Shown here piece after piece: positions 1 through 64,000 of a stretch of DNA of 64,000 nucleotides. The notes below the pieces were generated by a model. The model made no database searches. It had not been told where the DNA came from and saw only the letters and a list, made by a program, of their open reading frames with translations. The stretch covers positions 491,001 through 555,000 of the forward strand of contig NC_023137.1 of assembly GCF_000511385.1 (NCBI RefSeq). The letters run 5' to 3'. The position numbers and the translations under genes are program-made. Position 1 is the stretch's first letter. Each line of letters starts with the position of its first letter. The stretch comes from Phaeobacter gallaeciensis DSM 26640 (GTDB lineage: Bacteria; Pseudomonadota; Alphaproteobacteria; Rhodobacterales; Rhodobacteraceae).

Positions 1-103
1 GGTGCTGTGCTGGACAGTGACCTCTGCCGCAATGGAAAAGGAGGCGCGCAAAATCGCGCATAATGTCACCTTTGAGAGCTATCTTTCTGATATTCCGGCT
101 TGA
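1..103 (+). CDS. C-terminal fragment of an upstream gene, possibly a glycerophosphodiester phosphodiesterase
   Basis: Only the last 33 codons are inside the window, read from base 2 to the TGA at 101-103. The tail contains CWTV followed by an Ala/Glu/Lys-rich stretch and FESYL. A CWTV-type strand near the end followed by an FEGY-like motif resembles the C terminus of glycerophosphodiester phosphodiesterases of this bacterial group. The match is from memory and rests on very few residues. The gene points towards the acetyltransferase-like gene that starts 47 bases later and could be in the same operon. The stop codon is certain; the function is a guess. Confidence 0.45.
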   Translation, partial: VLCWTVTSAAMEKEARKIAHNVTFESYLSDIPA

Positions 104-149
104 TCCCATCCGCGGCGGACCCAGATACTGTCTGTCGCGGAGGAACTAA

Positions 150-1337
150 ATGGAACAGGCGCAGATTGAAATCGAAGTGCTCGGCGCGCTGTCGCAGCTA
201 TCGGCTGAGGAGTGGGATGCCTGCGCCTGTCCCGAGGCCGCTGACGGCGGTGCCCCACGGGATCCCTTCACCACGCACCGTTTTCTGAGCGCGCTGGAGG
301 AGAGTGGTTCCGTTGGGCGCGGCACCGGATGGCAGCCGCAGTACCTGACCGCGCGCCGTGACGGTGTTCTGATCGCCTGTGCGCCGATGTATGCCAAATC
401 CCATAGCCAGGGCGAATATATTTTCGACCACAACTGGGCCCATGCCTACGAGCAGGCGGGCGGGCGCTATTACCCCAAGCTGCAGATAGCAGCGCCTTTT
501 ACCCCCGCCACAGGGCGGCGTTTCCTAGTGAAGCCGGAATTCGAAGGTCTGGGCCAGTCAGCACTGGTGCAGGGAGCTGTACAACTGGCAGCGGACAACC
601 GCGTCTCCTCTCTGCATGTGACTTTCTGCACCGAGGATGAGGCGCAGATGGGGGCGGAGATGGGGCTGATGGCCCGTGTCACGCAACAGTTCCACTGGCT
701 GAATGACGGCTATGGCAGCTTTGATGATTTCCTTGGCGCACTCTCGTCACGCAAGCGCAAGACCATCCGTAAGGAACGCGCGCAGGCGCAGGGCTTTGGC
801 GGTGAGATCCATGCCTATCACGGCAGCGATCTGCGCCCCGAACATTGGGATGCCTTCTGGACCTTCTATCAGGACACAGGCGCGCGCAAATGGGGGTCGC
901 CCTATCTCAGCCGCGCCTTTTTCGACATCGCGCATGATACCATGGCGGACGATATGGTGCTGATTCTCGCCGAGCGTGACGGGATGCCGGTCGCCGGAGC
1001 GTTGAATTTCCTAGGTCGCGACACGCTTTACGGGCGCTATTGGGGCTGTAGCGAACACCACCCCTGCCTGCATTTCGAACTGTGTTACTATCAGGCCATC
1101 GATCAGGCGATTGCCCGCGGGCTGGATCGGGTCGAAGCGGGCGCGCAGGGGGAACACAAGCTGGCGCGCGGTTATCTCCCGACGCAAACGCATAGTCTGC
1201 ATTGGGTGGGGGATCCGGGATTTGCCGATGCCATTGCCCGCTATCTGGAGGCCGAACGCGGCGCCATCGAAGAAGAAATCGAGATCCTGACGGACTACGG
1301 TCCGTTCCGCAAACCCCATGTGGAGGAGCAACAATGA
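150..1337 (+). CDS. GNAT-fold protein of the COG3146 (DUF482) family
   Basis: This 395-residue protein matches the COG3146 family, large FemAB/GNAT-like proteins often annotated as peptidoglycan biosynthesis or recognition proteins, whose real substrate is unknown. Characteristic stretches are [13 protein letters not shown] near residue 95, the [11 protein letters not shown] basic segment near 205, and the C-terminal HKLARGY motif followed by THSLHW. The length is normal for the family. The ATG at 150 is preceded by a GGAGGAA ribosome binding site. Its stop overlaps the start of the next gene in ATGA, so the two are probably translationally coupled. It has no signal peptide or membrane segment and should be cytoplasmic. 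Confidence 0.85.
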
Positions 1338-1624
1338 CCGAGAAACTCTCAGACGCCACGCGCGGCCCGCTGCTGGATCCGCTGTTCAGCGCCGGTTGGC
1401 AGGTGGTTGACGGCCGCGATGCCATCACCAAGACCTATAAATTCGACAGTTTTGTTGATGCCTTCGGCTGGATGACGCGCGCCGCAATCTGGGCCGAAAA
1501 ATGGGATCACCACCCGGAATGGAGCAACGTCTACAACACCGTTACGGTGACTCTGACCACCCATGATGTCGGTGGCCTCAGCGCGCTTGATGCAAAACTC
1601 GCGCGCAAGATGGAGAGCCTTTAG
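1334..1624 (+). CDS. phhB: 4a-hydroxytetrahydrobiopterin dehydratase (pterin-4a-carbinolamine dehydratase)
   Basis: The 96-residue product carries the family signature: [13 protein letters not shown] followed by [11 protein letters not shown], with the paired histidines that bind the pterin. It dehydrates 4a-hydroxytetrahydropterin during recycling of the aromatic amino acid hydroxylase cofactor. No hydroxylase is encoded nearby, so its partner is elsewhere, or it works on another pterin. The ATG at 1334 overlaps the upstream stop by four bases, which fixes this start over longer upstream readings of the frame. The size is typical of the family. A strong bidirectional terminator follows. Confidence 0.93.
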
Positions 1625-1654
1625 GCGGCCACCACCCGACAGATATGAAAGGAC

Positions 1655-1681
1655 AAAGGCGCGGCTTGGTTCCGCGCCTTT
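1655..1681. terminator. Bidirectional Rho-independent terminator between convergent genes
   Basis: There is a perfect 10-base inverted repeat, AAAGGCGCGG at 1655-1664 and its complement at 1672-1681, with a 7-base loop. T-rich sequence flanks it on both strands. It lies between the ends of the convergent pterin dehydratase and peroxiredoxin genes, so it can serve both. Confidence 0.8.
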
Positions 1682-1700
1682 ATCTATTGTTCTATGCGGA

Positions 1701-2189
1701 TCAGCCGATGGCGTCCAGCAGCGCCTCGCCCGCAGACAGCTCACATTGGCCGGGATTGTCTTCGGCGTTCATGACCTCGACCTTGCCATCACGCGCCAGC
1801 ATCGCATAGCGCAGAGACCGCCCGATCAGACCCGCCGCAGGTGCATCCAGCCGCATCCCGATCGCATCGGTAAACCCGCATTCGGCGTCTGACAACATGG
1901 TGATGCCCGCAGTGCCTGCACCGGTGGCCTCCGACCAGGCCTGCATCACAAAGGGATCATTGCCGGCGATGCAGATAATTTCATCCACGCCTTTGGCCGC
2001 CAGCGCGTCCTTGTTGCGGATGAAGCTGGGCACATGGGCCGAATGGCAGGTCGGCGTAAACGCGCCCGGCACCGCAAAAATGGCAACCGTGCGCCCCTTG
2101 GTCAGCTCCGCCATGCTCACCTGTTCAGGGCCCTCCGCCCCCATGCGGGTCAGTGTCGCCTCAGGCAGGGTCTCTCCAACGGAAATCAT
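1701..2189 (-). CDS. Peroxiredoxin, Prx5 (redoxin) type
   Basis: This 162-residue thiol peroxidase reduces hydrogen and organic peroxides using glutathione or glutaredoxin-type donors. The peroxidatic cysteine lies in PGAFTPTCH near residue 47, the Prx5-type form of the PxxxTxxC motif. The downstream FVMQAWSEATGA stretch and the GRSLRYAML segment that carries the conserved arginine are also present. The length is typical of bacterial Prx5/AhpC-TSA proteins. There is no signal peptide, so it is cytosolic. It is a single gene, divergent from the ferredoxin reductase gene 123 bases away, which suggests a shared promoter region. Confidence 0.92.
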   Translation of the reverse strand: MISVGETLPEATLTRMGAEGPEQVSMAELTKGRTVAIFAVPGAFTPTCHSAHVPSFIRNKDALAAKGVDEIICIAGNDPFVMQAWSEATGAGTAGITMLSDAECGFTDAIGMRLDAPAAGLIGRSLRYAMLARDGKVEVMNAEDNPGQCELSAGEALLDAIG

Positions 2190-2312
2190 GATCTGTTCCT
2201 CTCCCGTGATTGTGTTTTATATCCCCACACATATAGGGTCGGGCAGCGGACATGCCAGAGGCGTGTGACAACCAGCAGCCGCAGACCGGGACAGCAGAAA
2301 GAGAGGGGAACC

Positions 2313-3524
2313 ATGACCCATTTCGTCGTGATCGGGGCAGGGCAGGCCGGCGCCGCGCTGGTGGCTCAGCTGCGCAAGCAGGGCTTTGACGGGGAAATCA
2401 GCCTGATCGGCAGCGAACCGGTCGTCCCCTATCAGCGTCCGCCCCTGTCCAAGGCCTATCTGCTGGGCGAGATGGAGCTGGAGCGGCTCTATCTACGCCC
2501 TGAGAGTTTCTACGCCGATAGCAATATCACCCTGAAGCTGGGTCAGCAGGTGCAGGCCATTGACCCAGCGGCGAAGACCGTCACCCTCGCGGATGAGGTG
2601 CTGCACTACGACCAGCTGGCGCTCACCACCGGGTCCAGCCCGCGCCGTCTGCCTGCGGCAATTGGTGGTGATCTGAACGGCGTTTACGTGCTGCGCGATC
2701 TGGCAGATGTAGACGCCATGGCGCCCGTCGTGAAAGACGGCGCGCGCACGTTGATTGTGGGCGGTGGATACATCGGACTGGAGGCCGCTGCCGTCTGTGC
2801 CAAACGTGGGGTCTCCGTCACGCTGGTGGAAATGGCCGACCGCATCCTGCAACGGGTCGCTGCGCCGGAAACGTCGGACTATTTCCGCAGCCTGCACACA
2901 GGCCATGGTGTCGATATTCGCGAAGGTATCGGGCTGGAGCGGCTGGAGGGTGAAGGTGGCACCGTCAAACGCGCTGTGCTCAGCGATGGCTCAACGGTTG
3001 AGGTGGATTTTGTGATTGTCGGCGTCGGCATCACCCCGGCAAGTGATCTGGCAGAGGCGGCGGGCCTGACGCTTGAGAATGGCATCAAGGTGGACGAACA
3101 CGGGCACACATCGGATCCGTCGATCTGGGCCGCGGGGGATTGTGCGTCTTTTCCCTATCGCGGCAGCCGCATCCGGCTGGAAAGCGTCCCCAACGCCATT
3201 GATCAGGCGGAAGTCGCTGCCCGCAATATGCTCGGAGCAGGGGAAACCTATGTGGCGAAGCCCTGGTTTTGGTCCGATCAATATGATGTCAAACTGCAAA
3301 TCGCGGGCCTCAACACCGGCTACGACAATGTCGTTACCCGCGCGGGACAGGATGGCACCATGTCCTTCTGGTACTACACCGGCGATCAGCTGGTTGCGGT
3401 GGACGCAATGAATGATCCCCGCGCCTATATGGTCGCCAAACGTCTGATCGAGGCGGGACGCACCGCCGACAAAACCGTGGTGGCTGACCCTGAGGCGGAT
3501 CTGAAACCGCTCCTGCGCGCATGA
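2313..3524 (+). CDS. FAD-dependent NAD(P)H ferredoxin reductase (rhodocoxin/putidaredoxin reductase type)
   Basis: The 403-residue flavoprotein has an N-terminal FAD dinucleotide fold (VVIGAGQAGAALVAQLRKQG, residues 4-23) and an internal NAD(P)H fold (IVGGGYIGLEAAAVCAKRG, about 147-165). It also has the WAAGDCA motif near 272 that contacts the flavin. This order is typical of reductases that pass electrons from NADH to a [2Fe-2S] ferredoxin serving a P450 or dioxygenase. No ferredoxin or oxygenase gene is adjacent. The ATG at 2313 follows GAGAGGGGAA; the reading frame stays open upstream, but without a comparable ribosome site. It overlaps rsmD in ATGA. Confidence 0.88.
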   Translation: MTHFVVIGAGQAGAALVAQLRKQGFDGEISLIGSEPVVPYQRPPLSKAYLLGEMELERLYLRPESFYADSNITLKLGQQVQAIDPAAKTVTLADEVLHYDQLALTTGSSPRRLPAAIGGDLNGVYVLRDLADVDAMAPVVKDGARTLIVGGGYIGLEAAAVCAKRGVSVTLVEMADRILQRVAAPETSDYFRSLHTGHGVDIREGIGLERLEGEGGTVKRAVLSDGSTVEVDFVIVGVGITPASDLAEAAGLTLENGIKVDEHGHTSDPSIWAAGDCASFPYRGSRIRLESVPNAIDQAEVAARNMLGAGETYVAKPWFWSDQYDVKLQIAGLNTGYDNVVTRAGQDGTMSFWYYTGDQLVAVDAMNDPRAYMVAKRLIEAGRTADKTVVADPEADLKPLLRA

Positions 3525-4075
3525 GGATCATCGCCGGAGATTTCCGTGGCCGCGCGCTCACCAGCGTGGGCAAGGGGGATGCAGGCGCCCATCTGCGCCC
3601 CACCACTGACCGGGTGCGCGAAAGCCTGTTCAACGTGTTGAGCCATCTGGTCGATTTCGACGGGCTGCGGGTGCTGGATCTGTTCGCGGGCACCGGTGCC
3701 TTGGGGCTAGAGGCGCTGTCGCGCGGCGCGGCGGATGCGGTGTTTGTTGATGATGGCCGGGTCTCACAGGGGCTGATTTCCAAGAACATCGAGCTGCTGC
3801 GCATCAAAGATCGCGCACGGCTCATCCGCCGCGATACGACCCGCCTGCCGACCAATGAGGGCGCGCCCTGTGATGTGGTGTTTCTCGATCCGCCTTATGG
3901 CAAATCGCTGGGAGAGCAGGCACTGACAGCCGCCACCAGAGGAGGCTGGCTGGCGGAGGATGCGCTCATCGTCTGGGAAGAAAGCAGCCCCATGCAGCCT
4001 CCCGAAGGATTTACCCTGCACGACAGCCGCAAATACGGTGACACGCATGTTACCCTCCTGTGGCGCGAGAGCTGA
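3521..4075 (+). CDS. rsmD: 16S rRNA (guanine-N2)-methyltransferase RsmD
   Basis: This 184-residue SAM-dependent enzyme methylates G966 of 16S rRNA during 30S assembly. It begins with MRIIAGDFRGRAL, the RsmD N-terminal signature, then LRPTTDRVRESLFN, the SAM loop DLFAGTGALGLEALSRGA, and the catalytic DPPYGKS motif near residue 126. The length is normal. Its ATG overlaps the stop of the ferredoxin reductase gene, and a 24-base gap separates it from the HAD phosphatase gene, so the three are likely one transcript. Confidence 0.94.
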   Translation: MRIIAGDFRGRALTSVGKGDAGAHLRPTTDRVRESLFNVLSHLVDFDGLRVLDLFAGTGALGLEALSRGAADAVFVDDGRVSQGLISKNIELLRIKDRARLIRRDTTRLPTNEGAPCDVVFLDPPYGKSLGEQALTAATRGGWLAEDALIVWEESSPMQPPEGFTLHDSRKYGDTHVTLLWRES

Positions 4076-4099
4076 GCATCAGCACAAAGGACGCACTTC

Positions 4100-4768
4100 A
4101 TGCCGATCACATATCCCACGCCGAAACTGGTGATTTTCGACTGTGACGGCGTGCTGGTGGACAGCGAAACGCTTAGCAATCAGGTGCTGGTCGACAACCT
4201 CGCACGCCACGGGCTTCAGCTGTCACTCGCGGAATGTATGGATCTCTTTGTCGGTGGCACCATGGCAGATGTCCGCACCAAGGCCATCGCCCGTGGCGCT
4301 GACCTGCCCCAAGATTGGATCGCGGAAATCTACGAGGAAACCTACACCCGTCTGCGGCAGGGGGTCGATCTGGTGCCGGGGGTGTCCGATCTTCTGGCGC
4401 TGTTGCAGGCGCGGGGCATCGCCTTTTGTGTGGCCTCCAACGGCAGCGAAGAAAAGATGCGCATCACCCTTGGCCAGAACGGTCTTTGGGATCTGTTCCA
4501 TCCTCACGCGATGTTCTCGGCCCATACGCTCAAGACCGGCAAACCGGACCCGGATCTCTTTCTTGCGGCGGCCTGCCATTTCGATGTGCAGGCGCGTGAT
4601 TGTCTGGTGGTCGAGGACAGTGAAAACGGCGCCATCGCCGCCGCCCGCGCAGGCATGCGCTGCCTTGGCTTTGATCCGCATGGTACGGGCCACCGCCTCA
4701 CACCGCACAACGCCGAGCATATTACCACCATGACCGACGTCCCGCGTCTGATTGGCCTGCTTCCCTGA
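4100..4768 (+). CDS. HAD superfamily phosphatase, beta-phosphoglucomutase-like
   Basis: The 222-residue protein opens with the nucleophile motif IFDCDGVLVDSE (Asp at residues 12 and 14). It has a helical cap, then motif II ASNGSEEK, motif III lysine in KTGKPDPDLF, and the acidic motif IV VVEDSENG. This is the layout of the YcjU/GPH branch of HAD hydrolases acting on small sugar or organic phosphates. The exact substrate cannot be read from the sequence. AAAGGA lies nine bases before the ATG. It follows rsmD by 24 bases and is followed by a small hairpin. Confidence 0.88.
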   Translation: MPITYPTPKLVIFDCDGVLVDSETLSNQVLVDNLARHGLQLSLAECMDLFVGGTMADVRTKAIARGADLPQDWIAEIYEETYTRLRQGVDLVPGVSDLLALLQARGIAFCVASNGSEEKMRITLGQNGLWDLFHPHAMFSAHTLKTGKPDPDLFLAAACHFDVQARDCLVVEDSENGAIAAARAGMRCLGFDPHGTGHRLTPHNAEHITTMTDVPRLIGLLP

Positions 4769-4770
4769 TG

Positions 4771-4789
4771 GCACTCTCAGGTAGAGTGC
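4771..4789 (+). terminator. Weak hairpin after the HAD gene
   Basis: GCACTCT at 4771-4777 pairs with AGAGTGC at 4783-4789 around a 5-base loop, directly after the stop codon. Only a short run of T follows, at 4794-4797. It may be a weak terminator. Confidence 0.4.
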
Positions 4790-4954
4790 GACATTTTCAC
4801 AGCAAGCTATGCGTTTTGCTTGGCGGAACTCCCCACAGTCCGACCGCAGGATTTACACGGGCCAATGTTCGCCATATTCGGCCTGGGAAACGAACGATCT
4901 CTCGGCCCGTTCAGCATCTCATTTCAGATGCTCAGAATTGAAGTAGGATACAAT

Positions 4955-5281
4955 ATGAAACTCAATCTCCGCATCGGCCTGGCGCTCGCCGGCGCCTTGG
5001 CCCTATCGGCTTGCGTATCGCCTGATGTTGTCACCAAAACGCAGGTGGGGGATGCTAAGCTGACCTGTACCGAAATTGCGGTGCAGTTGAACCAGTTGGA
5101 AGAAATCCGCAAAGAAGCCAAGAAGGGCAAGAGCATGTCCGGCGAGAATATCGCAGCCGCGTTGTTGTTCTGGCCCGCAGTGATCGGCAACCATTCCAAC
5201 GCCAAGCAGGCGCTTGAAGCCGCGAATGAGCGTCACGAAGTACTGGTGGCTTTGGCAGAGCGCAAACGCTGCAAGCTCTGA
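4955..5281 (+). CDS. Small lipoprotein of unknown function
   Basis: The 108-residue product starts with a lipoprotein signal: MKLN, a hydrophobic stretch, and the lipobox LSAC with the lipidated cysteine at residue 20. The mature part is a short helical domain with a GENIAAALLFWPAVIG hydrophobic segment near residues 65-80 and a C-terminal ERKRC. It should be exported and anchored to a membrane. I do not recognise a named family. An upstream in-frame start at 4820 exists, but the signal peptide argues strongly for 4955. It stands alone between the HAD gene and a large terminator. Confidence 0.8.
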   Translation: MKLNLRIGLALAGALALSACVSPDVVTKTQVGDAKLTCTEIAVQLNQLEEIRKEAKKGKSMSGENIAAALLFWPAVIGNHSNAKQALEAANERHEVLVALAERKRCKL

Positions 5282-5299
5282 TACCGGTGTGGGCAATCT

Positions 5300-5359
5300 G
5301 TATCGCTGAACGACAAAGGGGCGCGCCAGATGGCCCGCCCCTTTGTCGTTCAGCGATAC
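5300..5359. terminator. Very long bidirectional terminator
   Basis: A perfect 24-base stem is formed by 5300-5323 and 5336-5359. The 12-base space between the arms is itself nearly self-complementary (GCCA at 5325-5328 and TGGC at 5331-5334). The CCCCTTTGTC tract sits inside the stem. It separates the convergent lipoprotein and methionine aminopeptidase genes. The right arm ends five bases before the map stop codon. Confidence 0.85.
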
Positions 5360-5363
5360 GGTC

Positions 5364-6188
5364 TCAGCCGTAGGTCGGATGAAATTTGCCTGCAGGCGAC
5401 AGGGTGAAGATCTCAGCACCATCTGCCGTCACCCCGACCGAATGTTCAAACTGCGCAGACAGCGATTTGTCGCGGGTCACGGCAGTCCATTCGTCGGCCA
5501 GGATCTTGGTCTCTGGGCGGCCAAGGTTCACCATCGGCTCGATTGTGAAGAACATGCCTTCCTCCAGCACCGGACCGGAGCCCGCGCGACCATAATGCAG
5601 CACGTTGGGTGGGGCATGAAAGACCTGACCCAGACCGTGGCCGCAGAAATCCCGCACCACGCTCATGCGCTGCGCTTCGACGTAGGACTGGATCGCGTGG
5701 CCGATATCACCGAATGTGTTGCCGGGTTTCACCGCCTCGATCCCCTTCATCAGGGAGTCATGCGTCACCTGGATCAGCCGCTCGGTTTTTCGGGATAGCT
5801 TGCCGGCCACATACATCCGGCTGGTGTCGCCAAACCATCCGTCGACGATCACCGTGACGTCGATATTCAGGATGTCGCCATCTTTCAGTCGCTTGTCACC
5901 GGGGATGCCGTGGCAGACCACGTGATTGACGCTGATGCAGCTGGCGTGCTGATAGCCTTTGTAGCCGATGGTCGCTGAGGTCGCGCCTGCGTCCTCCACC
6001 ATCTGGGTGATCAACCGGTCCAGTTCACCGGTGGTCTGACCGGGCACGACATGGGCGGCAATATCGTCAAGGATCCGGGCCGCCAGCGCCCCGGCCGCGT
6101 GCATTCCGGCAAAATCGCCGGGCTCATAAATGCGAATGCCGTCTTTTGTGGTGCGGCCGTCTTTCGATCTCATCAGATGAGGCTCCAT
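5364..6188 (-). CDS. map: Methionine aminopeptidase, type I
   Basis: This 274-residue metallopeptidase removes the initiator methionine from nascent proteins. The type I metal ligands are visible: an Asp in NIDVTVIVDGWFGDTSR, the His in FCGHGLGQVFH, and the Glu residues in FFTIEPMVN and AQFEHSVGV. The N-terminal extension MEPHLMRSKDG is slightly longer than in E. coli; the ATG at 6188 is the first good start. It is transcribed away from the MscS gene and converges on the small lipoprotein. Confidence 0.95.
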   Translation of the reverse strand: MEPHLMRSKDGRTTKDGIRIYEPGDFAGMHAAGALAARILDDIAAHVVPGQTTGELDRLITQMVEDAGATSATIGYKGYQHASCISVNHVVCHGIPGDKRLKDGDILNIDVTVIVDGWFGDTSRMYVAGKLSRKTERLIQVTHDSLMKGIEAVKPGNTFGDIGHAIQSYVEAQRMSVVRDFCGHGLGQVFHAPPNVLHYGRAGSGPVLEEGMFFTIEPMVNLGRPETKILADEWTAVTRDKSLSAQFEHSVGVTADGAEIFTLSPAGKFHPTYG

Positions 6189-6330
6189 CGGGTGTCTTTG
6201 ACATAGCTATGTAAGCTGTTCGGGCCAAAAGGGCCAGAGCTGGCACCACCGCCCGCTGGGAACTTTTTCCGACGCAGCTGCGTTGCTCTCTCTGACGAAT
6301 TGCAATCGCACGACGGAGGACGCCGCAGCC

Positions 6331-7257
6331 ATGGACAGCATGAATGCCCTGATGCAGACCGAAATCTACAACGGCAAATCGCTGGCCGATCTGGTCACGC
6401 TGGAGTTTCTGGCCCAGGCCATGGGCAGCGTGCTCGCCGCCATCGTGATCTTGCTGGCCGGGTTTATCGTTGCCAGCTGGGTAAAACGCCGCATCGTGCA
6501 GATCGGCGACAGCCACGCCAGTCTTGATGTGACCCTGTTCCACTTCCTCGGCAATCTGGCACGTTATGTGATCCTCGCCTTTGCGCTGTTGTTTGTGCTC
6601 AACACCTTCGGGGTTGAGACCACCTCTATTATCGCCGCCATCGGTGCTGCCGGCCTCGCCATTGGTCTGGCGATGCAGGGGGCGTTGTCCAATGTGGCCG
6701 CCGGGATCATGCTGATCCTGTTCCGCCCGTTCAAACTGGGCGACTTCATTGAGGTGAATGACGAAATGGGCACGGTGAAGGAAATCACCCTGAACAACAC
6801 CGTGATCGCCAGCCTCTCCAATCTGAAGGTGATCATTCCCAATTCCGAGGTTTGGGGCAATACGATCACCAACTACTCTGAGTTCGACACCCGTCGCGCG
6901 GAATGGACCTTTGGTGTAGGCTACGGAGCCAATCTGGCGCGGGCCGAACAGGTGATCCGCGACACCATCATGTCCGACAGCCGCTCTCATGCAGAGCCGG
7001 ATCCGTTCATTCAGGTCAATAACCTCAACAGCAGTTCTGTGGATTTCCTGGTGCGTGTCTGGGTCGATGCGGCGGAGTATTTTCAGTACCAAGCCGACAT
7101 GAAACGCCGAGTGAAGGAAGCACTGGATGAGGCCGGAATTGATATTCCGTTCCCGACCCGCACGTTGGTTCAGGCAAGCCCCGATGCGTCGCAGCAGGCT
7201 TCAGAAAACGGCGATCAGCAGGACAGGACTGCAAACCGCAACGAGGCTGCTGCCTGA
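6331..7257 (+). CDS. Small-conductance mechanosensitive channel (MscS family)
   Basis: The 308-residue inner-membrane protein has three predicted transmembrane helices. The third is the glycine/alanine-rich pore helix containing GAAGLAIGLAMQGALSN, followed by the ILFRPFKLGDFIE beta domain. This is the MscS minimal architecture that releases solutes on hypo-osmotic shock. CGGAGGA at 6314-6320 supports the ATG at 6331 over an upstream start at 6283. The C-terminal tail is rich in Gln and Asn. Its stop is only four bases from the stop of the convergent sfsA. Confidence 0.92.
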   Translation: MDSMNALMQTEIYNGKSLADLVTLEFLAQAMGSVLAAIVILLAGFIVASWVKRRIVQIGDSHASLDVTLFHFLGNLARYVILAFALLFVLNTFGVETTSIIAAIGAAGLAIGLAMQGALSNVAAGIMLILFRPFKLGDFIEVNDEMGTVKEITLNNTVIASLSNLKVIIPNSEVWGNTITNYSEFDTRRAEWTFGVGYGANLARAEQVIRDTIMSDSRSHAEPDPFIQVNNLNSSSVDFLVRVWVDAAEYFQYQADMKRRVKEALDEAGIDIPFPTRTLVQASPDASQQASENGDQQDRTANRNEAAA

Positions 7258-7261
7258 GGGA

Positions 7262-7960
7262 TCAAGCCGGGATCACACCTGCGATCTCAACACCCTCCGG
7301 GGTGATGCTGGTGGAGATCACCAATCGTTCCACACCCGCTGCCGCCGCTGCATCCCAGGCGGCGGCATAGGTGGGGTCAATGTCGCGGGCAATCTCAAAG
7401 CGATCACAATCCTCGCGCTGCACGAGATAGAGCAGCACCGCGCGATGTCCGGCCCGGCACATGTCCGCCAGATTGCCCAGATGCTTGGCCCCGCGCGCGG
7501 TCACACTGTCGGGGAACTCCGCCAGCCCAGTCTGACGCGACAGGGTGACACTTTTCACTTCAACATAACAATCGGGCAGACCGGGCTGGTTTAGCAGAAA
7601 ATCAATGCGACTTTTCTCGGCGTATTTCACCTCGGCCCGGACTGTTTCATACGCGGCCAGCTCGGCAATCTGCCGCGCCTCCAGCGCCAGTTTCAGCGCG
7701 CGGTTCGGGACCGATGTATCCACGCCCACCAGCGCCCCGCCGGCAACCTCAACCAGCCGCCAGCCGTATTTCAGCTTTTTCTTCGGATCGTCATTTGGCT
7801 CCAGCCAGACCGGGCAGCCCGGCTCGGCCAGCCCCAGCATCGATCCGGGATTGGCACAATGGGCGGTTACCTCGCGCCCATCCGGCAACTGGCAGTCCGC
7901 CAGAAACCTTTTGTAGCGTCGGATCAGCACGGCGGGCAGGAGAGGGGTTTGAAAGCGCAT
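7262..7960 (-). CDS. sfsA: SfsA family DNA/RNA-binding protein (sugar fermentation stimulation protein)
   Basis: The 232-residue protein matches SfsA along its length: an N-terminal OB-like part with LIRRYKRFLADCQL and TAHCANPGSMLGL, and a C-terminal nuclease-like part with SRIDFLL, CYVEVKSVTL and FPDSVTARGAKHL. The E-x-K in VEVKSV matches a PD-(D/E)xK-like active site. E. coli SfsA was named for a maltose phenotype and binds DNA; its cellular role is unclear. It is monocistronic and divergent from the CinA-like gene with 50 bases between them. Confidence 0.93.
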   Translation of the reverse strand: MRFQTPLLPAVLIRRYKRFLADCQLPDGREVTAHCANPGSMLGLAEPGCPVWLEPNDDPKKKLKYGWRLVEVAGGALVGVDTSVPNRALKLALEARQIAELAAYETVRAEVKYAEKSRIDFLLNQPGLPDCYVEVKSVTLSRQTGLAEFPDSVTARGAKHLGNLADMCRAGHRAVLLYLVQREDCDRFEIARDIDPTYAAAWDAAAAAGVERLVISTSITPEGVEIAGVIPA

Positions 7961-8010
7961 GTCACAGGGCCTATACCTGCGCTATCATTGGATCAAGAGG
8001 AGGAGCGCAG

Positions 8011-8748
8011 ATGGCAACCCCAACCGCCGCCATGCCAACCGCAGCCATGCTGGTGATCGGAGACGAGATTCTGTCCGGGCGCACCCGTGATGCCAATATG
8101 TACTATCTTGCCGGCGAGCTGAGCAAACATGGCATCGACCTGCGCGAGGTGCGCGTGATCAGCGATGATGACGCGGCAATCATTACGGCAGTGAGGGCGC
8201 TATCGGAAGGGTTCGACCATGTCTTCACCAGCGGCGGCATCGGCCCCACCCATGACGACATCACCGCCGATTGCATCAGCAAGGCCTTTGGTGCCCATCT
8301 GGACGTGCGCGACGATGCCCGCGCGCTGCTGCAAGCTCACTACGATAAATCCGGGCAGGAGCTGAACGCCGCCCGCTTGCGGATGGCGCGGATCCCCGAT
8401 GGCGCGACCCTGATCGAAAACCCGGTCTCCACAGCCCCCGGTTTCACCCTGCGCAATGTGCATGTGATGGCGGGTGTGCCCAGTGTGTTTCAGGCCATGG
8501 TGGCCTCGGTGCTGCCCACGCTCACCGGCGGCGCGCCGCTCTTGTCGCAGACCCTGCGGGTGCAGCGCGGCGAGGGCGATATCGCCCCCATCCTGACCGC
8601 CATTGCGGAGGCCTATGATGACCTCTCCATCGGTTGTTACCCGTTCCAGCAAAACGGGGCCTTTGGCGCCAATGTGGTGGTTCGGGGCGCTGATGGCGCG
8701 CGGGTGGATGCGGCGATCACGGCGCTGGCACGGGATCTTGATCTTTGA
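8011..8748 (+). CDS. CinA-like molybdopterin-binding domain protein
   Basis: The 245-residue protein is the MoaB/MogA-like N-terminal half of CinA: AAMLVIGDEILSGRTRDAN at residues 12-30, TSGGIGPTHDDIT near 70, and AGVPSVFQAM near 155. It lacks the C-terminal NMN deamidase domain of full CinA. Stand-alone versions are common in alphaproteobacteria, where the function is thought to be ADP-ribose or nucleotide pyrophosphatase-like but is not settled. AGAGGAGGAG precedes the ATG at 8011. Its stop overlaps the start of the acetyltransferase gene. Confidence 0.88.
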   Translation: MATPTAAMPTAAMLVIGDEILSGRTRDANMYYLAGELSKHGIDLREVRVISDDDAAIITAVRALSEGFDHVFTSGGIGPTHDDITADCISKAFGAHLDVRDDARALLQAHYDKSGQELNAARLRMARIPDGATLIENPVSTAPGFTLRNVHVMAGVPSVFQAMVASVLPTLTGGAPLLSQTLRVQRGEGDIAPILTAIAEAYDDLSIGCYPFQQNGAFGANVVVRGADGARVDAAITALARDLDL

Positions 8749-9488
8749 CGCCCACTCACTCTCTGACCGACCCCAAATATTACGACGTCACTGACCACAC
8801 ATGGCCCGCCGCTGAACTGCGGCAGCTTGGCCCGGTAACCTTGCGCCGGGGCGCTGGCGGCGGCAGCCGTGTCTCCGCAGCAACCGTGGTTACAGGCCAC
8901 GCTAGCGAGGCAGAAATCACTGCCGCCGAACAGGTCATGGGCGATATGGGGCAGGATCATCTGTTCATGATCCGCGACGGGCAGGATGAACTGGACGCCC
9001 AGCTGGCCGCGCGCGGCTATGTGATCAAGGATCCGGTGGTGCTCTGGAGCTGTCCGGTGGACCTGCTGTGCCCTGTTGAAATCCCGCCGGTCACTGCCTT
9101 CTGCGTTTGGGAGCCGCTGGCCATTCAGCACGAGATCTGGGCCGCAGGCGGCATCGGTCCCGAGCGCTTCGCCGTGATGCAACGGGCTGCGGGGCCAAAG
9201 ACATCGCTTCTGGGGCGCTGTGAGGATGCGCCGGGTGGTACCGGCTTTGTCGCGATCCACGATGGCACCGCCATGGTCCACGCGCTGGAAATCCTGTCTC
9301 ATCAACGCCGTAAGGGCATGGCCGTTTGGCTGATGCACCGCGCTGGGCAATGGGCTGCCGATCAGGGCGCGCGCGAATTGGCAGTTCTCTGCACCGAAGC
9401 CAACGCAGGGGCAAACGGTCTATATGCCTCACTTGGCATGCAGCGCGCCGGACGTTACCACTATCGACACAACCCAAAGGGAGTGTAA
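8745..9488 (+). CDS. GNAT family N-acetyltransferase
   Basis: The 247-residue protein has an unusual N-terminal half and a C-terminal GNAT domain: EILSHQRRKGMAVWLMH (acetyl-CoA loop, about residues 184-200), then a helix, and GLYASLGMQRAGRYHYR near the end. The substrate is unknown. Translation appears to start at a TTG that overlaps the preceding TGA (TTGA). I see no better ATG without cutting conserved sequence. It is followed after three bases by the next gene, so this is an operon with the CinA-like gene. Confidence 0.82.
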   Translation: MTPTHSLTDPKYYDVTDHTWPAAELRQLGPVTLRRGAGGGSRVSAATVVTGHASEAEITAAEQVMGDMGQDHLFMIRDGQDELDAQLAARGYVIKDPVVLWSCPVDLLCPVEIPPVTAFCVWEPLAIQHEIWAAGGIGPERFAVMQRAAGPKTSLLGRCEDAPGGTGFVAIHDGTAMVHALEILSHQRRKGMAVWLMHRAGQWAADQGARELAVLCTEANAGANGLYASLGMQRAGRYHYRHNPKGV

Positions 9489-9491
9489 CCC

Positions 9492-10067
9492 ATGACACGC
9501 GACACCGACGCACCCACAGCGCTTGACCTGCCGATGGTGGACCCGCTGCCGCCCGAGACGCAGAAGTATTTCGACATCTGCCAGGATAAGCTCGGCATGG
9601 TGCCCAACGTGCTGCGCGCCAATGCATTCGACATCGACAAGCTCAATGCCTTTACCGGGATGTATAACGACCTGATGCTGGCGGACAGCGGGTTGTCAAA
9701 GCTGGAGCGCGAGATGATCGCGGTGGTGGTCTCCGCTATCAACAGCTGTTTCTATTGCCTGACGGCCCATGGTGCCGCTGTGCGCCAGCTGTCAGGTGAT
9801 CCCAAGCTTGGTGAGATGCTGGTGATGAACTACCGCGTCGCGCCGCTGGAGCCGCGCCAGCGAGCGATGCTGGATTTCGCCGTAAAGGTGACCAAAGCCA
9901 GTGCCGAGATTGAAGAGGCCGACCGCCAAGCCCTGCGCGACCACGGGTTCAGCGACCGCGATATCTGGGACATTGCCAATGTCACCGGGTTTTTCAACAT
10001 GTCCAATCGGGTTGCCAGCGCCACCGGCATGGTGCCCAACGACGCCTATCACGCGCAGCACCGGTGA
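9492..10067 (+). CDS. Peroxidase-related AhpD/carboxymuconolactone decarboxylase family protein
   Basis: The 191-residue protein has the AhpD-type redox motif CFYCLTAH (C-x2-C-x3-H) near residue 79 inside a helical CMD domain. It begins with a DLPMVDPLPPETQKYFDICQ segment typical of the uncharacterised peroxidase-related (TIGR01926-like) subfamily. These proteins can reduce peroxides through the cysteine pair. It lies in a tight run of genes (8011-11044) with three-base or overlapping junctions, ending in the GTGA overlap with the OmpA gene. Confidence 0.9.
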   Translation: MTRDTDAPTALDLPMVDPLPPETQKYFDICQDKLGMVPNVLRANAFDIDKLNAFTGMYNDLMLADSGLSKLEREMIAVVVSAINSCFYCLTAHGAAVRQLSGDPKLGEMLVMNYRVAPLEPRQRAMLDFAVKVTKASAEIEEADRQALRDHGFSDRDIWDIANVTGFFNMSNRVASATGMVPNDAYHAQHR

Positions 10068-11044
10068 CCCGCCGTGCCGTTCTTGCCGGCCGCTGGCTGA
10101 TGCCTGCCTTGGCGGGGCTGCTCTGCGCAGCGCTGCCGTCTCTGGCGACCGCACAGGGGATCAATCTGCCCGCCGGTGCGCGCCAACTCGCCGAACGGGC
10201 CACCGCCCTCGGCAGCTACGCAGTGCCGCTCGGTCCTGCCAGCGACGATGGCGTGCCTGCACGCCAGGTCGAGGGGCAGATCCTGCGCCGCAGCTGGCGG
10301 ATCTCCGGTGATGCTACGGTGCTGCAAGTGCTGGCACCGCTGCGTGCGCAATTGATCGAGAACGGCTTCGAACTGCTTTATCAATGTCCCGCGCGCAGCT
10401 GTGGCGGGTTTGATTTCCGTTTCGATATTGAGGTGATCCCCGCCCCGGACATGACCGTGGATATCGGCAACTACAGCTTTGTCTCGGCAGAACATCCCGA
10501 CGGCCGCATCGTAAGTCTGCTGGTCTCGCGCTCCGGAAACGCCACCTTTGTGCAGGTGATTGAGGTCACGCCCGAAGGTGTCAGCCCGCCGATCATCACA
10601 GATGGTAGCAGCCCGGTAGATGGTAGCTCCGATGCAGCCCTGGCCACCGCGCTGCCACTCATTGGCGCGGCTGAGCTGATCACCGGGCTACGCCGCAACG
10701 GGCGGGCGGTCTTGGCGGATCTGGAATTTGAAACCGGCGCCGTGACACTGGGGGCCAAACCCTATGATAGCCTTGCGGCTCTCGCAGAGTTCCTGATTCA
10801 GAACCCGGATTTCGATGTGCTCTTGGTGGGTCATACCGACACGGTGGGATCGCTGGAGCAGAATATCGCGATTTCTGAACGCCGCGCCGATGCGGTTCGC
10901 CGCCGCCTTTTGGCCGATAGCGCTGTTGATCCCGGTCGGGTTTCGGTGGCCGGTGCGGGGTTCATGGCGCCGCTGACCACCAACCTCACCCCCGAGGGGC
11001 GTGAGGCCAATCGCCGGGTTGAGGCGGTGCTGATCAGACGGTGA
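10064..11044 (+). CDS. OmpA family outer-membrane/periplasmic protein
   Basis: The 326-residue protein starts at a GTG overlapping the previous stop (GTGA). It has a signal peptide (residues 1 to about 31, ending ATAQG), a middle domain with two cysteines (CPARSC near 108), and a C-terminal OmpA peptidoglycan-binding domain with LLVGHTDTVGSLEQN and ERRADAVRRRL. It should be anchored to peptidoglycan from the periplasmic side. The N-terminal domain is conserved in related bacteria but unnamed. No beta-barrel is evident. It is the last gene of its operon. Confidence 0.9.
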   Translation: MTRRAVLAGRWLMPALAGLLCAALPSLATAQGINLPAGARQLAERATALGSYAVPLGPASDDGVPARQVEGQILRRSWRISGDATVLQVLAPLRAQLIENGFELLYQCPARSCGGFDFRFDIEVIPAPDMTVDIGNYSFVSAEHPDGRIVSLLVSRSGNATFVQVIEVTPEGVSPPIITDGSSPVDGSSDAALATALPLIGAAELITGLRRNGRAVLADLEFETGAVTLGAKPYDSLAALAEFLIQNPDFDVLLVGHTDTVGSLEQNIAISERRADAVRRRLLADSAVDPGRVSVAGAGFMAPLTTNLTPEGREANRRVEAVLIRR

Positions 11045-11085
11045 TGTGGTGCGGTCCCGCTCGGCCTGTCGGACAGATACAGAAA

Positions 11086-11105
11086 ACCCGGCACATCGGC
11101 CGGGT
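11086..11105 (-). terminator. Terminator of the LysR gene
   Basis: ACCCGGC at 11086-11092 and GCCGGGT at 11099-11105 form a 7-base stem. Read on the minus strand it is followed by TTTTCTG, so it ends the LysR transcript. On the plus strand no T tract follows. Confidence 0.65.
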
Positions 11106-11131
11106 CCTGTCCAATCCCAAAGGGGCGTGCC

Positions 11132-12058
11132 TCACCAGGTCATGCCATCCTTGTCGGCAAAGGCATTGGCGAGGAAGTCGATGAAGGCCCGCACCTTGGG
11201 CTGGGTGAAACGGCCGGGAGGGTAGACCGCATAGATGCCCTGGGTTTCCATCGGCAGTGAGGGCATGACGTCCTCGACCAACCCTTCGGCCATGGCATCG
11301 GAATAGAGGTAGCTCGGCAAATAGGCGATCCCCAGACCGGAGATGGCGGCATTCAGCAGCGATTGTCCGTCATTCACTGACAGCCAGCCAGATGTCCGCA
11401 CCTGCCGTTTTTCGCCGGACGGCGCGGTGATCTTCCACATGCTGCCGCTCGATTGGTTCGAATAATGCAGCAGTTTGTGCATGTTCAGATCGTCGATCTT
11501 CTGCGGTCGGCCGAATTTCTCCAGATAGGCGGGCGAGGCGATCATCCGCTTGGTGGTTTCCGTCAGCTTGCGCGCCCGCAGGGAACTGTCCTCCAGCTCA
11601 CCAATGCGCAGGGCCATATCGAACCCTTCAGAGATCAGCTCCACATAGCGGTTGTTCAGCACCATATTGACGGTGATATCCGGGAAATCACGCAGGAAAT
11701 CCGACAGTACCGGCGACAGGTGGTTGACGCCAAAATCAGTCGCCACAGAGATCCGCAACAGCCCCGAAGGCGCAGATTGCATCGAGGTCACCAGCGCATC
11801 CGCCTCCCCGGCATCATTCAGCACCCGGCGCGCCCGGTCGTAGTACGCAAGACCAATTTCCGTGGGCGACACCCGCCGCGTGGTCCGGTTCAGCAGCCGC
11901 GCGCCAAGACGGGCCTCTAGGCTGGACACATGTTTGGACACCGCCGATTTGGAGATCCCCATTTTCTTGGCCGCATCGGTGAATCCGCCCTGATCCACCA
12001 CATTGGCAAAGGCCTCCATTTCGGTCAGTCGATCCATAGTACTCGCGTCCTTGTCCAT
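11132..12058 (-). CDS. LysR family transcriptional regulator
   Basis: This is a regulator of about 308 residues with an N-terminal winged helix: TEMEAFANVVDQGGFTDAAKKMGISKSAVSKHVSSLEARLG, the typical LysR DNA-binding region. A substrate-binding domain follows. The type with conserved LLNRTTRRVSPTEIG and ISVATDFGVNHLSPVL belongs to the large AaeR/DsdC-like LysR group of proteobacteria. The ATG at 12058 has GAGG seven bases upstream. A second ATG at 12037 and a TTG at 12094 are alternatives. It is divergent from the DUF4399 operon 176 bases away and may regulate it. Confidence 0.88.
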   Translation of the reverse strand: MDKDASTMDRLTEMEAFANVVDQGGFTDAAKKMGISKSAVSKHVSSLEARLGARLLNRTTRRVSPTEIGLAYYDRARRVLNDAGEADALVTSMQSAPSGLLRISVATDFGVNHLSPVLSDFLRDFPDITVNMVLNNRYVELISEGFDMALRIGELEDSSLRARKLTETTKRMIASPAYLEKFGRPQKIDDLNMHKLLHYSNQSSGSMWKITAPSGEKRQVRTSGWLSVNDGQSLLNAAISGLGIAYLPSYLYSDAMAEGLVEDVMPSLPMETQGIYAVYPPGRFTQPKVRAFIDFLANAFADKDGMTW

Positions 12059-12234
12059 CTCGGTTGCCTCATTTGTCGCGGTGAAATCGGGCAAGAAGGG
12101 GGCGGGGATGGGATAATTGCGAGGTTATTCACCCATAGTTTACCAGCTGGAAACACCTGCCCGCGCGACGGAAGATCGAAAACCCATCCGCTTCCACTAT
12201 GTTGAAAGAGGTTATGTCAATGGGAGGACATCTT

Positions 12235-12690
12235 ATGAATGCGATGATCAGATCCACACTGGCGGCTGTGGTGGCCTGTACCTTGCCCGTCTCTGCGGCC
12301 CTTGCGGGTGGCGAAACCCCGGCGCCGGAAGGGGCAGAGGTTTATTTCGTGACCCCCAAGGATGGTGAGGTGGTGTCGGCACCGGTAACCGTGGTCTTTG
12401 GCCTGCGCGGCATGGGGGTGGCACCAGCCGGGACTGAGGCCGAAAACACCGGCCATCACCACCTACTGATCGACCGCCCGCCACTGGGGGAGGGCGAAGA
12501 CGGTGCAGACGAACTATCCTACGGCCTGCCTTCGGATGAAAACCACATTCATTTTGGTGGCGGACAGACCGAAACCACGCTGGATCTGGCTCCGGGTGAG
12601 CATACGCTGCAGCTGGTGATGGGCGACTACGGTCACGTCCCACATTCGACGCCCATCGTCTCAGAAGTGATCACCATCAAGGTTGAATAA
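12235..12690 (+). CDS. DUF4399 periplasmic protein
   Basis: The 151-residue protein has a signal peptide ending near ALAGG (about residue 24). Its DUF4399 domain begins with a VYFVTPKDGEVVSAPV strand, then VFGLRGMGV, the histidine-rich TGHHHLLID, and a C-terminal HIHFGGGQTE. The clustered histidines suggest metal binding, but no function is established for the family. GGGAGGA at 12222-12228 fixes the ATG at 12235. It heads a plus-strand set with two ferredoxin-like-fold proteins and a second secreted protein. Confidence 0.88.
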   Translation: MNAMIRSTLAAVVACTLPVSAALAGGETPAPEGAEVYFVTPKDGEVVSAPVTVVFGLRGMGVAPAGTEAENTGHHHLLIDRPPLGEGEDGADELSYGLPSDENHIHFGGGQTETTLDLAPGEHTLQLVMGDYGHVPHSTPIVSEVITIKVE

Positions 12691-12788
12691 GCCCGTGTGG
12701 CGGGCGTGATACTTCGGTGCAGGGCGAAGCATTCCTCACATTCTGGCTGCTAAATCGGGGGCGTATTTTCCAAGAAAGGACGCCTCTG

Positions 12789-13112
12789 ATGCTCACCTGT
12801 ATTATCCGCTATCACATCGACCCCACCAAACGGGACGATTTCGCCACCTATGCCCGCAATTGGGGGCAGGCGATCCCACGCTGTGGCGCTGATCTGATCG
12901 GGTACTATGCCCCGCACGAAGGTTCATCAACGCTGGCTTATGGCATCTATGATGTGGCAAACCTTGCCGAGTACGAAGCCTACCGCGCGCGGCTGGCGGC
13001 GGACCCGCTGGGGCGCGAGAACTATGCCTTCGCTCAGGACCGCCGCTTTATCCTGCGCGAGGATCGCACCTGGCTGAAAAAAGTCTCCGACCCGGAAGGA
13101 TCCACAGGATGA
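12789..13112 (+). CDS. NIPSNAP family protein
   Basis: The 107-residue protein starts MLTCIIRYHIDPTKRDDF and contains GYYAPHEGSSTLAYGIYDV and YEAYRARLAADPLG, the NIPSNAP signature of a dimeric ferredoxin-like alpha/beta barrel. Members are of unknown biochemical role in bacteria and are often found beside monooxygenases of the same fold, as here. AAAGGA lies eight bases before the ATG at 12789. Its stop overlaps the next start (ATGA). Confidence 0.9.
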   Translation: MLTCIIRYHIDPTKRDDFATYARNWGQAIPRCGADLIGYYAPHEGSSTLAYGIYDVANLAEYEAYRARLAADPLGRENYAFAQDRRFILREDRTWLKKVSDPEGSTG

Positions 13113-13465
13113 TTGCCGTTATCTTCGAGGTTGAAATCAAGGAAGGGGCGAAGGACCGTTATCTGGAGATAGCCGCCGATCTGAAACCGCTGTTGCAGGA
13201 GGTTGAGGGCTTTATTTCAGTCGAACGGTTCCAGAGCCTCACCACACCGGGCAAGCTGCTGTCGCTGTCCTTCTGGGAAGACGAGGAGGCGGTCGCCAAC
13301 TGGCGCTGCCTCAGCGCCCATCGCGCAGGCCAGACCGAGGGGCGGGAGGCCGTATTCAGCGACTATCGCCTGCGGGTGGCTGGCGTGCTGCGCGACTATG
13401 GCATGACCAACCGTGATGAGGCTCCCACCGATGCCCGCGCGGTTCATGACTCTGTTGCCACGTGA
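13109..13465 (+). CDS. Antibiotic biosynthesis monooxygenase (ABM) family protein
   Basis: The 118-residue protein has the ABM fold: IAVIFEVEIKEGAKDRYLEIA, then GFISVERFQSL and LLSLSFWEDEEAVANWR. ABM proteins are cofactor-independent quinone-forming oxygenases or IsdG-like heme enzymes. No heme-ligating pattern of IsdG is obvious, so I call it only by family. It is translationally coupled upstream (ATGA) to the NIPSNAP gene and downstream (GTGA) to the secreted protein gene. Confidence 0.88.
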   Translation: MIAVIFEVEIKEGAKDRYLEIAADLKPLLQEVEGFISVERFQSLTTPGKLLSLSFWEDEEAVANWRCLSAHRAGQTEGREAVFSDYRLRVAGVLRDYGMTNRDEAPTDARAVHDSVAT

Positions 13466-13860
13466 AACATGAGGCGCGCAGACGAGGCCTCTGGGGCTGT
13501 GCCGTCATCTGCATGGTTGTCGCCACCTCTCTGGTTGGGGCGGAAGAGGCGCGGATACCCGGCGCGGCGATCCTCGCACCCCGGGATGGCGATATCCTAT
13601 CCTCGCCTGTTGATCTCAATCTCTGGATTCCGGCGGATGGGCGCTACCAGCTTTCTGTCGATGGGGTGGTTTTCGGCCCTGACCCGCTGCCCCATGGGCC
13701 GGTCAGCCTGCCGATTAATTTGCCCATAGGCCTGTATCAACTGAACCTAAGTGACAGGAACGACACTGGCGGCAGCGACGGGGTCACCATTCTGATCGAC
13801 CGGGTGGTCACGGATCAGGACAATGGCTGCCTCAGATGTGGTGGCCTGTCTCGACCCTAA
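13462..13860 (+). CDS. Secreted protein with a DUF4399-like core
   Basis: The 132-residue product starts with GTG in a GTGA overlap and has a basic N terminus and a hydrophobic signal ending near VGAEE (residue 28). The mature part, AAILAPRDGDILSSPVDLN, repeats the strand pattern of the DUF4399 protein at the head of the same operon (FVTPKDGEVVSAPVTV). It lacks the histidine-rich motif and ends with a CLRCGG cysteine pair. I infer a diverged, shortened paralogue. The function is unknown. Confidence 0.72.
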   Translation: MKHEARRRGLWGCAVICMVVATSLVGAEEARIPGAAILAPRDGDILSSPVDLNLWIPADGRYQLSVDGVVFGPDPLPHGPVSLPINLPIGLYQLNLSDRNDTGGSDGVTILIDRVVTDQDNGCLRCGGLSRP

Positions 13861-13892
13861 GCCGCAGGCGAGAGCCACATAGGCCGCGAAAA

Positions 13893-13924
13893 AGGCGCGC
13901 GGGTTGGGCAAAACCTGCGCGCCT
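13893..13924. terminator. Bidirectional terminator
   Basis: A 13-base stem is formed by 13893-13905 and 13912-13924 with one G-U pair and a 6-base loop. It is followed by GTTCTTT on the plus strand and by TTTTTCGCG on the minus strand. It serves both the secreted-protein operon and fadH. Confidence 0.8.
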
Positions 13925-13948
13925 GTTCTTTGGGAACTCAGAGTGTGC

Positions 13949-16616
<2,668 letters not shown>

Positions 16617-16655
16617 TGGTTCGGACCTAACTCGTGCCTGACAAAGGACAGCCTG

Positions 16656-17171
16656 ATGCCACCTCTTCGCAGTCTCATCGCGCCAGCTGCCATTTCCGTC
16701 GCGCTCATCGCGACCTTGACGGGGCCTGTATCCGCCCTCAGCTGCCTGCCCTGGGGGCCGTCGGACGCCTATCTTGCAGCCGCAAAATCTGACAAGAGCT
16801 ATATCGTGGTCGAAGGCGAGCTGAGTTTTGATGAGGGCGCGCTGCCCAAGGCGCCGCAGGACAATCCCAATGACGCGCCGCCGCGCAGTCTGATTCCGGC
16901 GCGGATGGAGGGCAAGCTGATGACCCCGAACGGCTTTTCAAAAGACGTTGATCTGGGCATCACATTGGAAATCCTCTGCTTTGGGCCGTGGTGTGCTGGC
17001 GCAGCGGATGGCGTGGACTATCTGGCGTTTCTTGAACAGCGCGACGGTGCCTATGTGCTGCGCATGGATCCCTGTGGCGGCTTTGGCTTCGGGGGCACCG
17101 ATGGTGCCGCCCGAGATGAGGTGCTGGCTTGCCACGCGGGAAAATCCTGCACCCCCTGGTCTGAACGTTAA
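16656..17171 (+). CDS. Secreted cysteine-rich protein of unknown function
   Basis: The 171-residue protein has a signal peptide (residues 1 to about 27, ending VSALS) and then six cysteines, two in CFGPWC near residue 109 and two in CHAGKSC near the end. This suggests a disulfide-stabilised periplasmic domain. AAAGGA precedes the ATG. It starts 39 bases after rppH on the same strand. I do not recognise a named family, and it stands apart from any pathway that would explain it. Confidence 0.78.
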   Translation: MPPLRSLIAPAAISVALIATLTGPVSALSCLPWGPSDAYLAAAKSDKSYIVVEGELSFDEGALPKAPQDNPNDAPPRSLIPARMEGKLMTPNGFSKDVDLGITLEILCFGPWCAGAADGVDYLAFLEQRDGAYVLRMDPCGGFGFGGTDGAARDEVLACHAGKSCTPWSER

Positions 17172-17191
17172 TCCGCAGCCGGTTTGGGAGA

Positions 17192-18061
17192 CTAGATGCT
17201 AGCCACCCGTCGCCTCCGCCAGCGCAAGCCGCTTTGCCCCAACCATAGGCTGAACAGCGCAAGGCCTGCGCCAATGGCCTGCTTTGCCGTCAGCACCTCG
17301 CCAAGGATCAGCCAGCCCAGGATCACCGCTGACAGCGGGCTGAGCACGCCCAGAAGCGACACCACCGATGGCTCCAGCCGGGCAATGCCCCGAAACCACA
17401 GGACATAAGTCGCAGCGCCGCCAATCAGGCTCATATAGGCCAGCCCAAGCAGGTTCTCGCCGCTCAGCTGCGGCATGGCGGGCAGGGACCAGAGCGTCAC
17501 CGGGATCAGCAACAGACCGCCCGCCGTCAGTTGCCATGCGGTGAAGGTCAGCAGCGATACAGGCGGCTGCCACTTGCGGCTCAGCACCACACCCGCCGCC
17601 ATCGCAATGGCCCCGGCCAGCCCCGCAAAGACACCGATCCCGTCCAGCTCTGCACTCGGCGTCAGCACCAGAAGCGCCACGCCAAGAATGCTCAGCCCCG
17701 CTGCCAGAACCGCCGCCGCGCGCACCGGCGTCTTCAGCATCAGCGCCGACAGAAACAACACCACCAGCGGCTGCACAGCACCCAGCGTTGCGGCAACCCC
17801 GCCGGGCAGGCGATAGGCGGCGACAAACAGCAGGCTCCAGAAAATCGAGAAGTTCAGCGCTCCCAGCACCAAGAGCCTCGGCACCCAGCTCAGTGGCGGC
17901 AATTGCCGCACCATCAGCATCAACAGGAGCCCGGCAGGCAAGGCCCGCAACAAGGCGACCAGCAGCGGCGACTGTCCCGGCAACAGGCTGGTGGTGACAA
18001 TATAGCTGCTGCCCCAGATCACGGGCGCCAGCGCGGTAAGGATCAGATCACGGCTCTGCAT
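17192..18061 (-). CDS. DMT superfamily (EamA) exporter
   Basis: The 289-residue integral membrane protein has ten predicted helices in two EamA repeats. The start is typical of the YdcZ/RhaT-like EamA group: LILTALAPVIWGSSYIVTT, then the LLRALPAGLLL segment. Such proteins export amino acids, metabolites or drugs. Its substrate is unknown. It is divergent from a MarR regulator, with two palindromic sites between the two starts. This is the usual layout of a MarR-repressed exporter. Confidence 0.9.
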   Translation of the reverse strand: MQSRDLILTALAPVIWGSSYIVTTSLLPGQSPLLVALLRALPAGLLLMLMVRQLPPLSWVPRLLVLGALNFSIFWSLLFVAAYRLPGGVAATLGAVQPLVVLFLSALMLKTPVRAAAVLAAGLSILGVALLVLTPSAELDGIGVFAGLAGAIAMAAGVVLSRKWQPPVSLLTFTAWQLTAGGLLLIPVTLWSLPAMPQLSGENLLGLAYMSLIGGAATYVLWFRGIARLEPSVVSLLGVLSPLSAVILGWLILGEVLTAKQAIGAGLALFSLWLGQSGLRWRRRRVASI

Positions 18062-18080
18062 GGCAGGCTCCTCCTGGTTT

Positions 18081-18126
18081 TCTCGACATCAAGATATGAT
18101 AGTTTTTCTTGACGTCAAGATATCAT
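18081..18126. promoter_or_regulatory. Pair of MarR-type operator palindromes
   Basis: A perfect 14-base palindrome TCTTGACGTCAAGA lies at 18107-18120, and an imperfect copy TCTCGACATCAAGA at 18081-18094. Their centres are 26 bases apart, and both continue into AAGATAT(C/G)AT. They fill the gap between the divergent exporter (start 18061) and MarR gene (start 18145), so a MarR dimer could repress both. The role is inferred from position and symmetry. Confidence 0.7.
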
Positions 18127-18144
18127 TCGATAAAACCTTCCGAC

Positions 18145-18633
18145 ATGGACCATGTGGATTTTGTGACCCAGCAATGGGAGCGGGAACGCCCTGACCTTGA
18201 TGTATCGGCGATGGCCGTGATCGGGCGGGTTGGACGATTGGCGCAGGCCTATCAAAAGGAAATGCAGAAAACCTGGGCGCGCTATGATTTGAACGGCGCC
18301 AAGTTCGATGTTCTGGCCACCCTGCGTCGCGCCGGTGCACCGCATCGCCTGTCACCGGGGGATCTGTTGCAGGCCACTATGGTGGCCTCGGGCACCATGA
18401 CCAACCGCATTGACCGGCTGGTGGATGCCGGGTTGGTCGCGCGCAGCGTCAACCCCGAGGACAGCCGCAGCTTCCTGATTGAGCTGACGCCCGAAGGGCT
18501 GCGCCTGATCAATGAGGTGGTAGAGGCGCATGTGGCCACGCAAGCGCGCCTGCTTAGTGGACTGGGAGCGGAAGAGCAGAGGGTTTTGACCGAGCTGCTG
18601 TCAAAGGCGCTGACCTCCGCCGAAAACGCCTGA
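18145..18633 (+). CDS. MarR family transcriptional regulator
   Basis: This 162-residue winged-helix regulator has AKFDVLATLRRAG, the recognition region LSPGDLLQATMVASGTMTNRIDRLVDAGLV, and the wing RSVNPEDSRSFLIELTPEG. These match the MarR family. The ligand is unknown. The ATG at 18145 is preferred because an in-frame TTG at 18109 lies inside the operator palindrome. It probably represses itself and the adjacent EamA exporter. Confidence 0.9.
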   Translation: MDHVDFVTQQWERERPDLDVSAMAVIGRVGRLAQAYQKEMQKTWARYDLNGAKFDVLATLRRAGAPHRLSPGDLLQATMVASGTMTNRIDRLVDAGLVARSVNPEDSRSFLIELTPEGLRLINEVVEAHVATQARLLSGLGAEEQRVLTELLSKALTSAENA

Positions 18634-18683
18634 TCCCGGCCAGACCTCGAACGGGGACAGCCAAAGCTGTTCACCGAAGAAAA

Positions 18684-18711
18684 AGCCGCCCCCGATCGCT
18701 CCGGGGCGGCT
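18684..18711 (-). terminator. Terminator of the nth-PfkB kinase operon
   Basis: AGCCGCCCC at 18684-18692 pairs with GGGGCGGCT at 18703-18711. On the minus strand the stem is followed by TTTTTCTTC. It lies 32 bases past the stop of the PfkB kinase gene. Confidence 0.8.
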
Positions 18712-18742
18712 GTCTCAAATCGGTTGCGGGATCATTCCCGGC

Positions 18743-19732
18743 TCAGATCAGCCCTTCACGGCGCAGCACCTGGCTCATCACCGCCTTGGGACGGGGGCCG
18801 ATATGGCTGATCACCTCAGCCGCGCAGATATTGCCGATCTTCGCGCAGGTCTCAACATCCAGCCCTTTGGCCATGCCAAACAGGAACCCGGCTGCAAATT
18901 GATCGCCCGCCCCCGTGGCATCCACCGGCACCACCCGCTCAACCGGCACTGACACGCGGGTGTCGCCCTCAACCACGGTGACGCCATCGCCCGAGCGGGT
19001 GCAGACCACCAGCGAACAAATTGCCGCCGTCTTGGCCAGCGCCTCTTCCAGATCGTCGGTTTCAAACAGCGATTTGATCTCCGCCTCATTGCCGATCACG
19101 AAATCCAGATCATTTTCGATCAGCGACAGGAAGTCAGCGCGGTGGCGTTCCACGCAGAAAGGATCGGAAATCGCGATACCGCATTTGCCGCCGCCTTCGC
19201 GACAGGTTCGCGCCGCCTCCATGAAGGCGGTTTTGCCCTTGTCCTTGTCGAACAGATAGCCCTCAAGGAACATCAGCTGCGCCTTGCCCGATACCGCGTC
19301 CGGCACATCCGACGAGGATAGCTCGGAGGAGATGCCCAGATAGGTGTTCATCGACCGCTCGCCATCGCCGGAGACAAAGATCATCGACCGCGAGGTGGGC
19401 AGCTCACCGCCCTCAACCGGCGGGTTCACAAAATTGACGCCATCATCGGCCATCGCCTGTGCGTAAAACCGCCCCAGCGCGTCATCATGTACCCGCCCGA
19501 TAAAGGCCGCATCCAGCCCCAGCGCACCGGCACCGGCAATGGTATTTGCAACCGAGCCGCCGGGCGTCTGCACCCGGTCCTGCATCGCCGCATAAAGCAC
19601 CTCGCCGCGATCCCGTTCGATCAGCTGCATGATGCCTTTTTCGATGCCCATATGCTCCAGAAAGCTGTCGTCGCATTGGCTGATCACGTCCACAACGGCA
19701 TTGCCGATCCCGACGAGCTGGTATGTTTTCAT
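18743..19732 (-). CDS. PfkB family kinase, adenosine kinase-like
   Basis: The 329-residue ribokinase-fold enzyme has the N-terminal GIGNAVVDVI, the substrate loop TPGGSVANTIAG, and the C-terminal signature DATGAGDQFAAGFLFG with the catalytic Asp near residue 275. The closest type is the alphaproteobacterial adenosine kinase-like group, with FVIGNEAEIKSLF in the centre. It phosphorylates a nucleoside or sugar; adenosine is the usual annotation, not proven here. The start overlaps the nth stop by four bases, so the two genes form an operon, followed by a clear terminator. Confidence 0.88.
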   Translation of the reverse strand: MKTYQLVGIGNAVVDVISQCDDSFLEHMGIEKGIMQLIERDRGEVLYAAMQDRVQTPGGSVANTIAGAGALGLDAAFIGRVHDDALGRFYAQAMADDGVNFVNPPVEGGELPTSRSMIFVSGDGERSMNTYLGISSELSSSDVPDAVSGKAQLMFLEGYLFDKDKGKTAFMEAARTCREGGGKCGIAISDPFCVERHRADFLSLIENDLDFVIGNEAEIKSLFETDDLEEALAKTAAICSLVVCTRSGDGVTVVEGDTRVSVPVERVVPVDATGAGDQFAAGFLFGMAKGLDVETCAKIGNICAAEVISHIGPRPKAVMSQVLRREGLI

Positions 19733-20373
19733 AGAGTTTTGTCCTCAAACTGGCAGAGATCGCGGATGATGCAGGTGGGGCACATCGGTTTGCGAGCCTT
19801 GCAATGATATCGTCCGTGCAGGATCAGCCAATGATGGGCATGGAGCTGAAAATCTGCCGGAATATTGTCTTCGATGGCGCGTTCGACCGCATCGACATCC
19901 TTGCCCGGCGCAATGCCCGCCCGGTTGCCAACCCGAAAGATATGAGTGTCCACCGCCTGTGCGGGCTGGCGCCACCACATGTTCAGAACCACATTCGCCG
20001 TCTTGCGCCCGACGCCGGGCAGGGATTGCAAGGCAGCGCGGGAATTGGGCACCACGCCGCCGTAATCCTCGACCAGAATGCGCGACATCTTGATCACGTT
20101 CTTGGCCTTCTGGCGGTATAGACCAATGGTCTTGATATGTTCGGTCAGCCCCTCTTCGCCCAGATCCAGCATCTTCTGCGGGGTATCCGCGATCTGAAAC
20201 AGCGCGCGTGTTGCCTTGTTGACACCCGCATCCGTAGCCTGCGCTGACAGCGCCACCGCCACCACCAATGTGTAGACGTTGACATGCTCCAATTCGCCCT
20301 TGGGCTCTGGATCCGCTGCCTGAAACCGCGTGAAGATCTCACGCAGGGTGTGATAATCGAGTTGCTTTGCCAT
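19729..20373 (-). CDS. nth: Endonuclease III (DNA glycosylase/AP lyase)
   Basis: The 214-residue base-excision repair enzyme has the helix-hairpin-helix LPGVGRKTANVVLN with the catalytic lysine, the Asp-containing VDTHIFRVGNR, and a C-terminal [4Fe-4S] motif C-x6-C-x2-C-x5-C in CKARKPMCPTCIIRDLC. The frame runs open upstream to 20754, but the ATG at 20373 gives the normal length and the typical start MAKQLDYHTLREIF. It is divergent from the Ada-like alkyltransferase gene, another DNA repair function. Confidence 0.95.
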   Translation of the reverse strand: MAKQLDYHTLREIFTRFQAADPEPKGELEHVNVYTLVVAVALSAQATDAGVNKATRALFQIADTPQKMLDLGEEGLTEHIKTIGLYRQKAKNVIKMSRILVEDYGGVVPNSRAALQSLPGVGRKTANVVLNMWWRQPAQAVDTHIFRVGNRAGIAPGKDVDAVERAIEDNIPADFQLHAHHWLILHGRYHCKARKPMCPTCIIRDLCQFEDKTL

Positions 20374-20550
20374 CGCGGTCCTTAATGCCGCGCAGGGTCC
20401 CCCGGCGCAAACAGAAAAGCCACGATAGGTGAGCGAAGCGTTACCCTGTGGTGATGGACCCATAGTCGGCTGTTCGCGCAAGATCCGGGTCGCGCTGCGG
20501 GGGCGTGATCCTATACTGAAGGGCAGCAGTACCGGACGGGAGGGTCTCTC

Positions 20551-21408
20551 ATGAACATGCAGGCACGCGAACAGAGCTATCACTACGGCGTCATGCGCCG
20601 CGCGATTGAGCTGATTGACGAGGGCGGCGAGGCTCTGACTCTGGCCGAACTGGCCGCCGCCATGGATATGAGCCCGGCGCATTTTCAACGCCTGTTCTCG
20701 GCCTGGGTTGGTGTCTCCCCCAAGCGTTACCAGCAGTATCTGCGCCTTGGCCACGCTAAAAGCCTACTGCAAGATCACTTCACCACGCTGGAAGCGGCCC
20801 ACGCGGTTGGTCTTTCCGGCAGTGGTCGGCTGCATGATCTGTTCCTGCGCTGGGAGGCGATGAGCCCCGGTGAATACGCCCGCAAGGGGGCCGGTCTGCG
20901 CATCCTCTGGGGTTGGTTTGACAGCCCGTTCGGACTGGTTCTGGTGATGGGCACGGAGAAGGGGATCTGTGGTATGGGCTTTGCCGCAGAAACCGGGGCG
21001 GAGCCGACCATGGCCGATATGCGCAGCCGCTGGCCCGATGCCGATTTTGTCGAAGATCCGATGGCCCTGCGCGCGATGGTGGAGGCGATTTTTGATCAGC
21101 GGGGCGAGGCCGCACTGCATATGATTGGCGCGCCCTTGCAGATCAAGGTCTGGGAGGCGCTGTTGCGCATCCCCTCGGGTCAGGTCACCACCTATTCCGA
21201 GATTGCCCATGCCATCGGCGCGCCCCGTGCTGTGCGCGCCGTCGGCACGGCGGTGGGGCGCAACCCGGTCAGCTGGCTGATCCCCTGTCACCGTGCGCTG
21301 CGCAAATCCGGTGCCCTTGGCGGGTATCACTGGGGCCTGCCGGTCAAACGCGCGATGCTGGCCTATGAGGCGGCGCGCGATGAGGGGCAGCAGGACGGCG
21401 CGGCCTGA
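20551..21408 (+). CDS. Ada-like fusion: AraC helix-turn-helix plus O6-alkylguanine-DNA alkyltransferase
   Basis: The 285-residue protein joins an AraC-type DNA-binding domain (residues about 15-115, two HTHs, ending AMSPGEYARKG) to an Ogt/Ada C-terminal methyltransferase. The latter's acceptor cysteine is Cys246 in LIPCHRALRKSGALGGY. It lacks the N-terminal zinc/phosphotriester domain (Ada Cys38), so it can repair O6-alkylguanine but should not be activated by the classical Ada route. Such shortened Ada proteins are common in alphaproteobacteria. GGGAGGG precedes the ATG. Its 3' end overlaps a convergent small gene by 46 bases. Confidence 0.93.
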   Translation: MNMQAREQSYHYGVMRRAIELIDEGGEALTLAELAAAMDMSPAHFQRLFSAWVGVSPKRYQQYLRLGHAKSLLQDHFTTLEAAHAVGLSGSGRLHDLFLRWEAMSPGEYARKGAGLRILWGWFDSPFGLVLVMGTEKGICGMGFAAETGAEPTMADMRSRWPDADFVEDPMALRAMVEAIFDQRGEAALHMIGAPLQIKVWEALLRIPSGQVTTYSEIAHAIGAPRAVRAVGTAVGRNPVSWLIPCHRALRKSGALGGYHWGLPVKRAMLAYEAARDEGQQDGAA

Positions 21409-21647
21409 CCGGAATCTGCCTCACCCTGATCCACGCGCCGCTCAAACAGGCGCCGCAGCAGTCCGGGGCGTTTGGCGGTTGGCTCCGGATCTGTCTCGGC
21501 CTGCGCTGCAGCTCTGGCAGCTTCCTCAGCTGCCCCCCGGATTTGCGCGGCATCTCGTTCCAATTCATAGGATTTGGGAAACCGGCGCTGCGCCTCCCAT
21601 TTGTCCTTGCCCAGCGTGATCAGAACAATCCAGTCATAGGTCAACAT
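21363..21647 (-). CDS. Small hypothetical protein, convergently overlapping the Ada-like gene
   Basis: The 94-residue product starts MLTYDWIVLITLGKDKW with AAGGAGAG six bases upstream of the ATG, a strong translation signal. The middle is Ala/Glu-rich and probably helical (AAEEAARAAAQAE), and an Arg-rich stretch PGLLRRLFERR follows. Its last 46 bases overlap the end of the alkyltransferase gene on the other strand. It is divergent from the WYL regulator, with a palindrome between the two starts. The family is unknown to me. Confidence 0.62.
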   Translation of the reverse strand: MLTYDWIVLITLGKDKWEAQRRFPKSYELERDAAQIRGAAEEAARAAAQAETDPEPTAKRPGLLRRLFERRVDQGEADSGQAAPSCCPSSRAAS

Positions 21648-21688
21648 GGTGTCTCTCCTTCTGTCTGAAACGAGAAAACCACAACGCT

Positions 21689-21707
21689 GCTGACACGCTT
21701 TGTCAGC
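21689..21707. promoter_or_regulatory. Palindrome between the WYL regulator and small divergent gene
   Basis: GCTGACA at 21689-21695 and TGTCAGC at 21701-21707 form a perfect 7-base inverted repeat with a 5-base centre. Two further TGTCAG half-sites follow at 21723-21728 and 21733-21738. This clustering just before the regulator start suggests autoregulation. Confidence 0.5.
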
Positions 21708-21749
21708 GGGGCGTGCTAAGATGTCAGCAGCCTGTCAGTGGAGAAACCC

Positions 21750-22457
21750 ATGGAACGAACCGGTCGCCTGTTCGAAGTCATCCAGATTTTGCGCGCCGCC
21801 AGCGCCCCGATCCGGGCGGAGGATCTGGCGGAGAAGCTTGAGGTCTCAAAGCGGACCGTCTACCGCGATATTGCGGCACTTCAGGGAATGCGAACTCCGA
21901 TCGAGGGGGAGGCAGGTATCGGATATATGCTGCGCAAGGGCTATGACCTGCCGCCGCTCAACTTTGACGATGAAGAGCTGGAGGCGCTTTATGTGGGGCT
22001 GTCCATGCTGATCCGCACTGGCGATGGCGCCCTGCAGGAGGCCGCCATAAGGGTCTGTCGCAAGGTGACGGAATGTCGCTCTCCCGGGGATCGGCTGCAG
22101 GTCGCCCCCTGGGGTGGCGCGCCGCAGGATGACCCCGAACTGGGCTGTGTATCGAAGGGGCTGCTGCGTCAGGCCGTCCGCGAAAGCCGTAAACTGCGGC
22201 TCACCTATCTTGGGCCTGACAGTGGTGAAACCCAGCGCGTTCTGCGCCCGTTGGCGCTGATCTACAATGTCGAGACCACGCTGCTGGCCGCCTGGTGCGA
22301 ATTGCGCGGCGGCTTTCGCCACTTCCGCACCGACCGGATGCTTTGCGCTGATCTGCTGGAGGATAGCTTTGCCGCCGAGGCAGATATGCTGCGCAAGCTC
22401 TGGATGGACCAAGGTGGCGGCGTACTTGGCGATGAAGAGGGTGTCGCCTCAGCTTAA
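21750..22457 (+). CDS. YafY-type transcriptional regulator (HTH plus WYL domain)
   Basis: The 235-residue protein has an N-terminal winged helix (RTGRLFEVIQILRA, then EDLAEKLEVSKRTVYRDIAAL) and a C-terminal WYL domain with LRLTYLGPDSGETQRVLRPLAL. Here the WYL core motif is replaced by related residues. WYL regulators sense nucleic acids or small ligands and are often tied to stress responses. GGAG lies six bases before the ATG at 21750; a GTG at 21738 is the alternative. It is probably autoregulated through the TGTCAG cluster upstream. Confidence 0.87.
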   Translation: MERTGRLFEVIQILRAASAPIRAEDLAEKLEVSKRTVYRDIAALQGMRTPIEGEAGIGYMLRKGYDLPPLNFDDEELEALYVGLSMLIRTGDGALQEAAIRVCRKVTECRSPGDRLQVAPWGGAPQDDPELGCVSKGLLRQAVRESRKLRLTYLGPDSGETQRVLRPLALIYNVETTLLAAWCELRGGFRHFRTDRMLCADLLEDSFAAEADMLRKLWMDQGGGVLGDEEGVASA

Positions 22458-22582
22458 AGCAGAGATTGGGCAGGTTTTCGCCGAGCGGAAAAGGCGTTAC
22501 CTTGTGGTGGCAGCACCGCAGCACGATATTCTACCGGATGCACGGGCGCTGCCCGGATTGAGCAAGCAAAAGGCAGATTTTG

Positions 22583-23242
22583 ATGATGCAGATGAAACTT
22601 ACCACCGCCGCCATTGTGGCCGCTGGCCTTGGCCTGACCGCCTGTACCGATCCCGCAACCATCGGAACCCCCGGCAGCAAAACCCAGAACGGTGCGCTGA
22701 TTGGCGGCCTGATCGGTGCGGGCGTTGGCGCCGCTGCTAATGATTCTGACCGTGGTCTGGGTGCTGTTACCGGTGCGCTGGTCGGGGCTGCTGCTGGCAG
22801 CGTGATCGGCAACCAGCTGGACGCACAGGAGCGCGAGCTGCGCCAGTCGATCTCCAATGATGGCATTTCTATCGTCAACACTGGCGACCGCCTGATCGTG
22901 TCGCTGCCGAATGACCTCACCTTTGCCACCGATAGCGCGGCGGTTTCGCCTGCGGTGCGCTCTGACCTGAACAAAGTGGCCAGCAGTCTGGTGCGCTATC
23001 CCAACAGCCAGGTTCAGGTGATCGGCCACACCGACAGTGATGGTGACGCGGGTTATAATCAGGGTCTGTCCGAACGCCGTGCCAATGCGGTTGCCGACCA
23101 GATCCAGGCCGGTGGCGTGCCTTACAACCGCGTACAGATCATTGGCCGTGGTGAGAGCCAGCCAGTTGCCTCAAACCTCACCGCTGAGGGCAAGGCGCAG
23201 AATCGCCGCGTCGAAATTGTGGTGATCCCGCAAGGCGCCTGA
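22583..23242 (+). CDS. OmpA-family lipoprotein with glycine-zipper domain (YiaD-like)
   Basis: The 219-residue protein has a lipoprotein signal with lipobox LTAC (Cys about residue 20), then a glycine zipper (GALIGGLIGAGVGAAA and GALVGAAAGSVIG, residues about 37-75). An OmpA domain follows with QVIGHTDSDGD and LSERRANAVADQI. It should link the outer membrane to peptidoglycan. Two adjacent ATGs (22583, 22586) are possible starts. It is followed by a strong terminator. Confidence 0.92.
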   Translation: MMQMKLTTAAIVAAGLGLTACTDPATIGTPGSKTQNGALIGGLIGAGVGAAANDSDRGLGAVTGALVGAAAGSVIGNQLDAQERELRQSISNDGISIVNTGDRLIVSLPNDLTFATDSAAVSPAVRSDLNKVASSLVRYPNSQVQVIGHTDSDGDAGYNQGLSERRANAVADQIQAGGVPYNRVQIIGRGESQPVASNLTAEGKAQNRRVEIVVIPQGA

Positions 23243-23276
23243 TTTCCGGTTTCACGGTAAAGGCTGAGAGACAACA

Positions 23277-23305
23277 GGGCTGCGCCTCATGGCGCGGCCC
23301 TTTTT
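23277..23305 (+). terminator. Rho-independent terminator of the OmpA lipoprotein gene
   Basis: GGGCTGCGCC at 23277-23286 pairs with GGCGCGGCCC at 23291-23300 (one G-U pair) around the TCAT loop. It is followed directly by TTTTT. Confidence 0.85.
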
Positions 23306-23451
23306 CTGTGCGTTTACGCGTCACGAAAGGGCAGCGGGGTGCGTATTGTGAACTTATGCACATCCACTGCGCAGGCTTTGGGCTTTTCTTGAGGTGTAAC
23401 CGGCATAGGTTTGTCCAAGACAGAAATTCAAAAGCAAAAAGGCATCCTTCC

Positions 23452-23994
23452 ATGTCCGATCCCAAAATCCTCACCATTTCCGGCTCGCTGCGCGCCGGGG
23501 CCACCAATCGCAAACTGCTGGCCGAAGCCGCGCGCCTGTTTGGGCCTGCCGAGGTGACAGAGGCTGATCTCAATCTGCCGCTCTATGATGGCGATGATGA
23601 ACAGGCCAGCGGTATTCCCGCAGCCGTTCAGACACTTGCGGATCAGATCTCGGCGGCGGATGCGGTGATTATCTCCACCCCGGAATACAATGGTGCGCCT
23701 TCCGGTGTGCTGAAAAACGCCCTCGACTGGGTCAGCCGCACCAGCAGCAAGCCCTGGCAAGACAAGCCCGTCGCTATCATGTCTGCGGCTGCGGGTCGTG
23801 CCGGAGGCGAGAAATCGCAGATGCTGCTACGCACATTCCTGGTGCCATTCCAGCCTCGCGTTTTGACTGCTCCACAGGTGCATCTGGCAGCCTCGCATTC
23901 GGAGTTTGACGAGGGCGGCCGCCTGCTGAGTGAGCTATATACTGAAACGCTTGAGGCGTTGATGACGGCGCTACGGGCCGAAATCGTGCGCTGA
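23452..23994 (+). CDS. NADPH-dependent FMN reductase family protein
   Basis: This 180-residue flavodoxin-like oxidoreductase has the FMN phosphate loop SGSLRAGATNRKLL (residues 9-22) and the second flavin loop STPEYNGAPSGVLKNALDWVSR near residue 75, as in chromate/quinone reductases such as ChrR and YieF. It probably reduces quinones or other electrophiles with NAD(P)H. The ATG at 23452 is preferred to longer in-frame starts because the family begins at this SGSLR motif. It is a single gene. Confidence 0.9.
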   Translation: MSDPKILTISGSLRAGATNRKLLAEAARLFGPAEVTEADLNLPLYDGDDEQASGIPAAVQTLADQISAADAVIISTPEYNGAPSGVLKNALDWVSRTSSKPWQDKPVAIMSAAAGRAGGEKSQMLLRTFLVPFQPRVLTAPQVHLAASHSEFDEGGRLLSELYTETLEALMTALRAEIVR

Positions 23995-24010
23995 AACAGA
24001 CAAAGACCCC

Positions 24011-24047
24011 CAACAGGCCCGGTGTTCGTATTGTCCCGGGCCTGTTG
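24011..24047. terminator. Terminator after the FMN reductase gene
   Basis: A perfect 11-base stem is formed by CAACAGGCCCG at 24011-24021 and its complement at 24037-24047, with a 15-base loop. TCTTGTG follows. It may also serve the convergent VOC gene. Confidence 0.7.
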
Positions 24048-24072
24048 TCTTGTGGGCTAGGGCGGGCAATGG

Positions 24073-24489
24073 CTACCCATCGCGTGTCGGCTCATCCGGG
24101 TTGCTGGAGAAAAGTGCAATCTTATTGCCCTGCGGATCACGCAGATACCCCACGTAGAACCCCGCACTATAAGCCGCGCGAAACCCCGGCGCGCCGTCGT
24201 CTGTTCCCCCTGCCGCCACTGCGGCGGCATGCAAGCTGCGCACCTGCGCCTGAGTGTTGGCCTGAAAGGCAACCATCACCCCATTGCCCGCCGCAGCAGG
24301 CGCGCCGTCAAACGGGTGTTTCACGTAGACATCCGGCGCGGTCGGAACCTCTCCCTCTGCCACTGGCAGGGCAAAGCTGAGGCCGTCGGGCCCTTCGCTG
24401 AACTCGTAGCCAAGTGCCGGCAGGAATGCGGTATAAAACGCCCGGGCGCGGGTCATGTCATTGGTACCGATGGTGATATAGGCGATCAT
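24073..24489 (-). CDS. VOC superfamily (glyoxalase/bleomycin resistance-like) protein
   Basis: The 138-residue protein has two beta-alpha-beta-beta-beta repeats: AYITIGTNDMTRARAFYTAFL at the start and YVGYLRDPQGNKIALF at the end, the usual VOC pattern. The activity is unknown. The ATG at 24489 is preferred to a TTG at 24516 that lies in the end of the upstream FAD enzyme gene. It follows that gene by 23 bases on the same strand. Confidence 0.88.
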   Translation of the reverse strand: MIAYITIGTNDMTRARAFYTAFLPALGYEFSEGPDGLSFALPVAEGEVPTAPDVYVKHPFDGAPAAAGNGVMVAFQANTQAQVRSLHAAAVAAGGTDDGAPGFRAAYSAGFYVGYLRDPQGNKIALFSSNPDEPTRDG

Positions 24490-24512
24490 CTCTCGGCCCC
24501 CTGGCCTGTTAT

Positions 24513-25580
24513 TCAAAAGTTGTCTTCGACCCGGAAACCTTCGGGGATATCATCCTTCCCGTCCAGCAGAAGATCGGCCATGGTTTCGGCCACTTTAGGC
24601 GCCATGCCAAAGCCAATCTTGAAGCCCCCGTTGGCGATGAAATGACCGCGCCGATCTGGCCAGCTCCCCAGCATTGGCGCGCGCGAGCGGGCGCGGGGGC
24701 GCACCCCGGCCCAGCGTTCGATCACCTCAGCTCCGTGCAGAACCGGCAGCGCTGCGCGCGCACGCTCAATCACATCGTCCAGCTGGGCATCGGTGCTGCT
24801 GGGATCCTCAAACTCGCGTTCACTGGTGGAGCCTATGGCCAATGTCCCATCCGCATGGGGAATGATGTGCAGCCCATCCGCATAAAGCTGTGGCACCTCC
24901 GGCCCTTCGGCAAAGCGCAGGAGTGCAGCCTGACCCTTCACACCATTGCCCAAGGTCTTGCCTGCCGCCGGGCCGTCGGGACCTGCCAGCATCCGGTTCA
25001 GTTCCAGCAACCCGGCATAGCCCTTGGCATGGACCACCAGCCCCTGATCGGTGCCCTCTGCCTGCACCTCAACACCCATGACCGCAAGCCCCGCTACCAA
25101 AGCGGCACAGGCGCGGCGGGGGTGCATCCGGGCGCTCAGCGTGTCGTGGATCACATAGCCCGTGGCGCTGGGCGGCACCCATGGTCCCATCTCAGAGACC
25201 GGGCAGACTCGCCATTCGGCCTCGCCCTTCCAATAGGTCTGGGCCGAGGCCTCGCGGGCGTGGGCCAGATCCAACGTGCGCTGATCATGGATCGGTTGCA
25301 GCCGACCGGTGCGACCATAACCGGGAGAGATCCCGCCGGTGTCCTCAACCTCGGCCCAGAACCGATCAGCCATCAGCAGGCTTTCCAGCTGGTACTGTTT
25401 CTTGGGGTTCCAGTTCTCCGGCACATGCGGGGCCAGCGCGCCGACCAGCCCGCCGCTGGAACCGGCGCCCGCCCCAAACGGATCAATCACCTGCACCGAT
25501 GCGCCGCGGCGTGCGCAGGTCCAGGCGATCGAGAGCCCAAAGATCCCTGCGCCCCGGACGGTGATATCTGCCATTGCCAT
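24513..25580 (-). CDS. DAO-family FAD oxidoreductase, candidate split MnmC oxidase
   Basis: This 355-residue flavoenzyme has an N-terminal Rossmann motif (VRGAGIFGLSIAWTCARRGA), the DAO-family loop GSSGGLVGALAPH, and a C-terminal GVRPRARSRAPMLGSW with IANGGFKIGFG. It is divergent from mnmD, 58 bases away. In E. coli these two activities are one protein, MnmC, whose FAD half removes the carboxymethyl group from cmnm5U34 of tRNA. I infer that this gene may supply the missing half; a glycine or D-amino acid oxidase is the alternative. Two ATGs (25580, 25574) are possible starts. Confidence 0.8.
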   Translation of the reverse strand: MAMADITVRGAGIFGLSIAWTCARRGASVQVIDPFGAGAGSSGGLVGALAPHVPENWNPKKQYQLESLLMADRFWAEVEDTGGISPGYGRTGRLQPIHDQRTLDLAHAREASAQTYWKGEAEWRVCPVSEMGPWVPPSATGYVIHDTLSARMHPRRACAALVAGLAVMGVEVQAEGTDQGLVVHAKGYAGLLELNRMLAGPDGPAAGKTLGNGVKGQAALLRFAEGPEVPQLYADGLHIIPHADGTLAIGSTSEREFEDPSSTDAQLDDVIERARAALPVLHGAEVIERWAGVRPRARSRAPMLGSWPDRRGHFIANGGFKIGFGMAPKVAETMADLLLDGKDDIPEGFRVEDNF

Positions 25581-25638
25581 TTTCGCACCCTTTCGCCAGT
25601 GTCGCGCCGTTCCACCGCATCACTTAGGGGATAATAGC

Positions 25639-26337
25639 ATGGCAGACCAGCAGGCGCGGCTCAGCTGGCGGGATGGCAGCATTCCGGTATCCGATCAGTT
25701 CGACGATCCCTATTTCTCCATCCACGATGGGCTGGCCGAGACGGAGCATGTGTTTCTGGACGGCAATGATCTGGCCACCCGCTTTGCCAGCGCCGCAGAG
25801 GTGGGGACCGATTTCCACATTGCCGAGCTGGGCTTTGGCACCGGTCTGAACCTGTTGGCCGCCTGGCGCGCCTGGGAGAGGGCGCAGGAGGGCTGCGCCG
25901 CGCCATCGGTTCTGCATTTCACCAGTTTCGAAGCCTTCCCGATGGCGACGGACGACATGGCCCGCGCACTGGAAGCCTTTCCCGAGGTGGCGCCCTGGGC
26001 CGAACGGTTTCTGGCGGACTGGGGCGGCACAGGTCTGTGTGATCTGGGCACTTTGCGTGTCACCGTCATCACCGGCGACGCCCGCGTGTCGCTGCCAGAC
26101 TGGACAGGGGCGGCGGACGCATGGTTTCTGGACGGGTTTTCACCGGCCAAGAACCCGGAGCTGTGGCAGGAGGATCTGCTCGCCGCTGTCGCGGGGCACA
26201 CTCGCGCGGGTGGCACTGCGGCAACCTACACCGCAGCGGGATTTGTCCGCCGGGGGTTGGAGGCTGCCGGGTTCGAGGTCACGCGTACGCCCGGTTTCGG
26301 GCGCAAGCGGCATATGACAAAGGCACTCCTGCGATGA
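25639..26337 (+). CDS. mnmD: tRNA 5-(aminomethyl)-2-thiouridine methyltransferase MnmD
   Basis: The 232-residue SAM-dependent enzyme performs the last step of mnm5(s2)U34 formation in tRNA. It matches the methyltransferase half of MnmC: WRDGSIPVSDQFDDPYFS, the SAM loop IAELGFGTGLNLLAAW, and the catalytic region WFLDGFSPAKNPELW with TYTAAGFVRRGLEAAGF. The FAD half of MnmC is not fused here but may be encoded by the divergent gene. The ATG at 25639 gives the standard start. Its stop overlaps the next start in ATGA. Confidence 0.94.
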   Translation: MADQQARLSWRDGSIPVSDQFDDPYFSIHDGLAETEHVFLDGNDLATRFASAAEVGTDFHIAELGFGTGLNLLAAWRAWERAQEGCAAPSVLHFTSFEAFPMATDDMARALEAFPEVAPWAERFLADWGGTGLCDLGTLRVTVITGDARVSLPDWTGAADAWFLDGFSPAKNPELWQEDLLAAVAGHTRAGGTAATYTAAGFVRRGLEAAGFEVTRTPGFGRKRHMTKALLR

Positions 26338-27251
26338 CCATGCGCCCTGATGCAAAAATACTTGAACCGCGCCGAGAACCCTTGACCCAGAAGAACAACG
26401 TCACGGCAGGCGTCCTGTTGATGATCGCGGCGACCGTTGTCTTTGCCTCGCAGGACGCAATCTCGCGGCATCTGGCCGGGGAGTACAACACCTTTATGGT
26501 GATCATGGTGCGCTACTGGTTCTTTGCGCTCTTTGTGATCGCGCTTGCCGCGCGCGCACCTGGAGGCATTCGCGCCACAGCCCGCACCGATCAGCTGGGT
26601 TTGCAGATCTTTCGCGGGGTGCTGCTGGTCGCGGAAATCTGCGTGGCGGTTTATGCTTTTACCGTGCTGGGGCTGGTCGAAAGCGTGGCGGTCTTCATCT
26701 GCTACCCGCTCTTGGTGGCGGCCCTGAGCGGGCCGGTGCTGGGGGAGCAGGTGGGCTGGCGGCGGTGGGCGGCGATTTCGGTGGGGTTGATCGGTGTACT
26801 GATCATCCTGCAACCCGGTATTGGTGTCTTTGACCCCCTGGCGATCATCCCGTTTGTCTCGGCGCTGATGTTTGCGCTCTATGGGCTGATCACCCGCTAT
26901 GCCGCGCGGCGCGACAGCACGGCGACGAGTTTCTTCTGGACGGGCGTTGCAGGCATGGTGGCGATGACCCTTGTGGGCATCTGGTTCTGGGAGCCGATGA
27001 GCCAGAGAGACTGGATCTGGATGGCCATTCTGTGCCTGACAGGGGTGACCGGGCATTGGCTGCTGATCAAATGCTATGAGATGGCCGAGGCGAGCGCGGT
27101 GCAGCCCTTTGCCTATTTCCACCTGATCTGGGCGGCGGTGCTTGGGGTGGTGGTGTTTGGCGAGGTGATCCGCACCAATGTGGCCATCGGTGCGACCATC
27201 ATCGTGGCGGCGGGGCTGTTCACCCTATGGCGCGAACGCGTCAAGGGTTGA
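26334..27251 (+). CDS. DMT superfamily (EamA) transporter
   Basis: The 305-residue protein has ten predicted transmembrane helices in two EamA repeats after a short soluble start. VFASQDAISRHLAGEY and the second-repeat YFHLIWAAVLGVVVFGE are typical of this group. The substrate is unknown. It is translationally coupled to mnmD by a four-base overlap. Its last 27 bases overlap the convergent lytic transglycosylase gene. Confidence 0.9.
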   Translation: MTMRPDAKILEPRREPLTQKNNVTAGVLLMIAATVVFASQDAISRHLAGEYNTFMVIMVRYWFFALFVIALAARAPGGIRATARTDQLGLQIFRGVLLVAEICVAVYAFTVLGLVESVAVFICYPLLVAALSGPVLGEQVGWRRWAAISVGLIGVLIILQPGIGVFDPLAIIPFVSALMFALYGLITRYAARRDSTATSFFWTGVAGMVAMTLVGIWFWEPMSQRDWIWMAILCLTGVTGHWLLIKCYEMAEASAVQPFAYFHLIWAAVLGVVVFGEVIRTNVAIGATIIVAAGLFTLWRERVKG

Positions 27252-29183
27252 GCCAGCGAGTTCCTTGGAGAAAGGCACCGGCAGCGGCGTCTTGCCAAGG
27301 CGCGCACGGTAGACAGGCAGGCTCTCGGTGACGCGCATCACGTAGTTGCGCGTCTCGTTGAAGGGGATGTGTTCGATCCAGTCGACAATCCCCGGCGTGC
27401 CGTCACGCGGATCGCCATAGCGCTCCATCCAGGCCTTGGGGCGATGGGGGCCTGCGTTATAGCCTGCCGCCATCATCACCACATTGCCGTTAAAATCCCC
27501 CGCCAGATCGGCAAGGTAATTGCTGCCCAGAAGGGCGTTATAGGACCAGTCGGAGATCAGTCGCCCGGTTGTGTGATTGGCCTGAATGCCCATGTTCGAG
27601 GCGACCAGTTTCGCGGTGGCGGGCATCACCTGCATCAGCCCCCGTGCGCCCGCGTGGCTGATCACGATAGGGTCGAATTCACTCTCGCGCCGGGCAATGG
27701 CGAGAGTCATTTCGCGTGCCATCGGCAGGTCCTTCTGGGCGACGGGATGCAGCGGAAAATAAGCGGCTTCCAGCTCTTCTCCCTTCTGGGCGGCGCGTTT
27801 GGCAATCATCACTGCCAGATGCGGCTCCTTCATGGCGACGGCCATTTCGCCCAGCTGGCGTGCCTCAACCGGGCCGAGCCCTTCGACCAGATGGGTGAGG
27901 AAGCGTTCCGCCAAGGGCATGTCGCCTGCCTGCAACAGCAACAGCCCGGCCTCCGCCACGGTGGAGTTCAGAAAACCCGCGGCGCGCCAGTCGGGCACCT
28001 GCGGCGGGGTGATGAGGTCGGGATCAAAGGGACGGCCCAGAACCTCTGCGGCCAGAAGCCCGTAGAATGATGTCTGATAATCCGCAGCCTTGGCATAGGC
28101 GGCATGGGCCTTCTCGATATCGCCATGGGCACCATAGGCCTGACCCAGCCAATAACCGCCACGACCCACCGAAATCGGGCTTTCGACCGAGGCAAGGAAG
28201 CGTTCAAAGTGATAGGCCGCCAGTTCCGGGTCCTGCAATTTGCGCAGCGCAATGTAGCCTGCCAGCCATTCGCAATCGGAGTAGCCGTAGCCGGCATCCT
28301 CCGGCGCGAAATGGTGTGCGGCAAGCTGGTAGGCGCGTTCGTGATTGCCGTCACGCATGTCCTGCCGCGCCAGATCGCGGCGACGGCGCAGCCATTTGGC
28401 TGGCTCGCCCAGTTTTTCGGCTGTGGTGCTTCGATCCATCATCAGGGTGATGGCATCCTCCTGCCGCCGCTTGCGGTCGCGCCAGGCGAAACGATCATAA
28501 GCCAGGCCCGCATTATCCTTCAGCGCGTCGGGGACGGCGGCGATTCGGGCATCGACGCCGGGTTCCGCCTCTTGCAGGGCCAGTCGCGCCTCCGCCAGTT
28601 TGCGCGGCCCGTCCTCAACCAGCGGCAACATTCGCCGGGCGCTGACCTTGTGATTGTCCCAGAGCATCTGATCCAGTCGCGCCGCGTGATGTGGCGCCAG
28701 CAGCTTGGCGTGGCGCTTCAGATAGTCGTCCTGAATGACCGACCCCATGGGCATGGTGCGCCAGGCCAAAACCAGCTCTGCCTCGCCTTCGCCTTTCTGC
28801 CCAGCTGCGATCAGCGCACGGCCATAGCTCAGCGCGCCTTCGGCCGTTTGCGGGCGGGTGTCTTTGTAGAAGGCAAGGATAGTCTTGCGCCCGGCCTCGG
28901 CAATCTGCGGTTCGTTCTTGCGCCGCAGCAGCGCCAGCCCGGGCCAGTCCGCGCGCCTTGCCAGAAACGCCATCACATCGGCGGCCGACCCCATCCCGGC
29001 GCGCAGCCGGTGCCATTCAATCACATCGCGGGCCACGGTGGCTTCATGGCCGGCACTCCGCCCGGCTTCGCTCCATTTTTCAGAGCGCATCAGCTCCAGC
29101 GCGCGGTTCAGGTCCACGGCGATGGCAGCGGTGCCGCTCAGAGTGGCGGAAATGAGGGCAATAAGGGCCAGAATGCGTGTCAT
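27225..29183 (-). CDS. Soluble lytic murein transglycosylase
   Basis: The protein of about 652 residues has a signal peptide (MTRILALIALISATLSG), a long alpha-helical superhelix, and a C-terminal SLT domain with the catalytic Glu in ARRESEFDP. The SLT motif SHAGARGLMQVMPATA and NALLGSNYLADL follow. It cleaves peptidoglycan glycan strands to anhydromuropeptides in the periplasm, like Slt70. An ATG at 29192 is an alternative start. It is a single gene, divergent from dapA. Confidence 0.92.
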   Translation of the reverse strand: MTRILALIALISATLSGTAAIAVDLNRALELMRSEKWSEAGRSAGHEATVARDVIEWHRLRAGMGSAADVMAFLARRADWPGLALLRRKNEPQIAEAGRKTILAFYKDTRPQTAEGALSYGRALIAAGQKGEGEAELVLAWRTMPMGSVIQDDYLKRHAKLLAPHHAARLDQMLWDNHKVSARRMLPLVEDGPRKLAEARLALQEAEPGVDARIAAVPDALKDNAGLAYDRFAWRDRKRRQEDAITLMMDRSTTAEKLGEPAKWLRRRRDLARQDMRDGNHERAYQLAAHHFAPEDAGYGYSDCEWLAGYIALRKLQDPELAAYHFERFLASVESPISVGRGGYWLGQAYGAHGDIEKAHAAYAKAADYQTSFYGLLAAEVLGRPFDPDLITPPQVPDWRAAGFLNSTVAEAGLLLLQAGDMPLAERFLTHLVEGLGPVEARQLGEMAVAMKEPHLAVMIAKRAAQKGEELEAAYFPLHPVAQKDLPMAREMTLAIARRESEFDPIVISHAGARGLMQVMPATAKLVASNMGIQANHTTGRLISDWSYNALLGSNYLADLAGDFNGNVVMMAAGYNAGPHRPKAWMERYGDPRDGTPGIVDWIEHIPFNETRNYVMRVTESLPVYRARLGKTPLPVPFSKELAGSTLDAFAP

Positions 29184-29324
29184 CTCTTGCATTTTCCAAC
29201 GTTCCGGGGATAGAGCCAATGACGATAATCCGTGACCTGCCGGTATCAACTCAAATCCCCGGCATGTCCATCACTCAAGCCGGTGCAATTCTGCGCCCGC
29301 ACGAACAGCAAAGGGAGCGTGCCC

Positions 29325-30197
29325 ATGTTCAAAGGCTCTATGCCAGCCCTCGTCACCCCGTTTTCCAACGGCGAGCTGGATCTGGATACGCTCAAACGGT
29401 TGGTCGAGTGGCACATTGATCAGGGCTCCACTGCGCTGGTCCCGGTGGGCACCACCGGCGAAAGCCCGACCCTGACCCATGAAGAGCATGAAACCGTCAT
29501 TGCCGAAGTGGTGAAAAGCGCCGCCGGCCGGGTGCCGGTGATTGCCGGTGCGGGCTCCAACAACACGGTTGAGGGCAAGCGGTTTGTGCAATTCGCCGCC
29601 GAGGTGGGCGCCGATGCCGCGCTTGTGGTGACGCCCTATTACAACAAGCCGACCCAGCGCGGATTGATTGCGCATTTCACCGAGCTGCATAACTGTGCCG
29701 ATATTCCGATTGTGATCTACAATATTCCCGGTCGCTCTGTCATTGATATGACTCCTGCCACCATGGGCGAACTGGCCAAGCTGGAGCGCATCATCGGTGT
29801 GAAGGATGCAACCGGCGATATCGCCCGTGTCTCGCAGCAGCGCGCCTCTTGCGGTGCGGATTTTGTGCAGCTGTCTGGCGAGGATGCAACCGCACTGGGC
29901 TTTAACGCTCATGGTGGGGTTGGCTGCATCTCGGTCACCGCAAATGTCGCGCCGAAGCTCTGCGCCGAATTCCAGGCGGCGACGCTGGCCGGTGATTACG
30001 CACTGGCGCTGGAGTATCAGGACAAGCTGATGCCGCTGCATGAGGCGATTTTCATCGAGCCGGGTCTGGCGGGGGCGAAATATGGTCTCTCCAAACTGGG
30101 TCTGTGCAGCGAAGAAGTGCGCCTGCCGCTCACTGGTCTGGAAGACAGCACCAAGGCCGCGATTAACGCTGCCATGGCCCATGCAGGCCTGCTCTAA
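29325..30197 (+). CDS. dapA: 4-hydroxy-tetrahydrodipicolinate synthase
   Basis: The 290-residue TIM-barrel aldolase condenses pyruvate with aspartate semialdehyde in lysine and diaminopimelate synthesis. It has [27 protein letters not shown], the catalytic tyrosine in VIYNIPGRS, and the Schiff-base lysine in GVKDATGD. Length and motifs are standard. AAGGGAG lies nine bases before the ATG. In many relatives smpB follows dapA; here it does not. A clear terminator follows. Confidence 0.95.
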
Positions 30198-30228
30198 CAG
30201 CGGAACAACAGACAAACACCTTATTTCG

Positions 30229-30254
30229 GGCCGGGACGCTGCTGCGTTCCGGCC
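30229..30254 (+). terminator. Rho-independent terminator of dapA
   Basis: GGCCGGGACGC at 30229-30239 pairs with GCGTTCCGGCC at 30244-30254 (one G-U pair). It is followed by TGTTTCGTTTT. Confidence 0.8.
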
Positions 30255-30563
30255 TGTTTCGTTTTGGCTTTCTTCTGTCTCTAACCGGCGGTGTAGGGTC
30301 ACATGCCTACGGTCAGACTTGGTGGAAATAGAAAGGCGGCGCCGCCCCGGTGGAGATCCCGGGAATGGCTGGAAATTGCGGGGCGCGTCACTGCCCCGGT
30401 GCGAAACTGCTTTGCACAGACCCTGACGGCACAGATGCCGCCGAGGCCGGTTTCCATGGTGTCCGGGGTCGTAAAGCCCGGCGGTGATCGCGATCTGGAA
30501 CAGGGTAGCGCCGCCGGATGTATCAGCGGTAAGCGGGGCGTGCGCTGCCTGGGCAACGGCAGA
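30255..30563. other. Intergenic stretch without a supported gene
   Basis: Between the dapA terminator and the end of the sigma factor gene, open frames exist on both strands, but none has a ribosome site or a recognisable protein. The base composition resembles coding DNA, so it could be a decayed gene remnant. I see no specific element in it. Confidence 0.4.
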
Positions 30564-31445
30564 TCACCCCAGCACAGATGCCAGATGCCCTGTCTTATCC
30601 GGGTTGCGGGTGACATAGATGCAGGCAATCCGGCCGTCGCGAATATCCAGAGAGGTGGCTTGCAGGATGCCATCCTCGCCCCGGCTCAGAACGGCAGGCA
30701 GACCATTGAGCTGGCAGGCGCGCCACTTCTCCGGGACCGTCTGGTCGCTCTTGCGAGCCAGCCCCGCGAGCAGCCGTAGCACCTTGTCGCGTCCGTAGAT
30801 CGGGTTGAGTGCGGCCATCGCCTTACCGCCGCCGTCGGAGATCAGCTGCACATCTTTGGTCAGCAACTGCGTCAGCGCGGCGGTATCGCCGGTTTTAGAG
30901 GCGCGAAAGAATGCCTCGGTCAGCGCGGCGCCTTGGTCTGGGTTGCTGGGGGCGTCCGGTCGTCGGGCCTGCACCTTGCGGCGCGCGCGGGTGGCCAGTT
31001 GGCGGCAAGCCTCGGGCGTGCGGTTCAGGGCAGAGGCCACATCGTTGTAAGAGCTGTCAAAGATATCATGCAAAAGGAAGGCCGCGCGTTCCAGGGGGGA
31101 GAGGGCATCCAGCGCCAGCAAAAGCGCAACCGAGACGTCATGATCCAACAACTCGGTGGTCTCATCCGTCAGCACCGGTTCCGGCAGCCATTCCCCCGGA
31201 TAGGTCTCGCGCCGCACGCGGGCTGATTTCAGCTGATCCAGACAGAGCCGCGTGGTGATCCGCATCAGATAGCCGGTCGCATCCAGAACTTCACCCTTGG
31301 GTGCGGATTGCCAGCGCAGATAGGCGTCTTGCAGGATATCCTCGGCATCGGTCACGCTGCCCAGCATCCGGTAGGCGGCCGCAAACAATCGCGGCCGCGC
31401 TGTCAGAAACGCATCGGTTCCTGTGTCTTTGGTCTGTGCTGTCAC
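30564..31445 (-). CDS. ECF41-type RNA polymerase sigma factor with SnoaL-like C-terminal domain
   Basis: The 293-residue sigma factor has region 2 (residues about 14-80), the linker WLPEP (86-90) typical of ECF41, region 4 (about 105-160), and a SnoaL-like extension. That extension carries the ECF41 motifs DGGGK (204-208) and NPDK (281-284). In characterised ECF41 proteins the extension, not an anti-sigma factor, modulates activity. It starts with GTG, overlapping the stop of the partner gene by four bases. It is transcribed from a matching ECF41 promoter, so it is probably autoregulated. Confidence 0.95.
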   Translation of the reverse strand: MTAQTKDTGTDAFLTARPRLFAAAYRMLGSVTDAEDILQDAYLRWQSAPKGEVLDATGYLMRITTRLCLDQLKSARVRRETYPGEWLPEPVLTDETTELLDHDVSVALLLALDALSPLERAAFLLHDIFDSSYNDVASALNRTPEACRQLATRARRKVQARRPDAPSNPDQGAALTEAFFRASKTGDTAALTQLLTKDVQLISDGGGKAMAALNPIYGRDKVLRLLAGLARKSDQTVPEKWRACQLNGLPAVLSRGEDGILQATSLDIRDGRIACIYVTRNPDKTGHLASVLG

Positions 31446-31912
31446 GCCGCGTTGGCCCCGGTGGTGGTTTCGCTCACAGGGTGGGCGCTGCGAAAGCCGA
31501 TTGCAATGCGGTTCCAGCTGTTGATGGCGCCGATCAGCAGCGTCAGCAGCACCTGTTCGCGCGGCTCGAACAGCTCTGCCACGGCGTCATAGTCGGCATC
31601 GGGTGCGGCGGTGGCTTCTACCCGTGTCAGCGCCTCACACCAGGCCAGCGCCGCGCGTTCGCGGGGCGTGTAGAGCGGCGATTCGCGCCATGCGTTCAGC
31701 AGATGCATCCGGTCCTCGCTCTCGCCCTGGGCGCGCATCTCATGGGTGTGCATATGGATGCAGAAGGCACAGCCGTTGATCTGGGAGGCGCGCAATTTCA
31801 CCAGTTCCACCACGCTGAATTCCAAGGTGCTGTTCTTGAACAGGGCTTCCTGCTCCATCATCGGTTTGAACAGATCCCCGGCGGCAGAGAAATAATCGAG
31901 ACGTTGCGACAT
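31442..31912 (-). CDS. Carboxymuconolactone decarboxylase (AhpD-like) partner of ECF41
   Basis: The 156-residue protein has the CMD redox motif CAFCIHMHTHEMR (C-x2-C-x3-H) near residue 50. It belongs to the COE group (carboxymuconolactone decarboxylases, oxidoreductases, epimerases) that accompanies ECF41 genes and is their usual target. AAAGGA lies seven bases before the ATG at 31912; a second ATG at 31915 and an in-frame extension to 32128 are less likely. It is first in the two-gene operon. Confidence 0.93.
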   Translation of the reverse strand: MSQRLDYFSAAGDLFKPMMEQEALFKNSTLEFSVVELVKLRASQINGCAFCIHMHTHEMRAQGESEDRMHLLNAWRESPLYTPRERAALAWCEALTRVEATAAPDADYDAVAELFEPREQVLLTLLIGAINSWNRIAIGFRSAHPVSETTTGANAA

Positions 31913-31944
31913 CATTTGGTCCTTTCTGATGGGTTCAGAAACAG

Positions 31945-31971
31945 GACGAGGCAGCGGGTAGGTTTGTGACA
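31945..31971 (-). promoter_or_regulatory. ECF41-dependent promoter
   Basis: On the minus strand TGTCACA (31971-31965) is followed after exactly 16 bases by CGTC (31948-31945), the reported ECF41 promoter form. The -10 element lies 33 bases before the start of the CMD gene. It would transcribe the CMD-sigma operon. Confidence 0.88.
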
Positions 31972-32013
31972 TGGCCGGTGCGATTTTTTGAAAAAAGATG
32001 TGGGCCATGAAAA

Positions 32014-32034
32014 AGGGCGCCACCGGGGCGCCCT
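32014..32034 (-). terminator. Terminator of the citrate synthase-soeABC operon
   Basis: AGGGCGCC at 32014-32021 pairs with GGCGCCCT at 32027-32034. On the minus strand TTTTTC follows. It lies 24 bases past the soeC stop. Confidence 0.82.
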
Positions 32035-32057
32035 GATTGTTGGGGGTTTGGGGAGGT

Positions 32058-32945
32058 TCAACGCTTGCCGTAATAAAGCCCGACCACATGTTCGGCCTGA
32101 GCAAAGAACAGCCAGCGCGAGACGGCAATTCCGGCGATGTGCAGCAGCACCGCCAGCCCCGCGAGCAGGTGTTTGAGCATCAGCCCCTCCACCGGCAGGA
32201 TCAGGCAGATCAAGGGAAGCGCAAAGCCCAAGGAAAAGGCGATCACCCGCAGTTTCTGCGCATGTTTGCGCCCGACCACATGCACGAATTCCCGCAACAG
32301 ATAGTTGGAGCCGGTATGGGGCGGCTCAAACGCGCGCACGGCACCACGATCTCCGAGGCCCGTCGCGGTGCCCATATCGGTGCCGGAGGTGGCAAAGGCC
32401 TGATCGCCTTTGGCCCAATAGGCCAGTTGCACCGAACCTGCGATGGCCAGCAACCAGGGGGCCAGCGCCTCCGCCCCGGCCAGCAGTGACCCGCCCGCAA
32501 GGCTGAAGGACAGGAACATCACCGGTGTCAGTGACATGTTCCAGCGCGGAATGGTCTTGAGCTGGGTGTAGATCATCGAGGTGGTAAAGACCGTCGCCAG
32601 CGACAGCGCTGCGCCGATCCAGCCAAGCGCCCACCAATGGGTGTCCAGAAACACCGCGCCAAAGGCAAAAAGCCCCATCACCATGAGGGCGGCAACAGCG
32701 CAGATGCCTTCGCGGCTGAGCCAGCTGGTTTTCCACTGGGTGAAGGCGCGCCAGGCCCGTTCCGGTCGGCCGAGGTGAAAGGTCGAGGCCAAGAGCCCGC
32801 CCACCGCAAAACCAAAGGCGATGGCGTAGAACACAAAGGCGACCCAGCCCGTCACCTCGGGTTTGCCAAGGCCAAGGAAGGTCAGAAGGCCAAAGCCGAG
32901 ACCAGAGAGGGTGGTAAAGATGATAACAGAGGGTGCGGGATGCAT
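32058..32945 (-). CDS. soeC: Sulfite dehydrogenase membrane anchor subunit SoeC (DmsC family)
   Basis: The 295-residue protein has eight predicted transmembrane helices and the DmsC/NrfD-type pattern (STFHLGRPERAWRAF near residue 58, then SREGICAVAA). It anchors the catalytic dimer and passes electrons to the quinone pool. The DmsC family alone also includes DMSO reductase anchors. The assignment to SoeC rests on the cytoplasmic SoeA-type catalytic subunit and the taurine/sulfite gene context. Its start overlaps the soeB stop (TGATG). Confidence 0.87.
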   Translation of the reverse strand: MHPAPSVIIFTTLSGLGFGLLTFLGLGKPEVTGWVAFVFYAIAFGFAVGGLLASTFHLGRPERAWRAFTQWKTSWLSREGICAVAALMVMGLFAFGAVFLDTHWWALGWIGAALSLATVFTTSMIYTQLKTIPRWNMSLTPVMFLSFSLAGGSLLAGAEALAPWLLAIAGSVQLAYWAKGDQAFATSGTDMGTATGLGDRGAVRAFEPPHTGSNYLLREFVHVVGRKHAQKLRVIAFSLGFALPLICLILPVEGLMLKHLLAGLAVLLHIAGIAVSRWLFFAQAEHVVGLYYGKR

Positions 32946-33739
32946 CAGCTTGTCTCCTCTGCGGAATTGCCCGGTAGTTTGTCGAGCGCCTTGTCCAGCC
33001 AGCCGAGGAAGCCCTTGGGTTCTTCTGCGACAGGGGCCAGCAGCGGGGCCAGAATGTCGATCTGATCCTCGATCTGGTCCTTGGGGCGCGGGGGCAGGTA
33101 TTTGTTCACGGGTTTGGTGCCCATTTCCGGCATCAGATCCATGCCGCCGCGCTCTGCCACCAGTTTGGAGACATCGCTGTCGGGATCGCCCAGATCGCCA
33201 AAGTGACGCGCGCCTGCCGGACAGGTCCGCACGCAGGAGGGCACACGGTCTACCTCTGGCAGATTTTCATTGTAGATCCGGTCCACACAGAGCGTGCATT
33301 TCTTCATCACCCCTTCGGCCAGATCCAACTCACGGGCGCCATAGGGGCAGGACCACGCGCAAAGGCCACAGCCGATGCAGTTGGATTCATTGACCAGAAC
33401 GATGCCATCCTCCACCCGTTTGTAGCTGGCGCCGGTGGGGCAGACGGTGACGCAGGGGGCGTCTTCGCAATGCAGGCAGGATTTCGGAAAATGCACCAGT
33501 TGGGCCGCCGGGTTTGGTTGGCTCGCACATGGCGAAGGCTGCACCTCATAAGAATGCACGCGGTTGAGGAAGGTGCCGGAGGGATCGGCGCCATAGGCAT
33601 TCTGATCTGATAACGGTGCGCCATAGTTTTCGGTGTTCCAGCCCTTGCAGGAAATCACACAGGCATGGCAGCCGACGCAGGTGTCAAGGTCGATGACCAG
33701 CCCCATCTTGCGGTCGGTCTTGGTGGGAAGCTCAGTCAT
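32945..33739 (-). CDS. soeB: Sulfite dehydrogenase iron-sulfur subunit SoeB
   Basis: The 264-residue ferredoxin-like protein has four cysteine groups for [4Fe-4S] clusters: CVGCHACVISC near residue 21, CLHCEDAPCVTVCP near 88, CIGCGLCAWSCP near 121, and CTLCVDRI with later CVRTCPAG. It has no signal peptide, in line with a cytoplasmic complex. It carries electrons from SoeA to SoeC. DmsB- and PhsB-like proteins share this layout; the context decides for Soe. It follows soeA after a 79-base gap holding two hairpins. Confidence 0.88.
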   Translation of the reverse strand: MTELPTKTDRKMGLVIDLDTCVGCHACVISCKGWNTENYGAPLSDQNAYGADPSGTFLNRVHSYEVQPSPCASQPNPAAQLVHFPKSCLHCEDAPCVTVCPTGASYKRVEDGIVLVNESNCIGCGLCAWSCPYGARELDLAEGVMKKCTLCVDRIYNENLPEVDRVPSCVRTCPAGARHFGDLGDPDSDVSKLVAERGGMDLMPEMGTKPVNKYLPPRPKDQIEDQIDILAPLLAPVAEEPKGFLGWLDKALDKLPGNSAEETS

Positions 33740-33766
33740 TGCGTACCCTCAATGCAGAGTGCGGAA

Positions 33767-33812
33767 CCAAGAAAATGTCTATTTTCTTGGCAATTTCCTC
33801 GGAAGAAAATTG
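33767..33812 (-). other. Two tandem hairpins between soeA and soeB
   Basis: CCAAGAAAAT (33767-33776) and ATTTTCTTGG (33781-33790) form a perfect 10-base stem with a 4-base loop. CAATTT (33791-33796) and AAATTG (33807-33812) form a second stem next to it. The stretch is AT-rich in GC-rich DNA and lies inside an operon, so mRNA processing or stabilisation is more likely than full termination. Confidence 0.65.
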
Positions 33813-33818
33813 GGTTGA

Positions 33819-36659
33819 TCATTTGCCCACCTTCCATGTCAGGTCTTTGGGACCGGTGCCAACGGGTGAGGTTTGCGCCGGGACCGCGGGTTGGCTTTCG
33901 CTCAGATCCTGTGGCGCGGCGGCTTTTTCGATCTTCACCTTCAGATCGAACCAGGCGGCCTGACCGGTGATCGGGTCGGAATTGGCCCAGCGAAGCCCGT
34001 CGCCCTTGGGTGGCAGCAGTTCGTGGATGAGGTGATTGAGGAGGAAGCCCTTGGTGGCCTCGGGGGCATTTTCCTCAAGGGCCCATGCGCCCTTGCGCTT
34101 GCCGATGGCGTTCCAGGTCCAGACGGTGTTTTCATTGAGCGCGGCCATCTCCATCACGGGCACGGTGATTTCGCCATGAGGGGAGGTGACCTTGGCCCAG
34201 TCGCCATCGCTGAGGTTGTTCTCGCGCATCAGCTTGGTTGGCACATATAGGGGATTGCGGCCGTGGATCTGGCGCAGCCAGGCGTTCTGCGTGCCCCAGG
34301 AGTGATACATCGCCATGGGCCGCTGGGTGAGGGCGTTGACGGTGAAGCCCTCGTTGCCTTGCTGATCGGTTTCATACCAGATCGGCAGCGGGTCCATCGT
34401 CTCCTTGATGCGGTCGCGTAGGTACTCGGGCGGCTGACGCTCACCGTGGCCTTCGGCGGCGAGCTGGAATTTGCGCAACGGCTCCACATAGAGCTGGAAC
34501 AGATAAGGCTGCGGGCTGTCAAAGAGGCCGAGATTCACCGCCCAGTCCTGATAGGCCATGTTCCAGGGTTTGAAATAGCTGGCCTCTGCCGGGATATGCT
34601 CAACAAAGAAACCACCGTTTTCGATGTATTTATCCAGCTGTTCGGGGTTCACCTCGCCCCGGCCGACCTTGCTGCCGTCCTCGCCCCGGAAACCTGCAAG
34701 CGGGCCGATGCCGGGTTTGCGTTCGTGGTTCACGATATAGTCGGCGTAGTCCTGCCATTTAGCTGTGCCGTCTTCATGGGTGAAGCCGGGCAGTTTCATT
34801 TTGTTGGCCAGTTGTACCAGCACGCTCTGGAAGCCCCGCACATCGCGGTCGGGTTCAACCACCGGCCAGCGGATCGCATCCGCCGCGCCGTCGGCCTCAC
34901 AGATGGGACGGTCGAGCAGGGAGATACAGTCGTGGCGTTCCAGATAGGTGGTGTCGGGCAGGATCAGATCCGCATAAGCCACCATTTCCGATGAATATGC
35001 GTCAGAATAGATGATCCGGGGGATCACATAATCGCCGTTGTCGTCGGTATCGGTGAGCATCTCCATCACGCCGCGCGTATTCATCGAGGAGTTCCACGAC
35101 ATATTGGCCATATACATGAACAGCGTGTCGACCTTGTAAGGGTCACCGGCATGGGCGTTGGAGATCACCATATGCATCAGCCCGTGGCTGGACATCGGGT
35201 TTTCCCAGGTGAAGGCCTTGTCGATACGCGCCGGGCTGCCGTCGGTCTTCAGTGCCAGATGCTCCGGCCCATGGACAAAGCCCAGATGCGGGCCGTCTAG
35301 CGGTTTGTTCGGGGTGACGCGGCAATGGGGGGCGGGATGGGCCTCCACCGGTTTGGGGTAGGGCGGTTTGAAGCGAAAACCGCCGGGGGCCTCCACCGTG
35401 CCTAGCAGGATCTGCAACACATGCAGCGCGCGGCAGGTCTGGAACCCGTTGGCATGGGCCGAGACACCGCGCATAGAGTGCATGGCGACCGGGCGGCCTT
35501 TCATGGTTTTGTGGGTCTCACCGCGGAAATCGGTCCATTCCTGATCCAGCTCGAAGGCCTCATCAAACGCGACGCGGGCCAGTTCGGCGGCGATAGCGCG
35601 GATGCGCTTGGCGGAGACGCCGCAACGCTCGGCCACGGCTTCGGGGGCGTAGTCGTCGCTGAGGTAACGCTGGGCCATCAGTTGGAAGACGGACACATGG
35701 GTGATGTCGCCCATGGTGAAGGACCCGCCGAGGTCAGGACGCACACCGCGCATGTCAAAGGGGGCCAGCTTGCCGGTGGTGCGGTTGATCACCAGAGGCG
35801 CGCCATGGTCGTCGCGCAGGAACAGGCCGTAGTCAGGGCTGTCGGGGTCCTGATTGACCAGCACCGGCGCGTTGGTGAACTGGCTGAGATACTCCAGATC
35901 GATCTTTCCGGCCTTCATCAGCACATGCACCAGCGACAGGATAAACAACCCGTCGGTGCCCGGCGTGATACCGACCCAATCATCGGCCACAGCGTTATAG
36001 CCAGAGCGGATCGGGTTCACCCCGATGACGCGGGCGCCGCGCGCCTTGATCTTGCCGATGCCCATCTTGATGGGGTTGCTGTCGTGGTCTTCGGCGACGC
36101 CAAACAGCATGAACAGCTTGGTGTGATCCCAGTCGGGCTGGCCGAATTCCCAGAACGCGCCGCCCATCGTGTAGATGCCGGCGGTGGCCATATTGACCGA
36201 GCAGAACCCGCCGTGGGCCGCATAGTTGCAGGTGCCGAAGTTTTGCGCCCAGAAGCTGGTGAAGCTCTGGGATTGGTCACGCCCGGTAAAGAACGCCAGT
36301 TTCTCCGGGTTGTCTTTGCGGATCGGTTCCAGCCAGCCAGCAGCAATGTCCAGCGCCTCATCCCAGGAGATTTCCTCGAACTTGCCGGAGCCACGTGGGC
36401 CGACGCGTTTCATCGGCGCGCGCAGGCGCGAGGGGGCGTTGTGCTGCATGATCCCGGCCGAACCCTTGGCGCAGAGCACGCCCTTGTTCACCGGATGATC
36501 GCGGTTGCCTTCGATGTAGGCGACCTTTTTCTGGCCATCCTTATCCGTCTTCATGTGGACGTTGATGCCGCAACGGCAGGCGCACATGTAGCAGGTGGTC
36601 TGGCGGATCTCGTCCGATACAGGCGGCGAGGTCTCTAGCTGGGGCTGGGTATGTGCCAT
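33819..36659 (-). CDS. soeA: Sulfite dehydrogenase molybdopterin subunit SoeA
   Basis: This 946-residue bis-MGD molybdoenzyme of the DMSO reductase family has no twin-arginine signal, so it works in the cytoplasm. That is the hallmark of SoeABC, which oxidises sulfite to sulfate. An N-terminal [4Fe-4S] motif uses C23, C26, C30 and C63. The Mo-site region FGTCNYAAHGGFCSVNMA follows. Thiosulfate or polysulfide reductases are related but usually exported. Taurine breakdown by Xsc releases sulfite, which fits. The ATG at 36659 is chosen; the frame extends to 36758 without a good signal. It follows the citrate synthase gene by 76 bases. Confidence 0.88.
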   Translation of the reverse strand: MAHTQPQLETSPPVSDEIRQTTCYMCACRCGINVHMKTDKDGQKKVAYIEGNRDHPVNKGVLCAKGSAGIMQHNAPSRLRAPMKRVGPRGSGKFEEISWDEALDIAAGWLEPIRKDNPEKLAFFTGRDQSQSFTSFWAQNFGTCNYAAHGGFCSVNMATAGIYTMGGAFWEFGQPDWDHTKLFMLFGVAEDHDSNPIKMGIGKIKARGARVIGVNPIRSGYNAVADDWVGITPGTDGLFILSLVHVLMKAGKIDLEYLSQFTNAPVLVNQDPDSPDYGLFLRDDHGAPLVINRTTGKLAPFDMRGVRPDLGGSFTMGDITHVSVFQLMAQRYLSDDYAPEAVAERCGVSAKRIRAIAAELARVAFDEAFELDQEWTDFRGETHKTMKGRPVAMHSMRGVSAHANGFQTCRALHVLQILLGTVEAPGGFRFKPPYPKPVEAHPAPHCRVTPNKPLDGPHLGFVHGPEHLALKTDGSPARIDKAFTWENPMSSHGLMHMVISNAHAGDPYKVDTLFMYMANMSWNSSMNTRGVMEMLTDTDDNGDYVIPRIIYSDAYSSEMVAYADLILPDTTYLERHDCISLLDRPICEADGAADAIRWPVVEPDRDVRGFQSVLVQLANKMKLPGFTHEDGTAKWQDYADYIVNHERKPGIGPLAGFRGEDGSKVGRGEVNPEQLDKYIENGGFFVEHIPAEASYFKPWNMAYQDWAVNLGLFDSPQPYLFQLYVEPLRKFQLAAEGHGERQPPEYLRDRIKETMDPLPIWYETDQQGNEGFTVNALTQRPMAMYHSWGTQNAWLRQIHGRNPLYVPTKLMRENNLSDGDWAKVTSPHGEITVPVMEMAALNENTVWTWNAIGKRKGAWALEENAPEATKGFLLNHLIHELLPPKGDGLRWANSDPITGQAAWFDLKVKIEKAAAPQDLSESQPAVPAQTSPVGTGPKDLTWKVGK

Positions 36660-36735
36660 GGTGTCCCTGTCTGATGATGCGCCGGGCCTGCATGGGCCGG
36701 GCGGCGTTATTTGGTGTGTCGCTGAATGGGTGGGA

Positions 36736-37869
36736 TCAGCGTGCGTTTGGTGGAACATAGGCGCGGGGTTCCGGCCCGTTGTAAAGGGTCAGCGGGCGGA
36801 TCAGGATATTGCCGCGCTGCTGTTCGATGCACTGGATGATCCAGCCGGGCATCCGGCCGATGGCAAAGATCGGTACGTAGAGATCCATTGCGATGCCGTG
36901 CAGCTGGTAGATCACGCCGGAATAGAAATCGACATTCACGTTCAGACCGTGGCGCGCGTAGGGCTGCATGGCCTCCACCACGGCCTGCAGGATTTCATAC
37001 CATTCTGGCGCGCCCATTTCCGCGCCCAGCTGGCGCACGCCCTCGCGCATGTGGCGCGCGCGGGGATCTTCCTTGCGGTAGACACGGTGGCCAAAGCCTG
37101 TGACGGCCTCCTTGGCGGCGCGCTTGGCCTTTACGTAGGCGGCGGCTTTGTCGGGGGTGCCGATCTCATGCACCATTTTCATCACGTCCTCGGCGGCGCC
37201 GCCATGGGCCGGACCAGCGAGGGTGGAGAGCGCGGTGACGATGCCGCCGTGGAGATTGGTTTCGGTCCCGATGGTGACCCGCGCGGCAAAGCTGGAGGCA
37301 TTGGCACCATGTTCGGCGTGCAGGATGAAATCGACATCTGCCAGTCGGGTGGCCTCGGGTGTGGGTTTTTCGCCCTTCAGCATCCAAAGCCAGTTTCCCG
37401 CATGGGTGAGATCCATGTCGGGGGCCACCACCTCGCGCCCGTTTCGAATGGCATCATGGGCGGCGATGATGATCGGCACCTGCGAAATCAGCCGAATCCC
37501 GTTGGTCACAAAGGCGTCTTCGCCCACCTGCTGGCTGTCTGGTTCGAGCGCGGCGAGGGCGGAGACTGCGGTACGAAGCACATCCATCGGGTGACCATCC
37601 TTGGTGGCACGGATGATATCCAGCACCGGGGCAGGCAATACGCGGGCGGCTTTCAATGCGGTGTCAAATTCTGCGAGTTGATCCGCATCAGGCAATTCGC
37701 CATGGATCAGCAGGTAGCAGACCTCCTCAAACGTGGAATGCGTGGCCAGATCGTGGATCGAATAGCCGCGATAACTCAGCTCGCCCTTGGCGCCATCAAT
37801 GTCGGAAACCCCGGAGCGTTCGAAGTAGATCCCCTTGAGACCGCGGTTGATCTTGACGTTATCGCTCAT
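36736..37869 (-). CDS. Citrate synthase/2-methylcitrate synthase family enzyme
   Basis: The 377-residue enzyme has the catalytic His in DFILHAEHGANAS (near 185), the second in GPAHGGAAEDV (near 225) and the Asp region GLNVNVDFYSG (near 315). It condenses acetyl-CoA (or propionyl-CoA) with oxaloacetate. It is shorter than the main E. coli GltA, as in the PrpC/CitZ-like group. Its place between pta and soeABC suggests it draws acetyl-CoA from taurine into the TCA cycle. GGAAAGGAGCC precedes the ATG. It starts only 32 bases from the divergent pta. Confidence 0.9.
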   Translation of the reverse strand: MSDNVKINRGLKGIYFERSGVSDIDGAKGELSYRGYSIHDLATHSTFEEVCYLLIHGELPDADQLAEFDTALKAARVLPAPVLDIIRATKDGHPMDVLRTAVSALAALEPDSQQVGEDAFVTNGIRLISQVPIIIAAHDAIRNGREVVAPDMDLTHAGNWLWMLKGEKPTPEATRLADVDFILHAEHGANASSFAARVTIGTETNLHGGIVTALSTLAGPAHGGAAEDVMKMVHEIGTPDKAAAYVKAKRAAKEAVTGFGHRVYRKEDPRARHMREGVRQLGAEMGAPEWYEILQAVVEAMQPYARHGLNVNVDFYSGVIYQLHGIAMDLYVPIFAIGRMPGWIIQCIEQQRGNILIRPLTLYNGPEPRAYVPPNAR

Positions 37870-37901
37870 TGCTGGCTCCTTTCCCCGCAAGGGAGAACAA
37901 A

Positions 37902-38753
37902 ATGACTGTACTTGAAAACGCATATGCGCTGGCTCGGGATCGCAAGGCACGGGTGGTATTTCCCGAAATGGATGATCCCAGAGTGGCGGCTGCGGTGGAC
38001 CAGCTGACCCGTGAGGGGCTGGTGGAGGCGGTGCCTTTGGCGCCGGTGTCCGACGCGCATGTTGAGGTGCTGGTGGCGGCGCGCGGCATGAAGGAAGGCA
38101 TTGCGAAGCGGGCGCTTTCCAAACCCCTGTACCGCGCGGCGGCTATGGTGGCTGCGGGAGAGGCGGATGCAATGGTAGCGGGTGCAGATGTGCCCACGCG
38201 CCGGGTGATTGAGGCGGCGAGCATCGGCATCGGGCTGGACGCGGGGGTCAGCACGGCCTCGTCGTTCTTCCTGATGGTGTTTCCGGACGGGCGCGAATTG
38301 GTGTTTGCCGATTGCGCCGTAAATGTCGCGCCGGATGCGGTGCAACTGGCGGATATTGCACGGGCCTCGGCACGTTCGGCAGAGGCTCTTTTGGGGTCAG
38401 CACGGGTTGCGATGCTGTCGTTTTCCACCGGCACCTCGGGCGATGGTGACAGTGTGGCGCTGGTGCGCGCGGCGGCAGAGGCCAGCGGATTTGCCGGGCC
38501 GGTGCAAGCGGATGCCGCGCTGAACCCTGTGATTGCGGAGAAGAAAGGCATCGCGCCGGTTGAGGCCAATGTGCTGATCTTCCCGACGCTGGATGCGGGG
38601 AACATCGGATACAAGCTTTGCCAGGAGTTGGGCGGCGCGCAGGCGCTGGGGCCGTTCTTGCAGGGCTTTGCCAAGCCGGTCTGTGATCTGAGCCGGGGTG
38701 CCTCGGTCGAGGATATCGTGGCGGCGACCGTGTTGACGGTGGCGCAGATCTGA
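37902..38753 (+). CDS. pta: Phosphate acetyltransferase
   Basis: The 283-residue enzyme interconverts acetyl phosphate and acetyl-CoA. It is the short form that lacks the N-terminal DRTGG/AAA domains. It contains RVVFPEMDDPRVAAAV, GEADAMVAGADVPTRRVI and the C-terminal FPTLDAGNIGYKLCQ and LSRGASVEDIV segments. In Xsc pathways Pta converts the acetyl phosphate product to acetyl-CoA. AAGGGAGAAC precedes the ATG. It is divergent from citrate synthase and converges on ackA. Confidence 0.94.
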   Translation: MTVLENAYALARDRKARVVFPEMDDPRVAAAVDQLTREGLVEAVPLAPVSDAHVEVLVAARGMKEGIAKRALSKPLYRAAAMVAAGEADAMVAGADVPTRRVIEAASIGIGLDAGVSTASSFFLMVFPDGRELVFADCAVNVAPDAVQLADIARASARSAEALLGSARVAMLSFSTGTSGDGDSVALVRAAAEASGFAGPVQADAALNPVIAEKKGIAPVEANVLIFPTLDAGNIGYKLCQELGGAQALGPFLQGFAKPVCDLSRGASVEDIVAATVLTVAQI

Positions 38754-38790
38754 TCCTGCACGTGATATGAAAGGAGGACGGGGGTGGCGA

Positions 38791-39951
38791 TCATGACGCC
38801 CCCATCAGGGTCTGGGCATCCATGGCGATCTGACGCTCTTCCTCGGCCTCGACCACCCAGATTGCCACTTTGGAGCTGCCCGCGTGCAGGCGTGATTTGC
38901 GGGCGTGGTTGGCATCCACATCCATACGCGCACCGACCCATTCCAGACCGCGTAGAATGCGGGCGCGGACTGCCACCGCGTTTTCGCCGATACCGCCGGT
39001 GAAGGCGATGGCATCCAGCCCTTCCATGGCAGCAATCAGGCTGCCTGCGTGACGCAGGCTCCAGTAGCAGAAATGTTCGATCGCAAAGGCGCTGTCGGCG
39101 CTGGGGTCCAGCATCAGGTTGCGCATGTCGGATTTGCCACCAGAGAGACCCAGAAGACCGCTTTCGTTGTTGAGGATCGCCTTGGTGCGGTCGAGGCCGT
39201 TATCCTCGACAAGGCGCAGCACCGCATTGGCGTCGATGCCGCCGGACCGGGTGCCCATGGTCAGGCCATCAAGCGGCGAATAGCCCATGGTGGTGGCGAC
39301 GGACTGGCCATTGCGGATCGCACAGAGCGAAGCCCCGTTGCCGAGGTGAAACGCCAGCAGGCGCGAGGGCAGGGCGGCGCCGGAAATCTCCGGCAGGCGC
39401 CGCACCAGCGAGGCGTAGGACAGACCGTGAAACCCGTAGCGGCGGATGCCCTTCGTTTCTTCTACGCGGGGGATCGCATAGCGGGTTGCGACCTCAGGGT
39501 TGGTGGCATGGAACGAGGTGTCAAAGCTGGCAAATTGCGGCAGGTCCGGCGCGGTGGTGGCCATTGTGTCAATCGCCGCGAGGCTGTGGGGGTTGTGCAG
39601 CGGAGCCAGCGGCGTGCAGTCGGCGATTTCGGCCCGGATCTCGGGGGTGATGCGCAGTGGTTTAGTCAGCTTGCGCCCGCCATGGACGACCCGGTGGCCC
39701 ACCGCTGCCAGCTGCGTCGGGTCAACCCCGTGGTCGGGCAGGGCTGCAAGGATCGCGGCCAGCGCTTCGGCATGGGTGGGGAACTGGCTGTCGCTGCTGT
39801 CGCCTTCGATGCGCAAACGCGATTGCGGCGTGCCGATGCCCTCTGCCAGACCGGCGATGCGCTGGCTAAGATCCGCATCGAAGATCGCGAATTTGATCGA
39901 GGAGGACCCGGCATTGAGGACCAGAATGTCGGTGGCAGCAGATGTGGTCAT
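38791..39951 (-). CDS. ackA: Acetate kinase
   Basis: The 386-residue kinase converts acetyl phosphate and ADP to acetate and ATP, or the reverse. Family motifs are LVLNAGSSSIKFAIFD, GHRVVHGG, SFDTSFHA, HLGNGASLCAI, MGTRSGGID and FTGGIGENA. The length is slightly below the E. coli enzyme. It lies downstream of xsc and the TSUP permease, its start overlapping the permease stop in ATGA. Acetyl phosphate from Xsc could thus yield ATP directly, beside the Pta route. Confidence 0.95.
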   Translation of the reverse strand: MTTSAATDILVLNAGSSSIKFAIFDADLSQRIAGLAEGIGTPQSRLRIEGDSSDSQFPTHAEALAAILAALPDHGVDPTQLAAVGHRVVHGGRKLTKPLRITPEIRAEIADCTPLAPLHNPHSLAAIDTMATTAPDLPQFASFDTSFHATNPEVATRYAIPRVEETKGIRRYGFHGLSYASLVRRLPEISGAALPSRLLAFHLGNGASLCAIRNGQSVATTMGYSPLDGLTMGTRSGGIDANAVLRLVEDNGLDRTKAILNNESGLLGLSGGKSDMRNLMLDPSADSAFAIEHFCYWSLRHAGSLIAAMEGLDAIAFTGGIGENAVAVRARILRGLEWVGARMDVDANHARKSRLHAGSSKVAIWVVEAEEERQIAMDAQTLMGAS

Positions 39952-40694
39952 AGCGCAGCCTTCACGATGTTGAGGGCCGCCAGTGCCGCCAGCAGTGTAA
40001 CGACATAGCGGCGGAACAAGTGCGGTGCGGCCAAAGCAAAGCCGCGTGAGCCGACCCAGACGCCCGCGCCGAGGATGGGAAAAGCGAGGAGAACACCCCA
40101 AAGCGTGTCCGGGCCGGTCAGCCCGTGGGCGGACATTACCGGCAGCGCCATCAGGTCAATTCCAGTGAGAAACACAATCATGGTGGCGCGAAACACCGCA
40201 GGCGGGATCGGCTGCGCGGTCATGAAGGCAGCAGCGGGCAGACCGCCAACGCCGGCGCTGTTGGCCATGCCGGAGGCCATACCCACCGCCACATGGCCTG
40301 TGGTTCCGATGGGGCGCGCGAGGCTCCAACCGCTGAGCAATAGCAGGCTGAGGGCGAGGATCAGGAGAGAGATCACCAGCCGCGCCTGATCAGGACCAAG
40401 GCGGGACATCACCGCGACGGCGGGCAGCGTGGCAACAGCAGCACCTGCTAAAAGAGCCAGGGATCTGCGCCAGTCGATATGGGGGCGGATGCCGCGGGCC
40501 TGAAAGACCGTCATCGCGATCTCGCAGGCAAAGACCACGGGGATCAGCGGCAGCGGATTGGTGACGAGCGCGGCGAGAATGATGAAGATCGCGGAGAACC
40601 CAAAGCCGGAGTATCCGCGGATAAAGGCCGCCGCAAATAATGCGGCGGCCAGAAAGGCGCCCTCGCCCGTTGAGAGATCAAAAGGCAGGGGCAT
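39948..40694 (-). CDS. TSUP family permease (TauE/SafE-type), probable sulfite exporter
   Basis: The 248-residue membrane protein has seven to eight predicted helices and the TSUP pattern: IRGYSGFGFSAI near residue 25 and the repeat motif SGMANSAGVGGLPAAAFM near 145. TauE-type members export sulfite or related anions released by sulfonate breakdown. It sits five bases after xsc and overlaps ackA. This supports sulfite as the substrate, though sulfoacetate or uptake roles are possible. Confidence 0.87.
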   Translation of the reverse strand: MPLPFDLSTGEGAFLAAALFAAAFIRGYSGFGFSAIFIILAALVTNPLPLIPVVFACEIAMTVFQARGIRPHIDWRRSLALLAGAAVATLPAVAVMSRLGPDQARLVISLLILALSLLLLSGWSLARPIGTTGHVAVGMASGMANSAGVGGLPAAAFMTAQPIPPAVFRATMIVFLTGIDLMALPVMSAHGLTGPDTLWGVLLAFPILGAGVWVGSRGFALAAPHLFRRYVVTLLAALAALNIVKAAL

Positions 40695-40699
40695 ATACG

Positions 40700-42475
40700 T
40701 CAGACCTGCTGCTCGCGCATGTCGGCCTTGTCGATGCCTGCCACGCGGACCGGCTTCTTCATGGCGTCACGGCGGAACGGCTCACCCAGCTCTTGGTTGA
40801 TCATGGCTTCGATCAGGGTGGTCTTGCCGTTTTTCTGATCCTCGATGGCCTGCGCAAGTGCCGAGGTCAGCTCATCCATGGTGCGGGCCACCACACCGTT
40901 GAGACCACAGGCGCTGGCAATGCCCGCATAAGAGACCTGCTCGTCCAGCTCGGTGCCGACGAAGTTATCATCGAACCACAGGGTGGAGTTCCGCTTCTCT
41001 GCGCCCCACTGGTAGTTGCGGAACACGATATGGGTGATCGCGGGCCATTCGCCGCGGCCAATCGCGGTCAGCTCGGTCACGGCGATGCCGAAGGCACCAT
41101 CGCCAGAGAAGCCGACAACCGGGGTGTCGGGGCAACCGATCTTGGCGCCGACAATCGCGGGCAGACCATAGCCACAGGGACCAAAGAGGCCGGGAGCAAG
41201 GTATTTGCGTCCCTCGTCGAAGGATGGGTAGGCGTTGCCGATGGCGCAGTTGTTGCCGATGTCGGAGGAGATGATCGCCTCACGCGGGAGGGCCTGCTGG
41301 ATGGCGCGCCACGCCATGCGGGGGCTCATCCATTCGGGTTTGTCGGCGCGGGCGCGTTCGTTCCAGGTGGTGCCCGGATCGTCATCCTCGTGGGTCATTT
41401 CGGTGAGTTGCTGCGCCCAGCGGGATTTGGTTTCCGAGATGCGGTTCTTACGCTCTGCGCGACCGGTGTCACCAGCGGTGTCGCTCAGCTGGGAGAGGAT
41501 CCCGGAGGCCACTTTGGCGGCGTCGCCGATGATGCCGACGGAGACCTTCTTGGTCAGGCCAATACGATCGGGGTTGATGTCGACCTGAATGATCTTGGCA
41601 TCAGCGGGCCAGTACTCCATGCCGTAGCCGGGCAGGGTGGAGAAGGGGTTCAGACGGGTGCCGAGGCAGAGAACGACGTCGGCGTCTTTGATCAGTTCCA
41701 TCCCGGCTTTGGAGCCATTGTAACCCAGCGGACCGGCAAACAGCGGGTGGTTGCCGGGGAAGGCGTCATTGTGCTGATAGCCCACGCAGACCGGGGCATC
41801 GAGACGTTCGGCTAGCTCTTGCGACGCGGCGATGCCGCCTTGGGACAGAACCACACCGGCGCCGTTCAGGATCACGGGGTTCTTGGCTTCGGACAGCAGT
41901 TTGGCGGCGTCACTGACGGCGGTTTCGCCACCGGAGGGGCGCTCAAACTCGACAATGGCGGGCAGTTCGATGTCGACAACCTGGGTCCACATGTCACGCG
42001 GGATGTTCAGCTGCGCCGGAGCCGACGCGCGTTTGGCGTTCATGATGACGCGGTTCAGCACTTCGGCCACACGAGAGGGGTCGCGGACCTCTTCCTGATA
42101 GGCGACGCAGTCGGCGAACATGCGCATCTGTTCCATTTCCTGGAAACCACCCTGACCGATGGTCTTATTCGCGGCCTGCGGTGTGACCAGCAAGAGCGGG
42201 GTGTGATTCCAGTAGGCGGTTTTCACAGCGGTCACAAAGTTGGTGATGCCGGGGCCGTTCTGAGCGATCATCATCGACATCTTGCCGGTGGCGCGGGTGT
42301 AGCCGTCCGCCATCATCCCGCCGGAGCCTTCATGGGCGCAGTCCCAGAAGGTGATCCCCGCTTCTGGGAAAATGTCGGAAATCGGCATCATGGCCGAACC
42401 GATAATGCCAAACGCATGTTGGATGCCGTGCATTTGCAGTGTTTTTACAAATGCTTCCTCGGTGGTCATTTTCAT
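40700..42475 (-). CDS. xsc: Sulfoacetaldehyde acetyltransferase
   Basis: The 591-residue thiamine diphosphate enzyme converts sulfoacetaldehyde and phosphate to acetyl phosphate and sulfite, the key desulfonation of taurine. It has the activating Glu49 in the N-terminal TPP domain, and GDGAFG (458-463) leading to NYQWGAEK (487-494), the metal/TPP site. Regions such as FGIIGSAMMPISDIFPEAGI are Xsc-specific. The length matches known Xsc. AGGAGAA lies before the ATG at 42475; the frame extends to 42529 without signal. It is first in the xsc-permease-ackA operon, behind a TauR box pair. Confidence 0.97.
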   Translation of the reverse strand: MKMTTEEAFVKTLQMHGIQHAFGIIGSAMMPISDIFPEAGITFWDCAHEGSGGMMADGYTRATGKMSMMIAQNGPGITNFVTAVKTAYWNHTPLLLVTPQAANKTIGQGGFQEMEQMRMFADCVAYQEEVRDPSRVAEVLNRVIMNAKRASAPAQLNIPRDMWTQVVDIELPAIVEFERPSGGETAVSDAAKLLSEAKNPVILNGAGVVLSQGGIAASQELAERLDAPVCVGYQHNDAFPGNHPLFAGPLGYNGSKAGMELIKDADVVLCLGTRLNPFSTLPGYGMEYWPADAKIIQVDINPDRIGLTKKVSVGIIGDAAKVASGILSQLSDTAGDTGRAERKNRISETKSRWAQQLTEMTHEDDDPGTTWNERARADKPEWMSPRMAWRAIQQALPREAIISSDIGNNCAIGNAYPSFDEGRKYLAPGLFGPCGYGLPAIVGAKIGCPDTPVVGFSGDGAFGIAVTELTAIGRGEWPAITHIVFRNYQWGAEKRNSTLWFDDNFVGTELDEQVSYAGIASACGLNGVVARTMDELTSALAQAIEDQKNGKTTLIEAMINQELGEPFRRDAMKKPVRVAGIDKADMREQQV

Positions 42476-42557
42476 CGCGTATTCTCCTGATGAGACGCCA
42501 AAAGGGCCGGCACGAAGGCCGGGATACATCCGGTTTATTCCGCGGGGCGAAGGGCAG

Positions 42558-42590
42558 TTAGGGCCAGTTCCTGTATCGGCTTAGTACCAG
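42558..42590 (-). promoter_or_regulatory. Candidate TauR box pair upstream of xsc
   Basis: On the minus strand CTGGTACTAA (42590-42581) and CTGGCCCTAA (42567-42558) are direct repeats 23 bases apart, 83-115 bases upstream of xsc. They match the CTGGAC(T/C)TAA repeat reported for TauR of Rhodobacter capsulatus at 8 and 9 of 10 positions. Confidence 0.72.
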
Positions 42591-42668
42591 TATGCGATAG
42601 GGTGCCGAATGCTGCGGTGCGGCGTCAATCTAAAGGCCCGGAGGCGGGCGCATTGCAGCTGTGGCAAG

Positions 42669-44144
42669 CTAGCCAGCCTTTGCACGACTGGGGCGCAGGG
42701 CCTCTGCGATGAGGGCCAGTCCGGGCGCGATCCGGTTGGACGGGATCGAAGAATACCCCAGGCGGTAATAGTTCTGTTTGCGATGTTCCGCCGCGAAGAA
42801 TGGCGCACCGGGTTCGATCAGGACGCTCTTTGTCTTCAGGGATTGGGCGACCGCCGCAGTATCTACATTGGCGTCGGCGCGCATCCAAAGGGAGGAGCCG
42901 CCGTAGACGCCGACGCCTGCCACGCTAAGCCCGTGATGGGTCACCGCCTCTTCGATCACGCAGCGGCGGTCATGCAGAACCTTGGCCATGCGGCGAATCT
43001 GGGCATCGTAGTGACCCAGTGACAGGAAATAGGCCACGGTGCGCTGTACATGACCGGGCGGGTGGCGCAGCACATTGGCGCGCAGGGCGCGAGCCTGCCG
43101 GATGAAGGGCTCGGATCCGACCAGATAGCCAAGGCGCAGGCCGGGGAAGAGCGATTTGGAGAAGCTGCCGACATAGACCACCCGACCATCTGCATCGAGG
43201 GACTTCAGCGCCGGTGAGGGTGCGCCGAGGAAGGACATCTCGAATTCATAGTCATCCTCGACAATCACCGCATCAATATCGCGGGCGCGGTCCAGCAGCT
43301 GTTTGCGACGCGCCATCGGCATGGTGGCTGTGGTCGGGCTCTGGTGGCTGGGGGTGGTGAAAATGACATCGGTGTCATCCCGGATGGTGTCGGGTGGCAA
43401 CCCGTCATGGTCCACCGGCAGGCAGTCGATCTCGCAGCCGCGATAGACCAGTTGATCGCGCAGGGTATAATAGGTCGGATCCTCCAGCGCGGCCTTGCGC
43501 CCCGGACCCAGCAGCAGCTGTGCCACCAGCCAAAGCGCATTCTGCGCCCCAAGGGTGATCAGGATTTCCTCTGGCCGGGCAGAGATGCCGCGGCGGGGCA
43601 GGGTGTGGCGGGCGATATATTCCACCAGAAGCGGATCGTCCTGATCGAAGTAATCATTGGTGAGCGCGGCGAAATCCTTTTGCCCCAGTGCCCGCAGCGC
43701 ACAGAGCCGCCAGTTGGCGTGGTCAAACAGCGAGGCATCCGCCTGCCCGTAGATGAAAGGATAGCGATAGTCGCGCCAGTCCTGTGGTTTGCGGGGCGTG
43801 TCGCCGCCGCAGTAGTTGCCGACGATGGCCGTGGACCAGTCCACCGTATCCGCAGATTTCTGCGAGGGCGCGTAGCTGGGCGGCACCGGGGCGTTTTCGG
43901 AAACATAATACCCAGACCGTCCCTTGGAGATCAGGTAGTCATTGGCCAAAAGCTCTGTATAGGCGAGCGTCACGGTGATGCGGCTGATGCCCAGATGTGC
44001 GGCCAATTTGCGCGAGGAGGGCAGTTTCTCCCCCACGCGCAAGCGGCCCGAGAGAATACCCTCGGCAATCATTTCCTGGATTTGCGCCTGCAGGGTGCCA
44101 TGCGCATCGGGGTTCAGAAAGAAGGTGTCGACAGAAATAGCCAT
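42669..44144 (-). CDS. tauR: MocR-type regulator of taurine use, TauR
   Basis: The 491-residue protein joins a GntR winged helix (residues about 15-80, KLPSSRKLAAHLGISRITVTLAYTELLA in two parts) to an inactive class I aminotransferase domain. The PLP-binding lysine lies in VGSFSKSLFPGLRLG and the Asp in VIVEDDYEFE. TauR activates taurine genes in Rhodobacter. Its place behind xsc and the presence of TauR-like repeats before tauR, xsc and tpa support the name. It is transcribed in the same direction as xsc but separately, and is divergent from the MepA-like gene. Confidence 0.93.
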   Translation of the reverse strand: MAISVDTFFLNPDAHGTLQAQIQEMIAEGILSGRLRVGEKLPSSRKLAAHLGISRITVTLAYTELLANDYLISKGRSGYYVSENAPVPPSYAPSQKSADTVDWSTAIVGNYCGGDTPRKPQDWRDYRYPFIYGQADASLFDHANWRLCALRALGQKDFAALTNDYFDQDDPLLVEYIARHTLPRRGISARPEEILITLGAQNALWLVAQLLLGPGRKAALEDPTYYTLRDQLVYRGCEIDCLPVDHDGLPPDTIRDDTDVIFTTPSHQSPTTATMPMARRKQLLDRARDIDAVIVEDDYEFEMSFLGAPSPALKSLDADGRVVYVGSFSKSLFPGLRLGYLVGSEPFIRQARALRANVLRHPPGHVQRTVAYFLSLGHYDAQIRRMAKVLHDRRCVIEEAVTHHGLSVAGVGVYGGSSLWMRADANVDTAAVAQSLKTKSVLIEPGAPFFAAEHRKQNYYRLGYSSIPSNRIAPGLALIAEALRPSRAKAG

Positions 44145-44157
44145 GAATCACTGTAGG

Positions 44158-44189
44158 CTGGACATAAATGGGGTGCAATCTGGACTTAC
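44158..44189. promoter_or_regulatory. Candidate TauR box pair upstream of tauR
   Basis: CTGGACATAA at 44158-44167 and CTGGACTTAC at 44180-44189 are direct repeats 22 bases apart, 14-45 bases before the tauR start. Here the repeats lie on the plus strand, opposite to tauR. They could serve autoregulation or the divergent gene at 44272. Confidence 0.78.
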
Positions 44190-44271
44190 TCATTTTTATG
44201 TCTTGCTGCGAGAAACTCATCGGTGTCGATCTTGATTGCAATCGACGCCCGGCTTTTGGCATGTTCTGCCC

Positions 44272-45015
44272 ATGACAAAGTTGGTAGGTCACGGCCTGAT
44301 TGTACTGTTCCTGACTATGGTGACGCAGATTGGTGGGCTGGCCTGGCTGGTTTCGCGGTTGTTCCGCAGATCCTTGCTTGCCTTCGTCATTGTTTATGCG
44401 GCCTTCAGTTTTGCGGCGCAGTACACAGCCCCGGTCTTTGGCAGAACGCCGCTCAGCTGTTTTGGATCAGGAAACCTGCAAGTTCAGTCCTGGTTTTACT
44501 GTGCCTTGAACAGAACCTATGTGTCGCCCGCGTTGCTTGAGGTGTTGCAGGACAATGCGGATGCTGTCGCGCGGGAGTACCCGGGCACGGTTACACTCGT
44601 CTTGGATGGCAACTTCCCGTTCTGGGATGGGTTCCCACTGCTGCCACATCTTTCACATGATGATGGAGAGAAGGCGGACTTGGCGTTCTTCTATAGCGAG
44701 GATGGTCGATATGTTCCGGGGGCGGTACGGTCGCCCATTGGCTATTTCGCATTTGAGTCTGGGCCGACTGAGTGCCGCAAGTCTTGGTTGTCTCTGCGCT
44801 GGGACCTGGGCTGGGCGCAGGGGATTTGGCGAGATCTGCTTTTTGAAGAGGGCAGAACATTTTTTCTGGTGAAGGTACTGGCAGAAGATGCGCGGGTTCA
44901 GAAGGTGTTTATTGAGCCCCATCTAAAGGACAGGATGGGCGCAGACTTTCGCAAAATCAGGTTTCAGGGCTGCCGTGCCGCCCGTCATGACGACCACATA
45001 CACGTCCAGCTTTAG
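44272..45015 (+). CDS. Membrane-anchored MepA-like murein endopeptidase (M74/M15 type)
   Basis: The 247-residue protein has two N-terminal hydrophobic helices (about 5-30 and 33-52) and then a MepA-like zinc domain. The ligands match the MepA spacing: HLSHDDGEKADL gives H129 and D136, and RHDDHIHVQL gives H239, H242 and H244. MepA cleaves cross-links in peptidoglycan. MepA is exported and soluble; here the anchor is unusual and there is no cleaved signal. The sequence is richer in A+T than its neighbours. It is divergent from tauR. The ATG at 44272 is preferred to 44236. Confidence 0.78.
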   Translation: MTKLVGHGLIVLFLTMVTQIGGLAWLVSRLFRRSLLAFVIVYAAFSFAAQYTAPVFGRTPLSCFGSGNLQVQSWFYCALNRTYVSPALLEVLQDNADAVAREYPGTVTLVLDGNFPFWDGFPLLPHLSHDDGEKADLAFFYSEDGRYVPGAVRSPIGYFAFESGPTECRKSWLSLRWDLGWAQGIWRDLLFEEGRTFFLVKVLAEDARVQKVFIEPHLKDRMGADFRKIRFQGCRAARHDDHIHVQL

Positions 45016-45045
45016 TTGGGTCATGGAAATGGGTTGATATAGTTC

Positions 45046-45079
45046 GTTGATTCGATAAAACCAGTTTTATCGAATCAAC
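45046..45079. promoter_or_regulatory. 34-base palindrome, probable ArsR operator
   Basis: GTTGATTCGATAAAAC (45046-45061) and its exact complement (45064-45079) form two 16-base arms around CA. The palindrome ends 18 bases before the ArsR start and is AT-rich in GC-rich DNA. It could also terminate the upstream gene, but its position suits a repressor site. Confidence 0.75.
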
Positions 45080-45097
45080 TTTTGTCGGAGCGTAGCT

Positions 45098-45415
45098 ATG
45101 GAATGGGAACAGGCGGCGGGTGGATTTGCTGCGATGGGGTCGGAGGCGCGGCTGGCGGTGTTGCGCTGTCTGGTGCGCGCGGGCGACGGCGGGCTGATGG
45201 TGCAGGATATCCGGGACCGGACCGGCATCGCACCTTCCACATTGGCCCATCATCTGAAACTGCTGGCTGGAGCCGGGTTGATCCTGCAGCGCAAGGACGG
45301 GCGCAGCACCTATAACACGGCGGACTATGATCAGTTGAAACAACTGGCGGGGTTTATCCTCAGTGAATGCTGCGCGGATGATGTCCCTATCCGGGAGGTG
45401 GCAAACGATGGCTGA
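45098..45415 (+). CDS. ArsR family metalloregulator with C-terminal vicinal cysteines
   Basis: The 105-residue winged-helix repressor has SEARLAVLRCLVRAGDGG and the recognition helix APSTLAHHLKLLAGAGL. It lacks the N-terminal CVCDL metal box of classical ArsR, but has a Cys pair at 91-92 (SECCADD), the place where Acidithiobacillus-type ArsR binds arsenite. I infer trivalent arsenic or a similar ion as inducer. It overlaps the ArsP-like permease gene by eight bases and follows a large palindrome. Confidence 0.88.
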   Translation: MEWEQAAGGFAAMGSEARLAVLRCLVRAGDGGLMVQDIRDRTGIAPSTLAHHLKLLAGAGLILQRKDGRSTYNTADYDQLKQLAGFILSECCADDVPIREVANDG

Positions 45416-46436
45416 GCTGACACAAAACCCACGCCCCGCAGGCTTGATTGCGCGGGGGCTGAAGACCCCCTGGGCGCTCTGCGTGGCGATCGTGATGGCG
45501 GTGGCTGTGTTGGATCCTGGCAATCTGGCGGAGGTCATCCGTTTTGCCGGGGCGGCGCTGCTGCATACCGGGCGGTATATCCTCTTTGCGGTGTTGCTGC
45601 TCTCCTATCTCAAGGCGACGGGGGCCGAGGTGATGGTGGCGCGCGCCTTTGAGGGGCGTGAAGTGCGGATGATCTTCTTGGCGGCGGTCTTTGGCGGGTT
45701 GGCACCGTTCTGTTCCTGCGAGGTCATTCCGTTCATTGCGGGTCTTCTGGCGCTGGGCGCGCCGCTTTCTGCGGTGATGGCGTTCTGGCTGGCCTCGCCC
45801 CTGATCGACCCGCCAACGCTGCTGATCACCGCAGGCGCACTAGGCTGGCCCTTTGCCATTGCCAAAGCGGTGGCGGCGGTGGCGCTGGGGCTGTTTGGCG
45901 GTTTTGCCATCAAGGCGCTGCGGGGCGCGGGTGCCTTTGCCAGCCCGCTGAAGCAGGCGCCGGCGTCGGGCTGCTGTGGCTGTGGCGCGCCGAAGGCAGA
46001 GGCGCCGGTCTGGGCCTTCTGGCGGGAGCCTGCGCGGCGCAGCCAGTTCCGGCAGGAGTTTGTGAGCAATGGTCTGTTTCTGGTGAAATGGCTGACGCTG
46101 GCCTATGTGCTGGAGGCGCTCTTGGTGTCCTATGTGCCGGCCGATCTGATTGCTGGCGTGGTTGGTGGTGAAGGCCTGCTGCCGATTGCCACTGCGGCGC
46201 TGGTGGGGATGCCTGCCTATCTCAACTCCTATGTGGCGCCGCCCTTGCTGGCGGGTCTGATGGAACAGGGGATGAGTGCGGGGGCTGCGATGGCGTTCAT
46301 GGTGGCGGGTGCAGTGAGTTCAATCCCGGCGATGGCGGCAGTGTGGTCACTGGTGAAACCGCAAGTCTTTGCCACCTATCTGGCGCTGGGGATCACCGGC
46401 GCGATCCTGTCTGGGATCTTGTTTCAGATGGTCTGA
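45408..46436 (+). CDS. ArsP/DUF318-type permease, probable metalloid or metal exporter
   Basis: The 342-residue membrane protein has eight or more helices with the family motif APFCSCEVIPFIAGLL (C102, C104) and the second-half MPAYLNSYVAPPLLAGL. A cytoplasmic loop carries CCGCG (189-193), a likely metal-binding cluster. ArsP members export trivalent organoarsenicals, but the wider family (COG0701) includes other ions. The upstream ArsR with vicinal cysteines favours arsenic. It starts inside the regulator gene and is followed by a series of hairpins. Confidence 0.87.
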   Translation: MAELTQNPRPAGLIARGLKTPWALCVAIVMAVAVLDPGNLAEVIRFAGAALLHTGRYILFAVLLLSYLKATGAEVMVARAFEGREVRMIFLAAVFGGLAPFCSCEVIPFIAGLLALGAPLSAVMAFWLASPLIDPPTLLITAGALGWPFAIAKAVAAVALGLFGGFAIKALRGAGAFASPLKQAPASGCCGCGAPKAEAPVWAFWREPARRSQFRQEFVSNGLFLVKWLTLAYVLEALLVSYVPADLIAGVVGGEGLLPIATAALVGMPAYLNSYVAPPLLAGLMEQGMSAGAAMAFMVAGAVSSIPAMAAVWSLVKPQVFATYLALGITGAILSGILFQMV

Positions 46437-46445
46437 GGAGCCGGG

Positions 46446-46530
46446 ACCGGGCGGGATGCTCCCGTCCGGTGCGCGGCATCTGAGATGCCTGACACCCGTT
46501 GGGCCAAGCGCCGCGCAAATGCGCGGCGCT
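46446..46530 (+). other. Cluster of hairpins after the permease gene
   Basis: Three inverted repeats follow the stop codon. The first is 46446-46456 with 46460-46470 (11 bases, one G-U). The second is GGCATC/GATGCC at 46475-46480 and 46484-46489. The third is AGCGCCGCGC/GCGCGGCGCT at 46507-46516 and 46521-46530. None has a T tract. The whole gap 46437-46692 holds no gene. Confidence 0.55.
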
Positions 46531-46692
46531 GTCGCGTCTGGGGCGGCGTTACCTGGCGGTCCGGGACCGGCGGCCTCCGCGACCCGTTTCCTGCGGGAAA
46601 GTGAAGAGCCTCCGCTGCAACCGCATGAAACGGGTCGAGTGCATGTCAGTGAGGCGGTTAGCTCAGGGCGTCAACCAATGGAGGCTTTGATC

Positions 46693-47448
46693 ATGGAACT
46701 AAAAGACAAGACACTTATCATCACCGGCGCAAGCAGTGGCATCGGTGCTGCTGCGGCGTTGTTGTTTGCGGCAGAAGGGGCCAATGTCGTGCTGGGTGCC
46801 CGGCGGCAGGCTGAGCTGCAAACCCTTGCAGGTCAGATAAATCAAAGCGGTGGGCGGGCCGCCAGCCTGGCCGGGGATGTTACCGAGGAATCCTATTCAG
46901 AATCTTTGGTGGCCTTGGCGACAGAAGCGTTTGGCGGGCTGGACGGCGCCTTTAACAACGCGGGCATCATGGGAGACATGGGGCCGGTTGAGCAGATGGA
47001 TGCCGCCAACTGGAACGCCGTCCTCACGGCAAACCTGACCGGCGCGTTTTTCTCGGCCAAGGCGCAGATCCCGGCTCTGCGCGCACGCGGCGGGGGCGCG
47101 CTGGTGTTTACCGGATCCTTTGTTGGGTTCAGCAATGGCGGCATGCCTGGCATGGGGGCCTATGCGGCGTCTAAGGCGGGATTGATCGGCCTGGTTCAGT
47201 CGCTGGCGTCCGATCTTGCTGCAGAGGGCATCCGGGCAAACGCGCTGCTGCCGGGCGGAACCAAAACCGCCATGGCGGGGGACGATCCGGACACACACAG
47301 TTTTATCTCGGGGTTGCACCCGATGAAACGGATGGCCGCGCCGGTGGAAATTGCCCAAGCTGCGCTGTTTCTTCTGTCGGACCGGTCCAGTTTCGTGACC
47401 GGCGGTCCGGTGGCGGTGGATGGCGGAATCGCGGCGCGGCTTGTCTGA
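46693..47448 (+). CDS. Short-chain dehydrogenase/reductase (SDR)
   Basis: The 251-residue oxidoreductase has the NAD(P) motif TGASSGIGAAAALLF (residues 11-25), NNAGIMG near 89, the catalytic Ser near 140 and YAASKAGLIGLVQSLA (Tyr/Lys pair near 155). The C-terminal GGPVAVDGGIAARLV is typical of 3-ketoacyl reductase-like SDRs. The substrate is unknown. GGAGG supports the ATG at 46693; an ATG at 46678 is in frame. It is followed by the tpa terminator on the opposite strand. Confidence 0.92.
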   Translation: MELKDKTLIITGASSGIGAAAALLFAAEGANVVLGARRQAELQTLAGQINQSGGRAASLAGDVTEESYSESLVALATEAFGGLDGAFNNAGIMGDMGPVEQMDAANWNAVLTANLTGAFFSAKAQIPALRARGGGALVFTGSFVGFSNGGMPGMGAYAASKAGLIGLVQSLASDLAAEGIRANALLPGGTKTAMAGDDPDTHSFISGLHPMKRMAAPVEIAQAALFLLSDRSSFVTGGPVAVDGGIAARLV

Positions 47449-47479
47449 ACCCGACCGGGCCAACTGTCTCAACAAGAAA

Positions 47480-47502
47480 GCGCCCCGGACATACCGGGGC
47501 GC
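47480..47502 (-). terminator. Terminator of tpa
   Basis: GCGCCCCGG at 47480-47488 pairs with CCGGGGCGC at 47494-47502. On the minus strand TTTCTTG follows. It lies 28 bases past the tpa stop. Confidence 0.78.
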
Positions 47503-47530
47503 AATTCGTTCCTCCAACAGGGGAAATGTA

Positions 47531-48928
47531 TCAGCCAAACACTTTGGTCAGGGCGACATCCACCGCGTCGGTGATCTTGTCCACGTCCTCGGGCGTCACG
47601 ATCAGCGCCGGGCTGAAGCAGAGGGTGTTGTTCTTGCCCGGAATGGAGCGGTTGGTCACGCCGATGATAACGTTCTGATTGCCACATTCGGCCACAACCG
47701 CCTGTGCCAGTTTCTCGTCCACCGGCGCCTTCGTTTCGCGGTCTGCAACCAGCTCGGCGCCAAGGAACAGACCCTTGCCGCGCACATCGCCGATCACCTG
47801 ATGCTTCTCCATCAGCGCCTCAAGGTTGGATTTCATCCGCTCCCCCATGGCGGTGCAGTTCTCCAGCAGGTTCTCATCCTCGATGATCTGCATATTGACC
47901 AGCGCGGCGGCGGGGCCGGCGGTGCAGCCACCAAAGGTGGAGATGTCGCGGAAGTAGTTCATCGGATCACTGGCGTCATCCTTGAACATATTGAAGACGT
48001 CTTCGGTGGTGACGAGGCAGGCAATTGCGGCATAGCCCGAGGCGACGCCTTTGGCCATGGTCACGAAATCAGGCTGAATGCCGTAGTGCTGATAGCCGAA
48101 CCAAGTGCCGGTGCGGCCGACGCCACAGACCACTTCGTCGATATGGAGCAGCACGTCGTACTGCTTGCAGATCTCCTGCACGCGCGGCCAGTAACCTTCG
48201 GGGGCCTCAATGACGCCACCACCTGCGGTTACAGGTTCAAGGCAGAGCGCGCCAACGGTGTCGGGGCCTTCGCGCAGGATGACCTCCTCGATCAGATTTG
48301 CGGCTGCAATGCCGAACTCCTTGCCGGAGAGATGCTCCAGACCCAGCTCGTGCTTGCGGTATTCCATGCAATGGGGGACCTTCACAAAATCCGGGGCGAA
48401 GGGGCCATATTGCATATTGCGCTCTTCCTGGCCGCCTGCGGACATCGCTGCGAGGGTGGAGCCGTGGTAGTCGCGGTCGCGGTACAGGATCTTGGTTTTC
48501 TTGCCACCGTATTTCTTGTGCGCGATCTGGCGCACCATCTTGAAGGCTTTCTCATTCGCCTCCGAGCCAGAGTTGTTGTAGTAGACGCGGCTCATGCCCG
48601 GCATCTTCTCGATCAGCTTTTCGGCAAACAACGCACCGGGGATCGAGCCTGCGGATTGTGCGAAATAGCAGAGCTTCATCAGCTGGTCATAAACGGCCTT
48701 GGCGATTTCCTCGCGGCCATAGCCGACATTGACGGTCCAGACCCCGCCGGAAACGGCGTCGAGCCATTCCTTGCCGTTCTGGTCCCAGACCCGCATGCCC
48801 TTGCCCTCGACGATGATGCGGGGGTCGTTTTCTTCAAACGGCTTGTGCTGGATCAGGTGATGCCAGACGTTTGCCTTATCGGCGGCGATGACCCGGCTCA
48901 GGTCGTTTTCATTGAACGTGCCATCCAT
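47531..48928 (-). CDS. tpa: Taurine-pyruvate aminotransferase
   Basis: The 465-residue class III PLP enzyme transfers the amino group of taurine to pyruvate and gives sulfoacetaldehyde, the substrate of Xsc. Its PLP residues are D264 in LHIDEVVCGVGRTG and K293 in TMAKGVASGY. The N terminus NVWHHLIQHKPFE and the overall length match Tpa. A TauR box pair lies upstream. Omega-amino acid:pyruvate transaminases are close relatives; the operator and xsc in the neighbourhood support Tpa. No tauXY dehydrogenase is present. Confidence 0.92.
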   Translation of the reverse strand: MDGTFNENDLSRVIAADKANVWHHLIQHKPFEENDPRIIVEGKGMRVWDQNGKEWLDAVSGGVWTVNVGYGREEIAKAVYDQLMKLCYFAQSAGSIPGALFAEKLIEKMPGMSRVYYNNSGSEANEKAFKMVRQIAHKKYGGKKTKILYRDRDYHGSTLAAMSAGGQEERNMQYGPFAPDFVKVPHCMEYRKHELGLEHLSGKEFGIAAANLIEEVILREGPDTVGALCLEPVTAGGGVIEAPEGYWPRVQEICKQYDVLLHIDEVVCGVGRTGTWFGYQHYGIQPDFVTMAKGVASGYAAIACLVTTEDVFNMFKDDASDPMNYFRDISTFGGCTAGPAAALVNMQIIEDENLLENCTAMGERMKSNLEALMEKHQVIGDVRGKGLFLGAELVADRETKAPVDEKLAQAVVAECGNQNVIIGVTNRSIPGKNNTLCFSPALIVTPEDVDKITDAVDVALTKVFG

Positions 48929-49025
48929 GACATGCCCTTTCCACGTTGTTCGAAAATGCGGTCTGCCATGGATTGGCTGGCCAGACTCGCCCTGTATCCA
49001 CGAAACGCTATATTTACGTTTTGCT

Positions 49026-49058
49026 CTAGGTCCAGTTGCCGACGCAATTTAGCTCCAG
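49026..49058 (-). promoter_or_regulatory. Candidate TauR box pair upstream of tpa
   Basis: On the minus strand CTGGAGCTAA (49058-49049) and CTGGACCTAG (49035-49026) are direct repeats 23 bases apart, 98-130 bases upstream of the tpa start. Both match the TauR repeat at 9 of 10 positions. They lie in the region shared with the divergent BKACE gene. Confidence 0.78.
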
Positions 49059-49187
49059 ACGCGGGGTGGGCGGAGACCTGTGGTAAAAAACATTTGTTCT
49101 GAATTTGTCAGATTGAGAACATGCGCTGTTATGCGCCAGATCGGTGCTGCCGATAGACCGGCGCAGTGAGATAAGCGGAGCGAAGCC

Positions 49188-49994
49188 TTGACGACATATC
49201 ACCTGATGGTGGCCCCCAACGGGGCGCGGCGACAACAGATGGATCATCCGGGGGTGCCGTTGCGCATGGCGGAGATTGCTGCGACGGCGGCGGCTTGCCA
49301 GCGGGCCGGGGCGGATGCGCTGCATCTGCATGTGCGCGACCGGGACGGCGGCCATTCGCTGGATACGGGGCGCTACCGCGCGGCGATGGCGGCGGTGGCT
49401 GAGGCGGCGCCGGGGATGGCGATCCAGATCACCACCGAGAGTGCGGGGATGTTTGACGTGGGGGAGCAGCTGGCCTGCCTGGAGGCTCTGCGCCCGGCGG
49501 CGGCCTCTGTCTCGGTCCGGGAAATGGCGCGGGACTGGACGTTGGCCGCGCGGGCCTATGCGATCTGCGCGGAAGCCGGAACCGATGTGCAACATATCCT
49601 ATATGGCACTGGCTGCATTGCGGCGTTGCGCGGGGCCTATGAGCGCGGAGATATCCCGGCGCAGATGCGCTCTGCCATTTTTGTGCTAGGCCAATATGCA
49701 CCGCCGCGCGTGGCCCGACCGAGTGAGCTGCCCGCATTTTTGGAGGCGACAGCGGATCTGGATCTGGACTGGGGACTGTGTGCCTTTGGTCATCAAGAAC
49801 ACGCTTGCCTGATGGCCGGGCTTGAGGCCGGGGGGCGGCTGCGGATCGGGTTTGAAAACAATACCCAGGCTGCGGATGGATCGGAGTATCCTGACAACGC
49901 AGCCTCTGTTGCCGAGTTTGTCGCATTGGCCCGCGCGGCGGGACATCGCCCGCATGTGATGTCTGTTTCCGAGGATAAAGGAGCCCAGTTATGA
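49188..49994 (+). CDS. BKACE family enzyme (beta-keto acid cleavage, DUF849)
   Basis: This 268-residue TIM barrel has HLHVRD near residue 50, QITTES near 96, and FENN near the end with the metal-binding histidines typical of BKACE. These enzymes split a beta-keto acid with acetyl-CoA to a CoA ester and acetoacetate, as Kce does in lysine fermentation. The substrate depends on the member and is not readable here. It starts at TTG with GGAG nine bases upstream. The next gene, an aminotransferase, overlaps it (ATGA) and probably provides its keto acid. Confidence 0.85.
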   Translation: MTTYHLMVAPNGARRQQMDHPGVPLRMAEIAATAAACQRAGADALHLHVRDRDGGHSLDTGRYRAAMAAVAEAAPGMAIQITTESAGMFDVGEQLACLEALRPAAASVSVREMARDWTLAARAYAICAEAGTDVQHILYGTGCIAALRGAYERGDIPAQMRSAIFVLGQYAPPRVARPSELPAFLEATADLDLDWGLCAFGHQEHACLMAGLEAGGRLRIGFENNTQAADGSEYPDNAASVAEFVALARAAGHRPHVMSVSEDKGAQL

Positions 49995-51313
49995 GCCATG
50001 TTTTCCCGCGCCACACCAAGGCCAACCTGCCCACTGCCGTCGCAGGAGACGGGTGCTATTTGATCGACGCTGATGGCAAGCGTTACTTTGATGGCTCTGG
50101 CGGGGCGGCGGTGTCCTGTCTTGGTCATTCCGATGCGGGGGTGATTGCGGCTGTGCAGGCGCAGGTGGGTCAGCTGGCTTTTGCCCATACCGGGTTTATG
50201 ACGTCGGAACCGGCAGAGGCGCTGGCGGATTTGTTGATTTCACAGGCGCCGGGGGATCTGGGCCGGGTCTATTTCGTCTCTGGCGGGTCCGAGGCGACAG
50301 AGGCGGCGATCAAGCTGGCGCGGCAATATCATCTGGAGCATGGGGACACCACGCGCCGCCATGTGATTGCCCGGCGGCAAAGCTATCACGGCAATACGCT
50401 GGGTGCGCTGGCGGCGGGTGGCAATGAGTGGAGGCGGCAGCAGTTTGCGCCGCTGCTGATTGATATTTCTCACATAGCACCTTGCTATGAGTATGTTGAC
50501 CGGGGCGAGGGCGAAAGCAGCTATGACTATGGCCAGCGCGTCGCCAATGAGCTGGAGACGGAGATTCTGCGGCTTGGCCCGGAGACGGTCATGGCGTTTA
50601 TGGCGGAGCCGGTGGTCGGGGCCACATCCGGCGCGGTGCCTGCGGTTGAGGGGTATTTCAAACGCATTCGCGAGATCTGCGACCAATACGGCGTGTTGCT
50701 GATTCTGGATGAGGTGATGTGCGGCATGGGGCGCACCGGGCATCTGTTTGCCTGCGAGGCGGATGGTGTGGCGCCGGATATCCTGTGCATCGCCAAGGGG
50801 CTTGGGGCTGGCTATCAGCCGATTGGTGCGATGTTGTGCAGCCGTCAGATCTATCAGGCGATTGAAGGCGGCAGTGGGTTTTTTCAGCATGGCCATACCT
50901 ATATCGGCCACCCTGTGGCGACGGCTGCGGGGCTGGCGGTGGTGCGGGCGCTGCTGGATCGCGGATTGGTGCAGCGCAGTGCCGAGATGGGCGAGAGGCT
51001 GCACGCGGCGCTGCTGGCGCGTTTTGGTCAGCACCCGCATGTGGGCGACCTGCGCGGACGGGGGCTATTCCGCGGGATCGAGCTGGTGGCGGATCGCGAT
51101 AGCAAAACGCCGTTTGATCCGGCTCTTGGTGTTGCGGGCAAGCTGAAGAAAGCGGCCTTTGAGGCCGGACTGATCTGCTATCCGATGGCGGGCACGCGTG
51201 ACGGGCGCAATGGGGATCATATCCTGTTGGCACCGCCCTTTATCCTCAGTGACGATCAGATCGGCGAGATCACAGACAAGCTGGAGATCGCCTTCGCTCA
51301 GGTGCTGCCCTAA
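49991..51313 (+). CDS. Class III PLP aminotransferase
   Basis: The 440-residue enzyme has SGGSEATEAAIKLARQY (98-114), D240 in LILDEVMCGMGRTG and the PLP lysine K269 in CIAKGLGAGYQPIGA. It belongs to the omega-amino acid transaminase branch and is distinct from tpa (different length and motifs). Its overlap with BKACE suggests a two-step route: an amino acid is turned into a beta-keto acid, then cleaved. The amino donor is unknown. A cadaverine/lysine- or beta-alanine-like substrate is possible. Confidence 0.9.
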   Translation: MSHVFPRHTKANLPTAVAGDGCYLIDADGKRYFDGSGGAAVSCLGHSDAGVIAAVQAQVGQLAFAHTGFMTSEPAEALADLLISQAPGDLGRVYFVSGGSEATEAAIKLARQYHLEHGDTTRRHVIARRQSYHGNTLGALAAGGNEWRRQQFAPLLIDISHIAPCYEYVDRGEGESSYDYGQRVANELETEILRLGPETVMAFMAEPVVGATSGAVPAVEGYFKRIREICDQYGVLLILDEVMCGMGRTGHLFACEADGVAPDILCIAKGLGAGYQPIGAMLCSRQIYQAIEGGSGFFQHGHTYIGHPVATAAGLAVVRALLDRGLVQRSAEMGERLHAALLARFGQHPHVGDLRGRGLFRGIELVADRDSKTPFDPALGVAGKLKKAAFEAGLICYPMAGTRDGRNGDHILLAPPFILSDDQIGEITDKLEIAFAQVLP

Positions 51314-51422
51314 GACGGCTGGTGGCGTGGGTGGTCAGCGATGTGCTGTGGACTGGCAGATCATACCATCGGGGTGCGGTCCCATGTTTGAGGTTTTGAT
51401 CGGCTGTGAGCCTTTTATAGTG

Positions 51423-51475
51423 TCATTTGATGAATGATTAAGTTTATACCTGCAATAAATGAGTGAATAATCATT
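51423..51475. promoter_or_regulatory. AT-rich promoter region with inverted repeats
   Basis: TCATT/AATGA (51423-51427 and 51433-51437) and AATGATTA/TAATCATT (51433-51440 and 51468-51475) lie 48-100 bases upstream of the class V enzyme gene, in an AT-rich stretch. They are candidate operator sites for an unidentified regulator. Confidence 0.5.
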
Positions 51476-51522
51476 GGTCCTGCTTGGTAGTGTGTTTGCA
51501 ACACAGCAAGAGGACCGTTCAA

Positions 51523-52992
51523 ATGACCACAAATTTCGCCCCTGCCGACCTTCTTGATCGCTTCGGCGCATCGCTTGCCGGGGCGGAGTGTCTGGACCGC
51601 CTGCGGGCTGGTGTCATTGGTGACGGGGCGGAACTGCCGGGATCGAACGGGCCGGTGAAGATGATATACGCCGATTACGTCGCCTCTGGCCGGGCCTTGC
51701 GCCAGGTGGAAGACTTCGTGCTGAACGAGGTGTTGCCCTACTATGCCAACAGCCACACCGAGGCATCTTATTGCGGCAGCTTCATGACCCGGCTGCGGGG
51801 GGCGGCGCGGCAGACCATTGCGCGGATCTGTGGTGCGGATGATCGCTATGCAACTGTGTTCACCGGATCGGGTGCGACGGCGGGCCTCAATCGGTTGGTG
51901 CATTTGTTGGGGGTCTCCGGCGCAGTGGCTGCGGGGCAGACTCCTCTGGTTATCCTTGGCCCTTATGAGCATCATTCCAACATCCTGCCGTGGCGCGAAA
52001 GCGGCGCCGAAGTGGTGGAGATTGCCGAGGCCACCGAGGGCGGGCCTGATTTGGACAAGCTGGAGGCGGTGTTGCAGCGCGAGACTGGCGGCGAGCGCCT
52101 GATCGTTGGCGCGTTTTCGGCGGCGTCGAATGTGACCGGGATTGTCACCGACACTGATGCGGTCAGCCGCCTGTTGCGTCGCTATGGTGCACGGGTGGTC
52201 TGGGACTACGCCGGTGGCGGCCCCTATTTGCCAATGGATATGGCTGCGGGTACGGATGCCGAGAAAGACGCGATTGTATTTTCTGCCCATAAATTCCTGG
52301 GCGGGCCGGGGGCCTCTGGTGTCATGATCCTGCGCAAGGCTGCTGTCGCAAGCACACGCCCAACCCTGCCCGGTGGCGGCACCGTGAAGTTTGTCTCCCC
52401 CTGGCGGCATGATTACGCTGATGATCTGGCCGCGCGGGAAGAGGCTGGCACACCCAATGTGGTTGGCGATATTCGCGCCGCACTGTGTCTCCTGGTGAAG
52501 GAAGCGATGGGACAGGCGTTTATGGATCGGCGGCAGGAAGAGCTGCGCCAGCGGGCGCTGGCGGCCTGGCAGGATCTGCCCAATCTGCGGATCCTCGGCA
52601 ATCCCAATGCCAAGCGGAAGCTGCCGATCTTCTCATTTCAGGTGCAGGACCCGGAGACCGGCGCGCCGATCCACCAGCAGCTGTTCACCCGGATGCTGTC
52701 GGATCACTACGGTGTTCAGGCCCGTGGCGGCTGCGCCTGTGCGGGGCCGTATGCACATCGCTTGCTGGAGATTGGGCAGGTGCAATCCCGTGCGATGCGC
52801 GCCGCCATTCTGGGTGGGCAGGAGATCGAGAAACCCGGCTGGACGCGGCTCAACTTCTCCGCAACGCTGAGCGATGAGAAGGCCGATGCAATCATCCACG
52901 CGGTGCGGGATCTGGCGCAGAACCCGCAGCGGTACTGTGAAGGCTATAATGTTGATACCTCTACTGCGCGGTTTGCGCCGAAGGTGGCATAA
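51523..52992 (+). CDS. Class V PLP enzyme (cysteine desulfurase/EgtE-like fold)
   Basis: The 489-residue enzyme has EHHSN (149-153), SASNVTG (199-205), D228 in VVWDYAGG, H256-K257 in SAHKFLGGPGASG and REEAGTPNV (305-313). A conserved cysteine loop, RGGCACAGPY (401-410), lies where cysteine desulfurases carry the active cysteine. It is longer than IscS or SufS and not adjacent to any isc/suf genes. It could be a C-S lyase or desulfurase of a small thiol compound. It overlaps a class II glutamine amidotransferase gene by one base. Confidence 0.82.
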   Translation: MTTNFAPADLLDRFGASLAGAECLDRLRAGVIGDGAELPGSNGPVKMIYADYVASGRALRQVEDFVLNEVLPYYANSHTEASYCGSFMTRLRGAARQTIARICGADDRYATVFTGSGATAGLNRLVHLLGVSGAVAAGQTPLVILGPYEHHSNILPWRESGAEVVEIAEATEGGPDLDKLEAVLQRETGGERLIVGAFSAASNVTGIVTDTDAVSRLLRRYGARVVWDYAGGGPYLPMDMAAGTDAEKDAIVFSAHKFLGGPGASGVMILRKAAVASTRPTLPGGGTVKFVSPWRHDYADDLAAREEAGTPNVVGDIRAALCLLVKEAMGQAFMDRRQEELRQRALAAWQDLPNLRILGNPNAKRKLPIFSFQVQDPETGAPIHQQLFTRMLSDHYGVQARGGCACAGPYAHRLLEIGQVQSRAMRAAILGGQEIEKPGWTRLNFSATLSDEKADAIIHAVRDLAQNPQRYCEGYNVDTSTARFAPKVA

Positions 52993-53771
52993 TGTGCCGT
53001 CTGCTCGCCTGGAACGGGGCCCCGCGTTATCTTGAGGATCTTGTGTTCGTGCCGGAACATTCGCTGGTCCATCAGTGTCGGAATGCGCTGATCTGTAAGA
53101 CGCCGATCAATGCGGATGGGTTTGGTATGGCCTGGTATTCCGACCGCCCGGAGCCGTGTCTTTACAAGGACACACACCCGGCCTGGTCCGATCCCAATCT
53201 GGCGCAGATCTCGCGCCATACCAAAACGGGGTTGTTTCTGGCCCATGTCCGCGCCTCCACTGGAACGGCCACCTCGCGCAATAACTGCCATCCCTTTGCC
53301 AGCGGCAAATGGAGCTTCATGCACAATGGTCAGGCTGGCGGGCATATGCAGTTCCGTAAGCGACTGGATACGATGATCCCGGATGCGTTTTACGACCACC
53401 GTCTGGGCGGCACCGAGAGTGAGGCGATTTTCCTGATTGCGCTTGGGCTGGGACTGGATGCCGATCCCATCGGCGCGGTTGCCGCTGCCGTGCAGCAGGT
53501 TGAGGCGGTCTCGCGCGAGCATGGCACCACGCCGCATATGCGGTTTGGGGCCTGCTGGTCCGATGGCACCCGGCTTTATGCGGCGCGCTATGCCTCCGAC
53601 CGGCATGCACCCAGCCTTTATTACCGGGTCTATAAGGAGGGGGTGATCGTCACCTCTGAACCGCTGGACAGCGATATCGGTGCGTGGATTGAAGTGCAGC
53701 CGAACCGGGCGCTGGTGGTCGAGGGCGGCGAGGTCATGGACCTGCCGTTCACCCCGGCGCTTGCGGCCTGA
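52992..53771 (+). CDS. Class II glutamine amidotransferase (EgtC/YafJ-like)
   Basis: The 259-residue Ntn-type enzyme has the nucleophile Cys2 exposed after Met removal (MCRLLAWNG). It also has NADGFGMAWY (40-49), AHVRAST (84-90), NNCHPF (97-102) and HNG (111-113). EgtC, the characterised relative, hydrolyses gamma-glutamyl amides in ergothioneine synthesis. No egtB or egtD is nearby, so ergothioneine is unlikely to be the direct product. It shares one base (TAATG) with the class V enzyme gene and precedes pxpBCA, which fits a gamma-glutamyl substrate. Confidence 0.85.
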   Translation: MCRLLAWNGAPRYLEDLVFVPEHSLVHQCRNALICKTPINADGFGMAWYSDRPEPCLYKDTHPAWSDPNLAQISRHTKTGLFLAHVRASTGTATSRNNCHPFASGKWSFMHNGQAGGHMQFRKRLDTMIPDAFYDHRLGGTESEAIFLIALGLGLDADPIGAVAAAVQQVEAVSREHGTTPHMRFGACWSDGTRLYAARYASDRHAPSLYYRVYKEGVIVTSEPLDSDIGAWIEVQPNRALVVEGGEVMDLPFTPALAA

Positions 53772-53940
53772 TCCCGGTTTGGTGCCGCGAGAGGCAACTC
53801 CTGTGGGTTGGTGACCTTAGAGAGCAAAGCGCGGTTGACTATCCCCGCTTTGCGGCGCAACCCTGTGGCGAAAATGGACGGCGATACCGGAGCGGCCCGA
53901 GGCGGCCTGAGCGTCGCCCGTCGCCGCTGTCGGAGGAACC

Positions 53941-54693
53941 ATGTCGCGCGAGGCCCCCCCAACCTATCCGTTGATCCGAACCATTGGGCTGTCGGGGATG
54001 CTGGTCAGCTTTGGCGATCAGCTGGACGAAGCCACTAACCGGGCCACGCTTGCCTTTCGCAGTGCGGTCAATGCGTTGGGGCTGAGCGGTGTTGTGGAAA
54101 CTGCGACCTCTTTGGCCTCGGTCTTTGTGCGCTTTGATGCGGTGGAGCTGCCGCATGATCGGTTGCGCGGGGCGCTGGCAGATCTGTTGCTGACTCGGGA
54201 TTGGTATCAGGCGCCGCTGCCGGATGGGCGGCGGTTCTGGCGGGTGCCGACGGTGTACGGCACCGATCTGGCGCCGCAGCTGGCGGAGGCGGCGGAGCTT
54301 GCGGGTGTGAGCGAGGCAGCAGCGATTGAGGAGCTGGGCGCGGCGCGGGTTCGGGTGCTGACCATCGGATTTGCACCGGGGCAGCCCTATCTTGGCACGT
54401 TGGGCGAAAGCTGGGATATCCCGCGTCAGAGCGAAGTCACCCCGCAGGTGCCGGTTGGCGCGCTGGTGCTGGCGATCCGGCAGTTCGTGCTGTTCTCAAC
54501 CGCATCGCCAACCGGCTGGCGCCATGTCGGGCAGACCGGTCTGACGCTGTTTCAACCCGATTCTGAAGATCCCTTTGCGCTGCGGGCAGGGGATGAATTG
54601 CAGTTTGAGCCCGTAAGCCGGGCGGCGTTTCTGCGGTTGCGGGACAGCGGTGCCGAACAGGGCGGTGCCATTGTCAGTGAGGTCACATCATGA
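53941..54693 (+). CDS. pxpB: 5-oxoprolinase subunit PxpB (KipI-like)
   Basis: The 250-residue cyclophilin-like protein has GFAPGQPYLGTL with WDIPR (near 145-165) and the conserved TASPTGWRHVGQT near 185, as in PxpB. With PxpA and PxpC it performs ATP-dependent opening of 5-oxoproline to glutamate. KipI of Bacillus is homologous and was named for kinase inhibition, but the linked pxpC and pxpA genes indicate the metabolic complex. GGAGGAACC precedes the ATG. It begins the pxpBCA operon with overlapping junctions. Confidence 0.93.
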   Translation: MSREAPPTYPLIRTIGLSGMLVSFGDQLDEATNRATLAFRSAVNALGLSGVVETATSLASVFVRFDAVELPHDRLRGALADLLLTRDWYQAPLPDGRRFWRVPTVYGTDLAPQLAEAAELAGVSEAAAIEELGAARVRVLTIGFAPGQPYLGTLGESWDIPRQSEVTPQVPVGALVLAIRQFVLFSTASPTGWRHVGQTGLTLFQPDSEDPFALRAGDELQFEPVSRAAFLRLRDSGAEQGGAIVSEVTS

Positions 54694-55733
54694 GAGCGCT
54701 GAGGGTTCTGCGGATTGGCCCCTCCTGCACGGTGCAGGATCGGGGCCGGGTTGGCTACCTCGGGCAGGGGCTGTCGCAGGGCGGCGCGGCGGATACGCTG
54801 GCATTGGCCGAAGGGGCGGCGCTGTTGCGACAGGATGCCGGGCTTGCGGCACTGGAGATGGCCGGCATGGGCGGGCTGTTTGAGGCAAGCGCGCCGATGC
54901 GGATTGCCCTGACCGGCGCCGAGATGGTGGCGACGCTGGACGGCGCGCCGCTGGTCTGGAATGCGTCGCACCGGATCGAGGCAGGGCAGCGGCTGGAGAT
55001 CGGGGCCGCAAAACGCGGCGTTTACGGCTATCTGCATCTGGGCGGCGGTCTGGCCACGCCATCGCGGCTGGGCGCACGGGCGTCGCATTTGGTGGCAGCG
55101 CTGGGCGCGCCGGTGACCGCCGGTGATATGCTGCCCGTCGGGGAAGAGGATGTCCCGGCAGCGCGGCAGGTGAGCGGGCTTTGCCTGCCGGTGGCGGATC
55201 GTTTCTCCGGTGGGGAACTGCGTCTGGTCGAAAGCTTCCAGTCTGATTTGTTCCCGCCTGAGGTACGCCAGCGCTTTGCTGAGACACCCTTTACGCCGGG
55301 GCGGCGGGCCAGTCGAATGGCGCTGCAACTGATGTCGGAGGGCGAGGGGTTCGCGGCCAGCGGGCAACTGAATGTGCTGTCTGAGGTGATTGTGCCGGGA
55401 GATGTGCAGATGACCGGCGACGGGCGCCCCTTTCTGCTGCTGCGTGAGGCGCAGACCACCGGTGGCTACCCGCGTATTGGCACCGTGTTGCCCTGCGATT
55501 TGTCACGGGCGGTGCAGGCCGCTGCCGGGGCGGTGCTGCGGTTTCGCTGGGTCTCGCTGGAGGAGGGGTTGGCGCAACAGGCCGCCCATGATGCGGCGGT
55601 GGCGCGGTTGCCCTCAGCCTGCCGCCCGCTGTTGCGGGATCCGGCGGATATGGGCGATCTACTTTCTTATCAGCTGATTGGCGGCGTGATTTCCGCCGAG
55701 GCTGACCCGTTTGAAACAGGAGCTGAGACATGA
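54690..55733 (+). CDS. pxpC: 5-oxoprolinase subunit PxpC (KipA-like)
   Basis: The 347-residue subunit has VLRIGPSCTVQDRGRVGYLGQG at the N terminus (in two shorter conserved blocks) and the family motif QMTGDGRPFLLLREAQTTGGYPRIG near 235-260, likewise in two blocks. It forms the carboxylase-like part of 5-oxoprolinase with PxpB. The junctions with pxpB and pxpA are ATGA overlaps. It is the normal length. Confidence 0.93.
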   Translation: MRALRVLRIGPSCTVQDRGRVGYLGQGLSQGGAADTLALAEGAALLRQDAGLAALEMAGMGGLFEASAPMRIALTGAEMVATLDGAPLVWNASHRIEAGQRLEIGAAKRGVYGYLHLGGGLATPSRLGARASHLVAALGAPVTAGDMLPVGEEDVPAARQVSGLCLPVADRFSGGELRLVESFQSDLFPPEVRQRFAETPFTPGRRASRMALQLMSEGEGFAASGQLNVLSEVIVPGDVQMTGDGRPFLLLREAQTTGGYPRIGTVLPCDLSRAVQAAAGAVLRFRWVSLEEGLAQQAAHDAAVARLPSACRPLLRDPADMGDLLSYQLIGGVISAEADPFETGAET

Positions 55734-56503
55734 GCAAGACCGTCGATCTGAACGCCGATATGGGCGAGAGCTTTGGCCCCTGGGCCATGGGCGATGACGC
55801 GGCGCTGCTTGATGTCGTCTCTTCGGCCAATATTGCCTGCGGCTTTCATGCAGGTGACCCGGATGTGATAGCGGCGACCATGGCGCGGGCGCGGGATCAC
55901 GGGGTGGGGATCGGCGCCCATCCTGGGTTTGATGATCTTCAGGGTTTTGGCCGCCGTAAGATGCAGGTGCCGACGGAGACGCTCGCGAATATGATCCGCT
56001 ACCAGCTGGGTGCGGCGCAGGGGATGGCGCGGGCAGCAGGCAGCAAAGTGCGGCATCTGAAGCTGCATGGAGCGTTGTCGAATATGGCCTCTGTCGATCA
56101 TACCATGGCGCGGGCCTGCTATGAGGCGGCTTTGGATCTGGACCCGGATCTGATCATCATGGTGCTGGCGGCCACCGCTATGGAAGAGGTGGTGCGGGAA
56201 CTGGGCTGCAACTGGTGCGGAGAGATCTTTGCAGATCGGGCCTATAATGACGACGGAACGCTGGTAGACCGATCCCTGCCCGGCGCGGTGATCCATAATC
56301 CGGCGATTGCCGGGCCGCGCATTCTGCAAATGGTGCAGGAGGGGTCGATTATCACCGAAAGCGGTGCGCGTATCCCAACGGCCATCGACACCATTTGTCT
56401 GCACGGGGACACCCCAACCGCCGTGCAGCTGGCGCGGTCGGTGCGACAATCGCTGGCGGGGGGCGGGATCGAGATCCGCGCTTTTGACGGGCGTCGGGGG
56501 TAA
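55730..56503 (+). CDS. pxpA: 5-oxoprolinase subunit PxpA (LamB/YcsF family)
   Basis: The 257-residue TIM-barrel-like protein has LNADMGESFGPW near the start, ANIACGFHAGDP near 33 and GIGAHPGFDDLQGFGRR near 60, the YcsF signature. It is the catalytic partner that completes 5-oxoprolinase. ATGA overlap with pxpC. It closes the operon; AT-rich intergenic DNA with a hairpin and direct repeats follows. Confidence 0.94.
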   Translation: MSKTVDLNADMGESFGPWAMGDDAALLDVVSSANIACGFHAGDPDVIAATMARARDHGVGIGAHPGFDDLQGFGRRKMQVPTETLANMIRYQLGAAQGMARAAGSKVRHLKLHGALSNMASVDHTMARACYEAALDLDPDLIIMVLAATAMEEVVRELGCNWCGEIFADRAYNDDGTLVDRSLPGAVIHNPAIAGPRILQMVQEGSIITESGARIPTAIDTICLHGDTPTAVQLARSVRQSLAGGGIEIRAFDGRRG

Positions 56504-56521
56504 AGTTGCTCTAATATCAAG

Positions 56522-56585
56522 ATTGGATGTCCATTGTTTTGTTTAAAAACAATATGTTGTATTTCATGTTTGTGAAATTGGATGT
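56522..56585 (+). promoter_or_regulatory. AT-rich leader with direct repeats and hairpin before the dehalogenase gene
   Basis: ATTGGATGT occurs at 56522-56530 and again at 56577-56585. Between them ATTGTTTT (56533-56540) pairs with AAAACAAT (56546-56553). This strongly AT-rich block lies in the 152-base gap between pxpA and the reductive dehalogenase gene. It may hold that gene's promoter and operator or terminate pxpBCA. Confidence 0.5.
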
Positions 56586-56655
56586 TGGAGCCTATCCCTT
56601 GGGCGGATTTCTGGGCTAAACCTGTGGCAGCCTTTTGCTGCAACAGGATCCGCCT

Positions 56656-59600
56656 ATGTCTCTCCGCTTGTTTTCGACCCGGTCCCGCCCGATCCATATG
56701 GGGCCGTTTCCGATGGAGCGGGTGCAGCCGGGGCCGATGCCGGACCTGAGAGGCGTGCCACCGTTTCAGCCGCTGAATTTCCGGCGACCCGATATGCCGG
56801 CCTCCATCGTCAATGCGATGGGTGAATATCAGGCGATGATGGATGCGATCCGCGACGGGCTGGTCAACAAGGCGCAGGCGGACTGCCCGAGCGACCCGCA
56901 GGAACGGGCCGATCATATCAAGGCCTTTGGCTATTTCAGCGATGCGGCGATGGTGGGGATTGGGCCGATGCCTGCCTCTGCCCGGCTGGATGTGCCCTAT
57001 CGCAACCCCGATATCGACCGGCTGTCCCATGATCTGAAGACGCGCCAGACCAAGACGCTGGCCTCGGGCATTGATATGATCATGGCGGATCTGCGCGATG
57101 CGATGAAGGCGCCGCCGACCACTATTGGCGACCATACGCATTCGGTTGTGTTTCTCTATGACATGCCGCGCGATCCGCGCCCGGATGAGGCAGGCTGTGA
57201 CTGGCTGGACGGGGCAGAGCGCCACCGCGCCTGTCTGCGGGCCTCGGAAACGGCGGTGGTGTTGGCGAATTACATCCGCTTGCTGGGCTGGGATGCCAAG
57301 GCGCATACCGGCAGCTCGGCGGATGTGGATCTGAACCAGCTGACGGTTGCCGCTGGGCTGGCCACGGTTGAGGATGGCAAGCTGGTGAACCCCTATCTGG
57401 GCACGCGGTTTGGTGTGGCGGTGGTGACCACCGATTTTGAGATGGCACGGGACAAGCCGCTGTTGCCGCAGGAACTGCAACCGGTGATGCAGGTGAAGGG
57501 GCCGAAATGGTGGCTGGGGGTCGGCTCCGAACGCTCAGCACTGAATGGCGATCCCTTTGCCCGCCGTGATTTCTGCGATGGGCCGCATCCGTTTGAGACG
57601 CTGAAGCGGGTCGCGGATCCGACCACCTATATTGACGAGGCGCGGGTGGCGCGGGTGCCCAAACGCGCCGATATGTTTGCCCGCAGTCAGTTCGGCGACA
57701 TGGGCAAGACCAATCAGGCGGCGGCCACCGGAGGGTTTTACGTGCGCAAGGCCGCGCCCTCGATGGCGCAGCGGCGAATGCTGGGGGCCTTTGTGCTGTT
57801 GCAGGATGGCGCGCCTGCCCCACAGGCGCCGCGCCCCACGGATGCGGAGCGCAATGCTGCCAATATCAAGGCGGCGAGCTATTGGCTGGGGATTGACGCA
57901 GTGGGGATCAGCCGCTGCCCGGAATGGACATGGTACAGCCATGATGCCACCGGTGCCGAAATCCACCCGGAGCATGATCAGGCGATCTCGATGATTGTCG
58001 ATCAGGGCTTTGACACGACGGAGGGCACCTCCGGCGATGACTGGATTGCGGTGGCGCAGTCCATGCGGGCCTATCTGCGGTTTTCCCTGCTGGGCGGGGT
58101 GATTGCCCGCCAGATCCGCAACCTCGGCTACAAGGCGAAGGCGCATACGGTGATGGACGGGGAGGTCTTGCAGCCGCCGCTGCTGCTGCTGTCGGGGCTG
58201 GGGGAGGTTAGCCGGATTGGTGAGGTGATCCTGAACCCCTTCCTCGGGCCGCGATTGAAATCCGGGGTTGTCACCACCGATATGCCGATGGCCCATGACA
58301 AGCCGATTGATTTTGGCCTTCAGGCATTCTGCGAGGCCTGTAACAAATGTGCCCGCGAATGCCCGTCGGGCGCCATCACGGCCGGGCCGAAGCTGATGTT
58401 CAACGGCTATGAAATCTGGAAATCCGACAGTCAGAAATGCACCACCTATCGCATCACCACACCCGGTGGTGCGATGTGCGGGCGCTGTATGAAAACCTGC
58501 CCGTGGAACCTTGAGGGGATATTCAAGGAAAAGCCGTTTCGTTGGGCGGCGATGAATATGCCTGCGGTGGCCCCCGCTTTGGCCAAGCTCGACGATATGG
58601 TTGGCAATGGTGAAATGAACCCGGCCAAGAAATGGTGGTGGGATCTGGAGCTGGAAGAGGATGGCGGCTACCGTCCGACCCGGCATCCGGTCAATGCGCG
58701 CGCGCTCCAGAAAGATCTGGATCTGCGCTATGAGGATCAGACGCTGGCGGTGTATCCTGCGCATCTGGCGCCGCATCCCTGGCCCTACCCGTTTCCAATG
58801 GACCGGGAGGCAGGGATTGAGGCCTATCAGGCAATGGTCACGGCGGAGGAATACAAGGCCCGCCGTGCGCGGGGCGAGACCGGCGGTTGGGATCACATCT
58901 ATACCAATGACGGCGACAGTCCGGTTCTGCGGGTTGAGGTGTCGAACGTCGAGGAGATGAGCAGCGGCGTTACCAAATATGAGTTCCGGAGCCTGGATGG
59001 CAGCCCCTTGCCGGAATGGACTGCGGGTGCGCATCTGGACATTGTGGTCGCGCCGGAGTTTCTGCGTCAGTATTCCATGTCGGGGGATCCGGCAGACCGG
59101 TCGAAATACCAGATCGGTGTGCTGCGCGAGGATCTGGGGCGGGGTGGTTCAAAACTGCTGCACCGGATTTTCACCAAGGGGCGGCGGGTCTTCATCTCCA
59201 AACCGATCAACCATTTCCCATTGGTGGAGGAGGCGCGTCGCAGTTTCCTGATGGGAGGCGGGATTGGTGTGACGCCGATGATTGCCATGGCCCATCGTCT
59301 GCACGCGTTGGGACAGCCGTTTGAGCTGCATTATTCCGTATCATCGCGCCAGGACGCAGGCTACCTGAGTGATCTCGCAGCGATGCCCTGGGCGGAGCAT
59401 GTGCATATCCATGTCTCCGATGAGGGCAGTCGCGCGAATCTGGATCGGGTGCTGGCGGATTACCAGGATGGCTGGCACGTCTATACCTGTGGACCGGACC
59501 GCTACATGGGTGGCGTGATGGAGGCTGCAGAGCGGCAGGGCTTCCCTGAGGAAGCGCGTCATCTGGAGTATTTTTCCGTGCCGGAGGTGCCGGAGTATGA

Positions 59601-59871
59601 AAACCACGACTTCACCCTGAAGCTCAGCCGGTCAGGGCGTGAGTTATTGGTGCCGGCGGAAAAGACCGCTACGGATGTGTTGGCCGAAAACGGCATTCAT
59701 ATAGATGTGAAATGTTCCGACGGGATCTGCGGCGTGTGCAAATGCGGTCTGATCGCAGGCGAGGTGGAGCACCGCGATTTCGTGCTCTCCAAGGCGCAGC
59801 GTCAAGATGCGGTGATCCTGTGCCAGTCACGGGCGGCAGAGAAAGATGGCGTGATTGAAGTGGATCTTTGA
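56656..59871 (+). CDS. Self-sufficient reductive dehalogenase: RdhA-type corrinoid/iron-sulfur domain fused to an FMN/[2Fe-2S] reductase
   Basis: This 1071-residue protein joins an RdhA-like part (about 1-700) to a phthalate dioxygenase reductase-like part (about 750-1071). The RdhA part has a repeated AKAHT...NP-FLG...VVTTD-type core (about 190-268 and 465-550), as in CblC-like corrinoid folds. Its [4Fe-4S] motifs use C559, C562, C565, C569 and C595, C608, C611, C615. The reductase part has RQYSMSG (FMN), GGIGVTP (868-874), CGPDRYM (945-951) and a ferredoxin site C1020, C1025, C1028, C1056. No Tat signal or rdhB anchor is present, so it should be a cytoplasmic catabolic enzyme like NpRdhA or BhbA. 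Substrate unknown. The ATG at 56656 has AGGA eight bases upstream. Confidence 0.9.
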   Translation: MSLRLFSTRSRPIHMGPFPMERVQPGPMPDLRGVPPFQPLNFRRPDMPASIVNAMGEYQAMMDAIRDGLVNKAQADCPSDPQERADHIKAFGYFSDAAMVGIGPMPASARLDVPYRNPDIDRLSHDLKTRQTKTLASGIDMIMADLRDAMKAPPTTIGDHTHSVVFLYDMPRDPRPDEAGCDWLDGAERHRACLRASETAVVLANYIRLLGWDAKAHTGSSADVDLNQLTVAAGLATVEDGKLVNPYLGTRFGVAVVTTDFEMARDKPLLPQELQPVMQVKGPKWWLGVGSERSALNGDPFARRDFCDGPHPFETLKRVADPTTYIDEARVARVPKRADMFARSQFGDMGKTNQAAATGGFYVRKAAPSMAQRRMLGAFVLLQDGAPAPQAPRPTDAERNAANIKAASYWLGIDAVGISRCPEWTWYSHDATGAEIHPEHDQAISMIVDQGFDTTEGTSGDDWIAVAQSMRAYLRFSLLGGVIARQIRNLGYKAKAHTVMDGEVLQPPLLLLSGLGEVSRIGEVILNPFLGPRLKSGVVTTDMPMAHDKPIDFGLQAFCEACNKCARECPSGAITAGPKLMFNGYEIWKSDSQKCTTYRITTPGGAMCGRCMKTCPWNLEGIFKEKPFRWAAMNMPAVAPALAKLDDMVGNGEMNPAKKWWWDLELEEDGGYRPTRHPVNARALQKDLDLRYEDQTLAVYPAHLAPHPWPYPFPMDREAGIEAYQAMVTAEEYKARRARGETGGWDHIYTNDGDSPVLRVEVSNVEEMSSGVTKYEFRSLDGSPLPEWTAGAHLDIVVAPEFLRQYSMSGDPADRSKYQIGVLREDLGRGGSKLLHRIFTKGRRVFISKPINHFPLVEEARRSFLMGGGIGVTPMIAMAHRLHALGQPFELHYSVSSRQDAGYLSDLAAMPWAEHVHIHVSDEGSRANLDRVLADYQDGWHVYTCGPDRYMGGVMEAAERQGFPEEARHLEYFSVPEVPEYENHDFTLKLSRSGRELLVPAEKTATDVLAENGIHIDVKCSDGICGVCKCGLIAGEVEHRDFVLSKAQRQDAVILCQSRAAEKDGVIEVDL

Positions 59872-59878
59872 CAGTGGA

Positions 59879-59902
59879 GGCCGCGCCACAGATGGCACGG
59901 CC
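59879..59902. terminator. Possible terminator after the dehalogenase gene
   Basis: GGCCGCGCCA (59879-59888) and TGGCACGGCC (59893-59902) pair at nine of ten positions with a 4-base loop, eight bases after the stop. There is no T tract. Confidence 0.4.
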
Positions 59903-59934
59903 CGGTTGCTGCTATATAGGTATTGCCACCCCGA

Positions 59935-62511
59935 TCAGGTGATTTCCGGCGTTGGCCCCTCACCCGCGCGGAGAAGGGCGGCGACCAGCGCGCTTTCAGA
60001 GACCGGTTTCTGCACGATTGGGCAGGGCGGGTAGATCTCGATGATATCCTGGACCTCGCCATAGCCGGTGGTCAGCACAAAGGGGATGCCGCGTCGCGCC
60101 AGTTCTTCTGCCACGGGGACCGATTGCTCGGAGCCGAGATTGACGTCCAGCACTGCGTAGTCGATGCTGCTCTCTTCCAGTTTGTCTAGCGCCTTGCCCA
60201 CGGTTGAGGCGCTGACGGTTTCCGCAAAACCGATGTCTTCCAGCATGGCGCTCAAATCCATCGCGATGATGAAGCTGTCTTCGACCACCAGTGCTTTGCC
60301 TCCCAGCTTTGGAGCTTCCTTGGTATCGGGGAGAGGTGCGTCGTCTACGGGGTCAGTGTCAGTATGCTTGATCTTTTCGAGATAGAGGGTGGGGATGCGG
60401 AACCGCGCCTCAAGGCCGGTTGTCTTATACTGGACCGAGGCGTCGCCTTTCAGCTCGTGCGGAATGGAGTTCTCCACGATGGTAGAGCCAAAACCGCGTC
60501 GTGCAGGGCGCGCCACCGGCGGGCCTCCGCGTTCAACCCAACTGATCAGAAGGGCGCCGCTGTCCTCTTCCTCCAAGGCGATCTCGACACGACCGACCCC
60601 ATTGCTGAGCGCGCCATATTTTACTGAATTGGTGGTCAGCTCATGCAGAACCAACGCCAAAGTCGTGAAGGCGACCGGCGTGACCAGCGCATCGGGACCG
60701 GTCAGGACAACCTCATCATCGCGACCGGTGGAATAGGCCTCCAGTTCGCAGGTGATCAGCGCCCGCAGGGAAGCGGGTTCCCATTGCTCACCCGTCAGCT
60801 GGTCATGCGCGCGCGCCAGCGAATGGATGCGGCCATCCAGGTTTTCGGTGAATTCGGTGAGCGTCCGCGCCGTGCCCTTGGTCTGGGTCACCAGTCCACT
60901 CATCAGGTTGAGGATGTTGCGGACCCGGTGATTGAGCTCAGATATCAGTAGTTGCTGTTGCTCCTGCGCCCGCGCCCGCTCGGCGTTGTTGGCTTCGGTC
61001 ACCTTGAGGAAGATTTCCAGCAGCACGGTGCGCAGCATATTGGCGCTGTGAAGGCTGTTGTCTGCCCAGGGGGCGGACCGCCATTCGACGGTTTCCTGCC
61101 AGGCCTCGAAGCTTTTGCGGGGGGTAAGCCGCACGCCGTTGGGACCGACCTCCATCGGTTTGGTCGGGTCGCCCGCCCATTCTACCGTCTGCGAGATGCT
61201 GCGGCGGCACAGGATGAGGTAATCGCGTGGGCGTTTGGAAATCGGGATCGCGAGAATGCCGGCGCAGCGATCAATGTAATCCCGCGCCGGGTCATGAATG
61301 CTCTCCAGTTGGTTGGTGGAAAACGCCGTTGCCCCAATGGTGACATCCAGCATTCTGGCGAGGGAGCGTGTCTCCTCGGCGGTGGGGGTGGTGCCGGTGG
61401 CATGAAACTCCCCATCGGAGTAAAGCACCAGACCGTCATGAGGGATGACGTCCTGAATGTCTTCGGAGACTGAAATCAGGCTTTCCTTGAACGGGCGGCC
61501 ATCCGCCAGCATCGCCATCAGTTGTGTCTGCAGGCGGCTCATACTCTTTTCTTCGCGGGTGCGCTGGGTGGTCTCAAACTGGCTCAGCTCATATGAGAAG
61601 ACATGCGCGAACATCTCAATGGCGGTGCGGCGTTCATAGTCTATATACCGCGGGCGGTTGTGATGGCAGGCAAACAGGCCCCAAAGCTCCCCGTCTTTCA
61701 TGATTGATACTGACATGGAGGCACGCACGCCCATATTGCGCAGATATTCCAGATGGATCGGCGAGACAGCGCGAGTCACCGCCAGAGACAGATCCAGGGG
61801 TGCGCCATCGATTTTGAACGCCGGGCTGATCGGCGCGCCCTCATCGTCCACATCGGCAATCAGCCGCAGCAGTGACCGCTTGTAAAGCGCGCGCGCCTGT
61901 ACAGGAATATCCGAGGCGGGAAAGAACATGCCTTCGTATTTCTTGGTCCGGTCACTGCGTATCTCGGCGATCACCTGTCCCGAGTGATCAGGCTGGAACT
62001 GATAGACCATGACGCTGTCGAACCCCGAAAGCGCCTGCAGGCCGCGCGCCGCGCCCTGCGCCAGTCGTGAAATATCCTCGTCCCGGCGCAGCTGCGAGAA
62101 ATGCGGATAGATCTCGGACATCACATCGCGCTCGCTGCGCTCGAATTTTGGCTCGAATTCGATGACCAGATGACGGCCACTCTGATGGATGCTGACATCA
62201 AACGCCTGGCTGTGGTCCTTCAGCGGGATATTGAAGAACCGCAGGTTGCTGTCCGGGGTCTCCAATGCGCCCAGATTGCGACGGATGCGGGTGAATGCGT
62301 CCTCCGCGATCAGATTCCCCAGCGAATGGCCGATAGCCGCCTGCGCCTCGGTGCCCAGTATTTCAAGAAGATTGTCTGAGGCATGCTGCACCAGCCAGTC
62401 GGTCGAAACCGCGATCAGCGCGCCATAAGATTGCACCCGGCCCAATTGGTGGATCGGTTCACGGTCGCAATTGGTCAGTGTGGTGGTGGAGACTGTCTGT
62501 TCCAAAGCCAT
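59935..62511 (-). CDS. bphP: Bacteriophytochrome: PAS-GAF-PHY photosensor, HWE histidine kinase and receiver domain
   Basis: The 858-residue red/far-red photoreceptor has the biliverdin-attachment Cys15 in NCDREPIHQLG. The PAS and GAF domains follow, with PASDIP (198-203), the chromophore-pocket histidines near 253 and 283, and PHY with PRKSF (about 464-468). The kinase is of the HWE group (His about 528 in ELNHRVRN, N-box TTNSVKYG, W-x-E in SWVERGG). A C-terminal receiver has its Asp near 788 in AVLDVNLG. The fused receiver makes it a hybrid kinase. Heme oxygenase is encoded just upstream on the same strand, 72 bases away. Confidence 0.95.
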   Translation of the reverse strand: MALEQTVSTTTLTNCDREPIHQLGRVQSYGALIAVSTDWLVQHASDNLLEILGTEAQAAIGHSLGNLIAEDAFTRIRRNLGALETPDSNLRFFNIPLKDHSQAFDVSIHQSGRHLVIEFEPKFERSERDVMSEIYPHFSQLRRDEDISRLAQGAARGLQALSGFDSVMVYQFQPDHSGQVIAEIRSDRTKKYEGMFFPASDIPVQARALYKRSLLRLIADVDDEGAPISPAFKIDGAPLDLSLAVTRAVSPIHLEYLRNMGVRASMSVSIMKDGELWGLFACHHNRPRYIDYERRTAIEMFAHVFSYELSQFETTQRTREEKSMSRLQTQLMAMLADGRPFKESLISVSEDIQDVIPHDGLVLYSDGEFHATGTTPTAEETRSLARMLDVTIGATAFSTNQLESIHDPARDYIDRCAGILAIPISKRPRDYLILCRRSISQTVEWAGDPTKPMEVGPNGVRLTPRKSFEAWQETVEWRSAPWADNSLHSANMLRTVLLEIFLKVTEANNAERARAQEQQQLLISELNHRVRNILNLMSGLVTQTKGTARTLTEFTENLDGRIHSLARAHDQLTGEQWEPASLRALITCELEAYSTGRDDEVVLTGPDALVTPVAFTTLALVLHELTTNSVKYGALSNGVGRVEIALEEEDSGALLISWVERGGPPVARPARRGFGSTIVENSIPHELKGDASVQYKTTGLEARFRIPTLYLEKIKHTDTDPVDDAPLPDTKEAPKLGGKALVVEDSFIIAMDLSAMLEDIGFAETVSASTVGKALDKLEESSIDYAVLDVNLGSEQSVPVAEELARRGIPFVLTTGYGEVQDIIEIYPPCPIVQKPVSESALVAALLRAGEGPTPEIT

Positions 62512-62583
62512 TGTACAGGCCCTTTTTTGATAAGCCGTTTTAACGTTGCGCAGACGGCATTGTCTTAGGTGTATTTCTTTATA

Positions 62584-63294
62584 TCAGATCGTCGGTGTTT
62601 TTAGTGGATTGAGCCGCGCCGCAGTCTCAAAGAGGTCGAACCCTTTACGGGTATCTGCAACGATGCGTTGGGCCAGCGCGCTCTTGGGAGGAAGCTGTTC
62701 CAGATCCGTGCAGGTCGCGCGCCAAGTCGCCAGATGATCTCTTGGTGCGAAATAGGCAGGCAGGGCCATCTGGCCTGCGGCCTCGCTCAGGCGGCGGCGG
62801 AGCACCTCATTGCCCATACGGGATCCTAGCACGAGGTAATCCACCGCTAGAGGGTGCAGCTGGGGTAGGGTGTCCGCAGAGATAGCGGCCGGCCGGTCGC
62901 CATTATCGGCGCAATCCGCGCGCAGCGCAGCGGTCAAATCTGCTAGCAATGCGGTGGCCCGTCCCCTCTCGAGACGGCAGGTGTCGGCCAGCGCATGTAA
63001 CGCGGTATGCTGGCAGGCCAGAAACCACGCAAGATGGGGCAGGGGTCTTTGGTGAAAAGGGGCAAAAGCCAGTTCAGCTGTATCATGTTCGGGCCGGGTG
63101 GCTCGCCGCAGTTCAGACCGAAACCCGGGCTGATCCTGGAGGTGGCGTTGCAGGCCATGGGGCCGCTGTACCTGTCTACCCTCTGTTTCGGGCGGGGCAT
63201 CGACCTTTGGCACAGTGCTCAGGTTGCGTCGGCCAGGGTGGGCTGCGGTATCCTCGGATAGGGTAAGTGCCGCGGAGGGGGAAAGATCTGTCAT
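62584..63294 (-). CDS. bphO: Heme oxygenase (biliverdin-producing), partner of the bacteriophytochrome
   Basis: The 236-residue protein has the heme oxygenase core with the likely proximal His70 in LRRATRPEHDTAE and the distal glycine helix YLVLGSRMGNEVLRRR (153-168). It opens heme to biliverdin IX-alpha, the chromophore of the adjacent phytochrome. An N-terminal stretch of about 60 residues, low in structure and rich in Pro and Arg, precedes the core and is not usual in the family. No internal ATG offers a shorter start. The ATG at 63294 is preferred to 63321. Confidence 0.87.
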   Translation of the reverse strand: MTDLSPSAALTLSEDTAAHPGRRNLSTVPKVDAPPETEGRQVQRPHGLQRHLQDQPGFRSELRRATRPEHDTAELAFAPFHQRPLPHLAWFLACQHTALHALADTCRLERGRATALLADLTAALRADCADNGDRPAAISADTLPQLHPLAVDYLVLGSRMGNEVLRRRLSEAAGQMALPAYFAPRDHLATWRATCTDLEQLPPKSALAQRIVADTRKGFDLFETAARLNPLKTPTI

Positions 63295-63755
63295 GGTCTC
63301 GTATCTTGGTCCTGAGCGCATGCGTTCTGGATGTGTATGGACAGCATTCGCCTGTCATCCACCTGTGATCCGGACCACCTGTCTATTGCGCCGCGCGCTT
63401 ATCACTGCTGCATGGTCATGCTTGCAGCCTACCAAAGCCCATGAGGGGGGTATGGCACAACCCCTAGTCGTAACAGTGACCTAGCGGCTTCCGGAGGTTT
63501 GACCAGCAGGCCGTGGGAAGAGACGTGTTTGTGCAGAACTATGGCTGCGCTCGGCAGTTTGCGGTTCGTGATTCCGACTCGAAATAGGTCGAGGCTGCAT
63601 GAGTCCTAGTGGTCTCGCGCAGTCTGGCATCTATATATAGATATCGAACTGTCGCGCTGGCGCTTAGGCAATCTGTGAGTCGTGAGAAATGTACCCGAAA
63701 TGAGGAGCTTTCAGAGAAAAAAATCGATCTAATATTATGATATAAAACAAAAATA
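63295..63755. other. Intergenic stretch upstream of bphO without a supported gene
   Basis: The region should contain the bphO promoter on the minus strand. No open frame with ribosome site or recognisable protein is present on either strand. The last part, from about 63650, becomes strongly AT-rich. I see no repeat or RNA gene in it. Confidence 0.4.
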
Positions 63756-63797
63756 TTGGTTTTCGACGAAAACTTCATGAAAACGTCAAAAAACTGC

Positions 63798-63826
63798 TTG
63801 CGGCTTTGTGCAACTCGCCTTAGAAC
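63798..63826 (+). promoter_or_regulatory. Strong promoter, probably of an rRNA operon
   Basis: TTGCGG (63798-63803) and TAGAAC (63821-63826) are separated by exactly 17 bases and preceded by an AT-rich tract that resembles an UP element. The downstream 170 bases are non-coding, GC-rich and full of GACG-type repeats, like the 16S leader of this bacterial group. The 16S gene itself would lie outside the window. Confidence 0.5.
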
Positions 63827-64000
63827 CCCCTTCACCGGCGGCGCTGAGGCGCTACGGGGACACACTGGACGGGACGGCGGCGACGCTGGATTGGGCGGGA
63901 AACGCGGCGGAGAGACGCTGGGACGGGCTGGAGAGACGGTCGGACGCATCGGAAAGACGGTGGCATTTATGGGGTTTTGATCGGCGGGCGCGTCAGGAAT

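Follow-up and report, generated by a model that had tools for sequence, protein, structure and literature searches.

Results of our analysis indicate that a gene in the window (the whole stretch of DNA that was analysed, 64,000 nucleotides) encodes, as judged from its sequence, a catabolic reductive dehalogenase (RdhA) fused to a flavin/NAD(P)H/[2Fe-2S] reductase. The closest characterised enzyme among those compared is JtRdhA of Jhaorihella thermophila, of which the window RdhA is a clear sister. In all likelihood, it is a cytoplasmic, self-sufficient catabolic dehalogenase that works as JtRdhA does, with bromo- and iodophenols and phenolic acids as its most likely substrates. Enzymes of this kind are already known, and the window protein is a well-supported further relative in the class with JtRdhA, coming from close to Phaeobacter; in the literature searched, we noticed no paper on the RdhA of the Phaeobacter gallaeciensis strain itself. 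The relevant features of the locus are listed below.

56533..56597, + strand: conserved upstream boxes, 56533-56553 ATTGTTTT-N5-AAAACAAT and 56577-56597 ATTGGATGTTGGAGCCTATCC (footprint comparison)
56656..59871, + strand: rdhA, predicted to encode a self-sufficient catabolic reductive dehalogenase with a fused reductase; 1071 aa (translation, profile and structure-sequence matches, alignment)
56893..57459, + strand: second, vestigial cobalamin-binding core at residues ~80-268 (weaker second TIGR02486 stretch; match of the N-terminal to the C-terminal half)
56971..57096, + strand: insert of ~42 residues (106-147), absent from NpRdhA (alignment; borders approximate)
57943..58605, + strand: predicted functional RdhA core, residues 430-650 (TIGR02486)
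58072..58074, + strand: Tyr473, corresponding to NpRdhA Tyr426, presumed proton donor (alignment; invariant in 207/207 rows)
58258..58260, + strand: Lys535, corresponding to NpRdhA Lys488 (alignment; invariant in 207/207 rows)
58330..58509, + strand: two [4Fe-4S] motifs, residues 559-618 (Pfam double [4Fe-4S] domain, cysteine alignment)
58450..58452, + strand: Arg599, corresponding to NpRdhA Arg552 (alignment; invariant in 207/207 rows)
58924..59835, + strand: phthalate-dioxygenase-reductase-like module (RQYS, 804-807; GGGIGVTP, 867-874; [2Fe-2S] C1020/1025/1028/1056)

Fold family, domain order, cluster ligands and pocket residues can be read directly from the translation. The rdhA open reading frame is intact and encodes 1071 aa followed by a stop codon, with an alternative in-frame TTG start at 56635 that would give a protein of 1078 aa. 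Its product scores 205.3 bits against the NCBIfam reductive dehalogenase model TIGR02486 (cut-off 160.35), and no other frame in the window's genome exceeds this cut-off. A weak match to TIGR00276 (QueG, 22.3 bits) might hint at an epoxyqueuosine reductase or another corrinoid reductase that is no dehalogenase. We consider this extremely improbable, as that score is far under the cut-off of 200 while the reductive dehalogenase model is over its own, and as a separate 373-aa frame elsewhere in the genome gives a weak reductive dehalogenase match (25.6 bits); our guess is that this frame is QueG. Weak matches to the reductive dehalogenase model occur also in 11 of 14 control genomes, with none over the cut-off.

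Within the single rdhA frame, a second TIGR02486 stretch was found (44.3 bits, under the cut-off), and the N-terminal and C-terminal halves of the protein match each other in blastp (70.5 bits, E 5e-19, 38% identity over 113 columns). This duplicated core is the vestigial duplication described, in the part of PMC10463259 used here, as a mark of catabolic RdhAs. The insert at residues 106-147, the borders of which are approximate because 11 nearby residues of NpRdhA are given as X, is in line with the insert reported for RdhA-PDOR fusions (PMC10463259, in part).

Among solved structures, the best matches to the window RdhA are chains of NpRdhA (E ~1e-155, best stretch 159-742), and at such a value the resemblance is not due to chance. 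They are followed by two P450 fusions and then by phthalate dioxygenase reductase (2pia), which matches residues 755-1067 with E of 4.4e-52. Pfam profiles assign DmmA-like_N (848-965) and Fer2 (991-1060) to the same C-terminal region, in which we take RQYS to be the flavin motif and GGGIGVTP to be the nucleotide motif. The ligands of the two [4Fe-4S] clusters are C559-x2-C562-x2-C565-x3-C569 and C595 with C608-x2-C611-x3-C615, and the plant-type [2Fe-2S] cysteines are C1020, C1025, C1028 and C1056. None of these 12 residues varies across the 207 aligned rows, one of which is the window RdhA. An earlier, sequence-only reading of the window had placed both ferredoxin cysteine motifs at exactly these positions in an RdhA-type part and had proposed a fusion to its own FMN/NAD(P)H/[2Fe-2S] reductase, and both proposals are borne out by the profile and structure matches. 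The lack of a Tat signal, which it also claimed, agrees with motif inspection, by which no twin arginine was found before residue 43. Respiratory reductive dehalogenases of the PceA type have a Tat signal, a single core and no reductase. The window RdhA has no Tat motif, and it has a duplicated core and a reductase, and thus does not belong to them. Part of the traits that distinguish the respiratory from the catabolic kind is given in PMC10463259, as far as the excerpt used here goes.

The assignment of active-site residues is based on alignment. Our first set comprised the 104 loci whose alignments spanned 900 aa or more; for the second, L001, L124 and exact duplicates were dropped and proteins from a protein search were added, which resulted in 207 rows including the window, many of them near-duplicates, and without NpRdhA. 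The pocket residues F291, S422, M423, Y426, K488 and R552 of NpRdhA, the roles of which are described in PMC7565698 (seen in part), correspond to F341, S469, M470, Y473, K535 and R599 of the window RdhA, each of which is invariant in all 207 rows. The Tyr/Lys/Arg site is thus kept together with the Ser and Met, and is the same in P0217, the fused protein of J. thermophila. The same predicted pocket is present in nearly all relatives compared, so it can be asked whether the preference of JtRdhA for bromine and iodine holds across the family. Loss of the pocket Tyr or Lys, which the sequence-only reading had named as evidence against itself, does not apply, because both residues are kept. Its catalytic candidates, Tyr427 with Lys493 or Lys495, have to be replaced: when the window RdhA is aligned with NpRdhA, BhbA and P0217, neither lysine falls on K488 of NpRdhA, and the map corrected in this way gives Y473, K535 and R599 instead. 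Y427 is conserved in 206 of the 207 rows, and position 493 is variable, with Lys in 134.

P0217 was found in a second protein search, among the best 120 of 3291 matches, and is linked to JtRdhA by species name only, the accession of JtRdhA in the paper being WP_104007082. It is co-linear with the window RdhA, with 73.3% identity over 1068 columns (72.7% over 315 columns in the reductase module), a nearly equal length (1069 vs. 1071 aa), the same domain order and no difference at any of the 12 pocket positions that were mapped with NpRdhA as reference; over the whole protein, about 27% of residues differ. The identity of P0217 to NpRdhA is 43.7% over 673 columns, and that of JtRdhA to NpRdhA is given as ~39% (PMC10463259, in part), a gap that perhaps reflects the counting method. 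The lack of a Tat signal, the duplicated core and the insert relative to NpRdhA are also shared with JtRdhA as described in the same excerpt.

According to the parts of PMC10463259 used here, JtRdhA, which by that 2023 account was the sole example of its class studied in detail, contains FMN and removes bromine and iodine from ortho-halophenols in tight coupling with NADPH, in air as well. The best substrate among those tried was 3,5-dibromo-4-hydroxybenzoate, and the chlorinated and fluorinated compounds tried gave no turnover, with the chlorinated ones acting as inhibitors.

By analogy to JtRdhA, NAD(P)H (NADPH in JtRdhA) would deliver hydride to the flavin (FMN in JtRdhA) of the C-terminal module of the window RdhA, from which single electrons would reach a base-off cobalamin by way of the [2Fe-2S] cluster and then both [4Fe-4S] clusters. 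Ser469, Lys535 and Arg599 would hold a phenolic hydroxyl of the substrate, the cobalt would act on the halogen ortho to it, and Tyr473 would be the likely proton source. Favoured substrates would be brominated and iodinated phenols and phenolic acids, for instance 3,5-dibromo-4-hydroxybenzoate, and the dehalogenated product could enter the host 4-hydroxybenzoate/protocatechuate route. Removal of bromine or iodine from phenol-type molecules is very probable. We infer the binding of the cofactors, the path of electrons and the physiological role of the enzyme, as well as its use of bromo- and iodophenols rather than chlorophenols. Given its homology to JtRdhA and NpRdhA, the window RdhA may be expected to tolerate oxygen.

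The sequence-only reading had pointed to NpRdhA of Nitratireductor and BhbA of Comamonas as characterised fused relatives, overlooking JtRdhA as the closest one. BhbA (Comamonas sp. 7D-2, plasmid pBHB, locus L115) is indeed fused and, with 48.8-49.4% identity to the window RdhA, shares its clusters and Y/K/R triad, but differs at 5 of the 12 mapped pocket positions (F341, S358, S363, S467, A500). NpRdhA (Nitratireductor pacificus; PDB 4ras, 6zxu) was wrongly taken as fused, as it is counted among the naturally truncated RdhAs without reductase (PMC10463259, in part). Like the window RdhA it is catabolic, with a vestigial domain and the Y426/K488/R552 triad, but without the reductase module; the identity is 41.7% over 674 columns, and 6 of the 12 mapped positions differ (F290, K307, F310, P311, A419 and N452 are replaced in the window by M, A, Y, V, V and V, respectively).

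A further marine roseobacter catabolic RdhA without a Tat signal, Ros_A3X954 of Roseobacter sp. MED193, debrominates 2,6-dibromophenol in an assay with Ti(III) citrate and methyl viologen, and its activity was reportedly lost in oxygen, with data not shown there (PMC13101508, in part). This oxygen sensitivity indicates that air tolerance should not be assumed in catabolic RdhAs. Unlike the window RdhA, Ros_A3X954 is a short, non-fused protein. Strain MED193 encodes also a fused protein that is 86% identical to the window RdhA, and we considered whether Ros_A3X954 could be this ortholog in characterised form. This was rejected, as the motif positions printed in the available part of PMC13101508 (283 and 337) match the short MED193 RdhA (L135) and not the fused protein. 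The published MED193 debrominase should, therefore, not be mistaken for the fused MED193 enzyme.

Upstream of rdhA, the window contains genes of a BKACE protein, class III and class V aminotransferases, an EgtC-like amidotransferase, and pxpB, pxpC and pxpA, although several of these names, EgtC, PxpB and PxpC among them, rest on scores below the curated cut-offs. A bacteriophytochrome-type histidine kinase gene lies downstream in convergent orientation. The position of pxpB, pxpC and pxpA upstream of rdhA on the same strand, found likewise in 14 of the 31 relatives compared, could suggest that rdhA acts within the pathway of this 5-oxoprolinase-type operon. We find this very improbable and reject pxpBCA as a functional partner, as these genes are absent beside rdhA in the two of the 31 relatives whose RdhA proteins are most similar to that of the window, Phaeobacter italicus (L006, 96%) and L007 (91%). 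Furthermore, the boxes beside rdhA are kept while the upstream gene differs, and 17 of the 31 relatives have no pxp genes in the DNA compared, which in some of them was ended by contig ends.

These boxes possibly represent a promoter or operator of rdhA's own. In a footprint comparison of 11 hand-picked relatives, two of which (L031 and L087) look identical there, the second box, at ~-79, shows 0-1 mismatches of 21 in the three nearest relatives and 4-5 in the eight others, and its next best site in the 64-kb window has 7 mismatches. A sigma-70 scan gave three matches, all on the - strand, and none on the + strand before rdhA. Pattern counts revealed no motif common to all 81 upstream regions compared, the top 8-mer being present in 14 of them. 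A short palindrome at 56561-56578 of the window was not found for L006 or L007.

The gene neighbourhood was compared in 81 loci (L006-L085, from a locus search of which 80 of 520 matches were kept, and the window). For this, non-overlapping frames of 90 aa or more, the longest being preferred, were clustered at 40% identity. No gene family other than rdhA is present in more than 15 of the 81 loci, these counts being lower bounds, because many contigs end early. The rdhA gene itself was recovered in 78 loci; its absence from L037, L068 and L070 is probably due to the frame-picking rule, the gene being present there by search match. No aromatic catabolic gene was seen adjoining rdhA in the window, in agreement with the claim of the sequence-only reading that no halophenol genes lie nearby. 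With neither adjacent aromatic genes nor a recurring family, the context does not confirm a phenol substrate. The bhbA gene, in contrast, is surrounded by genes of protocatechuate dioxygenase and is carried by a conjugative plasmid, and the gene of the Nitratireductor OM-1 enzyme likewise adjoins protocatechuate or 4-hydroxybenzoate genes. Such genes were not recognised among the annotated features examined beside the plasmid rdhA copies of Jannaschia, Ruegeria TM1040 and Aminobacter.

Away from the rdhA locus, the window's genome encodes CobN, PobA, PcaH and HmgA homologs with scores over the relevant cut-offs, so a corrinoid supply and the use of 4-hydroxybenzoate-type dehalogenation products by the host are plausible, although cobN alone does not prove full cobalamin synthesis.

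Fused RdhA is common in the family, a real but ordinary trait. A match with E <= 1e-80 was found in 153 of 394 family genomes (152 of 393 by genus), in a sample drawn evenly with near one genome per genus. In a class-wide sample, 10 of 385 genomes gave a match with E <= 1e-150, and five of them, counting that of the window, belong to the same family. Such frequency without a conserved neighbourhood in the 81 loci, together with a clade pocket unlike that of NpRdhA (e.g., Ala for K307, Val for A419 and Val for N452), would fit an enzyme of the same chemistry that serves as a housekeeping detoxifier and not in growth, its true substrate being one particular marine organohalide of natural origin, such as a halotyrosine derivative or a bromophenol from algae or sponges. 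We regard this as possible, though on the unlikely side. As P0217 has the identical pocket and 3,5-dibromo-4-hydroxybenzoate is the best substrate tried with JtRdhA (PMC10463259, in part), the differences from the NpRdhA pocket are no sign of a special substrate, and the presence of pobA and pcaH in the genome also speaks against this reading. More doubtful is a wider proposal, that fused RdhA, found in about two-fifths of the sampled genera, belongs to the permanent housekeeping equipment of marine roseobacters, with a conserved promoter region of its own and tuned to a specific natural bromo- or iodophenolic compound (algal, sponge or tyrosine-derived). If it held, the marine cycles of bromine and iodine would routinely include reductive dehalogenation under aerobic conditions, which would then be no specialty of pollutant degraders.

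The nearest protein, among the best 120 of 2958 matches, is that of P. italicus (96% identical), which supports the earlier description of the genome as roseobacter-like. In a tree built from 27 selected rows, the window RdhA pairs with the P. italicus protein (100/100) within a starred group of seven that includes the fused MED193 protein, and BhbA and the Nitratireductor OM-1 enzyme are far off, in a part of the tree that carries a long-branch warning. Among plasmids, 1128 records match the window RdhA, mostly via its reductase part, and eight contain 80% or more of the protein at a single site.

The region directly upstream of rdhA, the gene encoding the fused reductive dehalogenase, contains the following elements, which emerged from the comparison with relatives:

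56533-56597, 5' of rdhA, two conserved boxes

Both boxes were found again in 11 hand-picked relatives, despite the presence of a different gene upstream of rdhA. Pseudophaeobacter-type relatives carry, instead of the two boxes, the motif TGTCAC-N8-GTGACA and a LuxR-type gene divergent from rdhA.

Downstream of rdhA, five Ruegeria loci (L049, L050, L054, L056, and L058) contain three genes at about 3.3-4.7 kb from the rdhA start, the products of which, by eye, resemble the three subunits (FAD, 2Fe-2S, and large) of a putative molybdenum hydroxylase. Ribosomal RNA genes also occur on this side. In the Phaeobacter genome, a 23S rRNA gene starts at about G000:C1:557548 (host contig coordinates, past the window end), ~6.7 kb 3' of rdhA, and is followed by a 5S rRNA gene, while in Roseobacter sp. 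MED193 the distance from rdhA to the start of the downstream 23S rRNA gene is ~4 kb. No 16S rRNA gene was among the matches listed in the MED193 locus or in G000:C1:553000-562000; the megaplasmid of Ruegeria TM1040 has a 16S rRNA gene starting ~0.7 kb downstream of rdhA. The contigs of many relatives end shortly 3' of rdhA, which rRNA genes in that position might account for.

The genome of Ruegeria sp. HKCCD8929 encodes a second copy of a fused RdhA protein. In the alignment, this copy differs from the clade at the equivalents of A357, Y362, and V499 of the Phaeobacter protein, which makes it a natural candidate for a changed substrate range.

Two further frames of the window have no family match listed:

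62584-63321, minus strand, gene directly upstream of the bacteriophytochrome gene, on the same strand
47420-49102, plus strand, 560-aa frame

For the former, no Pfam match was listed even at an E-value of 5, and likewise no NCBIfam match; its position allows a guess that it might be a candidate biliverdin-producing heme oxygenase. The latter, with none among the NCBIfam or Pfam matches listed, lies opposite a 465-aa frame (47531-48928, minus strand) and may be non-coding.
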